From Terriglobales bacterium (GTDB lineage Bacteria; Acidobacteriota; Terriglobia; Terriglobales; Acidobacteriaceae), in the NCBI GenBank assembly GCA_025451215.1, contig JANWKU010000051.1, positions 1-46,880 on the forward strand: a stretch of 46,880 nt of DNA. The letters are read 5' to 3'. The notes beneath the pieces are model-generated. The model worked only from the letters and a program-made list of their open reading frames with translations, was not told the DNA's origin and did not search any database. Numbering within the stretch: position 1 is the stretch's first letter; every line of letters begins with the position of its first letter. The translations under genes and the position numbers were made by a program. Shown one piece after another: positions 1 through 46,880 of the stretch.

Positions 1-399
1 GCCGCCCTTTTTCTCGATGACGTCGCCAAACACCAGCACTTTGCCGGGACCAAAAAAATCAGCCGGCGCCCAATAGAAGGCGGACCAGTCAATTGCCAGG
101 CGCAGGTCGCTTTCGCGTTGCGCGGTAAAGCCGCGAATGGAGGAACCGTCGAAGGTGAGGTTGTCCCAACTCTTGATGAGAAACTTTTTGTCGTAGTCGA
201 GCATGTGCAGGCGACCTTCAAGATCGCTGAACATGACGGTGACGGCCTTGATCCGGCTTTCGTCGGTCAGATATCTGAGCCGCTCTTCCTGGATCTTGTG
301 GGCGGGGACGCGGTTCTTGCGCTGCTCTTTCGCTTCGAGGTTGAGATCTTCCAACTCTTCGTAGGAAAGGGTCAGGAAATTTCTTAGTTCGGTGGACAT
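1..399 (-). CDS. glnA: Glutamine synthetase, N-terminal part (truncated by window edge)
   Basis: The reading frame starts at ATG 399 on the minus strand and runs off the left edge, so only about 133 N-terminal residues are present. Glutamine synthetase makes glutamine from glutamate, ammonia and ATP in the cytosol. The visible part carries FDGSSIRGF (about residues 84-92), the conserved segment of the beta-Grasp domain of type I enzymes, followed by a stretch matching the end of that domain. A strong ribosome binding site, AAGGAG, lies about 6 bases upstream of the ATG (around 404-409). The first 30 or so residues are charged and longer than in the enterobacterial enzyme. Family assignment is firm; the subtype cannot be decided from this fragment. 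Confidence 0.9.
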   Translation of the reverse strand, partial: MSTELRNFLTLSYEELEDLNLEAKEQRKNRVPAHKIQEERLRYLTDESRIKAVTVMFSDLEGRLHMLDYDKKFLIKSWDNLTFDGSSIRGFTAQRESDLRLAIDWSAFYWAPADFFGPGKVLVFGDVIEKKGG

Positions 400-725
400 G
401 GATCTCCTTGGATGTGAGATGAAACCAGCCGAACTTTTTTCTCGACTGGCAAATGACTCGCTAGGATACAGGGCAGCTTTTTCTTCCGGCCAATTAAAAG
501 TGTTGATGGGCGGTATTCGCTGAATTTATGGAGTCGGTGGCATGGTAAAGGCAAAGCCGCGCCAGCGCAAGATATTGTTTTGGCTTGGCTTATGCGGCTC
601 CGAGGTAGCACGCACAGGTTGGCGTGGTGCTAGACTTTTGAGTTGAGGTTTGGGTGGGGGAGCAAGGTACCAGAATTTCGGTTGGATAGTAGAGTTTGGG
701 TTGGATAAATAAGCGAGTTCAGCCA
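400..725. other. Divergent intergenic region glnA / acyl-CoA dehydrogenase
   Basis: This 326-base gap separates two divergently oriented genes and should hold both promoters. I see no convincing gene: the short open frames here lack start signals and family resemblance. A short direct repeat, GGTTGGATA, occurs twice at about 680-709. I could not assign promoter hexamers or a nitrogen-control site with confidence. Confidence 0.4.
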
Positions 726-1574
726 ATGGCAATTGAAATTGTTGGAGTGGTCGGCGCGGGAACCATGGGAAACGGGATCGCGCATGTGTTCGCGCGGAGC
801 GGCTTTCGTGTGCTTTTGTGCGATGTGGAGCAGAAGTTTCTGGAGCGGGGGCTTGCGACCATTGGTAAAAACCTGGAGCGCGAAGCCAGCAAGGGAAAAA
901 TTACCGCGGCGGACAAGAATGCGACTCTCGGCAGAATTGAAGCGGTGTTGAAACGCGAACTGCTGGCGAAGTGTGATTTTGTGATTGAGGCCGCGACGGA
1001 GAAGCTGGCGGTAAAGTCAGAAATTTTTCGCGAGCTGGACAGGATATGCCGGCCTGATGTAATTCTTGCTTCGAACACGTCTTCTATTTCGATTACGAAG
1101 CTGGCGGGACTCACCAAGCGCCCGGATAAAGTGATTGGGATGCATTTCTTTAATCCCGTTCCGATGATGAAGCTGGTGGAAGTGGTGCGCGGCCTGGCGA
1201 CATCGGACGAAACGTTTCAGGCGGTGCGCGATCTGGCCTTCAAGCTCGAAAAGACGCCAGTGGAAGTGAACGATTCGCCGGGATTTGTTTCCAACCGAGT
1301 GCTCATGCCGCTGCTGAACGAGGCCATGTTCGCGGTGATGGAAGGCGTGGCTACTCCGGAGGCCGTGGACGAAGTTTTCAAGCTGGGCATGGCGCATCCC
1401 ATGGGACCCTTAACGCTGGCGGATTTTATTGGATTGGATGTTTGCCTGGATATCATGCGGGTGTTGCACGAGGGATTAGGAGATCCGAAGTATCGGCCAT
1501 GTCCGCTGCTGGTGAAGATGGTGGATGCGGGGCGGACGGGGCGGAAGAGTGGGCAGGGATTTTATAAGTATTGA
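726..1574 (+). CDS. hbd: 3-hydroxybutyryl-CoA / 3-hydroxyacyl-CoA dehydrogenase
   Basis: This 282-residue enzyme oxidises or reduces 3-hydroxyacyl-CoA with NAD(P), as in beta-oxidation or in butyrate and polyhydroxyalkanoate metabolism. The N-terminal Rossmann fold shows the dinucleotide loop [16 protein letters not shown] (residues 6-21). The substrate-domain signature [17 protein letters not shown] contains the catalytic His, and [10 protein letters not shown] is the conserved segment at the start of the helical C-terminal domain. The length matches the stand-alone bacterial enzyme. I chose ATG 726 because it places the Rossmann strand at the N terminus; a TTG at 696 would add ten unlikely residues. 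It stands alone, with no acyl-CoA neighbours, so the direction of its pathway is not clear. Confidence 0.92.
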
Positions 1575-1636
1575 TGGTGCGATATTGCGGCTGGACTGAG
1601 GCTGCGCCCGTTTTCTGACGGTGATTGAAATTGTTG

Positions 1637-1662
1637 AGATCCTTCGCTGCGCTCAGGATGAC
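1637..1662. repeat. Short dispersed repeat unit (CTTCGCTGCGCTCA...GGATGAC)
   Basis: The segment contains CTTCGCTGCGCTCA (1642-1655) followed at once by GGATGAC (1656-1662). The same 14-base core recurs at 3535-3548, again followed by GGATGAC. From general knowledge this motif is scattered through intergenic DNA of acidobacterial and other genomes, where it is often mistranslated as LRSFAALRMT. Here it sits just before the next gene and produces such a false N-terminal extension. Confidence 0.7.
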
Positions 1663-1669
1663 AAGGCTT

Positions 1670-2056
1670 ATGAATAAGGGGAATAAAAATAGCATTGTGA
1701 ATTACGTTTTAGGGACGATCCTTGGCTTGGCGGCGGGAGTGATTGACGTACGGCTTGGCGATTTGCTGGTGACTGCGGTTTTCGTGATGCTTGCGACCAT
1801 GCTGTTGGGTTTGTTGCGGCCGGAGCGGGCGTGGCGGTGGACGGTACTGGTAGCAGCATGTGTTCCGCTGGTGCAGATTCTGGCTCATGTATTTTTGAAG
1901 GAACACATCGCGCTCTCACACATTCAGCTATCGTTTTCCGGCTTCCTGACCGGCACGGTGGGAGCTTATGCGGGAGCGTTCGCGCGGATGGGGATTGATC
2001 TGCTGGTGCTTCCGGAAAAGCACGAACCCGCCGCAAAGGCGGATGTTACGAAATAG
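1670..2056 (+). CDS. Small integral membrane protein, unknown function
   Basis: The product has 128 residues when started at ATG 1670. An upstream start at 1625 would translate the intergenic repeat and is rejected. Hydrophobic stretches near residues 12-30, 32-48, 56-76 and 88-105 suggest three to four membrane segments, with a charged tail ending KHEPAAKADVTK. I do not recognise a family motif. The gene follows the acyl-CoA dehydrogenase by 95 bases and precedes the metallo-hydrolase by 43 bases, so the three could be co-transcribed, but nothing ties their functions together. Confidence 0.6.
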   Translation: MNKGNKNSIVNYVLGTILGLAAGVIDVRLGDLLVTAVFVMLATMLLGLLRPERAWRWTVLVAACVPLVQILAHVFLKEHIALSHIQLSFSGFLTGTVGAYAGAFARMGIDLLVLPEKHEPAAKADVTK

Positions 2057-2099
2057 GCTTAGTCGAAAAGTTACTTTCGCTTCCACAACGGAAAAAGGT

Positions 2100-2915
2100 A
2101 TGCTGCCGGAGATGGGTGTTTCCGTCTCAGTGTTGGCGAGTGGAAGCCGCGGCAACTGCGCGGTGGTGGCGAGCGCCAAAACGCGCATTCTAGTGGACGC
2201 CGGCATTTCCTGCCGGGAGACTTTCAAACGAATGAAGTCGCTGGGCGATGATCCGCACAAGCTTTCCGCCATCCTCATTACCCACGAACACTCGGACCAC
2301 ATTTATGGCCTAGCGACGCTGGCGAAAAAATTGAGCATTCCAATCTTCATGACCGGAGCCACACACAATGCGTGGAAGCGGTCATTGCGTGACCAGACAG
2401 GCGAAGCGCCGCAGTTAAATTGTCTGGAGGTATTTTCCTCGGGCCGCGATTTTCATATTGGAGACATCGCCGTGACGCCCTTCACCATTCCTCACGACGC
2501 CGCTGATCCTGTCGGCTTCACGTTTCGGGCGGAAGGGACCAAGATCGCTTTCGCGACTGACCTGGGATATGTGCCGCAGAACATCTGCCATCATCTTCGC
2601 GGCTGCGATGTGTTGGTGATGGAGTCCAACCATGACCTGGAAATGCTGCGCGGCGGCCCGTATCCGTGGTCGGTGAAGCAAAGGGTGATGAGCCGCGTGG
2701 GGCACCTTTCGAACGACGCCCTCGCGGATTTTTTCGGCAGCGAATATGATGGGGCGGCGGCATACGTGGTGCTGGCGCATCTCTCTGAATCGAACAATCA
2801 TCCTGAGATCGCGCGCAGCGCGGCGGAGAAGGCCCTGGCAACGCGGCAGACGCTGCTTTCCAGCCATGTGGTGCTGGCGTCACAGACGGAACCTATACAA
2901 CCTATTTGCCTTTAG
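2100..2915 (+). CDS. MBL-fold metallo-hydrolase, YycJ/WalJ-like
   Basis: This is a metallo-beta-lactamase-fold hydrolase of about 271 residues. The metal motif THEHSDH (HxHxDH) lies near residues 59-65. Further ligands are probable in the segments FTIPHDAADPVGF, ATDLG and VLAHLSESNNHPE, all typical of the YycJ/WalJ subgroup. The N-terminal VLASGSRGNCAVV is also characteristic of that group. Its members are cytosolic and linked to DNA metabolism or cell-wall regulation; the substrate is not settled. I used ATG 2100; ATG 2112 four codons later is almost as likely. An in-frame extension back to 1968 lies inside the previous gene and is not credible. Confidence 0.88.
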   Translation: MLPEMGVSVSVLASGSRGNCAVVASAKTRILVDAGISCRETFKRMKSLGDDPHKLSAILITHEHSDHIYGLATLAKKLSIPIFMTGATHNAWKRSLRDQTGEAPQLNCLEVFSSGRDFHIGDIAVTPFTIPHDAADPVGFTFRAEGTKIAFATDLGYVPQNICHHLRGCDVLVMESNHDLEMLRGGPYPWSVKQRVMSRVGHLSNDALADFFGSEYDGAAAYVVLAHLSESNNHPEIARSAAEKALATRQTLLSSHVVLASQTEPIQPICL

Positions 2916-2933
2916 GTTGATCATTTATTGCAT

Positions 2934-3371
2934 ATGAGCCCATGTATTGATCCCGTGGTAGGGAAAATATTGGCGGGTTGGCGCTACGATATTTCCGGCA
3001 TTGCGCCGGAGATGCGTGGCGACTACGAAGAGCACTTCGTTCTATGCGAGCACTGCCGCAAGCGGCAGCGTCTGCACCGCACGATTGACCTGGGATTGAT
3101 TGGGCTGGCATCGGTTTCCGGCGCGGTATTTTTGCTGGCCTTCGGATTGATCCTATACTTCGGGCCGCACCATTCGCTGGTTCTTGAGGTTGCCGCGCTG
3201 ACGGGCTTCGCGCTTTCCGCGCTTATCTGGGTAGTGGTTGCGGTGGCGACTCCCGCGCCTATCACGATGGTGCAGGTAGCGAAGCTGGGAGCACGCCAGG
3301 TACATAATCGTTTGCCGGAGGAGATCCGGCAGAGACTGCCGGAAGAACTTCGCGTTAAGATCATGCGCTAG
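2934..3371 (+). CDS. Membrane protein with anti-sigma-like HxxxCxxC motif
   Basis: The product has 145 residues from ATG 2934 (an in-frame TTG lies six bases upstream). A short cytoplasmic N-terminal part carries His34, Cys38 and Cys41 in the arrangement HFVLCEHC. This HxxxCxxC spacing is the zinc motif of ZAS and zf-HC2 anti-sigma factors. Two hydrophobic helices follow, about residues 53-76 and 81-103, then a charged tail with a repeated RLPEE element (LPEEIRQRLPEELR). No sigma factor gene lies next to it, so an anti-sigma role is only suggested by the motif. It starts 18 bases after the metallo-hydrolase stop and may be co-transcribed with it. Confidence 0.65.
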   Translation: MSPCIDPVVGKILAGWRYDISGIAPEMRGDYEEHFVLCEHCRKRQRLHRTIDLGLIGLASVSGAVFLLAFGLILYFGPHHSLVLEVAALTGFALSALIWVVVAVATPAPITMVQVAKLGARQVHNRLPEEIRQRLPEELRVKIMR

Positions 3372-3415
3372 TCTATTTCGATTGATCCCCTACCAATTCT
3401 TGCAAGCCTACAAAC

Positions 3416-3564
3416 CATGTCATCCCGGGCGACTTTGCAAGAAACCACGCGCAGTTTAAGCGTGTACGGTGCCATCGGACTATGCATTCTCGTCGATCGC
3501 TGAAAAGCTGGCGGCCGTCGTAAGGTCCCTCCGTCTTCGCTGCGCTCAACGTCGGGATGACATG
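3416..3564. repeat. 149-bp element bounded by 12-bp perfect inverted repeats
   Basis: The ends are CATGTCATCCCG (3416-3427) and CGGGATGACATG (3553-3564), exact reverse complements of each other. The right half contains the dispersed core CTTCGCTGCGCTCA (3535-3548). No open frame within it looks real. It fills most of the gap between two membrane-protein genes and resembles a non-autonomous MITE- or REP-like element. I see no obvious target duplication. Confidence 0.65.
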
Positions 3565-3693
3565 AAGCGAGCGTAACCCAATCAAAAGCGGCCAACCGAC
3601 TCCAGGGTATGTGCGCCGTCCGGTTATTAGTCAATTCGATACCGGCGCGCGATTTCATTTTCGAGAAAATTCAAAACGGGACACACTTAACAC

Positions 3694-4155
3694 ATGAATT
3701 CCTCTGTGAAGTATGTACGAACCATTCACACGCTGTTGTTGTGCAGCATTGCGCTTTATGTGCTCGTGGGGGAGGAAGTAATCCGAACGCATCCGAGGGT
3801 GGCCCCGGGGGCGTCCATGTATTACATCTTCACGATTGCGGGCGTCGCCATGGTATTGAGCACGTTTGCAGTGCGAATGCTCCTGGTGAAAAAGGCGGAG
3901 AGCGGCCTGGCGCAAGACCCGGCCGACCCGGTGTTATTGCACCGCTGGCGCGGAGCTTACATTGTGAGTTACGCATTCAGCGAGATCGTGGCTGTTTTCG
4001 GATTCGCGCTTCGCTTGCTCGGCTTTACGCTCTCACAAGTAGCGTCGTTTTACGTAGCGGGACTGCTACTGCTGTTGTTCATGCGGCCACGCAGGCAAGT
4101 GGGCAGTGTTATAGCGCTTGACGGAAGCGCGGCTCCCGCGGCCGATATGCAGTAG
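3694..4155 (+). CDS. Four-helix integral membrane protein, unknown function
   Basis: The product has 153 residues. Hydrophobic segments near residues 9-26, 42-63, 88-112 and 115-131 give four predicted membrane helices joined by short loops. The loop between helices two and three (about KKAESGLAQDPADPVLLHRWRG region) is polar and likely cytoplasmic. I recognise no catalytic or binding motif. It lies after the inverted-repeat element and ends 67 bases before map. ATG 3694 is preceded by a weak purine stretch only. The call as a gene rests on length, membrane pattern and position. Confidence 0.65.
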   Translation: MNSSVKYVRTIHTLLLCSIALYVLVGEEVIRTHPRVAPGASMYYIFTIAGVAMVLSTFAVRMLLVKKAESGLAQDPADPVLLHRWRGAYIVSYAFSEIVAVFGFALRLLGFTLSQVASFYVAGLLLLLFMRPRRQVGSVIALDGSAAPAADMQ

Positions 4156-4222
4156 GCGGGCGCTTTCCGCGAACATTTTCCACGAACGACGTTTCCAAAG
4201 CGAAAACCAGGAGCGAATTTCC

Positions 4223-4966
4223 ATGTCCATTCAAACGCCAGAGGAGTTGGCGCGTCTGCGCGCTGCGGGCAGGATTGTCCGCGAAATGCTTGGGGCCATG
4301 CGGCAGCAGGCGCGAGCGGGCGTGACGACCGCAGAGTTAGACAACATTGGTATTGAAGTGATGCGGCGAAACGGAGCGCGCTCGGCGCCAGCAATGGTGT
4401 ATGGGTTTCCCGGCGCGAGTTGCATCAGCGTGAATGAAGAGGCAGTGCATGGAATTCCTTCAAAAAGAACTCTGCGCGAGGGAGATCTTGTAAAGCTCGA
4501 CGTCACGATCGAAAAAGATGGTTTCATGGCGGATGCAGCTGTGACAGTTCCTATAGGAAAAGTTTCTCCGCGTAAGCAAGAGCTGATGCACTGCGCGAAA
4601 CGGGCATTTGACCAAGCCATGCTAGTGGCGCGCGCGGGAGTTCGAGTTTCAGAGATTGGACGAGCGGTGGAGTATGAAGTGAAGCGGAGCGGGTTTTCAG
4701 TGATCCGTGAATTGGGCGGACACGGGATTGGGCGCACCATTCACGAAGCCCCGTCCATCCCCAACTATCCTGATCCCGCAGCCAATGAAATTTTGACCGA
4801 GGGATTGGTCATCACAGTGGAACCGATTATTGCGGCGGGCAGCGGGCGTTCGGTCCTTGCGCGGGATGGATGGACAATACGCACGGCTGACCGGCAACCC
4901 TCAGCCCACTACGAGCACACGATTGTAATTACCACCGGCGAACCGATCCTGCTGACCACCGCATGA
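4223..4966 (+). CDS. map: Methionine aminopeptidase, type I
   Basis: This 247-residue enzyme removes the initiator methionine from nascent proteins in the cytosol. All five metal ligands of the pita-bread fold are visible: Asp93 (KLDVT), Asp104 (MADAA), His167 (GGHGIG), Glu200 (TVEPI) and Glu231 (YEHTI). The conserved His76 (VHGIP) near the active site is present too. The length and lack of an N-terminal zinc extension fit type Ia. ATG 4223 has a CAGGAG ribosome binding site around 4208-4213; an in-frame start at 4118 would overlap the preceding gene. It ends two bases before the stop of the convergent msrA. Confidence 0.95.
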   Translation: MSIQTPEELARLRAAGRIVREMLGAMRQQARAGVTTAELDNIGIEVMRRNGARSAPAMVYGFPGASCISVNEEAVHGIPSKRTLREGDLVKLDVTIEKDGFMADAAVTVPIGKVSPRKQELMHCAKRAFDQAMLVARAGVRVSEIGRAVEYEVKRSGFSVIRELGGHGIGRTIHEAPSIPNYPDPAANEILTEGLVITVEPIIAAGSGRSVLARDGWTIRTADRQPSAHYEHTIVITTGEPILLTTA

Positions 4967-4968
4967 GC

Positions 4969-5445
4969 TTATGCCTTAATGTGGCAGCTCGCGAGGCCGC
5001 GCTTTTCCAGATATTGCTGGTGGTAGTCCTCAGCTTCAAAAAAAGTGGCTTCGGGAACAATTTGGGTGGCGATGGGCTTGCTGAAGCGCCCGGATTTTTC
5101 CAGCCTTGCTTTAGAAGCCTCAGCGGCGGCTTTCTGCTCTGGCGAGTAGTAAAAGATCGCGGAGCGGTATTGGGTGCCGTAGTCCGGCCCTTGCCGGTTC
5201 ACCTGCGTGGGATCGTGGTTCTCCCAGAACACGTCGAGCAATTGTTCATAGGTAATTTTAGTGGGATCAAACTCAACTTCCACGGCCTCGGCATGGCCGG
5301 TGCCGTCGGTGCAAACGTCTTTGTATGTGGGATTGGCGAAGTTGCCGCCCGTGTAACCGACCCGAGAGGAGGTAACTCCCGGCAACTGCCGGAAGGTCAC
5401 TTCGACTCCCCAGAAACATCCCGCGGCAAACGTAGCTTTGGACAT
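4969..5445 (-). CDS. msrA: Peptide methionine sulfoxide reductase MsrA
   Basis: This 158-residue enzyme reduces the S-epimer of methionine sulfoxide in proteins and free amino acid. The catalytic motif GCFWG puts the nucleophilic Cys at residue 10. Conserved YTGG (residues 31-34), GHAEAVEV and the EDYHQQYL segment match the family. A candidate recycling cysteine lies near the C terminus (SCHIKA). There is no fused MsrB domain and no msrB next door. The gene converges on map with a two-base gap; its start region faces the secreted Asp-box gene. Confidence 0.95.
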
Positions 5446-5592
5446 AAATGCTCCTCAAAATATGGTGCTCTTATTCGATGCCTGAGTCCAGAGAAAGTAA
5501 CATATTGCGGCGAACCAGATTGACTGCCCCTGTGTGCCACGATACCTTTTATTCATAGTTTGTTCGCGGCTCTCCCCGCGAGTAGAGGTTCT

Positions 5593-6885
5593 GTGGCTTT
5601 TGAGTTTTACCGCGATTGGTCTTGCGGCAACGCGAGACTGCGTTTTCTGTTCCTGATGGTACTGGCATTCGTGTTTGCATCAGGATGCACGGCTTATGCC
5701 GCGGGGCCACCCTCTCCTCCCGAAGGCAGTTCTGCTGACCAGAATCTGTCCAATCCAAATTTGTCAGCTCCAAACTCGTCAGATCAGTGGGAAGTGGCCA
5801 TCGCTAAAGATGGATTCCATCACGTTTATTTTCTTTACTCCCAAAAGGAAGCGCAGTGTCTTGGTTGCGCTTCCCTGCCCCGGTTGCGGCTAGCGATAGG
5901 AAGCGATGAGGACGCAAAGTGGGAAGCGCCGCGGGAGCTAACGCCGCCAAGCTTTGACCAGGTAAATCCGGCGCTTGCCGTGGACGCTGGCGACCAGCGC
6001 ACCATTTATGCTGCATGGCTGGAACGCAGCCGGAAGGATTTACTGCTGGCGAAGTCCTCGGATTTCGGACATAGCTGGTCTTTGGTGGTGGTAGCGCGGG
6101 CTGATGGCGCAGCAAACCGTCCGGTGCTTTTTGCCCGGGGGGAAAATGTGACCATTGCATTCAGCCGCGATCACCAGATGTGGACAGCGTCTTCTCATGA
6201 CGGCGGAATCACATTCGATGTTGTGAATGTGAGCGCGCCAGCGCCGGTGCGCGATGTTCTTGCGGGAGGGGCGACGATTGATCCCAACGGGAATAGCTAC
6301 ATTGCGTGGGAAGGCTACACGGAGGGAACAGCATCCGAAATCGAGCTTTACATCAGCAAGTCAGCCGACCAGGGTAGAAGCTGGACAACGACGCTGATGG
6401 ACCGTTCGCGGGGCACAGCGAATTGCAAGGATTCGCAGTGCGAATGGGGATATCTGGGCGGGCAGATCACGATCGCCTCGGATGCGGCCGGGACTCTTTA
6501 CTCGCTGTGGAATTCAAATCATCCAGGAAAGCAGGATGCGGAGCGGGTTTATTTTTCCTCGTCCACCACGGCGGGGGAAACGTGGTCTCCGAAGGCGGAA
6601 GTTTCAAACGCGCCTGCTGGCGCCAAGCACGTTTTGCCGGCGATTGTGGCGGGAGCGACCGGGGAAGTGCGCATTGCGTGGATGGATTCACGCAACAGCC
6701 CGCGATGGAGCGCTTATTCGCGCAGCTCGACCAATGGCGGCGCGACGTGGGGTCCGGAAGAATTACTTTCTATGTATGCGCCGAATAGCGGATATATTCC
6801 GGCGCAGGATTCTGATCCACCGTTCGCGCCTTCGCCGGAGGACGCGCGCCTATATGGCGAGAGCCTATCCGGCCCTGGGCTGTAG
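5593..6885 (+). CDS. Secreted Asp-box (BNR/sialidase-like) beta-propeller protein
   Basis: About 430 residues with a hydrophobic N-terminal segment ending FVFASGC, which could be a lipoprotein or ordinary export signal. The body carries repeated Asp-box motifs of the SxDxGxxW type: SSDFGHSWS, SSHDGGITFD, SADQGRSWT, SSTTAGETW and SSTNGGATW. Five such boxes at regular spacing indicate a six-bladed propeller of the sialidase superfamily. I do not see a clear arginine triad or catalytic pair, so glycosidase activity is unproven; many such proteins only bind. The start is uncertain: GTG 5593 has AGAGG four bases upstream, TTG 5560 is an alternative, and ATG 5656 would shorten the signal. Both neighbours are on the opposite strand. 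Confidence 0.75.
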   Translation: MAFEFYRDWSCGNARLRFLFLMVLAFVFASGCTAYAAGPPSPPEGSSADQNLSNPNLSAPNSSDQWEVAIAKDGFHHVYFLYSQKEAQCLGCASLPRLRLAIGSDEDAKWEAPRELTPPSFDQVNPALAVDAGDQRTIYAAWLERSRKDLLLAKSSDFGHSWSLVVVARADGAANRPVLFARGENVTIAFSRDHQMWTASSHDGGITFDVVNVSAPAPVRDVLAGGATIDPNGNSYIAWEGYTEGTASEIELYISKSADQGRSWTTTLMDRSRGTANCKDSQCEWGYLGGQITIASDAAGTLYSLWNSNHPGKQDAERVYFSSSTTAGETWSPKAEVSNAPAGAKHVLPAIVAGATGEVRIAWMDSRNSPRWSAYSRSSTNGGATWGPEELLSMYAPNSGYIPAQDSDPPFAPSPEDARLYGESLSGPGL

Positions 6886-6932
6886 CCAGACGAACCGCCG
6901 TTTGATTCAGCGATTACTTCCCGATTTAGCGA

Positions 6933-7877
6933 TTATTCCGTGACCAGTGCGCCGGTGAGATCGGCGATGCGCTCTACGTTGTGATTGGCGCACCAGGCGC
7001 GCAAATCAGCGATCAGGTGTTGCGTGGCGCGCGGGTCCCAATAACTGGCGGTTCCAATTTGCACGGCGGTTGCACCGGCGAGCATGAATTCGACAACATC
7101 TTCGGCGGTGGAAATTCCGCCGATGCCAATCACCGGAATGGTGACGGCCTTGGCGGCGTCATACACCATGCGGAGGGCAATCGGCTTGATGGCCGGACCG
7201 GACAGGCCTGCGGTGATATTCGCGATCCGTGGCTTGCGGGTCACGGCATCAATGGCCATGGCGACGAATGTGTTGATGAGGGAAATTGCGTCGGCGCCGG
7301 CGTCCTGCGCGATGCGGGCCATTTGCGCGATGCTGGTGACGTTGGGCGACAGCTTTACGATCAGCGGGCGCTTGGAGATGCGCTTGACCGTAGCCACAAC
7401 TTCATCCAAAGAGCGTGGGTCGCTGCCGAATTGGATTCCCCCGTGCGCGGTATTGGGGCAGGAAACATTCAGCTCGTAGGCGGCGATGCCTTCGGCTTCA
7501 TTCAGAATTTCGACCGTCATCTCGTAGTCTTCGCGGGTGTAGCCGAAGACGTTAGCGAAGACCACCGCGCCGGGAACCTGCTTGAGTTTGGGAAGCTTTT
7601 CATCCACGAAGGCGCGAGCGCCGATGTTCTGCAAGCCAATCGCGTTCAGCATTCCGGCGGTGGTTTCATACAATCGAGGCGGAGGGTTTCCGGCCATGGG
7701 CTCGCGAGAAAGGCCCTTGACCACGAAGCCTCCGAGAGCGTGAAGGCTGACGATATCTTCGAATTCAACCCCATAACCGAAAGTGCCGCTGGCGGCAATA
7801 ATGGGATTTTGCAGCGGGATGCCGGCAAAACTGACGCTCAGGTCAGGGCCAGCCTTTTTCTCGGGGGAGGAATTCAT
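6933..7877 (-). CDS. pyrD: Dihydroorotate dehydrogenase, class 1B catalytic subunit
   Basis: This 314-residue flavoprotein oxidises dihydroorotate to orotate in pyrimidine synthesis. The catalytic cysteine is visible in ELNVSCPN (Cys140), which marks the class 1 cytosolic enzymes; class 2 uses serine. The N-terminal segment NPIIAASGTFGYG and the FMN-phosphate loop VIGIGGISTAEDVVEFMLAGA are typical of class 1B, which normally works with the iron-sulfur subunit PyrK. No pyrK or other pyr gene lies in this window. The start at ATG 7877 has no strong ribosome binding site. It is divergent from serS. Confidence 0.92.
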   Translation of the reverse strand: MNSSPEKKAGPDLSVSFAGIPLQNPIIAASGTFGYGVEFEDIVSLHALGGFVVKGLSREPMAGNPPPRLYETTAGMLNAIGLQNIGARAFVDEKLPKLKQVPGAVVFANVFGYTREDYEMTVEILNEAEGIAAYELNVSCPNTAHGGIQFGSDPRSLDEVVATVKRISKRPLIVKLSPNVTSIAQMARIAQDAGADAISLINTFVAMAIDAVTRKPRIANITAGLSGPAIKPIALRMVYDAAKAVTIPVIGIGGISTAEDVVEFMLAGATAVQIGTASYWDPRATQHLIADLRAWCANHNVERIADLTGALVTE

Positions 7878-7981
7878 TGCGAGTTAGTTTACAGCTTCGC
7901 GGAATGGTTCCCCAACTGTCTTGTTGAGTACACGGCATAGAGATGCACGGGAGTGCATTTTTCCGATACGATATTGACTCC

Positions 7982-9274
7982 ATGCTTGATTTGAATTTTG
8001 TCCGAGACAATTTGCCGCTGGTGGAAGAAAAGCTGCGTCTGCGCGGGATGAATCCTGCGGAGGTGCTGAAAGATTTTGGCGAGGTGGATTCGCAACGCCG
8101 CCAGGCCATTACCGCGACGGAGACGTTGAAGGCGCAGCGCAATCGCGCTTCGGAAGAGATCGCCAAGCTGAAGAAGAGCGGTCAGGACGCGAGCGCGCAA
8201 ATCGCAGAGACCAAGGACTTGCGGGAACAGATTCAGGAGAAGGAAAAAACTTCCATTGAACTTGAAGCCCGGCTGCAGGAAATTCTGGCAGGCATTCCCA
8301 ACCTGCCACACTCCAGCGTGCCCGCGGGTAAAAGCGCGGAGGACAACGTGGAGGTGCGGCGCTGGGGCACTCCGCCGAAATTTGATTTCGCCCCCAAGCC
8401 TCATTGGGAGCTTGGCGAACAGCTTGGCATTCTGGATTTGGAGCGGGCGGTCAAGCTGACTGGCGGCCGCTTTGCGGTTTATTGGGACTTGGGCGCGAAG
8501 CTGGAGCGGGCATTGGCCAATTTCATGCTCGACGTGCATACGCGCGAGCATGGCTATACGGAGGTGCTGCCGCCGTATCTGGTGAATTCCGCTTCCATGT
8601 ACGGGACCGGGCAGCTTCCAAAATTTGCTTCTGATTTATTCCGCGTTCTTCATGGGGAAACTGACTTGTGGCTGGTGCCGACGGCTGAAGTACCCGTCAC
8701 GAACCTCTACCGGGATGAAGTTCTGGATGCGGAGCGGCTTCCAGTTTCCCTGACCGCCTATACGCCCTGTTTTCGCAGTGAGGCCGGATCCTACGGAAAA
8801 GATGTGCGTGGGATCATCCGGCAACACCAGTTCCAAAAAGTCGAGCTGGTGAAATTTTCGCGACCGGAAGATTCGTATGATCAACTGGAGAAATTAACGC
8901 AGGCAGCGGAAGAGATTTTGCAGAAGCTCGGATTGCCCTATCGCACGATGGCGCTTTGCTCGGCGGACATGGGATTCTCGTCGGCCAAAACTTACGATTT
9001 GGAAGTGTGGCTGCCAGGGCAGCAGGTATTTCGCGAGATTTCTTCGTGCTCGAACTTCGAATCCTTCCAGGCGCGGCGGGCAAACATCCGCTACCGGCCC
9101 GAGGGGAAGAACAAGACCGAGTTCGTGCATACTTTGAACGGAAGCGGGCTTGCCGTTGGGCGCACTTGGCTGGCGATCATTGAGAATTATCAGCAGTCCG
9201 ATGGAAGCGTATTGATTCCGGAGGCGCTAAAGCCTTATATGGGTGTGGATCGGATTACGGCCAAAAAGTTTTGA
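7982..9274 (+). CDS. serS: Seryl-tRNA synthetase
   Basis: This 430-residue class II synthetase charges tRNA-Ser with serine. The N-terminal arm (about residues 28-105) is the long antiparallel coiled coil that contacts the tRNA variable arm. Motif 2 appears as [15 protein letters not shown] with [10 protein letters not shown], and motif 3 as [17 protein letters not shown]. The TAEVP serine-binding motif is also present. ATG 7982 is chosen because [10 protein letters not shown] is the standard start of the family; an in-frame ATG at 7943 would add 13 residues. It may be the first gene of a unit with the two following envelope genes, though 127 bases separate it from the next. Confidence 0.95.
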
Positions 9275-9401
9275 GCTAGCGGGTGCGGAGTTTGCCACTA
9301 GAAAACATGCTTAATAGCAGCATGATTGCCAGAAGAAAGAACGGTAACTAGACTTGAACAGTGCAGAAGCAAGACCCATCACGGATGCGCCCGGCCCGCC
9401 A

Positions 9402-9776
9402 ATGAGCAAAGTTTGGAGCACAATCCGCGGCTACATTCTTTGGTCTTACGAACGCGGCACCCTCCAGTATGACGTGATGGTGACGCTTATTCTCATCTTT
9501 GTCTTCTTTTCGCCCTACTGGATCAACTTCAAGGACAAACCAGCCCAGCACGTTGCGCATCAGACCGGAGTCATTGTTTCCCCGGACGGGCAGGGAGGCT
9601 TCATTTTCCAGATTGAGGCGCAGGCCGTGCATGCAAAAGACGAGGCCGGCATTCGGGGAGAACTGTCGAATATCATCGAGCCAATTTCCGGTGAAGTCAG
9701 CATCAAAAAAGTGGATGTCGTGAACGACCGCCCCGGCCATGTGCAGTACTACAAGGTTTGGGCCGAAAGAGAGTAG
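9402..9776 (+). CDS. Small single-pass membrane protein, unknown function
   Basis: About 124 residues from ATG 9402; an in-frame TTG at 9354 would add 16 polar residues and cannot be excluded. The N terminus has a short amphipathic part, then a hydrophobic helix (VMVTLILIFVFFSPYWI, about residues 25-41), leaving a C-terminal domain of some 80 residues probably outside the cytoplasm. That domain mixes short strands and ends VQYYKVWAERE. I recognise no named family. It overlaps the start of the LolA-like gene by 19 bases if that gene begins at TTG 9758, which suggests coupling and a shared envelope role. Confidence 0.65.
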   Translation: MSKVWSTIRGYILWSYERGTLQYDVMVTLILIFVFFSPYWINFKDKPAQHVAHQTGVIVSPDGQGGFIFQIEAQAVHAKDEAGIRGELSNIIEPISGEVSIKKVDVVNDRPGHVQYYKVWAERE

Positions 9777-10516
9777 GATTTTTGGGAACTCCACAATTTG
9801 TTCTCTCCATGGTCGTAGCATTTGTCTTTACTGGGGTAATCCAACCAGAGCTAAAAGCCGCACAATCTTCTCCGGTATCCGCAACAGCGCCCAGTTGGAA
9901 TAGCAGTCTGGAATCCGTGCTAAATCTCATGGATCGTACGGAAAAGGAATTTCGAGGGGCGGAGGCCAGTTTCGTGTGGGACCAGTACCAGAAAGTCGTG
10001 GACGAAACCGACACGCAGAAGGGGAAAATCTATTTTCGCCGCGCGGGGAAAGAAGTACAGATGGCGGCAAACATCACAGACCCGGCGAACGATGCGAAAG
10101 ATGTGTTGTTTTCTGGCGGGAAGATTCAACTGTACCAGCCGCGCAGCAATCAACTTGACGTTTATTCCACGGAAAAGAACCAGGAAGAGTTTGAAAGCTT
10201 TCTGCTTCTAGGTTTTGGCGGCGGCGGGCATGAAATGCTGAAGTCATTTGATATCAAGTATTTAGGGCAAGAAAAGTTACCGGGCGGTACGATAACGGCG
10301 AAGCTTGCGCTGGTCCCAAAATCAGACAGAATCCGGAACAACTTCGACCACTTTGTGCTGTGGATTGATGCGCGAGGAATTTCCGTGCAGCAACAGATTT
10401 TCTCCGCCAGCGACTACAAACTCGCCCGGTATTCCAACATCAAATTGAACGAGAAGCTGCCGAATAACGCGTTCACATTAAAAACCAATTCCAGTACCAC
10501 GACTGTTAAACATTGA
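9758..10516 (+). CDS. LolA-like outer-membrane lipoprotein carrier family protein
   Basis: About 252 residues with an N-terminal export signal (RKR followed by a hydrophobic stretch to about residue 32). The mature part resembles LolA/LolB-fold proteins that shield lipids in the periplasm. It opens with LNLMDRTEKEFRGAEASF, followed by QKGKIYFRR, MAANI and the strand pair VLFSGGKIQLYQP. LolA ferries lipoproteins to the outer membrane; whether this paralogue does so is not shown. The start codon is unclear: TTG 9758, TTG 9782 (just after the upstream stop) or ATG 9809 are all possible. It forms a probable unit with the preceding small membrane protein. Confidence 0.8.
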   Translation: MGRKRVGFLGTPQFVLSMVVAFVFTGVIQPELKAAQSSPVSATAPSWNSSLESVLNLMDRTEKEFRGAEASFVWDQYQKVVDETDTQKGKIYFRRAGKEVQMAANITDPANDAKDVLFSGGKIQLYQPRSNQLDVYSTEKNQEEFESFLLLGFGGGGHEMLKSFDIKYLGQEKLPGGTITAKLALVPKSDRIRNNFDHFVLWIDARGISVQQQIFSASDYKLARYSNIKLNEKLPNNAFTLKTNSSTTTVKH

Positions 10517-10617
10517 TGAAATTGGTAATATTCCCAGCTGAAAATTGTGGACTTGCGGGTTATACTGCAACCTGATCGTTGCAAACGGTCATCTTTAGGA
10601 ATTGAAAGTAGAAGTGC

Positions 10618-10833
10618 ATGGCTAAGGTATTCACAATTCCCGTTCTGCCAGCGGCCTTACGCAGACGCCGCGAACGGAGTTCTGATCCACGCTATGTGGC
10701 TGGTCAGCGCCTGCTGGTTGAGGCGATGCGGTACTTGGCGCAGTCTGACCCGGTTACTAACCGTGGGGCCATTGAGTTGCTTTCCGAGCATGTGCGAACG
10801 CGCTTTCGCATGACGGACTCTCCGCTGACGTAA
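10618..10833 (+). CDS. Small basic protein, unknown function
   Basis: A 71-residue product starting at ATG 10618, rich in arginine and lysine in the first third (ALRRRRERSSDPRY). The middle is probably helical (GQRLLVEAMRYLAQ). No signal peptide, membrane segment or known motif is visible. Support for a real gene comes from the ATG, a purine-rich upstream stretch (GAAAGTAGAAG) and the well-formed terminator starting 23 bases after its stop. An overlapping frame from 10547 lacks these features. Confidence 0.5.
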   Translation: MAKVFTIPVLPAALRRRRERSSDPRYVAGQRLLVEAMRYLAQSDPVTNRGAIELLSEHVRTRFRMTDSPLT

Positions 10834-10855
10834 TCCATACAATTTTTGAACATAC

Positions 10856-10896
10856 GAAAAGGGGCGGGAGATCATCTCGCCCCTTTTCTATTTTTT
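10856..10896. terminator. Bidirectional rho-independent terminator
   Basis: An 11-bp perfect stem, GAAAAGGGGCG (10856-10866) paired with CGCCCCTTTTC (10878-10888), is followed by TATTTTTT. The A-run at the left end serves the opposite direction. It lies between the small plus-strand gene ending at 10833 and the minus-strand TonB-dependent receptor ending at 10906, so it can stop both transcripts. Confidence 0.85.
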
Positions 10897-10905
10897 GAAT
10901 CTTTC

Positions 10906-13900
10906 CTAGAACGCGTAGCGAAGGGCGAATTCCATGACCCGTTCGTTGGTCAAGGTCCCGCCATATTCGCCAAACGTAGCTGAGTTTTGAATGTTCGTGC
11001 TGAGAGTTTCAACGTCAAATTTGGCGCTATTGGTGACGTTGAAAGACTCGGCCGAGAATTGCAGGGTTTGCCGCTCGTTGATTCTGAATACCTTGCTCAA
11101 GCTCAGATCAATATCAAAATATCCGTCGCCGCGGAAGTTATTGCGTTGACCTGACTCGCCCGGGAAAGCGAAGCGAAAATCCTGCACGATCCCGGGGGTA
11201 AGACCTTGCGGGAAAACTGAAGGCACAATTCCGCTTCCTAACGGATCCGGCAGGAACGTCTTTTTGGTTTTCGGTACTGTGCCGTTCGTAAACACGGTGC
11301 CCGTCAACTGGAAGTTCGTAGGAAATACTCCACCGTTGCCGATGCTGAAGGGCAGGCCGCTGGTCCACCGGCCAAGGCCTGCAATTTGCCATCCTCCCAA
11401 AACAGCGTCTGTGGCGCCATGCCAATTGCCGCCAAAGTATTTGCCTTTGCCGACAGGAAGTTCGTAAACCCAGTTGGTATTGATCGAGTTGCGAACGTCG
11501 AAGTCGGAATCAGCCCTCAACTGTTGTGGTGCCCAGGTGTTGATGATGGCGCTCAACCCGCCGAAGGTGGGAGAACGCTCGGCATCTGAGCCTTCATCAA
11601 TGGAGTGTGACCACGTGTAGTTGAAGTCGAAGGTCAAGCCCTTCTTCTGGCGGCTGCGAAGTATGAACTGCCCGGCGTTGTAGCTGCTGTTGCCAATGCT
11701 GGACCAGGCGTAAAGGGCGGTGTACTGCGGAGAGAAATATGTAAACGGTGTCTGCTGACCGTTAATTTGAGCGCATGCGGGGAAGCAGAAGGTGTCGAGA
11801 ATATTTAGTGCGTTCGTTTCGCCAAATGTCGCGGCACCAATATTGCAGGAATACAGCTCATACATTGATTGTGTAGCGGTGGGATTGGCTGGCGAGGTTC
11901 CCGGCGGATCAATACAGGATCCGGCATCAACTCCCGCAGCCCCTGGGAACAGATTTTCCCAATAGGGAACGGGCTTAACATTTGAAGTTGGGGTACCTGC
12001 GTAAAACGCCTTTGAAAGAGCGGTTTCCGCTGAGAAAAGGTCTGTGTGGGATTTAGGATCAACCAAGTCAACTGGCATCTCCACATCGCGTTGTTGTAGC
12101 AGCCGCCTGCCGAGGCGTCCCACGTAGTTTACTTCTACAACGAAGCCCTTCGGCAGCTCACGCGTAAACGAAAGATCAATCAGTTCTGAATATGGAGTCT
12201 TCAGGTTATCGTCAAGTCCAAATGCAATTTGTTGGAAGGAATTTCCAGGCGTGCTAACTGGTGGTGTAGCTGGGAACCCTCCAGGAGGCGCCGGTGCAAG
12301 GAGCTGTCCATCCAGGCTCGACGCTGGAATTGTATTGATATTGCTAAAACGCGCGCCGCCGTCCACGGTCTGTGTATTGGCCGGATTGCTAATGGCAGTG
12401 CTGAGTCCGACGGTGCCAAATTGATCGAATGTATTGGTGACTCCTTGTCCGAAGTGGTCATACACGATTCCAAAACCACCGCGGAGCGATGACTGTCCGG
12501 AACTGCCAAAGAATTTATGGAAAAATCCGCTATCTGCTGTAGGGGAATAAGCGAAGGCAAATCGCGGCGCAAAATCTTTGTAGTCATAGGGCCAATAGGG
12601 TTTGCCACCATTGGCTTGACCAGAAAGATTGAAACTGATGGGTGGAGCATTGAATACCTGACCCTGCAGAGCAGCGAGCCCACGCTGAGTGAGGAGGTTG
12701 TGTATATTCGTGTCGGGGGCAGCCTGCACCCCATTGACTTCGTAAGGGGGCTCGAGCAGCGAGTAGCGCAACCCGACGGTCAGAGTGAGATTAGGCTTCA
12801 CGCGCCAAGCATCCTGCGCGTACCACTCAGATTCCCATCCTCTGAAGTGACGGTCCACAAGCGCCCCTTGATCAAGCAGCGTTCCGGTTTTTGTGTAGTT
12901 GTAGTTGCCAGTGACCTGACTGATGATCCCCACTAAATTGATAATCGCATTGTTGTAAACACTCGCATTGCCCGGATCCACGGCGGGGAAGCTGAAAGCG
13001 CCTGGATCTAGACTGCCTTTACTTCCGGCGGGTGCGCCCGCCAATGTTTCGGGATTGACCAATGCACTGTTGAATGAAGTGAAATCCGATGAGCGAATGT
13101 TGTTGATGATTCTTATGTTGGTGCCGAATTGAAACGTGTGTGCGCCGTGGGTCCAGGTAACGTCGTCAATGAAATTGTGAACTGGCACATGGGAGCTAAT
13201 CGTAGGATCGGACGATTCCGTGGTGGCGATATTTCCTGCCAATGCCGTCAGGTTGTCAATTCCGCGGAATTGAATCACAGGTTGCGTTTGAGTGCCAAGA
13301 TCACGCTGGGAGAACTGGGAATATCCATAGTGGAAGCTGTTTACCAGATTGTTGTTGATGGTCGCCGTGTAGCCAAGAGCAAGCGACCTTCCAAAACTGC
13401 GGCGAACCAACGCCGGCGGGTCTCCGGGAAATTGTGGAGGAAAATCCTCAGTGTCATCCTGATAATTCGCGCGGGCAAACAATTGCTGGGTTCCGCTCTG
13501 ATTAAGGTTGTAATCAAGCCGGGCGATGCCGGTATTCTCATGCAAAGGATGAGGCCCGGCGAAAGTGAAGCATGCAATGTTAAAGCCGTCCGCATCCGGA
13601 CAATGACTGGAGTTTGCACGCGGATATTGGTTGAATAGCGCTATCACAGCAGGATTTGCTCCGGGGCCAAGCGGGCAGGTCCCCAAAGAAGCACAATTTG
13701 TATCCATGCTCGCGATGTCTGCCATGCTGAGTGTGGTGGTTGTGCCGTTCACGTTGGGATATGCGATGGTGCCTGCCCGCAAGGTATCTCCGGGAACGCT
13801 ACGTGTTACCGTGTCGGTTTCCGCTGTTCTTTGTCCTTCATAAGTTCCGAAGAAAAAGAGTCGATCCTTCAGAATCGGCCCGCCGAGTGAAGCACCAAAT

Positions 13901-14775
13901 GTATTGCGGACTAGAGGGGTAGGTTTGTTGGCAAGACCATCGTCGAGTTCCGTTTTCTTGTTGAACCAGTCATTGGCGTGACCAATGCTGCTGCGGTTGT
14001 ACTCGTAGAGCGATCCGTGGAAGGTATTGGTGCCGCTCTTCGTGACCATCGAGATCTGGCCGCCGGAGGAACGGCCGGCATCGGCGTTGGCGCCAGCTGT
14101 AGTGACGTGGAACTCCTGAATCGAATCGAGCGTAGAACGTACGGCCGGATTAAACTGAACGCCGTTGATCTGGTCGTTGTCATCTACTCCATCGAGCACG
14201 ATGTTGGATTGGTCGCTGCGCCCGCCGTTTATGGACCCACTACGCGTATCGAGGGGATTGCTCACTACATTGCGCCCCAAGTAGACCGCTCCCGGCTGCA
14301 ATGAAAGAATCTCCGTTGGATTGCGTCCTTCGAAAGGCAGATTGGTCACTTGCTGCGTGTCAAATGTGTTCCCGATGGCAGCGTCCACAGTATTGACCAT
14401 CGGGGCCTCGCTGGTGACGTTGACTTCCACGGATTGTCCAGCAACCTGCATGGTAAACATCAGAGTGACGGGTGTATTCACCATCAACTGCACATTTTCC
14501 TGCTTGACGGTCGCAAAGCCCGGCACCGCGACGGAGATGTTGTAAGCGGCGGGCGGAATCTGGAGGAACTGATAATCTCCCTGCGGGTTTGAAGTGGCTG
14601 TCCGCGTAAAGCCTGTCTGCGGATCCGTTATGGTGACCGTAGCAGCGGCAATGACCGCGCCTTTGGCGTCGAACACGGTGCCATGCAACGAAGTAGTGGC
14701 AGACTGCGCCCACATCATAAGAGGAAGACTGAGAATAATGACAGCTAAAGCTACACACCGCGCAGGGGATCGCAT
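10906..14775 (-). CDS. Oar-like TonB-dependent receptor with carboxypeptidase-regulatory-like domain
   Basis: This 1289-residue outer-membrane protein starts at ATG 14775 behind a clear AAGGAG site; a longer in-frame start at 14880 is not needed. A signal peptide spans about residues 1-24. Residues about 28-108 form a carboxypeptidase-regulatory-like beta-sandwich (LHGTVFDAKGAVIAAATVT and GDYQFLQIPPAAYNISV). A plug domain follows (NLPFEGRNPTEILSLQPG, NIVLDGVDDND), then the barrel, ending with the aromatic terminus ALRYAF recognised by the outer-membrane assembly machinery. Such Oar-like receptors are greatly expanded in Acidobacteria and are thought to import large or plant-derived compounds. 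No substrate or partner ExbBD/TonB genes lie nearby. Confidence 0.93.
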   Translation of the reverse strand: MRSPARCVALAVIILSLPLMMWAQSATTSLHGTVFDAKGAVIAAATVTITDPQTGFTRTATSNPQGDYQFLQIPPAAYNISVAVPGFATVKQENVQLMVNTPVTLMFTMQVAGQSVEVNVTSEAPMVNTVDAAIGNTFDTQQVTNLPFEGRNPTEILSLQPGAVYLGRNVVSNPLDTRSGSINGGRSDQSNIVLDGVDDNDQINGVQFNPAVRSTLDSIQEFHVTTAGANADAGRSSGGQISMVTKSGTNTFHGSLYEYNRSSIGHANDWFNKKTELDDGLANKPTPLVRNTFGASLGGPILKDRLFFFGTYEGQRTAETDTVTRSVPGDTLRAGTIAYPNVNGTTTTLSMADIASMDTNCASLGTCPLGPGANPAVIALFNQYPRANSSHCPDADGFNIACFTFAGPHPLHENTGIARLDYNLNQSGTQQLFARANYQDDTEDFPPQFPGDPPALVRRSFGRSLALGYTATINNNLVNSFHYGYSQFSQRDLGTQTQPVIQFRGIDNLTALAGNIATTESSDPTISSHVPVHNFIDDVTWTHGAHTFQFGTNIRIINNIRSSDFTSFNSALVNPETLAGAPAGSKGSLDPGAFSFPAVDPGNASVYNNAIINLVGIISQVTGNYNYTKTGTLLDQGALVDRHFRGWESEWYAQDAWRVKPNLTLTVGLRYSLLEPPYEVNGVQAAPDTNIHNLLTQRGLAALQGQVFNAPPISFNLSGQANGGKPYWPYDYKDFAPRFAFAYSPTADSGFFHKFFGSSGQSSLRGGFGIVYDHFGQGVTNTFDQFGTVGLSTAISNPANTQTVDGGARFSNINTIPASSLDGQLLAPAPPGGFPATPPVSTPGNSFQQIAFGLDDNLKTPYSELIDLSFTRELPKGFVVEVNYVGRLGRRLLQQRDVEMPVDLVDPKSHTDLFSAETALSKAFYAGTPTSNVKPVPYWENLFPGAAGVDAGSCIDPPGTSPANPTATQSMYELYSCNIGAATFGETNALNILDTFCFPACAQINGQQTPFTYFSPQYTALYAWSSIGNSSYNAGQFILRSRQKKGLTFDFNYTWSHSIDEGSDAERSPTFGGLSAIINTWAPQQLRADSDFDVRNSINTNWVYELPVGKGKYFGGNWHGATDAVLGGWQIAGLGRWTSGLPFSIGNGGVFPTNFQLTGTVFTNGTVPKTKKTFLPDPLGSGIVPSVFPQGLTPGIVQDFRFAFPGESGQRNNFRGDGYFDIDLSLSKVFRINERQTLQFSAESFNVTNSAKFDVETLSTNIQNSATFGEYGGTLTNERVMEFALRYAF

Positions 14776-14971
14776 TGTTTCTCCTTGTGAAGTTCGGGGT
14801 GGGTAATCCGAGCCATGACGTGCTGAAAGGAAATATTGAAATCTTGCAATTAATTGTCCACGAGAATCAAGCGAAAACATTGCTTATAAGTGGATTTTTG
14901 CCTTCAACAATAAACAGATGTTTTGTTATGCAGCGTCTGGAACATCCCTGATGTTTTTCTCACATTTGGAA

Positions 14972-16372
14972 TTATTGTGGAACGCTGTCTGGTGTTTTGT
15001 TACGCAAGGCGAAAAAAATTGCCGCGAACACAATTATCATTGGATAACATTCGATGGTGTATCGGGGTTCGGGGCTTTCGATCGTCCCTAGAAAAAGCGA
15101 GCGCAGTACGATGAATTCAAGCAGCAGGCTTATGTAGGCGAGTTTTCGAGCGCGCAAGGCGCCCAGGAAGGCAGCCACGACGTAAGCAAGGTTCAGCACT
15201 CCGAAGGCAAGCGCAACCGCCAACCATCGCTTGTCGTCGTTGAATTCCCACCAGCGAGGATCCGGGGGGAGAAGTTCGGTTCGGGGGCGCATCCACATGT
15301 CCGTAATTCGAGCTAATGGCAGCACAACGTAATAACGCAATGGATTATGGTGGATGCGCGCGGCTGCCAGCGCGGCGAATTGCTGATCGAGTCGCGTGTC
15401 AATATCCAATGCGGCGTTGTAAGCGTCCACGACTTGCGCGGTTTGAAGTCGCTGGGATGAAGAATCGAACGCCCGCCCGGGCAATTTATTCAAATCAATT
15501 TTGTCGCCGGGAACGTTCCAATAGATTTCTTCAACGGAGTCATACTCCACCATCCAGGTTTTTACCCAACGGTTGAAGCCTAGGGGAGCGAATTCATCCT
15601 GCTCGTTTGCATAGCGCGGCGCGAGCGGTTGAAAGGCGTGGAAGGTGTTCCAGTTGCGTATCGTCCAGGGGATTAGTAGCGATAGAGAGACCACTGCGAC
15701 GATAAGGCCGGCGCGTAGAAGGTTCGTAGATCCCGAAGAAGCGTTTTGCGTTAGAGAACGAAGGGATTTGAAGAACGCGGCGAATAGATACAGGCCGATG
15801 GAGATGAGTAAAATTCCGCCGTCGGGACGTATCAAAATAGCGGCACCGACTGCCAGACCGCAACATATCCAACGTCCATTGTCGTGAGAGGCGGTCAGGG
15901 CGGAAATTGCGAAATCCAAGGCGAGAACGGTAAAAAATATTTCCAAGGTCTCGCTAAGAGCAGCCGCCGTGTAATTTGCCAAAAACGGGCAGATGGCCGC
16001 GAACAGGAAAGCCAATTTTGCGGCGCGCGCTGAACAAACGCGACGAGCAAGATCGGCGATGAGAAAACAGGTGCCGATATCCACAAACATCTGTATAAAG
16101 AGAACCGCCCGGTAGTGCTCCACGCCAAAGACGGCGAAGACCGCCGCGAGAAACGCGGGATAGCCCGGCAGGCGGATGTATGTGGGATAGATTCTGTGAT
16201 CCCCGGTAAGACCATACATTCCGTGCTGGAGCCAATTTTTCGCGATATCGCCGTAGACAAAAGAATCATCTGAAATATGCGGGAATCGGAGAATGAAGAA
16301 GATGCGCAAGGCGACGGCGGCGCAGACCGCGAGCAAGAAGAACCGGGGAGACTTCCTGACGAGTTGAAGCAC
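14972..16372 (-). CDS. GT39-type (PMT_2/ArnT-like) membrane glycosyltransferase
   Basis: A 466-residue polytopic membrane protein with about ten hydrophobic helices. The N-terminal periplasmic loop contains the paired acidic residues FPHISDDSFVYGDIAKNWL, the catalytic and metal-binding signature of polyprenyl-phosphate-dependent GT-C enzymes. Tyr-Pro-rich segments such as RLPGYPAFLA and the ILIRPDG motif also fit the PMT_2 family. These enzymes move a sugar from a lipid carrier to protein, lipid A or glycans on the outer side of the inner membrane. The acceptor cannot be deduced. The start is GTG 16372; an overlapping ATG at 16376 is out of frame. It is divergent from the polysaccharide enzyme at 16500. 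Confidence 0.85.
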   Translation of the reverse strand: MLQLVRKSPRFFLLAVCAAVALRIFFILRFPHISDDSFVYGDIAKNWLQHGMYGLTGDHRIYPTYIRLPGYPAFLAAVFAVFGVEHYRAVLFIQMFVDIGTCFLIADLARRVCSARAAKLAFLFAAICPFLANYTAAALSETLEIFFTVLALDFAISALTASHDNGRWICCGLAVGAAILIRPDGGILLISIGLYLFAAFFKSLRSLTQNASSGSTNLLRAGLIVAVVSLSLLIPWTIRNWNTFHAFQPLAPRYANEQDEFAPLGFNRWVKTWMVEYDSVEEIYWNVPGDKIDLNKLPGRAFDSSSQRLQTAQVVDAYNAALDIDTRLDQQFAALAAARIHHNPLRYYVVLPLARITDMWMRPRTELLPPDPRWWEFNDDKRWLAVALAFGVLNLAYVVAAFLGALRARKLAYISLLLEFIVLRSLFLGTIESPEPRYTIECYPMIIVFAAIFFALRNKTPDSVPQ

Positions 16373-16499
16373 GCATGGAAATATATCCTGTTTGGAGGGG
16401 GTCGCAGGTTGACGAAAATCATTCCTGCACCAGAAACGTGCGTGGCCGCAGTTTGACCTTGATTTTTGATCAGCTTACGATGGATGTAACCCTGCCCTC

Positions 16500-19400
16500 A
16501 TGAAGCAACAAGTCTTTTATGATCCCGAACAGGTTCGCTGGAGGCTACTCAGGCGGCTACTGGATGTCGCCGGAGTCAGCCTCATGTTGCTGGTCATTTT
16601 TTTTGTGTATTCCGCTCTGAAAGGCGAGCACCTTCCGGAACTCCTATTACCTTCACCAAAACACACCTATCGGGCGTTACGAGAAACTGAAAAGCAGAAG
16701 GCCAAAGAACGACGCCGTTTGCTGGCCCATCGCGGCCATCGCAAGACCCAATCCGCCGCCTCGAGCGTGGAATTGAACAGCCAGGAAGGCATCCGCGCGG
16801 CTTTCTATGTGCAATGGGACGCTTCCAGCTTTTCTTCCTTGCGCGAGTATGCGCGGCAGATTGATCTGCTATTTCCGGAATGGCTGTCTGTCCTCACCCC
16901 CGATGGCCACCTGCAAAGCGTGGACCCACAGACCAATCAGTTTTTTGACGTAATCCACGGAGCGACCATTCATCCCGTGGATGACAAAGTGATGCCATTT
17001 CTGAAGTCCGAGGATACGGGAACGGAAGTGTTCCCGCTGGTAAACAATTTCGACGGAACGAACTGGATCAACATTGCCGCATTCCTGAACAATCCTTATG
17101 CGCGTTTGCAGTTCCGGCGGCAAATGGACATGTTCCTGGCCACGGACAAGTATCGCGGGCTGATGGTGGATTTTGAGGACTTTCCCGAAAAGGCGCAGCC
17201 CGCCTATGTCCAATTGCTGCATGAATTGTCGGATGATCTGCATGCAAAAGGGATGAAGTTGTATGTCAGCGTTTACGCGCATAATCCGGATTGGAATTAC
17301 CGTGGAATTGCCGCCGCCGCCGATGGCGTTGTGGTCATGAATTATGACGAACATTCTCCGGGCGGCGAACCTGGGCCGGTGGCTTCGCAGGACTGGTTCG
17401 TCAATAACCTCAAATATCTGCAAACCATGGTGCCGAAGGACAAATTGATTTGTTCCATCGGGAACTTCGGATATGACTGGCCCACCAAACCGAAGCGTGG
17501 AAAACTACCCGCCGACGAAAAAGATAAACCACAGACGGTTCAAGACGCATGGCTGGCCGCCCGCGATTCCGAGGCGGACGTGGATTTTGACGGGGACAGC
17601 CTGAATCCGCACATCAGCTACATTGACGAAAAAAACATCCAGCACGATATTTGGTTTTTGGACGCCGTGACCGCGCTGAACCAGATGCGTGCGGCGCAGG
17701 CGCTGGGGATTAAGACTTTCGCATTATGGCGGCTGGGATCGGAAGACCGTTCCTTATGGCAGGTATGGGATCTGCCAGGAGAGACTGCGGCACCACAGAA
17801 GTTGAAAGATGTTCCTCCTGGGCAGGAAGTGGACATGGAAGGCGCGGGAGAGATTTTGCGGATTGAGGCCCGGCCCTCCCATGGTGAACGTGATTTAACG
17901 TTGGACCCCTCCACTCATCTGGTGACCGACGAGAGTTTCGATTCCCTGCCGGAGCCTTACCGCGTGGGGCGCTACGGTTCAAGTAAAGACTCCGTGGCCA
18001 TCACTTTTGATGATGGGCCTGACCCGACCTGGACGCCGAAGATACTGGACGTTCTCAAAAACGAACATGCGACAGCGAACTTTTTTCTGATTGGGTTGCA
18101 GGCAGACAAGTTTTCCGATGTTGCTGAACGGGTGTACCGCGAAGGAAACACCATCGGCAACCATACGTTTACACATCCTGATATCAGCAACATTTCGCAT
18201 GGCTTCATGAAAGTGGAGCTGAACCTTACCGAAGAGCTATTTGCCAGCAGGATCGGGGTGCGCACCCTACTTCTACGGCCCCCGTATTCCATTGACGCTG
18301 AGCCAGATACGGAAGATCAGGTGAGCCCGCTCGAAGTGGCGCAGGACATGGGCTACATCACGGTAGGCGACAAGATTGATCCTAACGATTGGCGCGATGT
18401 GCCGCGAAGATTCACAGCGGATGAGATTGCGGCCAACGTAATTGCGCATCTGCCGCCATGCGCGCCGACCGACATTCACTGCGGCAACATCATTCTGCTT
18501 CATGATGGCGGTGGAAACCGGCAGCAGACGGTTCTGGCATTGCCCAAGATCATTGAGGGGATCCGTGCAAAAGGGTTGAAGATCGTGCCCTTATATACGT
18601 TGCTGGGAAAAACGCGGGCCGACGTCATGCCGCCGGTGCCCGTGAATGAACGCTGGCGAGCGCGTATTACGCTGATCGGATTTCTCATGTTCGACTTCGT
18701 CCTTAAGGGAATCGCCTGGATTTTCCTGATCGGCGATGTGCTCATGACCGGACGGCTATTATTCGTGGGAGCATTCGCGGTTTTCGACCGCCTGCGCAAG
18801 CGTCCGTTTCTCGGAGGCAGCGCGAACGGCTTTTTGCCGAAGGTGGTCGTACTGATTCCGGCTTACAACGAAGAAAAAGTCATTCAGCGCACGATCGGGG
18901 CGGCTCTCAACTCCAATTACGGCAATCTGCGCGTGATTGTGATTGACGACGGCTCCAGCGACAGAACATTGGCGGTCGCGCGGGGAGCGTTTCTTGAAGA
19001 GCAGGCCGCAGGGCGGGTAGTGGTGCTGAGTAAAGCGAACTCCGGAAAAGCTGAGGCCTTGAATTTTGGTTTGCAGCATGTGGCTGAAGATGAAGAGCTT
19101 TTCGTGGGCATTGACGCCGATACGGTTATCGCCCACGATGCGGTCACTTTGCTGGTGCGGCATTTCCAGAATCCATCCATGGGCGCGGTCGCGGGGAACG
19201 CGAAGGTAGGCAATCGCGTGAATCTCTGGACACGCTGGCAGGCGCTCGAATACATCACCAGCCAGAATTTTGAACGGCGAGCGTTGAATGTGCTGGGCGC
19301 GGTGAGCGTGGTGCCGGGAGCTTTAGGAGCGTGGCGCACCTCCACGGTACGCGAATGCGGAGGCTACCATACGGACACCGTGGCGGAAGACGCCGATTTG

Positions 19401-20006
19401 ACCATGGCGTTATTACAGCATGGATACCGCGTGGAGTACGAAGACTTGGCGCTGGCTTATACGGAAGCTCCGATCAATGCGAATGGCCTGATGCGGCAGC
19501 GCTTCCGCTGGTCGTTTGGCATTCTGCAATCGGTATGGAAGCACCGCAGCGCGTTTATCAAAAATAATGTGTTGGGATGGGTCGCACTGCCGAACATCAT
19601 CATTTTCCAAATTCTTCTGCCATTGGTCTCGCCGTTAATTGATCTGATGTTCATTGGCGGGACTCTCGCATACTATGAGCAGAAATATTTTCATCCTGAA
19701 ACAGCCGACGCGACGAGTTTTCACCGGCTCGTGCTGTTCTTTGTCACATTTCTGGTAATTGACTTCATCACGTCCGCGATTGCGTTTGCGTTGGAACGGC
19801 GTCAGCCCGAAGCCCGCGAAGATGTGTGGCTACTCAGCCAGGTATGGCTGCAGCGTTTTGCCTACCGGCAATTATTTTCTGTGGTGTTGTTCAAAACGCT
19901 GAAGCGCGCGGCGCAGGGAGAGAAGTTTGCCTGGGACAAACTGGAGCGCACGGCGGCTGTGAGTTATAGACCTTCGGAAAAACGGGATTCGGTGGAAGTC
20001 GGATAG
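16500..20006 (+). CDS. Three-domain GH18-like / NodB deacetylase / GT2 glycosyltransferase
   Basis: A single 1168-residue chain. After one membrane helix (about 24-42) and a basic linker comes a GH18-like barrel with LMVDFEDF (Asp224, Glu226) as the probable active-site strand. A NodB polysaccharide deacetylase follows with TFDDGPD (Asp504, Asp505), the HxxxH metal motif in GNHTFTHPD, RPPY and LLHDGGG. After further membrane helices there is a processive GT2 domain with IPAYNEE (near 786), DDGSSDRT, GIDADT, EDADL and QRFRW (near 999), then C-terminal helices. The set implies synthesis, deacetylation and trimming of an N-acetylglucosamine-like exopolysaccharide in one protein, comparable to PgaC plus PgaB. 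The product is inferred, not shown. Confidence 0.9.
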   Translation: MKQQVFYDPEQVRWRLLRRLLDVAGVSLMLLVIFFVYSALKGEHLPELLLPSPKHTYRALRETEKQKAKERRRLLAHRGHRKTQSAASSVELNSQEGIRAAFYVQWDASSFSSLREYARQIDLLFPEWLSVLTPDGHLQSVDPQTNQFFDVIHGATIHPVDDKVMPFLKSEDTGTEVFPLVNNFDGTNWINIAAFLNNPYARLQFRRQMDMFLATDKYRGLMVDFEDFPEKAQPAYVQLLHELSDDLHAKGMKLYVSVYAHNPDWNYRGIAAAADGVVVMNYDEHSPGGEPGPVASQDWFVNNLKYLQTMVPKDKLICSIGNFGYDWPTKPKRGKLPADEKDKPQTVQDAWLAARDSEADVDFDGDSLNPHISYIDEKNIQHDIWFLDAVTALNQMRAAQALGIKTFALWRLGSEDRSLWQVWDLPGETAAPQKLKDVPPGQEVDMEGAGEILRIEARPSHGERDLTLDPSTHLVTDESFDSLPEPYRVGRYGSSKDSVAITFDDGPDPTWTPKILDVLKNEHATANFFLIGLQADKFSDVAERVYREGNTIGNHTFTHPDISNISHGFMKVELNLTEELFASRIGVRTLLLRPPYSIDAEPDTEDQVSPLEVAQDMGYITVGDKIDPNDWRDVPRRFTADEIAANVIAHLPPCAPTDIHCGNIILLHDGGGNRQQTVLALPKIIEGIRAKGLKIVPLYTLLGKTRADVMPPVPVNERWRARITLIGFLMFDFVLKGIAWIFLIGDVLMTGRLLFVGAFAVFDRLRKRPFLGGSANGFLPKVVVLIPAYNEEKVIQRTIGAALNSNYGNLRVIVIDDGSSDRTLAVARGAFLEEQAAGRVVVLSKANSGKAEALNFGLQHVAEDEELFVGIDADTVIAHDAVTLLVRHFQNPSMGAVAGNAKVGNRVNLWTRWQALEYITSQNFERRALNVLGAVSVVPGALGAWRTSTVRECGGYHTDTVAEDADLTMALLQHGYRVEYEDLALAYTEAPINANGLMRQRFRWSFGILQSVWKHRSAFIKNNVLGWVALPNIIIFQILLPLVSPLIDLMFIGGTLAYYEQKYFHPETADATSFHRLVLFFVTFLVIDFITSAIAFALERRQPEAREDVWLLSQVWLQRFAYRQLFSVVLFKTLKRAAQGEKFAWDKLERTAAVSYRPSEKRDSVEVG

Positions 20007-20059
20007 CGGCCCGGCTTTAATTCCGATTCCTATTCTGTTCCAAGACAAATTGCCGTGGA

Positions 20060-22522
20060 CTAATCAGGGTCCATGTTCTCGTCAAGATTCACTTTGCCCT
20101 CGCGAGAAACTTCAATAATCTTGTGCGTTGTTTTATATCCCGATGCCGTGATGTCAATGACGTATGTTCCCGGATTCAGGTAAAACTCAACCGGAGAATT
20201 TTTTTCCAGAATGCGGCGGTTAACCGAGATTTGTGCGCCCTTGGGCGTGGTCTTGATGTTGACGCTTGCCATGCCGTTGTTCTTGCCGCCGAACAACTTC
20301 TTATACTTGATGTCATCGGTCACGCCCAATAGCCGAAGAGTTGGCGCGAAACGGAAAGTCTGTCCAAATTGCAGGCTGACAAGGGTAGCTTCTTCCAGAT
20401 AGTTTTGTTTCTTCACCACCAGATTGTGGTTGCCTTGCTTATCCACGGAAATCTGTGCGGGAGTTTGTCGTCCAGTATCGCGTCCATCCAGATAAATCTC
20501 CGCGCCGGCGGGGGTGGAGGTTACAGAAATTCCCGCGCTAAGCTGTCCCAGTTGTAGCGCCATCACTGCTTTGCTGCCTTGTCCCACATCAATCGTGCGG
20601 GCCTCAGAGGTGTATCCGGCCTTGCTCACATTAATGGTGTGCCGGCCGGGTGCCACTCCGGTAAGGCTCAGAGGTGTAACCCAACTCGGATCGCTCTGCC
20701 CGTCCACGGTGACTTCAGCGCCGGCAGGCGTCGAATTAACAGTCAGTTGTCCGGGAAGAATGACCGGAGTCGCGGATCGAGATCGCTTTTTGCTGCTGGC
20801 ACGGTTTTTGTACCGAGGTTCAACGGTCACGGAATCAGGAGCGGTGTCCGCATCTGTCTCCGGAGAAGTCGCTGCGGTTATGGCTGGTTGCACAGTTGGC
20901 TGTGACGCAGGCGGAACGCTGGCGGCAGGTTGCGGCTTGGGAGCCACCACCGGTGCCGCGGTTTGCACCGGAGTACTTTCATCCCAGGAATTTTCTGAAT
21001 GGATATGCCAGGCAATACCAGCAATTACCAGAAGAATGATTGCCACCGCTCCGGCGATGGAGTAGCCAAACAGCTTGGGCGGTGTCTTCTTAATTTCGGT
21101 AACAGCCTTCTTCGCGACCTCGCGCGGCTGTATTTTTGGCTTTTCGACTTCCCTCGATTTTAAAATGATTTCCGGCTGTTCAATGACTTCAGGCGCGGAA
21201 GCCGCTGGAGTGGGTGTCGGAGCGACATACACTTCCTTGAGCGGAGGCAATTCGCTTACGTCGGAAAAACTGGGTCGCGATGAAGCTTCCGCGATCTTGC
21301 TCTCGGACATCATCGGATCCACGGCGAGCCTGGGAGCTTCCACTTCCGCGGGCGCCGCCGGTGACGCGGACAGCTTAGCCAATTTTTCTTTGATCATCGC
21401 ATCCACCGAAGCTTTCGCGGTGGCGGTGAAAAATTGGTCGCTCTGGTTCAGTTTTGGAGTACTTGAGGCAGTGGTCCCTGAAGAACTTGCAGCGGATCCC
21501 CAGCCAGCCGCAGCCGCGGCTTTTCGCGGTTCGGCTTCGGGTTGAACTGTTTGTGCTTCAGCCTTCACGGCAGCTGACGCCGAAGTTGATGCTTTTTTCT
21601 CGGCAATCTTAACTTCCGCCATCTTGGGTTCCGCGGCTCTTGCTTGTGGCGCACTCACGGCAGCTTTTACAACGCCGGGCGCAACGGTCGGCCCGACGGT
21701 TTTGGCTGGACTGTTTTTGCATTTCTCCAGCTCTTCCACCAACTCCTGCCCAGTCTGGTATCTCTGTTCCGGATCTTTGGCCAACGATTTGAGAATGACT
21801 TCACTAAGCGCGGGATTAATTTTCTTATTGATCTGGTGCGGCGGCACCAGCGTAGCTTCCAGAACCTGCTGGCGCACCTGGTCAGCATCCTCTCCCTGGA
21901 ATGCTTTGCACTCCGTCATCATCTCGTAAAAAATCGCGCCCAGGCTGAAGAGGTTAGAACGCGAATCAATCGGGTCACCGCGCAACTGCTCTGGAGACAT
22001 GTAATGAAGAATGGCTGGGGCTTGTCCCTTGGCTTGCGCGGCAAACGCGCTCATCTGCGAAATTCCGAATCCCAGTAATTTTACAGTCCCGTCCCAGGTG
22101 ACCATGATTTTGGCGGGTTCCAGACTGTGGTGCGCTACTTTGTGGCTCCAGGCGTGGTCAAGGCCTTGCCGAGTTTGGCGGGCGATGTCGAGAAGGTCCC
22201 AGATGGAAAATCCTTCTTTGCGCGATAGAGTCGTCGCGACGCTGTTGCCCTGGATGTATTCCATGGAGGCGCAAAAACTGCCATCCACTTCTTCCGCGCT
22301 ATTGAGCAATGCGATGTTGGGGCTCTGGAGAGCTTTGTTCGATTCCACCTCTTTGAGGATGGATTCCACCAAAGTTTTTGCCTGGTCGCCAAAACTTTCC
22401 AACTTCAAAACCTTCAGGGCGACAGTTTGGGCATTTTCCGAGTCGGTTGCTTTGTACACGGCAATCGCTTCAGAGCGGGAAATCTCGCTAATGATTTCAA
22501 AGCGGCCTATTTTGTTCGACAT
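20060..22522 (-). CDS. Ser/Thr-kinase-like pseudokinase with transmembrane helix and PEGA repeats
   Basis: An 820-residue protein. Residues 5-270 have the protein-kinase fold: the beta-3 lysine is present (VALKVLK) and so are MSPEQLRG and the later RYQT segment. The catalytic loop, however, reads HHSLEPAKI (131-139) where HRDLKPxNI is expected, and the metal loop reads LLGFGIS (149-155) where DFG is expected. The glycine-rich loop is SEISRSEAIAVYK, without glycines. Phosphotransfer is therefore unlikely. An Ala/Pro-rich linker leads to one membrane helix (FGYSIAGAVAIILLVIAGIA, near 515), then an extracytoplasmic part with three PEGA domains marked by TPAGAEVTVDG, TPAGAEIYLDG and TPKGAQISVN. 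It probably senses or scaffolds at the envelope. Confidence 0.92.
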   Translation of the reverse strand: MSNKIGRFEIISEISRSEAIAVYKATDSENAQTVALKVLKLESFGDQAKTLVESILKEVESNKALQSPNIALLNSAEEVDGSFCASMEYIQGNSVATTLSRKEGFSIWDLLDIARQTRQGLDHAWSHKVAHHSLEPAKIMVTWDGTVKLLGFGISQMSAFAAQAKGQAPAILHYMSPEQLRGDPIDSRSNLFSLGAIFYEMMTECKAFQGEDADQVRQQVLEATLVPPHQINKKINPALSEVILKSLAKDPEQRYQTGQELVEELEKCKNSPAKTVGPTVAPGVVKAAVSAPQARAAEPKMAEVKIAEKKASTSASAAVKAEAQTVQPEAEPRKAAAAAGWGSAASSSGTTASSTPKLNQSDQFFTATAKASVDAMIKEKLAKLSASPAAPAEVEAPRLAVDPMMSESKIAEASSRPSFSDVSELPPLKEVYVAPTPTPAASAPEVIEQPEIILKSREVEKPKIQPREVAKKAVTEIKKTPPKLFGYSIAGAVAIILLVIAGIAWHIHSENSWDESTPVQTAAPVVAPKPQPAASVPPASQPTVQPAITAATSPETDADTAPDSVTVEPRYKNRASSKKRSRSATPVILPGQLTVNSTPAGAEVTVDGQSDPSWVTPLSLTGVAPGRHTINVSKAGYTSEARTIDVGQGSKAVMALQLGQLSAGISVTSTPAGAEIYLDGRDTGRQTPAQISVDKQGNHNLVVKKQNYLEEATLVSLQFGQTFRFAPTLRLLGVTDDIKYKKLFGGKNNGMASVNIKTTPKGAQISVNRRILEKNSPVEFYLNPGTYVIDITASGYKTTHKIIEVSREGKVNLDENMDPD

Positions 22523-22689
22523 TCTTCAAGCCTCACGCAAATAGGCAGGGACTATCTGCCTTAAACATCGTTCAGGCACTGCTTACTTCGGGGGAAAAAG
22601 TAACGCTAGGATAACTTGCGGCGGGCACAAGCCGAGAATTACCAAAGTACCCATGAATTCCCGGGAAGATACGGCGTTTGGCACAGGAA

Positions 22690-23244
22690 CTAGTGGATAG
22701 AAGTCAGCCAGTGACGCAGAATTTGCCGCACGCGCGAGCCTTCCGTTTGGCGTCGGACGGCATCGAGCACCGCGATGTGGGCGCGAATACCATGGCCGCG
22801 AAAAGCCGCCCAATACGGAATGTGGATTTCTCCGGGAACGGGCTCTGCTGAAATGCCGAAATTGCGGACCCGGAAAAAGCCCTGCGCGAAAATCAGGCGG
22901 CGCACTTTGTCGGCGACCATTCCCTGCCCCTCTTCTTCAGAAAGCGTGACGGGCAGGCGATTTCTGGTTTCCAGCAGAAACATCTCATCCTGAGCTGGAA
23001 GATGTTCCCAGGTGTAAAGATCGAGTGATCCGTTGACGGCGTCGAGACCAAAGACGTGCGAAGTTTTTTCTCCGGCGTTCTGGATTTCGACTTGAAAGAT
23101 GCGGAAAGGAATATAGAAGTCCGCAACCGAACGCACGGGGCCTGAGGCAATGTTCCGCACCATCCCGGAGAGCCCTCCCGGAGAAAGCAATTCCAGCGCT
23201 TCCTCCTGGGAAACATTGGGCTTGAGAGCTCGAATCCGCGCCAT
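22690..23244 (-). CDS. Conserved-looking cytosolic protein, unknown function
   Basis: The product has 184 residues from ATG 23244; an in-frame extension to 23304 would overlap the symporter gene and begins with a membrane-like stretch read from another frame. The sequence is mixed alpha/beta with no signal peptide or membrane helix. It opens MARIRALKPNVSQEEALELL and ends with a basic segment. I do not recognise the family. It starts one base after the stop of the symporter gene, so the two are almost certainly co-transcribed and may be translationally coupled. Confidence 0.75.
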   Translation of the reverse strand: MARIRALKPNVSQEEALELLSPGGLSGMVRNIASGPVRSVADFYIPFRIFQVEIQNAGEKTSHVFGLDAVNGSLDLYTWEHLPAQDEMFLLETRNRLPVTLSEEEGQGMVADKVRRLIFAQGFFRVRNFGISAEPVPGEIHIPYWAAFRGHGIRAHIAVLDAVRRQTEGSRVRQILRHWLTSIH

Positions 23245-23245
23245 C

Positions 23246-24934
23246 CTAACGGAAGTATATCCAGAGACCGATGACCGTAAACAGAAGAGCGAGACTGAAA
23301 ACAATATTCAGGCGATGCTCTAAGGCTGTTTCGGCGGCGGGCTTGCGCTGCAACGCCAGGGGCGTGACTGCAACAACATCCATTTTTTCACCGACCGTGG
23401 CAAAGGTCAGTCCGGCAAGTTTCTGGCGGTCTGGGGCTGGCGTCACCAGGCTCACGCCGATCAAGACCAGTGAGCAAATCACGAACATGAAGATGGCGTA
23501 GTGCAGAAAATTCATCTGCACCAGCCAGGGAATGAGATCAGGGCCGTTTTTTGCTCTTAGTTCAAGAATGAAGCGTCCGGCGCCGAGGACAAAACCGGTG
23601 AGCAACGATGTGATGGCGCCTTGCGCGTTCAGTCGCGGCCACAGGATTCCGAAGACAAAGCAGGCAGCAATCGGCGGGCTGATGTAAGCCTGCACGCTCT
23701 GCAAATAAATATAAAGCTGGCTGCTGATGAGGTGGATGAAGGGCACCCACAACAATCCTAGTAAAACCATCACCCCCGTCGCGACCCGTCCCATATTCAC
23801 CAGGCGCGATTCACTCGCATTGGGCCTAATCTTTTTATAAAAATCAAGGGTCACAAGCGTGGATGCGGAGTTGAATACCGAACTCATGGCACCCATCACG
23901 GCTGCAAGCAGCGCGGCGAGAACTAATCCGACCAAGCCTTTGGGAAGCAAATTCAAAATCAGCGTGGGATACGCAATGTCCCCATTCAGCACTTCTCCAT
24001 CAGGGCCGAACTTGAACAGATTGTGAAAGAGCGCAAATGCGATGATTCCCGGCAACACCAGCATAAACACGGGAAGAATTTTCAGGAAGCCAGCGAAGAT
24101 GGTCCCGGCCTTGGCGTGTCCTTCATCGCGGGCGGAGAGCACGCGCTGCACAATCACCTGATCGGTGCACCAATACCAAATGCCGAGAATAGGGGCGCCG
24201 AAGAAAATGCCGGTCCAGGGGAAATCGGGATCATGAATCGGCTTGATCATGTGGAAGTAGCTCGCCGGGACCGCGGCGCGCAATGCCGCAAATCCTCCTA
24301 CGCGATGCAGGCCGATCACGGTGAGTAGCACCGCGCCAATGATGAGAATGATGGTCTGGACGGTGTCGGTATAGATGACGGCGGCAAGTCCACCGGCGAT
24401 GGTGTAAACGCCCGTGGCCACGACCAGAACGATAGCAGTCTTCCATAAATCCCATCCGGCAACGCTGTGCAGCACAACGCTAGCGGCATAGAGCTGGACG
24501 GAAATTTTGGTGAAAATATAAGCGATGATGGAGATGCTGGCCAGATAAATGGCGCAGGAACGGCTAAAGCGGCGCTCCAGAAATTCCGGCATGGTGAACA
24601 CGTTGGAACGGAGGTAGAACGGAACGAAAACCCATCCAAGAACTAGAAGAATGAGGCACGCCCACCACTCGAAGTGTCCGACGGCGAGGCCGGAGCTTGC
24701 GCCCGATCCGGACAGGCCAATGAAGTGCTCGGTGGAAATATTAGAAACGAATAAAGACGCGCCGATGGCGAACCATCCCACATCGCGGCCGGCGAGAAAG
24801 TAGTCAGTGGAAGTGCGGCCGCGGCGAGCGAAATAAAAGCCGATACAAAAGATCAGCAGAAAATAAGCGCCGATAATTCCAGCGTCCACGCCAGAAAGGG
24901 CCTTGTGAGTCAATTGCGCGGCATTCTCAACCAT
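23246..24934 (-). CDS. Sodium:solute symporter (SSS family, SGLT-like)
   Basis: A 562-residue inner-membrane protein with about 14 hydrophobic helices. The early segment TSTDYFLAGRDVGWFAIGASLF and SNISTEHFIGLSG matches the sodium site region of the family, and WYWCTDQVIVQRVLSAR is the hallmark of the SGLT subgroup that carries sugars such as galactose or glucose. The C-terminal helix-rich tail after a linker (about 490-560) is also usual in SGLT proteins. Substrate is probably a sugar or sugar-like solute, but no catabolic gene lies next to it. It is followed after one base by the small gene at 22690-23244. Confidence 0.92.
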   Translation of the reverse strand: MVENAAQLTHKALSGVDAGIIGAYFLLIFCIGFYFARRGRTSTDYFLAGRDVGWFAIGASLFVSNISTEHFIGLSGSGASSGLAVGHFEWWACLILLVLGWVFVPFYLRSNVFTMPEFLERRFSRSCAIYLASISIIAYIFTKISVQLYAASVVLHSVAGWDLWKTAIVLVVATGVYTIAGGLAAVIYTDTVQTIILIIGAVLLTVIGLHRVGGFAALRAAVPASYFHMIKPIHDPDFPWTGIFFGAPILGIWYWCTDQVIVQRVLSARDEGHAKAGTIFAGFLKILPVFMLVLPGIIAFALFHNLFKFGPDGEVLNGDIAYPTLILNLLPKGLVGLVLAALLAAVMGAMSSVFNSASTLVTLDFYKKIRPNASESRLVNMGRVATGVMVLLGLLWVPFIHLISSQLYIYLQSVQAYISPPIAACFVFGILWPRLNAQGAITSLLTGFVLGAGRFILELRAKNGPDLIPWLVQMNFLHYAIFMFVICSLVLIGVSLVTPAPDRQKLAGLTFATVGEKMDVVAVTPLALQRKPAAETALEHRLNIVFSLALLFTVIGLWIYFR

Positions 24935-25370
24935 CTTTCTCCCTTAACGGCCGATCGTGTCGTGCGCATCCGCTTGACCAGACATGGACCAGCGACACTG
25001 ACTTGCGGCGAAAACGATTCGGGAACTCTACAGTAGGCGTCGCTTCCGCCGCAACAGGGAACTTTTTGACAAATGATTGCGTATTTTGACTGTCTGAAGG
25101 CTCTGAGGGAAATGCCCGCACGGCGACAGATGACATTTGTCACTTTTGAGCAATGACGATCTCTACTGTTGCCAATATTTTCGCGCGCTTATATTGAATC
25201 CACCAGGATGAAAGTCTCAGAAAAAATCTGCAACAGCTTGATTGCATTTTCACATGACGACCAGAAAATTTATCGTGGAGTTGCCTTGTCGGGCAGGAGG
25301 CAATCTTCTATTCTTGATGGAAACAGCGGCAAATCTTTCCGTGGTTTCCTTTTAGCAGCCGGAGCACAGT
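24935..25370. other. Intergenic region between symporter and exporter operons
   Basis: This 436-base gap separates divergent genes and should contain both promoters. An 80-codon frame (25169-25411) runs across it but overlaps the permease start out of frame and resembles nothing, so I do not call it. A perfect short palindrome lies at 25131-25142 and is listed separately. I could not place promoter hexamers convincingly; one TTGACA occurs at about 25066 without a well-spaced -10 partner. Confidence 0.4.
25131..25142. promoter_or_regulatory. Possible operator palindrome TGACATTTGTCA
   Basis: TGACA and TGTCA form a perfect inverted repeat with a two-base centre, 228 bases before the exporter operon and 196 bases before the symporter start. 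A related half-site, TTGACAAATG, lies about 65 bases upstream (near 25066). The symmetry and location in a divergent promoter region suggest a binding site for a dimeric repressor, but no regulator gene adjoins it and chance occurrence is possible. Confidence 0.35.
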
Positions 25371-26516
25371 ATGACCCTTACGAGTTTTGTGCGCAAGAAC
25401 TCTTTCCGTAATAAGCGGCGGAGCATCCTGACGGTCCTCAGCATTGGGTTTTCGCTTTTATTGCTCACGCTGATGATGACCATTTGGCGCGGCTTTTTCG
25501 TGGACAAAGGCACGGCCGATTCTGCCTTGCGGCTGGTCACGCGCCATAAGGTTTCGCTGGCTTTCACCATGCCCGGTTTTTACCGGCAAAAGATTCAAGC
25601 GATCCCTGGCGTGGTAGCGGTTGTGCCCTTGAACTGGTTTGGCGGTGTATATAAAGACGACAAATCAGGAAACTTTTTTGCGCAGTTCGGAACCGATCCC
25701 GACCAGTTTTTCGATGTTTACAAGGATTTTAAGATTGATCCCGATCAGTTAGCAGCGTGGAAACACGATCGGCAGGGCGCTGTCGTGGATGCCGAACTGG
25801 CCAAAAAGTACAACTGGAAGATTGGGCAAAAGATTGTCATTACCGGCCAAATTTTCCCGATCAATCTGGAATTGAATATTCGCGGAATCTTTACCGCGCC
25901 GCAATCCACTTCATCGTTGTACTACAACCAGAAATACGTCGAAGAAGGCGTTTCGTATTTGAAGGACCAGAGCGGCATGTACACAACATTGGCTGACAAT
26001 TCTGATGACGTAAGCCGGATTTCTTCAACGATCGACGGCATGTTCCATAACTCTCCGCAACCCACCAAAACTGAGGATGAGAAGGGATTCCAGCGCGGCT
26101 TCCTCGCCATGCTTGGAAACGTGAAGGCCTTTTTGTTGAGCATTTCGCTGGCAGTTGTATTTGCGACTTTGCTGGTTTCGGCCAATACGATGGCCATGTC
26201 AATCCGCGAACGAACGCGTGAAGTCGCAGTGCTGAAGACGCTAGGATTCACGCGCAACAGTATTTTGGGGTTGTTCATAGGGGAGGCGGTTGTCATCGCA
26301 TTGATTGGTGGAATTTTCGGTTCATTAGCGGCATTTGTGCTGGGCAATGCCGCTGCACACAATGTGGGTGGTATGGGCAATGCTCTCGCTGTAAAAGTTG
26401 GGACCATGGTGTTTGCATGCGTGGTCGCCGCATTTGTCGGCTTTCTGAGCGCAGCGGTCCCTGCTTACTACGCTTCAAAGATTGGCATTGTGGAAGGATT
26501 GCGTCACATCGGTTAG
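25371..26516 (+). CDS. ABC transporter permease, FtsX/MacB type (first of two)
   Basis: A 381-residue inner-membrane protein with the FtsX/MacB layout: one N-terminal helix (about 19-41), a large periplasmic domain of some 210 residues, and three C-terminal helices (about 249-278, 298-325 and 340-365). The cytoplasmic coupling segment SIRERTREVAVLKTLGFTRN is the classic motif of this family. It pairs with the second permease, adaptor and ATPase downstream. ATG 25371 is preceded by GGAG at 25361-25364 with good spacing. Substrates of such exporters include peptides, antibiotics and lipoproteins; none is indicated here. Confidence 0.9.
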   Translation: MTLTSFVRKNSFRNKRRSILTVLSIGFSLLLLTLMMTIWRGFFVDKGTADSALRLVTRHKVSLAFTMPGFYRQKIQAIPGVVAVVPLNWFGGVYKDDKSGNFFAQFGTDPDQFFDVYKDFKIDPDQLAAWKHDRQGAVVDAELAKKYNWKIGQKIVITGQIFPINLELNIRGIFTAPQSTSSLYYNQKYVEEGVSYLKDQSGMYTTLADNSDDVSRISSTIDGMFHNSPQPTKTEDEKGFQRGFLAMLGNVKAFLLSISLAVVFATLLVSANTMAMSIRERTREVAVLKTLGFTRNSILGLFIGEAVVIALIGGIFGSLAAFVLGNAAAHNVGGMGNALAVKVGTMVFACVVAAFVGFLSAAVPAYYASKIGIVEGLRHIG

Positions 26517-26538
26517 TCACACCGGTCAAGGGAAATTT

Positions 26539-27702
26539 ATGGCGATTCCGATCAGCTACAACGTGCGTAATTTGAAGTTGCGAAAGGGCCTCACCATCAT
26601 GACGTCGCTGGGTATTGCGCTGACGGTTACTACGGCCATTTTCGTCATGGCCTTGCTTGCCGGTTTGCAGCGTGCCTTCGTGAGCAGCGGTAGTCCGCTG
26701 AATGTGCTGGTCATGCGCAAAGGTTCGGCGTCCGAACTTACGGGGGGATTTGACGCGGCCGACCTTCCTGTTCTGAAAAATCTCCCGGGAATTGCGAAGG
26801 ACTCGCACGGCGATCCGATGGTTTCGGGAGAGTGGATGGTCGTGATTGTGCTGCCTCGCAAAGATGGCACGGGCGAAGTCAACGTCGCCGTGCGTGGCAT
26901 GATGCAAGATGGCCTCGAACTGCGAAATGGTGTAAAGCTTGTCGAAGGACGGTGGTTTACTCCGGGGCAGCGTGAGGTAGTGGTGAGCCAGAGCATCCAT
27001 AAACGTTTCGCGCATGCCAATGTCGGCGATGATTTGGAATTCGGCAAAGGGCTGTGGAAGGTTGTCGGTGTGTTCGACGCCGGAGGTTCGGCGTACGACT
27101 CTGAGATCTGGGGCGACGTAAACCAGATGGCATCAGACTTCGATCGCCAGGGAGCTTTCGGTTCGGCTTATTTACGTGCGACAGATCCGGTTTCCGCCGA
27201 CGCTTTAAAGAACCGGGTGAGCGATGATCAGCGACTAAAGCTCGATGGCATCATCGAAAAGGATTACTACGAGAAGCAGACGAACTCAGGGAACTTGATC
27301 GAGTACGTGGGATGGGTGGTAGCCATTATTATGGCGATCGGGTCGAGTTTCGCGGCCATGAATACGATGTATGCGGCCGTTGCGTATCGCTCACGGGAAA
27401 TCGCGACGCTGCGCATTATTGGATTCAGCCGTCCCAGCATTCTTACGTCGTTCGTCTTCGAATCGGTCTTGTTGTCAGTGATCGGGGCCGTTGCCGGCGT
27501 GATTCTCATGTTGCCGTTTAATGGAATGACGACGGGAACACAGAATCCTGCGACGTTCAGCGAAGCGGTGTTCAGCTTGCAGATGACGCCCCATGTTGTG
27601 ATTGTTGCCGTCATTTTTGCGATGACGATGGGACTTTTGGGTGGCATTGCGCCTGCATGGCATGCTGCCCGTCAGAATATTTTGACCGCTTTACGCGGTT
27701 AG
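26539..27702 (+). CDS. ABC transporter permease, FtsX/MacB type (second of two)
   Basis: A 387-residue permease with the same topology as its upstream neighbour: N-terminal helix (about 21-42), periplasmic domain, then three helices near 252-278, 302-330 and 350-375. The family motif appears as AYRSREIATLRIIGFSRPS. Its periplasmic domain differs clearly from that of the first permease, so the transmembrane unit is probably a heterodimer. I chose ATG 26539 with AAGGGA just upstream; an in-frame start at 26482 would overlap the preceding gene by 35 bases. Twenty-two bases separate the two permease genes. Confidence 0.9.
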   Translation: MAIPISYNVRNLKLRKGLTIMTSLGIALTVTTAIFVMALLAGLQRAFVSSGSPLNVLVMRKGSASELTGGFDAADLPVLKNLPGIAKDSHGDPMVSGEWMVVIVLPRKDGTGEVNVAVRGMMQDGLELRNGVKLVEGRWFTPGQREVVVSQSIHKRFAHANVGDDLEFGKGLWKVVGVFDAGGSAYDSEIWGDVNQMASDFDRQGAFGSAYLRATDPVSADALKNRVSDDQRLKLDGIIEKDYYEKQTNSGNLIEYVGWVVAIIMAIGSSFAAMNTMYAAVAYRSREIATLRIIGFSRPSILTSFVFESVLLSVIGAVAGVILMLPFNGMTTGTQNPATFSEAVFSLQMTPHVVIVAVIFAMTMGLLGGIAPAWHAARQNILTALRG

Positions 27703-27720
27703 GGGAGTTACACAAGAGAA

Positions 27721-29094
27721 ATGGCGCTCGACACAAAACACGAAGATCTACAGAGCCTGCGAATTGATCGCTCGGCTTATCACGATCCGCAAAGTGGGCC
27801 GACCTGGGCGCGCCGTTACATTTTCATTGGCATTGCCATTGTTGTGCTGTTAGGGCTGTTCGCGCTTGCCTATCGCTTGCTTTCTACTGATCCGATTGAA
27901 GTCGAAGTCTCTCGCGCGACGACGGAAAGTTCGGGCTCCGATGTTGGTGGCGTTGTTCTTTCCGCGACGGGATACATTGTGCCTCATCACAAGATCAACG
28001 TGAACTCGAAGGTCACCGGACTTGTGAAGTGGATCGGCGTGGAGAAGGGTGACAAGGTAAAAGAAGGCCAGGTGCTGGTACGTCTGGAAGACAACGAATT
28101 TCGCGCGCAATACGAACAGCAACTCGGCGCAGCGGAAAATGCGAAGGCCTATTTGCAAGAATTGCAGAATGGATCTCGTCCCGAAGAAATTGCCCAGGCC
28201 CAGCATAACTTTGACGAAGCGGTGGCCACAGCCGGCGATGACAAGTTGACACTGGATCGCACGAAGCAGCTTTTTGCTCAGGGCGTCGTTTCGCGGCAGG
28301 CGTTAGATGATGCAACTGCCCGGTATAACGCGGACCAGGCGCGTGCGAACTCGCTTGAGAGGAGCTTGCAGTTGGCGAAATTAGGGCCGCGCGCGGAAGA
28401 GATTGCTCGGGCAAAGGGTCAAGTCATGCAGGCAGAAGGCGCTGCAGCCTATGCCAAAACGCTCCTCGATGCAACTGTAATTCGCGCGCCCGTAGATGGA
28501 ACGATCCTCGAACGGACGGCGGAAAAAGGTGAACTCATTACTGCGCAGTTCGCCAGCTCGGCTGAGGGCGGCCCGCAAGGATCCATTGCGACATTGGCGG
28601 ATTTGAACGATATTCAGGCAGACCTTGATATCGCTCAAGATGACTTTGCGAAGTTGTCCCCGCATCAAAAAGCGATTGTCACTGTCGATGCTTTTCCGGA
28701 CTTGAAGTATGACGGCGTGATCGCGGAAATTTCTCCGGAGGCGAACCGGCAAAAGGCCACGGTAGAAGTGAAAGTGCAGATTAAAAATCCTGATTCACAT
28801 CTTCGCCCGGAAATGAATACCACAGTGAAATTTTTGGCAGATGAACCCGCTCAGGGCGCGGCGCAGGAATCAACGGGGGTCTTTGTTCCCGCGAACGCGG
28901 TGCGTGATCGTGGTGGAAAAAAGATTGTTTTAATCGCATTCAACGACAAAGCTGTTGCGCGTGAAGTGCAGATCGTCTCGACGCGCAGCAACGGAGTGAT
29001 GGTGCAAGGTTTGGTTGGCGGTGAAAACGTTATTACGTCCGGCCCGGCAACTTTGAAAGACGGAGACAAAATCAAGATTAAGGGGCAGTCATGA
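27721..29094 (+). CDS. Periplasmic adaptor (membrane fusion protein), HlyD/MacA type
   Basis: A 457-residue adaptor with one membrane helix (about 32-53), placing the rest in the periplasm. The split biotinyl-lipoyl domain is visible as [20 protein letters not shown] (about 98-117) and [20 protein letters not shown] (about 256-275). Between them lies a long coiled-coil hairpin (about 130-245) with paired PEEIAQAQ and AEEIARAK segments. Beta-barrel and membrane-proximal domains follow. It links the inner-membrane permeases to an outer-membrane channel; no TolC homologue is encoded here. It begins 18 bases after the second permease and overlaps the ATPase gene by four bases. Confidence 0.92.
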
Positions 29095-29804
29095 GCACAG
29101 CTACGATGCCGAATACCGCTACGCAAACTGAAGTCGTCCGCGTTCGCAATGTGAGCAAAGTATTCAAACGCGACGCATTCGAAGTGAAGGCCCTCGATGA
29201 TGTTTCCATTGACATCGCCACCGGAGAATTCATGGCGCTGATGGGACCTTCGGGCTCCGGAAAGACAACCTTGCTGAACATGATCGCGGCCATTGATCGT
29301 CCAACCGCGGGCGAGTTGCTGGTGCTGGGACAGAATATTTTCAGCTTCAACGATGGACAGGCGGCGAAATGGCGGAACCAGCACATCGGTTACATTTTTC
29401 AGACCTTCAATCTGATTCCCGTCCTCACGGCGTTTGAGAATGTTGAGTTGCCGCTGCTGCTGACGAAGCTCACGACGCAGCAACGGCGCGATCACGTGAT
29501 GACTGCATTGAAATTAGTGGGACTTGAAGAGCGCGTACACCACTTGCCGAAGCAACTCTCCGGTGGACAGGAACAGCGCGTCGCAATTGCGCGTGCCATC
29601 GCCAGCGACCCGACTTTGTTGCTCGCCGACGAGCCGACGGGAGATCTGGACAGTCACTCCGCGACGGAAATTCTCGAGATTCTGAAGCGGCTGAATGAGG
29701 ACTTTCACAAAACCGTGATCATGGTGACGCACGATCCGCACGCGGCGTCTTATGCCCGGGTCACGCGACATCTGGAAAAGGGTATGCTCCTGCCGCCCGT
29801 GTAA
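29091..29804 (+). CDS. ABC transporter ATP-binding protein, MacB/LolD type
   Basis: A 237-residue ATPase that powers the exporter. Walker A is GPSGSGKTT (about 53-61), the Q-loop lies in [14 protein letters not shown], the signature is [14 protein letters not shown], and Walker B is [12 protein letters not shown], followed by the H-loop in VTHDP. The short DEPTGDLDS form and the N-terminal [11 protein letters not shown] are typical of the LolD/MacB/FtsE branch. One unusual detail is Glu in place of the common Gln in LSGGQxQR. The gene shares ATGA with the end of the adaptor gene, which indicates translational coupling. Confidence 0.95.
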
Positions 29805-29897
29805 TTTCTGCAGACCTTCTTCTGTGGACTCGATAAACGGGTCCCTTTTATTTTTGGCCGTAAGAACATCCTTCCCAAAATATCCCAGCTTAAAACG

Positions 29898-29936
29898 TCG
29901 GAGAGTTTGTCCAGAATCTGGACGCTTAAACTCCGA
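29898..29936. other. Compound intergenic hairpin after the exporter operon
   Basis: GTCCAG (29909-29914) pairs with CTGGAC (29918-29923) around an AAT loop. Outside it, TCGGAG plus TTT (29898-29908, with a two-base bulge) pairs with AAACTCCGA (29928-29936) across a small internal loop. The structure stands 94 bases after the ATPase stop and about 220 bases before the repeat-protein gene. There is no U-run, so it is not a standard intrinsic terminator; it may be a processing or stabilising element, or a protein-binding site. Confidence 0.5.
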
Positions 29937-30154
29937 AAACCAGAAGAAACAGGCACAAAAGCCATGATTTCCAGGTTTTAGACAGCAATCGCCGGCTTGG
30001 ACGGGCAAAACCGGCCGGACTCTCCTTAAAAAACGAACAAACGCATAAATCTCTGCACTTTTTGGGCATGTAAGCGTATTCTTTGTCGGCAAGACCCTAA
30101 GATGTCCCTTCTTCTCCTGTATGTTGGGGTCTAAGGGGCAGGAGAACACACAAG

Positions 30155-30619
30155 ATGAAAGGCATTCCCGTGGTATTTGTGGCAGTGGTGGCTATGATGA
30201 TGTGGGCATCTCCTTCTTTTGCCTGCCCATCTACGTCAAAATCCGCGAATGGTCCCAGCCTCGTGCTGGCGCCAACAACCCTACAAGCAGACGGCGCTGG
30301 CCGCGTTCCATGGCCGGTCACTCTGCAGGCAGATGGCGCTGGTCGTGTTCCATGGCCGGTTACTCTGCAGGCAGACGGCGCTGGTCGTGTTCCATGGCCG
30401 GTTACTCTGCAGGCAGACGGCGCTGGTCGTGTTCCATGGCCGGTCACTCTGCAAGCAGACGGCGCTGGTCGTGTTCCATGGCCGGTTACTCTGCAAGCAG
30501 ATGGCGCTGGTCGTGTTCCATGGCCGGTTACTCTGCAGGCAGACGGTGCTGGCCGCGTTCCATGGCCAGTTACGTTGCAGGCAGACGGCGCTGGTCGCGT
30601 TCCATGGCCAGTCGCTTAA
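30155..30619 (+). CDS. Secreted protein of eight identical 14-residue repeats
   Basis: A 154-residue product. Residues 1-23 form a signal peptide (MKGIPVVFVAVVAMMMWASP then SFA) with a Cys at the probable first mature position. A short linker (24-41) is followed by eight perfect copies of TLQADGAGRVPWPV (42-153) and a final Ala. At the DNA level the copies differ, but every difference is synonymous. An AGGAG site lies about ten bases before ATG 30155. Each unit holds one Asp, one Arg, a turn-forming DGAG and a Pro-Trp-Pro, so an extended or beta-type repeat structure is possible. I do not recognise a characterised family. Candidate roles are a surface or matrix protein, or a multi-unit peptide precursor. 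Confidence 0.82.
   Translation: MKGIPVVFVAVVAMMMWASPSFACPSTSKSANGPSLVLAPTTLQADGAGRVPWPVTLQADGAGRVPWPVTLQADGAGRVPWPVTLQADGAGRVPWPVTLQADGAGRVPWPVTLQADGAGRVPWPVTLQADGAGRVPWPVTLQADGAGRVPWPVA
30278..30613 (+). repeat. Eight tandem 42-bp coding repeats
   Basis: Eight head-to-tail units of 42 bases encode the 14-residue repeats. Nine of the 14 codon positions vary among copies, always silently, for example ACC/ACT/ACG, CTA/CTG/TTG, GAC/GAT, CGC/CGT and CCG/CCA. Because 42 is a multiple of three and the unit lacks stops in several frames, long spurious frames appear on both strands here. Units 1, 7 and 8 are the most divergent, as expected if the middle units spread by recent duplication or conversion. 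Confidence 0.95.
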
Positions 30620-30727
30620 TCTGATTGCCTGAAACTTTGGTAATCAAATTTGGGTTACCTTTTTCCGATTGGTGACCCAAAGATATCTTTCAACCTGAGG
30701 GCAGCAGTAGTATTCTGCCCTCAGTTT

Positions 30728-31477
30728 ATGGGTCTGCTGATCAACATCTTTTGGTGGGCAACAATACCGATGCAGGCGGTATTGTTGTATTTGCTGGTGC
30801 GAAACACCTCCATCAAAAGTTATCCCTTCTTCTTTGCATACACCGGATTCTCGATCTTTACGGGGATAGGCCGCTTCGCTCTTCGAAACACCAGTCATCC
30901 ATATTTGTATTTTTACTGGGCCACCGACGCTGTGTTGGTGTTGCTCGCGATCGCGATTCTGCACGAAGTGTTCAAAACGGTTTTTGGCAACCTGCGGCAT
31001 AAATTCTGGTTCCGCATGATATTTCCTATCGTGGTGACCGGCACCCTGGCGCTCACCATTGTTCACGCGGAAAGCCTATTTACTGGAAAGCTCTCGCTGT
31101 TTGCTGTCATTCTGGCCAGCGAACTGGCGATGAGGTTCTTGCAGGTGGCACTGTTCGTTTTGCTGATATCTTTGGTCGCCTTGTTTGGATTACGGTGGCG
31201 GCAACAGGCTTTCGGTATTTCCGCCGGGTTTGGCATTCATGCGAGCGTTTGCCTGCTGGCGTCTACCAAGCTTTATGAAGTTGGGGCCAATTTCGAGGGA
31301 TGGTGGGGCGTGGCCACGCTGGCGGCGTATACGGTCGCAGTGGTCATTTGGCTCTGCTACTTCACTGGCGCTCCTGAACCGGTGAAATTACGTTCCGAGC
31401 TGCCTCCCTTGTCGATTGGCGATCTTGCTGTGTACCGAGATGCAATGCAGAAAGTTCAGAAGGTGCGGCACATATGA
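30728..31477 (+). CDS. Polytopic (about seven-helix) membrane protein, unknown function
   Basis: A 249-residue protein from ATG 30728; an in-frame TTG at 30650 would add 26 residues that break the membrane pattern. Around seven hydrophobic helices are visible, starting LLINIFWWATIPMQAVLLYL. The motif SYPFFFAYTGF and the aromatic-rich first loops are recurrent in a family I associate with Acidobacteria, but I know no function. The C terminus is a cytoplasmic tail of about 35 residues (ELPPLSIGDLAVYRDAMQKV). It overlaps the next gene by four bases (ATGA), so both are expressed together. It starts 108 bases after the repeat-protein gene. Confidence 0.75.
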   Translation: MGLLINIFWWATIPMQAVLLYLLVRNTSIKSYPFFFAYTGFSIFTGIGRFALRNTSHPYLYFYWATDAVLVLLAIAILHEVFKTVFGNLRHKFWFRMIFPIVVTGTLALTIVHAESLFTGKLSLFAVILASELAMRFLQVALFVLLISLVALFGLRWRQQAFGISAGFGIHASVCLLASTKLYEVGANFEGWWGVATLAAYTVAVVIWLCYFTGAPEPVKLRSELPPLSIGDLAVYRDAMQKVQKVRHI

Positions 31478-32061
31478 TGACTTACATATTGTGGTATTTC
31501 ATGATCACCGCTGGTTTTGTTGGCTGCGCTGTCGTGGCGGCCTGGACGTGGTTCCGTTTCCCGGAGCGCACCGCGCAGGACGTGGTTGACTTCCTGTTGC
31601 CGGTGGACATGGAAAAAGTGGAGGCGCTGCTTGATCCGGTCGCCGAAGGCACGTTGAGGCGCCAGCTGGACCGAGAAGAGTTCCGTCAATTACAGCGCAA
31701 GCGCATCCATTTGTACCTGTCATTCGTAAAGAGAATGGCACACAACGCTTCCGTGCTCATTGATTGGGCGAACCGTGAGGCGGAAGGCAATGACGAAAAG
31801 ATGATCCAGCTGGCCCAGGAACTGCAACAGGGCGCGGTGGAAGTACGCCTGTATTCCTTGTTGACGCTGTTGAAGCTGCGTTTCTGGCTGTTGCTCCGGG
31901 TAGATTCGTGGAAAGTTCTGCCGATCCCGAGCCTTTATGATGTCCGCGAGTTGGGCGGCATTCAAGGCGCAAAAAGCTATGATCGTTTGAAGACCACGGC
32001 TGGCTTTCTGTTTCTTGAGATGCAGCAGCCGAACTTCGAACAGCTGTTTCAGAATTTGTAA
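31474..32061 (+). CDS. Membrane-anchored helical protein, partner of upstream gene
   Basis: A 195-residue product with one N-terminal membrane helix (about 5-27), followed by a mainly helical cytoplasmic part. Charged segments such as LRRQLDREEFRQLQRKRIHLYL suggest helix bundles, and a hydrophobic stretch (YSLLTLLKLRFWLLLRV, about 127-143) could contact the membrane. I recognise no named domain. The ATG overlaps the stop of the polytopic membrane gene in the sequence ATGATG, indicating coupled translation. A terminator follows 29 bases after the stop, closing the unit. Confidence 0.72.
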   Translation: MMTYILWYFMITAGFVGCAVVAAWTWFRFPERTAQDVVDFLLPVDMEKVEALLDPVAEGTLRRQLDREEFRQLQRKRIHLYLSFVKRMAHNASVLIDWANREAEGNDEKMIQLAQELQQGAVEVRLYSLLTLLKLRFWLLLRVDSWKVLPIPSLYDVRELGGIQGAKSYDRLKTTAGFLFLEMQQPNFEQLFQNL

Positions 32062-32090
32062 AGCTTGAATCGTAACCTCGGAATATAAGC

Positions 32091-32132
32091 AAAGAGCGTG
32101 CGCCAGTCTCAAGGGCCACGCTCTTTTCTTTT
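32091..32132 (+). terminator. Rho-independent terminator
   Basis: AAAGAGCGTG (32091-32100) pairs perfectly with CACGCTCTTT (32117-32126) around a 16-base loop, and the stem is followed by TCTTTT. It ends the unit of the two membrane-protein genes, possibly including the repeat-protein gene. Confidence 0.85.
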
Positions 32133-32254
32133 GATCGGGATTCGTGCTCGCGCTCTCTTCTTTGACAGACCGAACTCTTACCGCCTGCGGATCGTTCCCA
32201 CAAACCCTTTGAATTCGTTTTGAAACATCGCGCCGCAATGCTAAGTTGAGCGTC

Positions 32255-32632
32255 ATGATTGTTGGCACCGGCATTGATATCGTCGAGGTTCCCCGCATCG
32301 CGGAGTCCATTGCGCGCTTCGGCGAGCGCTTCGTCCAGCGAGTATTTACCGAAGGCGAAATTCGATATTGTGAATCGAAAGCCAACCGCGTGGAACGCTA
32401 CGCGGCCCGCTTTGCCGCGAAAGAGGCGGGCATGAAGGCGATTGGAACGGGCTGGAACCACGGCGTGCGCTTTCGCGATATTGAAGTTCTGCGGGAGCCC
32501 GGGGGGCGTCCAACGCTGATGTTTCACGGGAAGGCGGCGGAGTTTTCCGCGAAGCTGGGGGCGACGCGTATCTCGCTATCCCTTTCGCATACAGCCCAGC
32601 AGGCAATTGCCCAGGTCATTCTGGAGAGTTAG
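32255..32632 (+). CDS. acpS: Holo-[acyl-carrier-protein] synthase
   Basis: A 125-residue enzyme that transfers 4-phosphopantetheine from coenzyme A to acyl carrier protein. The N-terminal GTGIDIVEVPRI carries the Mg-binding Asp, and RFAAKEAGMKAIGTG carries the catalytic Glu/Lys pair of the trimeric AcpS type. The C-terminal SLSHTAQQAIAQV also fits. ATG 32255 is the natural start; a TTG nine bases upstream is possible. Its likely targets include the two acyl carrier proteins encoded at 41355-41600 and 41703-41960. Confidence 0.94.
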   Translation: MIVGTGIDIVEVPRIAESIARFGERFVQRVFTEGEIRYCESKANRVERYAARFAAKEAGMKAIGTGWNHGVRFRDIEVLREPGGRPTLMFHGKAAEFSAKLGATRISLSLSHTAQQAIAQVILES

Positions 32633-32792
32633 GGATTGGATAATAGCGCTCTTTTGAGCCGCCCGCCGGGTCCCTTAGGTTTCGCTAGAAGGCTCGAACC
32701 GGCGCTATACGAGCAAATACGGCCTAAGTCTGAGCCAATGCCGCACCTTCTGATAGACTGTCGAATTCAAATCGGGCCACTGAACTTCGCTC

Positions 32793-35201
32793 ATGACGGA
32801 AACACTTCTTCTCTCCCCTAGCCGTTCCCAGCAGTCCGCGGCTCCTGTTGCCATGCTCGCCGGTATTGGACTCAGCAGTCTCTCGGCGTTGTTGCTGGAA
32901 CTTTCGTTAACGCGGTTATTTTCGGTGGTGCTGTTTTATCACTTCGCGTTTCTTGCGATTTCAATCGCCTTGCTGGGGCTGGGAGCTGGAGGGGTGTTCG
33001 CTTACGTCGCCAGGGCCCGGTTTCTGAAGTATGAAACCCGGCCTTTGATGGCGCTGCTGTGCGTGATGAATGCCATTCTGGTCCCATTGGTACTCGAAGT
33101 CGTGCTGCACGTTCCCGTGTCACTGGAGCTTACTGGGGCGAATTTCCTGCGGCTTACGGCCATGTATGTGGCTTCCGCCGTGCCGTTTTTTCTGACCGGC
33201 CTGCAGTTTTCCATTGTTTTTGCACGCCTTCCGGAAAATATTTCCCGTTTTTATGGCGCGGACCTGGCGGGCGGAGCGGCAGCTTGCCTGGCGACTGTGC
33301 CTCTGTTGGATCACTTGGGCGGTCCCAACACGATTTTATTTGCCGGAGTTTTGGCTGTGTGCGCGGCGCTGGCATGGGCGATAAATCCTGGAATGAAAAG
33401 GGTTGCTGGGTCCATTCTGGTGGTCCTACTAGCTCTCATCGCGGCCAACCACTCGGGAAAGCTGATTGACGTGATCTACGCCAAGGGCGTGCTGCGCGAC
33501 CGCTCCTGGGTGGAATTCTCGCGCTGGAATGCCATTTCCCGCGTCGAGGTGGACCAGCAGGGCAATAGCGGTAAGGCAGTGGTGATTGACGCTGACGCCT
33601 CCACCTACATCATGAATGCCGATCCGGCAAAATGGCAGGGCACGGTTTGGGAACGGAACCTGATGTCCTCGCCTCCGGCGGTCGCGAACGTGCTCCGTCC
33701 GCACGGAGATTACGCCATTATCGGCCCGGGCGGTGGCGTGGATGTGCTGCGCGCAGTCGCTAATGGGAGCCCGAGCGTCACCGGCATTGAGATTAATCCG
33801 ATTATCGCGACCACCATCATGCGTGAAAGGTATGCGGATTATGCCTATCACCTATACGAACGTCCCAATGTTCATATTCACGTGCGGGACGGCCGCTCGT
33901 ATTTGCGAAGTACGAAGGAGCGCTTTGACGTTGTGCAGATGACACTGGTGGACACGTGGGCATCCACCGCCGCCGGCGCCTTCGCACTGAGCGAAAACAA
34001 CCTTTATACGGTGGAGGCGTTCCGTGAATATTTTGACCACTTACGCCCCGATGGGATGATCGCGATTACACGCTGGGAATTTCGCCAGCCGCGCGAGGCT
34101 TTGCGCGTGGTTTCGGTGGCGATGGAAGCGCTGCACGAACTCGGGGTAAAAAATCCCGCGGCGAACTTCATGGTGATTTCGCAGGGAGACCTGAACGAGG
34201 ATGGAATTCCCGTTGCCGTTATCGCCAAGAAAAGCGCCTTTACGCCCGAAGAAGAAGCTGCGGTGCGCGCTCATCTTGAAAGCCATACCCAACTGTCCTC
34301 GCTGTATATGCCCTCCGAGCCGCGCAACAATCCATTTTCGCAACTGATCGCCAGCAATGATCCTTATGCCTTCGCTGCGCACTACGCCTATAACGTAACC
34401 CCGGTGGATGATAACGCTCCGTTTTTCTTTTTCACGCTGAAGCCGGGTGAACTCCTTCACCACAAGGGATTGGACCAGGGAATTGATTGGAAGGTGAATG
34501 TAGGAGTGGCCGTGCTGGGGATGGTGCTGATCATTTCCATCATCGCGGTCATTGCATTTCTTCTTTTCCCGCTGGCGATTGGAACGGGCGGCTCGCACGA
34601 GCAAGCGTCCAGTTTGCTTTATTTCGTGGCCATTGGCCTGGCTTACATCATCGTCGAGATCGCCTTCATTCAGCGCTTCGTTTTGTTTTTAGGACATCCC
34701 ACGTACGCGCTCACCGTGGTGGTTTTCCTGCTGCTGCTTTCGAGCGGGGCAGGCAGTTTGATTTCGCGCCGATGGCTTCCGCAAACCAGATCCGTGTGGC
34801 GGCCTTTGACGCTGATTATCGTGGTAGTTCTTGCTTACGTCTTTATTCTTCCGGCAATCCTGATTCATCTTGTGGGATTGCCGTTTCCGTTAAAGCTGCT
34901 GGTCAGCGCCGCGCTCTTGGTTCCTTTGGGATTTTTCATGGGAATGCCATTTCCCACCGGCTTGCGTGCTTTGGCGAACAAGTCGCTCCAGAAATCTGCG
35001 ACGGCTGACAGATCCAACGCGGTGGAATGGGCCTGGGCGATGAACGCCGCAGCCAGCGTAATGGGTTCGGTATTGGCGATCGTGATTGCTATTCAGTTTG
35101 GCCTGAACGTCACTCTTGCCTGCGGCGCGGCTGCATATTTGCTGGCGCTTCTATTAACACAATCACTACACCGCAACATGGCAGATGAACCCCAGCCTTG
35201 A
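32793..35201 (+). CDS. Membrane-embedded spermidine-synthase-like protein
   Basis: An 802-residue protein made of an N-terminal block of about seven helices (20-235), a soluble methyltransferase-fold domain (about 240-560) and a C-terminal block of about seven helices. The Rossmann domain shows GPGGGVDVLRA (near 311) and an acidic residue at the end of the next strand (TGIEINP), typical of SpeE-like proteins that bind S-adenosyl or decarboxylated S-adenosyl compounds. The catalytic strand reads VQMTLVDTWAS, which lacks the canonical DxxDP arrangement, so true spermidine synthesis is doubtful. Such fusions are widespread but uncharacterised. It starts 160 bases after acpS and precedes the MCE gene on the same strand. 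Confidence 0.82.
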   Translation: MTETLLLSPSRSQQSAAPVAMLAGIGLSSLSALLLELSLTRLFSVVLFYHFAFLAISIALLGLGAGGVFAYVARARFLKYETRPLMALLCVMNAILVPLVLEVVLHVPVSLELTGANFLRLTAMYVASAVPFFLTGLQFSIVFARLPENISRFYGADLAGGAAACLATVPLLDHLGGPNTILFAGVLAVCAALAWAINPGMKRVAGSILVVLLALIAANHSGKLIDVIYAKGVLRDRSWVEFSRWNAISRVEVDQQGNSGKAVVIDADASTYIMNADPAKWQGTVWERNLMSSPPAVANVLRPHGDYAIIGPGGGVDVLRAVANGSPSVTGIEINPIIATTIMRERYADYAYHLYERPNVHIHVRDGRSYLRSTKERFDVVQMTLVDTWASTAAGAFALSENNLYTVEAFREYFDHLRPDGMIAITRWEFRQPREALRVVSVAMEALHELGVKNPAANFMVISQGDLNEDGIPVAVIAKKSAFTPEEEAAVRAHLESHTQLSSLYMPSEPRNNPFSQLIASNDPYAFAAHYAYNVTPVDDNAPFFFFTLKPGELLHHKGLDQGIDWKVNVGVAVLGMVLIISIIAVIAFLLFPLAIGTGGSHEQASSLLYFVAIGLAYIIVEIAFIQRFVLFLGHPTYALTVVVFLLLLSSGAGSLISRRWLPQTRSVWRPLTLIIVVVLAYVFILPAILIHLVGLPFPLKLLVSAALLVPLGFFMGMPFPTGLRALANKSLQKSATADRSNAVEWAWAMNAAASVMGSVLAIVIAIQFGLNVTLACGAAAYLLALLLTQSLHRNMADEPQP

Positions 35202-35274
35202 CCTTTGCTATGATGCAAGAACGTCGCCGTTCATAGCCAATGAACTTTGCCGATGACTTCGTTCAGGAGAATGC

Positions 35275-36354
35275 GTGCCTAGCCAGAAGCAGTTGAAATG
35301 GTCTCAACTGAAGGTCGGGCTCACCGTACTGGGCGCATCCATCACCTTGGCCGTGCTCGTCTTCCTGATGAATAGCACGGGGGGATTGTTCACCAAGAAA
35401 ATTATCCTGAAATCTTATTTCGACAATGCCAGTGGTTTGCGTACCGGCGCACCTGTGCGGCTGAGCGGCGTGGATATTGGCAACGTGTCGGGCGTCCGCA
35501 TCGTTCCCGACGCCAATAAACGCATGACCCCAGTGGAAGTCACAATGAAGGTGGACACCAAGTATTTGTCCAATATTCGCACCGATTCAACAACCCAGTT
35601 GTCCACTGCGGGGGTGCTGGGTGAAACCTATATTGACATCGACAGTGCTCAGGCCACGGGGCCTGAGGTAAAGAGTGGAAATGTTCTTCCCATCCACGAC
35701 ACGCCCGACATTCAGGACGTTGTACGCTCCAGCCAGAGCACGCTGGAAAACATGGACGCGCTGCTGAAGCGTTTAGACCGGATCGTGGCTTTTGTGGAAA
35801 GCGGGCAGGGATCCATCGGGAAGCTGATTTACGACCCCAATCTCTACACCCGCCTGAATTCGACCGTAGATGAATTTCAAGGGCTGGTGAATCAGGTTAG
35901 CAACGGCAAAGGCACTCTGGGCAAACTCTTCTCCGATGACCAGCTCTACAACAAAGCCAACGCCACTGTGGACAAGCTGAACGGCATTTTAGATGATCTG
36001 AATGCGGGTAAGGGCACGGCGGGAAAGTTCCTGAAAGACCCAGCGCTTTATAACAATGCGAACGAGACCATTGCCAACGTGAAGAAGTTAACGGACGACA
36101 TCAATGCAGGCAAGGGAGCAATTGGGAAGCTGGCCAAAGATCAGGCCTTTGCGGACAAACTGCAGAACACAATGAACAAATTGTCGGCCATTTCAGACAA
36201 GTTGGCTGCGGGGCAAGGTACAGCAGGAAGGCTTTTGCAGGATGAATCGCTCTATAACAATACTAATCAGCTATTGACGGAAACACAGGGCTTGATCAAA
36301 GCAATCCGCGAAAATCCCAAGAAATATCTGACTATTCACTTCAAAGTTTTTTGA
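35275..36354 (+). CDS. MCE/MlaD-family protein with five 34-residue C-terminal repeats
   Basis: A 359-residue periplasmic protein anchored by one N-terminal helix (about 16-34). Residues about 42-125 form an MCE domain (YFDNASGLRTGAPVRLSGVD), the lipid-binding module of MlaD. From residue 177 there are five units of exactly 34 residues (177-210, 211-244, 245-278, 279-312 and 313-346), each opening GxGxxGKL or similar and then D-x-x-LY-x-x-x-N. MlaD proteins normally work with MlaE and MlaF in phospholipid transport, but neither is encoded here. GTG 35275 is the start, preceded by AGGAGA; an ATG four bases earlier meets a stop after three codons. Confidence 0.88.
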   Translation: MPSQKQLKWSQLKVGLTVLGASITLAVLVFLMNSTGGLFTKKIILKSYFDNASGLRTGAPVRLSGVDIGNVSGVRIVPDANKRMTPVEVTMKVDTKYLSNIRTDSTTQLSTAGVLGETYIDIDSAQATGPEVKSGNVLPIHDTPDIQDVVRSSQSTLENMDALLKRLDRIVAFVESGQGSIGKLIYDPNLYTRLNSTVDEFQGLVNQVSNGKGTLGKLFSDDQLYNKANATVDKLNGILDDLNAGKGTAGKFLKDPALYNNANETIANVKKLTDDINAGKGAIGKLAKDQAFADKLQNTMNKLSAISDKLAAGQGTAGRLLQDESLYNNTNQLLTETQGLIKAIRENPKKYLTIHFKVF

Positions 36355-36362
36355 AGATCTTC

Positions 36363-37283
36363 CTAATTCCTGCTTAGCGGGGCTTGGGTAGATTCCGCCT
36401 GTTCGTGCGCGTGGTAGCTGGAGCGCACCATGGGGCCGGATTCCACGTGGCGGAAGCCGAACTTCAACGCTTCGGTTTTCAGATACGCGAATTCATCCGG
36501 TGTATAAAAGCGGGCAATGGGCAAATGATCGCGCGAGGGCCGCAGATATTGGCCCACAGTGAGGATGTCCACGCCGCGAGAGCCGAGATCGTGGAAAACT
36601 TCGACCAATTCCTCGGCGGTTTCTCCCAGTCCGGCCATCACTCCAGACTTGGTCACAATTCCCGGCGCAATTTTTTTCGCGTTCTCCAGCAGATCGAGCG
36701 TCCGCTGGTAGCGTGCGCCAGAGCGCACGGCGCGATAAAGACGCGGCACGGTCTCAGTATTGTGGTTTAAGACTTCCGGCTTGGCATCCAGCACAATGCG
36801 CAGGCATTCCTCGATTCCCTGAAAATCAGGAATCAGGACTTCGACGCGGCATTCTGGGGAGCGCTCGTGAATTTGGCGAATCGTTTCGGCGAAAATGCGA
36901 GCACCGCCGATATTGTCGTCGTCTCGGTTCACGCTGGTGACGACGGCGTGCTTTAAACCCAGCGTGGCGACGGCCTCTGCCACGCGCGCTGGCTCTTGCC
37001 AGTCAATTGCCTGCGGACGCCCCTTGGGAACAGCGCAAAATCCGCAACGCCGGGTACAGATATCACCCAGAAGCATGAACGTGGCGGTGCGGTGGTTCCA
37101 GCACTCGCCGATATTGGGACACTGCGCCGACTCACAGACCGTGTGCAAAGCGAGACCGCGCGCCAGTTTCTTTAGATTGTGGAAGTTTTCGCCAACCGGT
37201 GCTTTCGCTCGCAACCATTCCGGCTTGGGTTGGCGGACGGGAGGTCCGGTTTCAATCTGCACGAGTTGTTGCGGGCTCGCCAT
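36363..37283 (-). CDS. lipA: Lipoyl synthase
   Basis: A 306-residue radical-SAM enzyme that inserts two sulfur atoms into octanoyl chains on lipoyl-dependent proteins. The auxiliary cluster cysteines are Cys50, Cys55 and Cys61 (CESAQCPNIGEC); the radical-SAM cluster cysteines are Cys76, Cys80 and Cys83 (CTRRCGFC). The C-terminal RSSYHA supplies the conserved Ser that binds the auxiliary cluster. Length and motif order match the family. No lipB is adjacent, so octanoyl transfer must be encoded elsewhere. The stop is nine bases from that of the convergent MCE gene. Confidence 0.96.
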   Translation of the reverse strand: MASPQQLVQIETGPPVRQPKPEWLRAKAPVGENFHNLKKLARGLALHTVCESAQCPNIGECWNHRTATFMLLGDICTRRCGFCAVPKGRPQAIDWQEPARVAEAVATLGLKHAVVTSVNRDDDNIGGARIFAETIRQIHERSPECRVEVLIPDFQGIEECLRIVLDAKPEVLNHNTETVPRLYRAVRSGARYQRTLDLLENAKKIAPGIVTKSGVMAGLGETAEELVEVFHDLGSRGVDILTVGQYLRPSRDHLPIARFYTPDEFAYLKTEALKFGFRHVESGPMVRSSYHAHEQAESTQAPLSRN

Positions 37284-37385
37284 TGTGTAAAAGCAATTTT
37301 ACATGGCAGGGGTAGGATTCCCTAAATTCGTGGTGTTCTTGGCTTGTGAAATTCGCCAGAGGCTTCGGGGGAGCACAATTCAACA

Positions 37386-38096
37386 CTAGTTTTCGGAGTA
37401 GCCTTCGATCCAGCCTTTCAGTCGGGCGCGCCGTTCGTCCTGCGCGTCAAAGCGGATGCCGAAGCTCTTAGGCTTTTTCCAGTTAACGGTGCCGCGTACC
37501 CAGATTCGCGGCAGAGTTAGCAGGGCAAAAGAGATTTCTAGCTGTGTGCCCGGAGTAATTTCTTCCGCGCTCTCCAATGACATTCCGCCGGTGCTGATCT
37601 CGCGGCTGGTGGCGTTGAAAGTGTGCCCGTTGGGAAGCCTGACGGAAACCTCAGTCATTACGGGGATCCTTACATAGCGCCGGAATTCATGCAGCACGAG
37701 CATGTGCGTGGCACGGACCAGTTTAAGCGCGCTGGGGCGCTCCACTGGCTCCTGGAACATGGCATTGATGCCGTACTTGGAAAACTTCATCGCTTCCTGT
37801 GCGCTGCCGCCTAAGCCATAAATCACCATGCGGTTGTTCGAGGGAGAAGTGCGCACGGTCTCCATCACCGGCTCCGAAGAGGAGTCCAGCCGCAAAATGC
37901 AGGCGTCAAATTTTTCTTTTTTCAGCCGCTCCGCAGCATCGCTTCCGATGGGTATCGTCTCAACGCCGAATTGGCGGAAACACTCGGAGATGATCTGCTG
38001 GGCGGGACCGTGGATGCCCACCAGGGCCGCACGAGCAGACCCCTTTTTGCTGATGACGGGAATAGAAGCGGGAGCGATTCCTAGCGATTTTTCCAT
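37386..38096 (-). CDS. PilZ-domain protein with receiver-like N-terminal domain
   Basis: A 236-residue cytosolic protein. The first 125 residues look like a degenerate response-regulator fold (alternating strands and helices, with RAALVGIHG and KFDACILRLDSS), without a confident phosphoacceptor site. The C-terminal PilZ domain (about 137-225) carries RRYVR (Arg139, Arg143), the RxxxR motif for cyclic di-GMP. The second motif reads REISTGG (Glu166, Ser168, Gly171), with Glu where Asp or Asn is usual. It is likely a cyclic di-GMP receptor, although the variant motif could weaken binding. It is the last gene before the insertion element. Confidence 0.85.
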   Translation of the reverse strand: MEKSLGIAPASIPVISKKGSARAALVGIHGPAQQIISECFRQFGVETIPIGSDAAERLKKEKFDACILRLDSSSEPVMETVRTSPSNNRMVIYGLGGSAQEAMKFSKYGINAMFQEPVERPSALKLVRATHMLVLHEFRRYVRIPVMTEVSVRLPNGHTFNATSREISTGGMSLESAEEITPGTQLEISFALLTLPRIWVRGTVNWKKPKSFGIRFDAQDERRARLKGWIEGYSEN

Positions 38097-38291
38097 GATG
38101 AACGGCGGGGGAGCCGTGAAAACCTATTCTGGCCTTTGGATTCCGGCTTGGCAAAGGCGAATAAGGCCAGTCCCACGGTACAAAAGTCTCATTACCGGGG
38201 GTGACCACCGGTACTGGCAAAAAAGCTAAAGAAAGAGTCAGTGAAAACGAGAGGGTGGCTCTAGGCCGATTTTGGGGTGGGTTGTCGAGGC

Positions 38292-38299
38292 CTAATTAG
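38292..38299. repeat. Left target-site duplication CTAATTAG
   Basis: This 8-base sequence directly abuts the left end of the insertion element and recurs exactly at 40027-40034 on the right. Eight-base duplications are typical of the IS1595 family. The sequence is itself a perfect palindrome. Confidence 0.88.
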
Positions 38300-38324
38300 G
38301 GCAATAATTTACTTGACTCGCCCA
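38300..38324. repeat. Left terminal inverted repeat of the insertion element
   Basis: It begins GGCAATAATTTACTTG and continues ACTCGCCCA. Compared with the reverse complement of the right end it differs at three of 25 positions. It starts immediately inside the left CTAATTAG duplication. Confidence 0.88.
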
Positions 38325-38361
38325 CTGGTTTTTGGTACATTTTCGTTACTGGAGAACGAAG

Positions 38362-39297
38362 ATGCAACGAGAACCAAAGAGCCTTCAAGAAGCGATTGTT
38401 TACTTCTCGAATCCTGACAATTGCATTGACTACATCGCCATCCGGCGCTGGCCGAACGGCGTAGTTTGCCCCGGTTGCGGAGCTACCAAGGTTAGCTTCA
38501 ACGCGAATCGGCGTACTTGGAAGTGCGGAAGTCATCATCCTAGGCGCGAGTTCTCCGTCAAAGTCGGAACGATCTACGAAGATTCGCCTATTCCTTTGGA
38601 CAAGTGGCTCACTGCTACTTGGCTCGTCACTAACTGCAAAAATGGAGTGAGCAGCTACGAGATTGCGCGTGACATTGATGTCACTCAAAAATCTGCATGG
38701 TTCATGCTCCATCGCATTAGGCTTGCCATGCAGGATGATTTCTTTGGTTCTAAACTCGGCGGCGAAGTCGAGGTGGATGAAACCTTCATCGGCGGGAAGG
38801 CGAGAAACATGCACGTCAGCGAGCGAAAGCGGCGCATCACTGGCACCGGAACCAAAGACAAGACCGCAGTTATGGGAATCCTTGAGCGTGGCGGAAAGCT
38901 TCGCGCTGCTGTCATTCCCAGCCGTCGCAAGACTGTGCTGCAAGAAGAAGTTCGCAAGCATGTCACCGCTGGCGCGGCTCTCTACAGCGATGCGCTCATG
39001 TCTTACGATGGATTGGCAACCGACTATGCTCATCAAGTCGTTGACCATGCTACTCAGTATGTAGATGGTCGCGTACACACCAACGGCCTTGAGAACTTCT
39101 GGTCGCTGCTGAAGCGCGGAATTTCGGGAACATATGTTTCGGTAGAACCGTTTCATCTTCACCGTTACCTTGACGAACAGATGTTTCGCTTTAACAATCG
39201 CAAAGAACTTGATGATGCTGGCCGCTTCGATCTTGCAGTTCGCCAGATCGTAGGAAAGCGCATCACATTTGCTCAGCTAACTGGCAAGCCCAACTGA
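38362..39297 (+). CDS. IS1595-family transposase
   Basis: A 311-residue transposase starting at ATG 38362 behind GGAG (38351-38354). The N-terminal zinc ribbon shows CPGCG and a later Cys/His pair (WKCGSHHPRREF). The catalytic ISXO2-like DDE-type domain shows VEVDETFIGGK as the first acidic motif, LYSDALMSYDGL as the second, and HTNGLENFWSLLKRG as the terminal motif, where this family uses Asn/Glu-type residues. All motifs appear intact, so it is probably active. The frame could be extended to 38332, but the ribosome binding site favours 38362. Confidence 0.95.
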   Translation: MQREPKSLQEAIVYFSNPDNCIDYIAIRRWPNGVVCPGCGATKVSFNANRRTWKCGSHHPRREFSVKVGTIYEDSPIPLDKWLTATWLVTNCKNGVSSYEIARDIDVTQKSAWFMLHRIRLAMQDDFFGSKLGGEVEVDETFIGGKARNMHVSERKRRITGTGTKDKTAVMGILERGGKLRAAVIPSRRKTVLQEEVRKHVTAGAALYSDALMSYDGLATDYAHQVVDHATQYVDGRVHTNGLENFWSLLKRGISGTYVSVEPFHLHRYLDEQMFRFNNRKELDDAGRFDLAVRQIVGKRITFAQLTGKPN

Positions 39298-39342
39298 CCA
39301 AGAACTACCCAGACACGGGCCAAGCGACGGCAAGGTCGCGGA

Positions 39343-39373
39343 AAGCGGGCTATGAAGTCGCCCGCTTCTTCTT
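39343..39373 (+). terminator. Terminator after the transposase gene
   Basis: AAGCGGGC (39343-39350) pairs with GCCCGCTT (39360-39367) around a nine-base loop, followed by CTTCTTT. It would end the transposase transcript before it reads antisense into the minus-strand passenger genes, whose last codons overlap the stem. Confidence 0.65.
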
Positions 39374-39496
39374 TGCTCGTTTGCACTTCCATTCGGCCTC
39401 TCTCTTTTTCAATTCCTCTTTCGAGACAGAAAGAATTTTCCGCATTACTGCATCAAACTTCTGAGATTCTGACGGTTCGCTTTTAGAAGTAGACAT
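39350..39496 (-). CDS. 48-residue small charged protein inside the insertion element
   Basis: A short gene from ATG 39496 to TAG 39350. The product opens MSTSKSEPSESQKFDAVMRK, continues ILSVSKEELKKREAEW and ends in a lysine/arginine-rich tail (KCKRAKKKRATS). It is predicted to be helical and cytosolic. Small proteins with this pattern, FxxxMxxILSVSKEEL then a basic tail, are familiar to me as anonymous neighbours of transposases and other mobile genes; the function is unknown. Its start lies inside the last codons of the upstream passenger gene (14-base overlap), which suggests coupled translation. Confidence 0.65.
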   Translation of the reverse strand: MSTSKSEPSESQKFDAVMRKILSVSKEELKKREAEWKCKRAKKKRATS

Positions 39497-39986
39497 CTGC
39501 TTTTTCCATTATGTTTACCAAGTTATTCATACGGTGCAAAAGTTCCCTATACCAACCCCGTGCATCCGCAATGGGACTTATTACTCCATAAAGAAAATCC
39601 GGTTGTACGTTACGCCTAGAAAACGCCAACTCCGCCAGTATCGAATTATCGGAAAGAGTTTGATTGGAGCTTTCTATCCAAGCCTTGACGCCCTCAACCC
39701 ACTCCGAAATAACTGTTACATTATCAAAATCTGTTGCTGGGGCAGTGATCTGAAATTTGTTCCCGTCTAATAAAAGACGCTGAACAATACGTACCTTCTT
39801 ATGGACTTTCCATTTATGCAAGACATCCGGAACTTCAAGCCATAAAACAACCAAAATAAACAACAATTCAAGAATGCATGAAACCCAATCCACCGGACGA
39901 AAATCGCCAAAGAATCTATAGAGCACATCGCACATCATAAAAGCGGCCGCGAGTAAGCTAAGCCTAGACCTCCTTGCCCGCCTCAT
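39483..39986 (-). CDS. Passenger gene: two-helix membrane protein, unknown function
   Basis: A 167-residue product starting at ATG 39986, only 16 bases inside the right inverted repeat. Basic residues (MRRARRSR) precede two membrane helices (about 9-26 and 32-52), then a soluble part of about 115 residues, probably cytoplasmic, ending MEKADVYF. No known domain is apparent. The coding sequence is visibly more AT-rich than the surrounding chromosome, consistent with foreign origin. It is read toward the transposase gene on the opposite strand and overlaps the 48-residue gene. Passenger genes are known in the IS1595 family, but I cannot match this one to a known cargo. Confidence 0.7.
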   Translation of the reverse strand: MRRARRSRLSLLAAAFMMCDVLYRFFGDFRPVDWVSCILELLFILVVLWLEVPDVLHKWKVHKKVRIVQRLLLDGNKFQITAPATDFDNVTVISEWVEGVKAWIESSNQTLSDNSILAELAFSRRNVQPDFLYGVISPIADARGWYRELLHRMNNLVNIMEKADVYF

Positions 39987-40001
39987 CGTAGCTCACGCTG
40001 A

Positions 40002-40026
40002 TGGGCGAGGCAAGTATATTCTTGCC
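40002..40026. repeat. Right terminal inverted repeat of the insertion element
   Basis: The plus strand reads TGGGCGAGGCAAGTATATTC then TTGCC. Its reverse complement matches the left end at 22 of 25 positions. It ends directly against the right CTAATTAG copy. Confidence 0.88.
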
Positions 40027-40034
40027 CTAATTAG
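40027..40034. repeat. Right target-site duplication CTAATTAG
   Basis: An exact copy of the 8 bases at 38292-38299. The pair defines the insertion boundaries and the original target. Confidence 0.88.
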
Positions 40035-40058
40035 TATGTAGCGCCACGGTTGGTGTAG

Positions 40059-40100
40059 CGCCGGGTCTTCGACCCGGCGACGCGGGCGAGGGCGCCCGCG
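40059..40100. repeat. Twin GC-rich hairpins downstream of fabF
   Basis: CGCCGGGTC (40059-40067) pairs with GACCCGGCG (40071-40079) around TTC, and CGCGGGCG (40081-40088) pairs with CGCCCGCG (40093-40100) around AGGG. A GTAGCGCC motif occurs twice just before them (near 40038 and 40055). The arrangement resembles REP/BIME-type dispersed elements. Its position 13 bases past the fabF stop means it may stabilise or end that transcript. Confidence 0.65.
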
Positions 40101-40112
40101 CCACACGATGAA

Positions 40113-41354
40113 CTACTGGTCTGTCCAGCGCTTAAACAACAGGGCGCCGTTGGTGCCGCCGAAGCCGAAGGAGTTCGAGAGGGCATATTCGACGTGCGCT
40201 TTGCGCGAGTGATTGGGAACGAAATCCATTCCGGCGGTCTCGGGCTCCTGGTTTTCCAGGTTGATGGTGGGGGGTAGGATTTGGTCGCGCAAGGCGAGAA
40301 CCGTGATGCCGGCTTCAAGTCCCCCCGCTCCACCCAGCAAGTGGCCGGTCATGGATTTTGTAGAACTGATAGGCACTTTGCGCTCGCCGAAAAAATTGCG
40401 GATGGCTTGTGCTTCCAGGGTATCGCCGATGGGCGTGGAGGTGCCGTGGGCATTCACGTAGCTGACCTGGTCAGGCTGGATGGCGGCATCGCGAAGAGTG
40501 TTGCGCATGACGCGGAAACCGCCTTCGTGTCCAGGAGCGGGCTGCGTCATGTGGTAGGCGTCGCCGCTCATGCCATAACCTACGATTTCGGCAAGAATTT
40601 TTGCACCGCGGCGGCGGGCAAACTCTAGCTCTTCCAGAATCAGAATGCCCGAGCCTTCACCCACAACAAAACCGTCGCGCGCCGTGTCCCAGGGACGGCT
40701 GGCTTTTTCTGGGTCGTCGTTGCGTGTGGAAAGCGCGCGCATGGCGGCAAAGCCGCCGATTCCCATCGGAGTGATGGAGGCTTCCGCGCCGCCAGCGATC
40801 ATAGCGTCAGCATCGCCGTGCTGAATGATGCGGAACGAATCTCCAACCGAATGCGCGCTCGTTGTGCACGCAGTGGCCGTGGCTTCATTGGGCCCTTTAG
40901 CTCCGAAGCGCATGGAGACCTGACCTGCCGCTAGATTTACGATTGCAGCGGGAATAAAAAACGGGGAAATTTTGCGCGGACCGCCCGTCAATAAATTGGA
41001 GTGCTCGCGCTCGATTACGTCGAATCCTCCGATGCCGGAACCGATGTGAACGCCGATATTTTCGGCATTCTCGGGAGTCACTTGCAGGGCGGACATTTTC
41101 ATCGCCTGGTCGGCGGCGCACAGGGCCAGGTGGATAAAGCGGCCCATCTTCTTCAGCTCTTTTTTCTCGACGAACTGCAAAGGATCGAAGTCTTTGACCT
41201 CGGCGGCGATCTGGCAGGCGAACTGAGCGGCGTCAAAGTGCGTAATGCGGCCTACCCCGCTACGTCCCGCAAGCAGGCTTTCCCACACTTTTTCAGTGGA
41301 GTTCCCAACTGCACAGATGAGTCCAATGCCAGTGACAACGACCCGACGTCCCAA
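40113..41354 (-). CDS. fabF: 3-oxoacyl-[acyl-carrier-protein] synthase II
   Basis: A 413-residue condensing enzyme that elongates fatty acids by joining malonyl-ACP to an acyl chain. The catalytic triad is Cys163 (TACTTS), His near 304 (NAHGTSTP) and His near 341 (MTGHLLGG), matching KAS II spacing. The length fits the family. Translation appears to start at TTG 41354, directly after the TAG of the preceding acyl carrier protein gene, with no intervening base; the N terminus MGRRVVVTGIG is standard. It is the third gene of an acp-acp-fabF unit. No fabD, fabG or fabH lies alongside, unlike many fab clusters. Confidence 0.96.
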   Translation of the reverse strand: MGRRVVVTGIGLICAVGNSTEKVWESLLAGRSGVGRITHFDAAQFACQIAAEVKDFDPLQFVEKKELKKMGRFIHLALCAADQAMKMSALQVTPENAENIGVHIGSGIGGFDVIEREHSNLLTGGPRKISPFFIPAAIVNLAAGQVSMRFGAKGPNEATATACTTSAHSVGDSFRIIQHGDADAMIAGGAEASITPMGIGGFAAMRALSTRNDDPEKASRPWDTARDGFVVGEGSGILILEELEFARRRGAKILAEIVGYGMSGDAYHMTQPAPGHEGGFRVMRNTLRDAAIQPDQVSYVNAHGTSTPIGDTLEAQAIRNFFGERKVPISSTKSMTGHLLGGAGGLEAGITVLALRDQILPPTINLENQEPETAGMDFVPNHSRKAHVEYALSNSFGFGGTNGALLFKRWTDQ

Positions 41355-41600
41355 CTACTTCCCGCCTTTCCCGTGCTTCCCGATATAATCCACGGCGTCC
41401 TGGACGGTGCGGATTTTTTCCGCGTCCTCATCGGGAATTTCGAGTTCGAAGGCTTCCTCAAAAGCCATGACCAGTTCAACGGTGTCGAGTGAATCGGCCC
41501 CTAGATCATCCACGAACGAGGCGGTGGGAGTAACCTCGCCCTCATCCACGCCTAGTTGTTCCACGATGATCTGCTTTACTTTTTCGTCAACGGCTGCCAT
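41355..41600 (-). CDS. acpP: Acyl carrier protein (second of tandem pair, next to fabF)
   Basis: An 81-residue acidic protein that carries acyl chains on phosphopantetheine. The attachment site is Ser37 in [13 protein letters not shown] 41600 has a strong GAGGAGG ribosome binding site; a longer frame from 41612 is not needed. It is very similar to the acyl carrier protein encoded upstream, differing mainly at the N terminus and in short positions such as FELEIP versus FDIEIP. Its stop codon abuts the fabF start, so the two should be co-translated. Confidence 0.94.
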
Positions 41601-41702
41601 GTTCCTCCTCAAAATGCATCCGCAAGCGAAAATGACGCTTCGCGACGAGCGGCTTAACGGATGCGGTGGACGACCCTTAGAAAGAGCGCCCTTGAAAATT
41701 GG

Positions 41703-41960
41703 CTACTTCTTCGATTTTCCGTGCTTGTCAATATAGTCAACGGCGTCTTGCACGGTACGGATTTTCTCGGCATCTTCATCGGGGATTTCGATATCAAAGG
41801 CCTCTTCGAACGCCATGACGAGTTCGACCGTGTCGAGCGAGTCGGCGCCGAGATCGTCCACGAAAGAAGCGCTGGGCGTAACTTCCGCTTCATCCACACC
41901 GAGTTGCTCGCTAATGATCTGCTTTACTTTCTCGGCTGCTTGCGTTTTTGTATCCGCCAT
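41703..41960 (-). CDS. acpP: Acyl carrier protein (first of tandem pair)
   Basis: An 85-residue acyl carrier protein with phosphopantetheine attachment at Ser41 ([10 protein letters not shown]). ATG 41960 is preceded by AAAGGACC; an upstream extension to 42413 has no family resemblance. The 102-base gap to the next acp gene contains no obvious terminator, so transcription likely continues through the second acp and fabF. The near-identity of the two helix II-III regions points to duplication rather than two separate carrier classes. Which copy serves bulk fatty-acid synthesis cannot be told. Confidence 0.94.
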
Positions 41961-42174
41961 ATTGGTCCTTTCCAGTTGCAGGGAAATAAGTAGTGTACTG
42001 GGACGCGGGAATTGCTGTAAACGATGAAGCCGCTTCCGGACCAGATTATGAACCCGAAGCACTTGCCTCAAGAATCCTAACGGCTCAGCAGTCTTATGGT
42101 CAACGGCGCGGACATCATAACAACTATCGAATATCCATTGCCAACCCTGAGCAAAGCTGGAAAACTGCTCTGAT

Positions 42175-42624
42175 ATGCGTGCTGTGGTGCAACGGGTATT
42201 GCGGGCCAAGGTTTCAGTGGATGGGAAAATTACGGGTGAAATCGGGCGCGGCATGCTGGTGTTGCTGGGCGTTGGGGTGAACGACGGCGAATCCGACGCA
42301 GAATATCTTGCAAGCAAGATTATTGGACTAAGAATTTTTGACGATGAACAAGGCAGGATGAATGTATCCGCCGAACAGGCATCCGCAGGCGTGCTGGTGG
42401 TGTCGCAGTTCACACTTTACGGCGATGTGCGTCGGGGAAAGCGCCCGTCGTTCGATGGAGCAGCACCTCCGGAAAAAGCTCGTGCGCTCTATGAATATTT
42501 TGTTGAGCGTATACGCCACGCAGGACTGGCCTGCAAGACAGGTCAATTCCAGGCTTCCATGCAAGTGGAACTCGTGAATGATGGGCCAGTCACGATTTTG
42601 TTGGATTCTTTCAAAAACTTCTAA
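42175..42624 (+). CDS. dtd: D-aminoacyl-tRNA deacylase
   Basis: A 149-residue enzyme that hydrolyses D-amino acids (and glycine mischarged on tRNA-Ala) from tRNA. The family motifs SQFTLYGD and NDGPVTIL (the GP motif forming the cross-subunit cis-Pro site) are intact. The start [17 protein letters not shown] is canonical. It is divergent from the acp unit and convergent with the photolyase gene. Confidence 0.95.
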
Positions 42625-42650
42625 GGCCAGATCGCTTCGAAAGCGTGTTT

Positions 42651-44018
42651 TTAATGGCCCAGATTCTGGGCTATGAATTTCTTGCTATCGAACTTTTTCC
42701 CCGTGCTGGCCAGCGACATATACCGAATGGTCCCAAAGATGGGCCGCTCGAACCACGGACGGTCGAACTTCCCGACGATCGCCCATGCTATGCCCATGTA
42801 TCCATTCGGGTCTCGCCCATCAATTTCATATTTGTCGTTGAGGCGAACGGCAATTTGATATGCAACCGCTGCGGATGGGCTCCACTCCAGAATTTTCTTT
42901 GCCCAGTACATGCGGACGTAGTTATGCATCCATCCCTGGTTCACCATCTGCATTTGCGCGGCATTCCAAAGATCATCGTAGGTTTCCGCGTTTTCGAGTT
43001 GGCGCTCGTTATAACGAACCGGACGCTCATCTTTTTGGTGTTGGCCTAAACTTCGCAACGCCCACGGCTCGCCAGATTCGAAGTTGTCGTAATTCGGATT
43101 AAATCTGGCGAAGTTGACTGCCAATTCGCGCCAAGTAATGAGTTGATCAAGGAAAACATCCTTCGCAGCTTTGGGAGCTTGCTGAACGGCCAGCGCTATG
43201 GTTTTCGGGCCGATGTGGCCGAAATGCAGATACGCGGAAAGCCGGCTTGTGCCTTCGGCCTCGGGATGGTTACGCTGCTTCGGATATGCCGCTAGTTTGT
43301 GCTTGATGAACTCTCGCAGCCAACGGGCTGCCTCTTTCGATCCGCCCCGGACGGAGGAAACCGGTTGGACCGAGCGGTCGATCTTTAGATCGTCCAGAAT
43401 ATTGGGTTGTAGTGGCGTTGATACCAGCCTATGAGGCTCTTTCCATGCCACCTTCGCATGGGCATCCCGCGACGGAATCAGGAAATCTTTGATGAGTGGC
43501 GCCAGCCGGTTGCGGATAATGTGCGCGGAATATTGTTCTTTGAGCAACAACTTCGATGGAATGACTACGTTGGAGTCAACAGTCCAAAAGGCGACTTTAA
43601 GTTTTCGCGCGACTTTTTCACGAATCGAAACTGATTCGCGCAAAGGGTTTTCATCGCTGATCACCAATGCAGGACGCACCTCTTCACAAAATTTCAGAAT
43701 GCTGTGTTCAGGGAAGCGGCGCAGAACGAAGCTAATATTCCTTCTTTGCAGCGCGTCGGCGATATCGAGGAGGCCCTCCGCCAAAAATGAATAGTGCCGT
43801 AAATTCGCGCGCACGGAGTGCGCCACCAATCCGAAAAACACAACGACAGGCTTGCCCAACAGATTCGCCACTTCCACGGCGGCGTTGGCCGCATCATTGT
43901 CTTCCCCACGCTGCGAACACCGCATCCAGTAAACAACACATTCTCCATCTGGATTGAGCAAATTGGGGTTGCGGATCGTGACTCGAGGATCAGCCGCGAT
44001 CTGTTCAAGGGTTCTCAT
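42651..44018 (-). CDS. phr: Class II CPD photolyase
   Basis: A 455-residue flavoprotein that repairs cyclobutane pyrimidine dimers using light. The N-terminal Rossmann domain (VVYWMRCSQRGEDN) and the FAD-binding helical domain with GTSRLSAYLHFGHI are visible. The segments WMHNYVRMYWAKKILEWS and NDKYEIDGRDPNGYMGIAWA identify class II, the type shared by animals, plants, some archaea and scattered bacteria, rather than class I PhrB. The start is ATG 44018. It follows folP by 26 bases on the same strand and may share its transcript. Confidence 0.94.
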   Translation of the reverse strand: MRTLEQIAADPRVTIRNPNLLNPDGECVVYWMRCSQRGEDNDAANAAVEVANLLGKPVVVFFGLVAHSVRANLRHYSFLAEGLLDIADALQRRNISFVLRRFPEHSILKFCEEVRPALVISDENPLRESVSIREKVARKLKVAFWTVDSNVVIPSKLLLKEQYSAHIIRNRLAPLIKDFLIPSRDAHAKVAWKEPHRLVSTPLQPNILDDLKIDRSVQPVSSVRGGSKEAARWLREFIKHKLAAYPKQRNHPEAEGTSRLSAYLHFGHIGPKTIALAVQQAPKAAKDVFLDQLITWRELAVNFARFNPNYDNFESGEPWALRSLGQHQKDERPVRYNERQLENAETYDDLWNAAQMQMVNQGWMHNYVRMYWAKKILEWSPSAAVAYQIAVRLNDKYEIDGRDPNGYMGIAWAIVGKFDRPWFERPIFGTIRYMSLASTGKKFDSKKFIAQNLGH

Positions 44019-44044
44019 ACAGCAGGGGTCAAATAGATGAAATA

Positions 44045-44983
44045 TTACGCCACCAGATCGGCGATTCGGATGGCGTCCATGGAAAGGCGAACGTCATGGG
44101 TTCGGATGATTTGTGCACCTTTAAGGATGGCGGCTGTTTCCGCCGAAAGAGTTCCGTAGATCCTTTCTTCCATGGGAGCGTCATTGCCATTCCGCGCGAT
44201 GGCGCGCCCGATAAAACTCTTCCGGGAGATTCCTACCATGAGCGGGCAGCGGAGTTGATGGAATTCATCAAAGCGCTTGAGCAGGGGGTAATTCTGCTCG
44301 TAATTTTTGCCGAAGCCGAAGCCTGGGTCGAGGACAATGCGCTCGCGCTTCATTCCCGCCATGAGCGCGGCATCGAGCCAGTCGCGTAGTTCGCGTTTTA
44401 CCAGGGTGACAATGTCACCGGGCGACGGCAGAGTACGCCATTCTTCGGGGCGACCGCGCATGTGCATGAGAATGGCGCCGCATTTAAGTTCGGCCAGGGT
44501 CTTTTTCATCAGCGGGTCCCAGCGAAAGCCGCTGATGTCATTCACGATTTCTGCGCCGGCGGCAACGGCGGCGCGTGCGACGCTGGCGCGGTAGGTGTCC
44601 ACGGAAATGATCGCGCTGGGCTGCTCCCGCTTAATGCCCTCGATCACAGGCAGTACCCGGTCTAACTCTTCTTTCTCAGTAACTGCGCCGCTCGCAGGCT
44701 CCGCGGTTGGCGTAGCAGAAACGGTCTTAGCTTCTCCCGAAACCCCGATCGCACCGCCGACTGAGACTCTTGCCCCGGGGCGGCTGGATTCGCCGCCCAC
44801 GTCGATGATCTGCGCGCCGTCTTCCATCAACTGAAGGGCGTGCAGAATCGCTGCATCCCGATCAAAATACAGGCCGCCATCCGAGAATGAATCGGGAGTC
44901 ACGTTCACGATACCCATGACGGTGGTCCGCTTACCCAGCGTCAGGACCCGGTTCCCGATATTCCATTCAAAAACAGGGCGCAT
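44045..44983 (-). CDS. folP: Dihydropteroate synthase with enlarged second loop
   Basis: A 312-residue folate enzyme that condenses p-aminobenzoate with hydroxymethyldihydropterin diphosphate. Family motifs are present: GIVNVTPDSFSDGG, DVGGESSRPGA, VDTYRA, NDISGFRWD, DPGFGFGK and a C-terminal RTHDV. The loop after GGESSRPGA is about 25-28 residues longer than usual (about 74-101, rich in Gly, Ala, Ser and Thr) before EEELDRV-like EKEELDRV resumes. The usual GGESTRPG Thr is Ser here. This loop closes over the p-aminobenzoate site. Otherwise the enzyme looks active. No other folate gene adjoins it. Confidence 0.94.
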   Translation of the reverse strand: MRPVFEWNIGNRVLTLGKRTTVMGIVNVTPDSFSDGGLYFDRDAAILHALQLMEDGAQIIDVGGESSRPGARVSVGGAIGVSGEAKTVSATPTAEPASGAVTEKEELDRVLPVIEGIKREQPSAIISVDTYRASVARAAVAAGAEIVNDISGFRWDPLMKKTLAELKCGAILMHMRGRPEEWRTLPSPGDIVTLVKRELRDWLDAALMAGMKRERIVLDPGFGFGKNYEQNYPLLKRFDEFHQLRCPLMVGISRKSFIGRAIARNGNDAPMEERIYGTLSAETAAILKGAQIIRTHDVRLSMDAIRIADLVA

Positions 44984-45074
44984 CTGACAATTCTAAATCA
45001 GCAAACATCCTTGCTGGCCCGGGTGCGGGGAAATGTGCGGTAGCAGCAGGTTCTGGGGTAGAATCACTACACTT

Positions 45075-46652
45075 ATGCGCCGTCTGCGCGCGTTATTGCC
45101 TTTTCTTTGTTGCCTGATGCTTGCGGTACAACTGCAAGCCGCTGCGCGCAAATCTCTGGAAAAGCAGATTGATGGAATTATCACTTCGGCCCCCGACCTT
45201 GCCCGAGGATTCTGGGGAATTGAAGTTGTCGCACTCGACAGCGGCAAGGTACTTTACTCGCAAAATGCAGACAAGCTCTTCACTCCAGCGTCGAATACTA
45301 AGCTTTTTACCACGGCTACGGCACTGGCGCTCATTGGTCCTGACTACCACTTCCGTACCACGGTAGAGACCAACGGAAACCTGGATAAATACGGGCGGCT
45401 TACAGGCGACCTGATACTTGTAGGGCGGGGCGATCCCAACCTTTCCGGACGTGAACTCCCCTACGATTTGCATACCCAGCGCAATGACCATCCCACGCAA
45501 GTCCTGGAGCAACTGGCTGACACGCTGGTGCAAAAGGGCGTGAAGTTCGTGGATGGAGACGTAATCGCCGACGATTCTTATTTTGCCTTCGAGCGATACG
45601 GCGAGGGCTGGAGCCAGGATGACCTGGTTTGGGGCGATGGTGCACCGGTTTCAGCGCTCACCATCAACGACAATGTCGTGTTCGTGAAGATCCTTCCCGC
45701 GGACCATCCCGGGGAGCGGGCGTTCGTGGACATTACTCCGTTCGCCGACTATTACAAAATTGACAACCGCATCATGACCACGCCCGCGGGAACAGGGCGG
45801 CGAATTTACATTGACCGCGAACCAGGCTCCACGACTTTGACTTTGTGGGGCAACATGCCGCTCGACGATGCAGGCGCGAATGAAGCGCTGGCGATTGATG
45901 ATCCGGCGCAGTTTGCGGGAGCCATCTTCCGTCAATTGCTCGAAGCGCGGGGAATCGTCATCTACGGAAAAGAACGGACGCACCATACCGAGCTGGCCAG
46001 CCTTTCGACGTTTACCGTCACCACGCTCGCGCCGGCGCATGGCGGAGAAGGGCCTCCACCGGATTTGCCCGGACAGCCGCTGGTGCTGGCGAAATATGAG
46101 TCCAAGCCTCTAGCGGACGATATTACCGTCATCAATAAAGTCAGCCAGAATCTGCATGCCGAGATTTTATTGCGATTGTTAGGACGGGAGAAAGGTACGG
46201 CGGGCACGGTGGAAGGCGGGCTGGAAGTGGTGCGCGGATTCCTCAACAGGGCCAATATTCCCAGCGATCAATATGCTTTCTATGATGGCTCCGGATTGTC
46301 GCGGCAGAATCTAGTGACCCCGCACGCCATTGTTCAGTTGCTTCAGTATGCTGTTACACAACCATGGGGCAAGAGCTTTCAGGCGTCCCTTCCCGTCGCT
46401 GGAATCGATGGCTCGCTCGCGGATCGATTGAAAGACCTTCCTCCGTCCTCGAATGTCTATGCGAAGACGGGATCTCTCGGTGGCGTGAAGACGCTTTCTG
46501 GTTATATGACCACGGTGGATGGCGAGCCGCTGGCATTTTCCATCCTCACCAATAACTTGAATACGCCGTCCAAGGCGGTCACCGACGCGATGGATCAAAT
46601 TGTGGTGCAGATCGCAAAGGGTGGCTATTCTCCGCACAAAAAGAAAAAGTAA
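45075..46652 (+). CDS. dacB: D-alanyl-D-alanine carboxypeptidase/endopeptidase, PBP4 family
   Basis: A 525-residue periplasmic peptidoglycan hydrolase (peptidase S13). A signal peptide occupies about residues 1-23. The active-site motifs are SNTK (Ser73, Lys76), SQN (Ser357, Asn359) and KTG (Lys464), in the order and spacing of class C penicillin-binding proteins, with the large insert between the first two typical of PBP4. DGSGLSRQN is also conserved. ATG 45075 is used; an in-frame ATG at 45033 would put 14 polar residues ahead of the signal. It is divergent from folP. Confidence 0.93.
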   Translation: MRRLRALLPFLCCLMLAVQLQAAARKSLEKQIDGIITSAPDLARGFWGIEVVALDSGKVLYSQNADKLFTPASNTKLFTTATALALIGPDYHFRTTVETNGNLDKYGRLTGDLILVGRGDPNLSGRELPYDLHTQRNDHPTQVLEQLADTLVQKGVKFVDGDVIADDSYFAFERYGEGWSQDDLVWGDGAPVSALTINDNVVFVKILPADHPGERAFVDITPFADYYKIDNRIMTTPAGTGRRIYIDREPGSTTLTLWGNMPLDDAGANEALAIDDPAQFAGAIFRQLLEARGIVIYGKERTHHTELASLSTFTVTTLAPAHGGEGPPPDLPGQPLVLAKYESKPLADDITVINKVSQNLHAEILLRLLGREKGTAGTVEGGLEVVRGFLNRANIPSDQYAFYDGSGLSRQNLVTPHAIVQLLQYAVTQPWGKSFQASLPVAGIDGSLADRLKDLPPSSNVYAKTGSLGGVKTLSGYMTTVDGEPLAFSILTNNLNTPSKAVTDAMDQIVVQIAKGGYSPHKKKK

Positions 46653-46705
46653 TGTCTGGCAGAGCTGAATCAGTTCGCGCGAACAGAATCGCGCAATTAG
46701 CGGAA

Positions 46706-46880
46706 CTATCTTTTTGGCATGCTTTTTACCTGACGTGAACCGACCCCGCGGGCCGATGCAGGTCCAGTGCCTGTCGGCGGTTTACGGACCCCGTTCAACA
46801 AATCCCGGAGCGCGACCGCATTGTTGTGTTCTTCATCTTTGGAGGCGAATAGCAAAGTAACTTTGTGTTTCGCCGCCAGC
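46706..46880 (-). CDS. DUF488 family protein, C-terminal part (truncated by window edge)
   Basis: The last 57 codons of a gene entering from the right edge and ending at TAG 46706. The readable part begins LAAKHKVTLLFASKDEEHNN, which matches the conserved C-terminal strand-helix of DUF488/YeaO-like proteins (usually followed by AVxLRDLL). The remaining 30 residues are a basic, probably disordered tail (KPPTGTGPASARGVGSR). Function of the family is unknown. It converges on dacB with a 53-base gap. Confidence 0.75.
   Translation of the reverse strand, partial: LAAKHKVTLLFASKDEEHNNAVALRDLLNGVRKPPTGTGPASARGVGSRQVKSMPKR

Follow-up and report, generated by a model that had tools for sequence, protein, structure and literature searches.

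Precursors that carry several copies of a peptide for a seven-transmembrane (7TM) receptor are well known in fungal mating and among animal neuropeptides; in yeast, the α-factor has a multi-copy precursor and the peptide acts on the 7TM protein Ste2. In the Agr system, the peptide AgrD is processed by a dedicated membrane protease (AgrB), which both modifies and cuts it, and a histidine kinase (AgrC) acts as the sensor. The fungal KEPs are repeat proteins processed by Kex2 (PMC7329392). Bacterial multi-copy pheromone precursors have been described in Bacillota, where the receptors are cytoplasmic (PMC9765709). In these RRNPPA systems (Rap–Phr, NprR, PlcR and AimR), a propeptide exported through Sec and signal peptidase I is encoded beside the receptor gene; propeptides hold up to six identical copies each, duplicated propeptide genes occur and the maturation of multi-copy forms is unexplained (PMC9765709).

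We analysed a window of 46,880 nucleotides from a Terriglobales bacterium (Acidobacteriota) in which a gene for a secreted precursor of eight identical units stands directly before a gene for a 7TM protein. The arrangement resembles RRNPPA in its small Sec-type propeptide next to a putative receptor gene, its repeated mature peptide and, at related loci, its duplicated propeptide genes. It differs in that the RRNPPA receptor is a cytoplasmic TPR protein binding re-imported peptide, whereas the linked protein here is a 7TM membrane protein; the host is an acidobacterium, the peptides are rich in Pro, Gly and Cys and the arrays reach eight units. We found no TPR family match among the neighbours of the precursor. 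With α-factor and the KEPs the locus shares a signal peptide followed by tandem near-identical copies, and the structural matches to the 7TM model include Ste2. Those precursors belong to the eukaryotic ER and Golgi, however, where Kex2 cuts at dibasic sites, whereas the unit here, TLQADGAGRVPWPV, has one Arg and no Lys and therefore lacks a dibasic pair; there is no sequence relation and, here, the peptide and 7TM genes are adjacent. The likeness to Agr lies in a peptide gene linked to a membrane (candidate) receptor gene with many divergent specificities, but neither a dedicated membrane protease nor a histidine kinase was found beside the pair. A literature search, mainly of open-access papers, returned no account of such a peptide–7TM module.

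The precursor, the 7TM protein and its partner

The precursor is encoded on the forward strand at 30155–30619 (154 residues; ATG at 30155, TAA at 30617–30619). Residues 1–23 form a signal peptide (30155–30223, assigned by eye), followed by an 18-residue pro-region (30224–30277), eight 42-nt units in tandem without spacers (30278–30613), each encoding TLQADGAGRVPWPV, and a single Ala after the eighth unit. The leader is typical by inspection and a hydropathy rule, with MKG, a hydrophobic core and the junction SFA↓C (the arrow marks the likely cleavage site). Tandem Repeats Finder placed the array at the identical position, with a period of 42, a score of 541 and no indels. Together with the reading of the ORF, this confirmed the coordinates, the signal peptide and the eight exact 14-residue copies given in a preliminary description of the ORF, and a codon comparison of the copies bore out its statement that nine of the 14 codons vary, all synonymously. 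Those variants occupy ten nucleotide sites and correspond to a minimum of 11 synonymous and 0 non-synonymous changes, where 31% would be expected to be synonymous (P = 2.4 × 10−6); read in either other frame, the differences are all non-synonymous. From this codon pattern we infer that translation of the array is very probable and that its peptide sequence has been kept constant. Divergence between copies is highest for copies 1, 7 and 8 (4–7 nt) and is 1–3 nt for the middle five, which look like recent duplicates.

Searches of GTDB genomes, viral contigs and the PDB turned up no protein related to the repeat, and nothing in Pfam or NCBIfam exceeded the cut-off; the preliminary description had recognised no characterised family. 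Two sub-threshold Pfam matches on the repeat were judged to be chance, and tblastn matches on plasmids (Klebsiella, Salmonella and E. coli hypothetical or haemagglutinin-like proteins) were weak, with less than 50% identity among the matches listed. When genomes across the family were queried with the repeat protein, the only matches were scattered and weak, for example TonB-receptor loops bearing NPDGSGRTPFP, and matches elsewhere to the DNA pattern ADG-x4-PWP in 300 family genomes fell in unrelated frames. The precursor is thus an orphan by sequence and was identified through synteny. A structure prediction for the array, proposed in the preliminary description as a check, returned a single-sequence AF2 model of low confidence, a β-repeat with one strand per unit (overall pLDDT 60, array about 65–72); AF2 is known to predict unrealistic solenoids for perfect repeats (PMC11795689).

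The next gene (30728–31477, forward strand) encodes a 249-residue 7TM protein, a candidate peptide receptor. It has no match above cut-off in Pfam, NCBIfam or PDB sequences, including in a profile search of the latter. An AF2 model built from 13 sequences (pLDDT 82, pTM 0.73) contains seven membrane-spanning helices and a C-terminal helix, with TM6 and TM7 continuous in the DSSP string. Lys and Arg are many in loops 1–2, 3–4 and 5–6 and in the tail, and few in the N-terminus and loops 2–3, 4–5 and 6–7, so that, by the positive-inside rule, the protein is predicted to be N-out, C-in, with the model as a further ground for this topology. Its outer half is less conserved than its inner half (1.08 versus 1.47 bits, p = 1.4 × 10−5). 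Foldseek found no match to the model at E ≤ 0.001 (best 0.18), its highest-ranked rows consisting largely of rhodopsins and GPCRs. With VIA-align, all 50 of the 50 matches listed had the GPCR fold (Z 11.7–12.7), one of them a designed GPCR-like protein and the rest natural GPCRs. Ste2 was among them, with Z 11.9 across 198 residues, and all these values lie below the confidence line used for helical bundles. Because Z values under about 13 for helical bundles can arise from common arrangement alone, and because GPCRs are abundant in the PDB, we claim for the modelled protein a GPCR-like layout and not kinship.

The 7TM stop codon overlaps by 4 nt (ATGA) the start of a partner gene (31474–32061, forward strand), whose 195-residue product has an N-terminal hydrophobic segment and then a soluble part. 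Upstream of the precursor lie genes for a permease-like protein (26482–27702), a membrane fusion protein (27721–29094) and an ABC transporter ATPase (29091–29804, forward strand). We considered this ABC exporter as part of the module, but it is shared with the nearest locus (L094/L035), is missing from most others and did not recur in a neighbourhood census; these genes are probably neighbours and not components. A terminator-like hairpin with a T-rich tail just after the ATPase gene (29826–29844) may set the peptide, 7TM and partner genes apart as their own transcription unit, such sites being about as frequent in shuffled sequence.

A secreted peptide gene recurs before the 7TM gene

Of 300 genomes in the window's GTDB family, 140 encode homologues of the 7TM protein at E ≤ 10−8. 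In a phylum-wide scan, 48 of the 396 genomes carried members of the 7TM family, and 43 of these belong to that same GTDB family; a profile scan of GTDB with a narrower alignment gave 12 named 7TM loci. The named relatives come from metagenome-assembled genomes assigned to Acidobacteriaceae, Candidatus Sulfotelmatobacter, Candidatus Angelobacter and other Terriglobia. The only further genome of the window's genus that we examined had no match to this 7TM protein at E ≤ 10−8. The genome of the window itself carries at least five 7TM paralogues, counting the window copy. One (L197, contig C107) lies downstream of a further eightfold array, in which DGNPSSKYPV is prefixed alternately by AF and TA (two unit types), and another (L198, contig C175) behind a single-copy two-Cys peptide; a third (L196, contig C224) has no recognisable peptide gene upstream, and a fourth (contig C29) is cut by the contig end.

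We examined 99 loci picked by 7TM homology, several per genus and hence not independent, with 196 other genes within the same loci as controls. A strict test called for an ATG or GTG start, a purine-rich motif before it, a hydrophobic core and a stop 30–150 nt before the 7TM start. By this test, a small Sec-secreted Pro/Gly-rich peptide ORF precedes the 7TM gene at 77 of 99 loci and only 6 of 196 control genes (Fisher p = 6 × 10−43); a loose version gave 87/99 versus 31/196. At the closest relative, L094 (7TM protein 46–47% identical, partner 69% identical, similar ABC ATPase upstream), the upstream ORF with signal peptide reads MKRTIQSF...ALGEGPGPPPEGPGPPPV..., and those at L098 and L118 contain ...FADGPGLPPVKSTTSAALTDGPGLPPIKSTTSAA... 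and ...STASLADGGAPMPTCVPPNCSS..., respectively. A partner of one family follows the 7TM gene at 54 of the 99 loci; it is mostly about 170–200 residues long with an N-terminal hydrophobic segment, and usually shows the 4-nt stop overlap. Seven further loci (L205, L207, L209–L212 and L216) have a second partner type in the equivalent place, which BLAST did not join to the first (about 174–189 residues; the L207 version is without a Pfam match). We conclude that the module is very likely to be a secreted peptide gene functionally linked to a 7TM gene, and that the secreted-peptide family is apparently large and undescribed.

Many mature peptides begin at the likely signal-peptidase site with DG followed by x-x-P-x-P, and the core of the window unit, DG-x-G-x-x-P-x-P, is similar to DG...P.P, the core of many single-copy peptides encoded at the equivalent position elsewhere. 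With mature parts cut by a crude rule, 64 of 91 peptides have at least two Cys and Pro makes up 19% of residues. Internal tandem copies occur in 18 of 91 precursors, 17 through exact repeats of at least five residues, to which L228 adds inexact copies. The arrays include seven LAMSPASPHPVPPPA-type units at L212, six SPSAPQPIPPAGDS units at L216, three AAGPWPFPDDSAGGNI units at L226, which belongs to another taxonomic family, and three FAGGGPMPGCDPGHC-type units at L150. On a quick 7TM tree the array trait is clustered and needs 11 state changes (gains or losses), at least seven of them on well-supported branches, and peptide repetition probably arose more than once. L200, L201, L206 and L211 have two near-identical single-copy peptide genes in tandem before the 7TM gene, a duplication instead of an internal repeat.

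Selection on the peptides extends beyond the window. Pooling 13 arrays at syntenic loci gave 90 synonymous versus 15 non-synonymous minimal changes, with 18/0 at L216 and 9/0 at L226 beside the 11/0 of the window; L209 and L210 add nothing to this tally owing to the unit-matching procedure, and a separate count for L210 gave 6 synonymous codon differences and 0 others. In close pairs of peptide genes dN was below dS wherever both were computable, and these ORFs therefore behave like real genes. The amino-acid constraint put forward in the preliminary description is thus supported by the arrays, both that of the window and several unrelated ones that occupy the syntenic position. Peptide divergence correlated with that of the 7TM outer half more than with that of the inner half (partial Mantel 0.25 versus 0.08), but the contrast was gone when only close pairs were used (0.19 versus 0.24).

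HAMP–SpoIIE phosphatase, HTH_3 regulator or response-regulator HD protein genes lie one or a few genes past the 7TM gene in single lineages only (L103:1787–3763; L123:3931–4701; L118:209–1009, reverse strand; L132:1–549, reverse strand). As possible outputs they are suggestive only, and no output gene was conserved over all examined loci.

RNA hairpins before the 7TM start codon

The gap between the precursor and the 7TM gene (30622–30724) is filled by three predicted RNA hairpins on the forward strand, with a folding z of −6.2 (−8.2 with fewer shuffles). In the minimum free energy (MFE) structure the first (30622–30646) begins just past the precursor stop; the second (30649–30681) has an 11-bp stem, and the third (30695–30724; CTGAGGGCAG...CTGCCCTCAG) ends 3 nt before the 7TM ATG. 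Among related loci, 55 of 91 peptide–7TM gaps had z below −2, whereas only 7 of 90 random stretches did. Over the 48 nt leading to the 7TM start codon, the median MFE was −19.5 kcal/mol, compared with −9.1 kcal/mol at control starts (p = 6 × 10−21); we used MFE as the measure because requiring only a hairpin of at least 9 bp discriminated too little, with 115 of 205 control starts qualifying. At many related loci, too, a hairpin of differing sequence abuts the 7TM start codon, its stem adjoining that codon or taking in part of it, and in one group of 13 gaps two-sided changes occur at 5 of 12 base pairs. A scan of the gap against Rfam gave nothing at the gathering threshold, and a sigma-70 consensus scan found none. 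The hairpin could block initiation at the 7TM gene and would thereby limit its output.

Competing explanations and a proposed mechanism

We consider the best explanation to be that the precursor is cut into its units and that these act on the linked 7TM protein, with a probability of roughly 0.55. Of the roles offered in the preliminary description, we favour a precursor of repeated peptides, since most relatives at the equivalent position are single secreted peptides of about 15–40 residues; a surface fibre or a matrix protein is less favoured, explaining neither these short single-copy relatives nor the 7TM protein. That description was confined to the ORF and so did not take in the 7TM gene with its partner and hairpin, nor the paralogues and wider family. 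An uncut chain, that is, a secreted Pro-rich repeat protein (fibre, matrix or periplasmic) that would bind the 7TM protein or assemble with it, would accord with the perfect tandem units and the one-strand-per-unit model. We regard it as unlikely, since most relatives are far below fibre size, a solenoid would not require all surface residues to be identical and the model is of the kind that AF2 draws unrealistically for perfect repeats. The presence of several paralogous pairs in a genome, the fast divergence of the peptides and their small, Pro-rich or two-Cys form would also fit a bacteriocin-like secreted peptide for which the 7TM protein provides self-immunity. Yet no dedicated exporter or modification gene recurred beside the gene pair in the neighbourhood census, no known bacteriocin or immunity model matched above cut-off, and a seven-helix protein with an overlapping partner would be elaborate for immunity, which makes this improbable.

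The strong hairpin abutting the 7TM start codon raises the alternative of a regulatory leader, in which translation of the ORF controls the hairpin and hence the 7TM gene, the product being incidental. The retention of signal peptides, purifying selection on mature residues and array copies that keep their residues while codons change make such a leader highly improbable. That the middle copies are nearly identical, as after a recent expansion, would agree with a functionless tandem array, but the synonymous excess already contradicts this: all changes are synonymous, unrelated arrays in the syntenic position share the bias and the genome holds the paralogous array L197, leaving the idea scarcely credible. 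The peptide, the N-out/C-in 7TM protein, the partner with its soluble part, several divergent pairs per genome and the identical copies together form the set expected of ligand–receptor pairs, and it is as pheromone sources that multi-copy precursors are best known.

For the cleaved precursor we infer the following course from the sequences. The precursor would be exported by Sec and its leader removed by signal peptidase, and the eight-unit chain would be split into identical peptides, with cleavage perhaps falling ahead of every Asp-Gly (LQA↓DGAGRVPWPVT). We propose this site because related precursors repeat their signal-peptidase junction residues at the starts of copies, as at L226 (VAA↓GPW and IAA↓GPW), L150 (FA↓GGGP) and L095 (LA↓DGSG); junction types recurring in this way include xLA↓DG, FA↓GGGP and ALA↓MSP. 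The parallel is weaker in the window because its leader ends in SFA↓C, a junction that, unlike in several relatives, is absent from the units; the counterpart would be LQA↓DGAG. A freed peptide may then act on the 7TM protein of the next gene, which with its overlapping partner would relay the signal inward, and the hairpin before the 7TM start may keep receptor output low relative to peptide.

More tentatively, many parallel peptide channels may operate in one GTDB family of Acidobacteriota, each with a Sec-exported peptide, often in tandem copies, a GPCR-shaped receptor and a membrane-anchored partner, all from families without known relatives. If true, this would give a peptide language to the Acidobacteriota, an abundant and little-understood soil phylum, and several candidate ligand–receptor pairs per genome whose ligands are readily synthesised. 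It would also provide a role for many small unannotated ORFs, a bacterial 7TM family to set beside the GPCRs and a bacterial counterpart of pheromone/7TM signalling.
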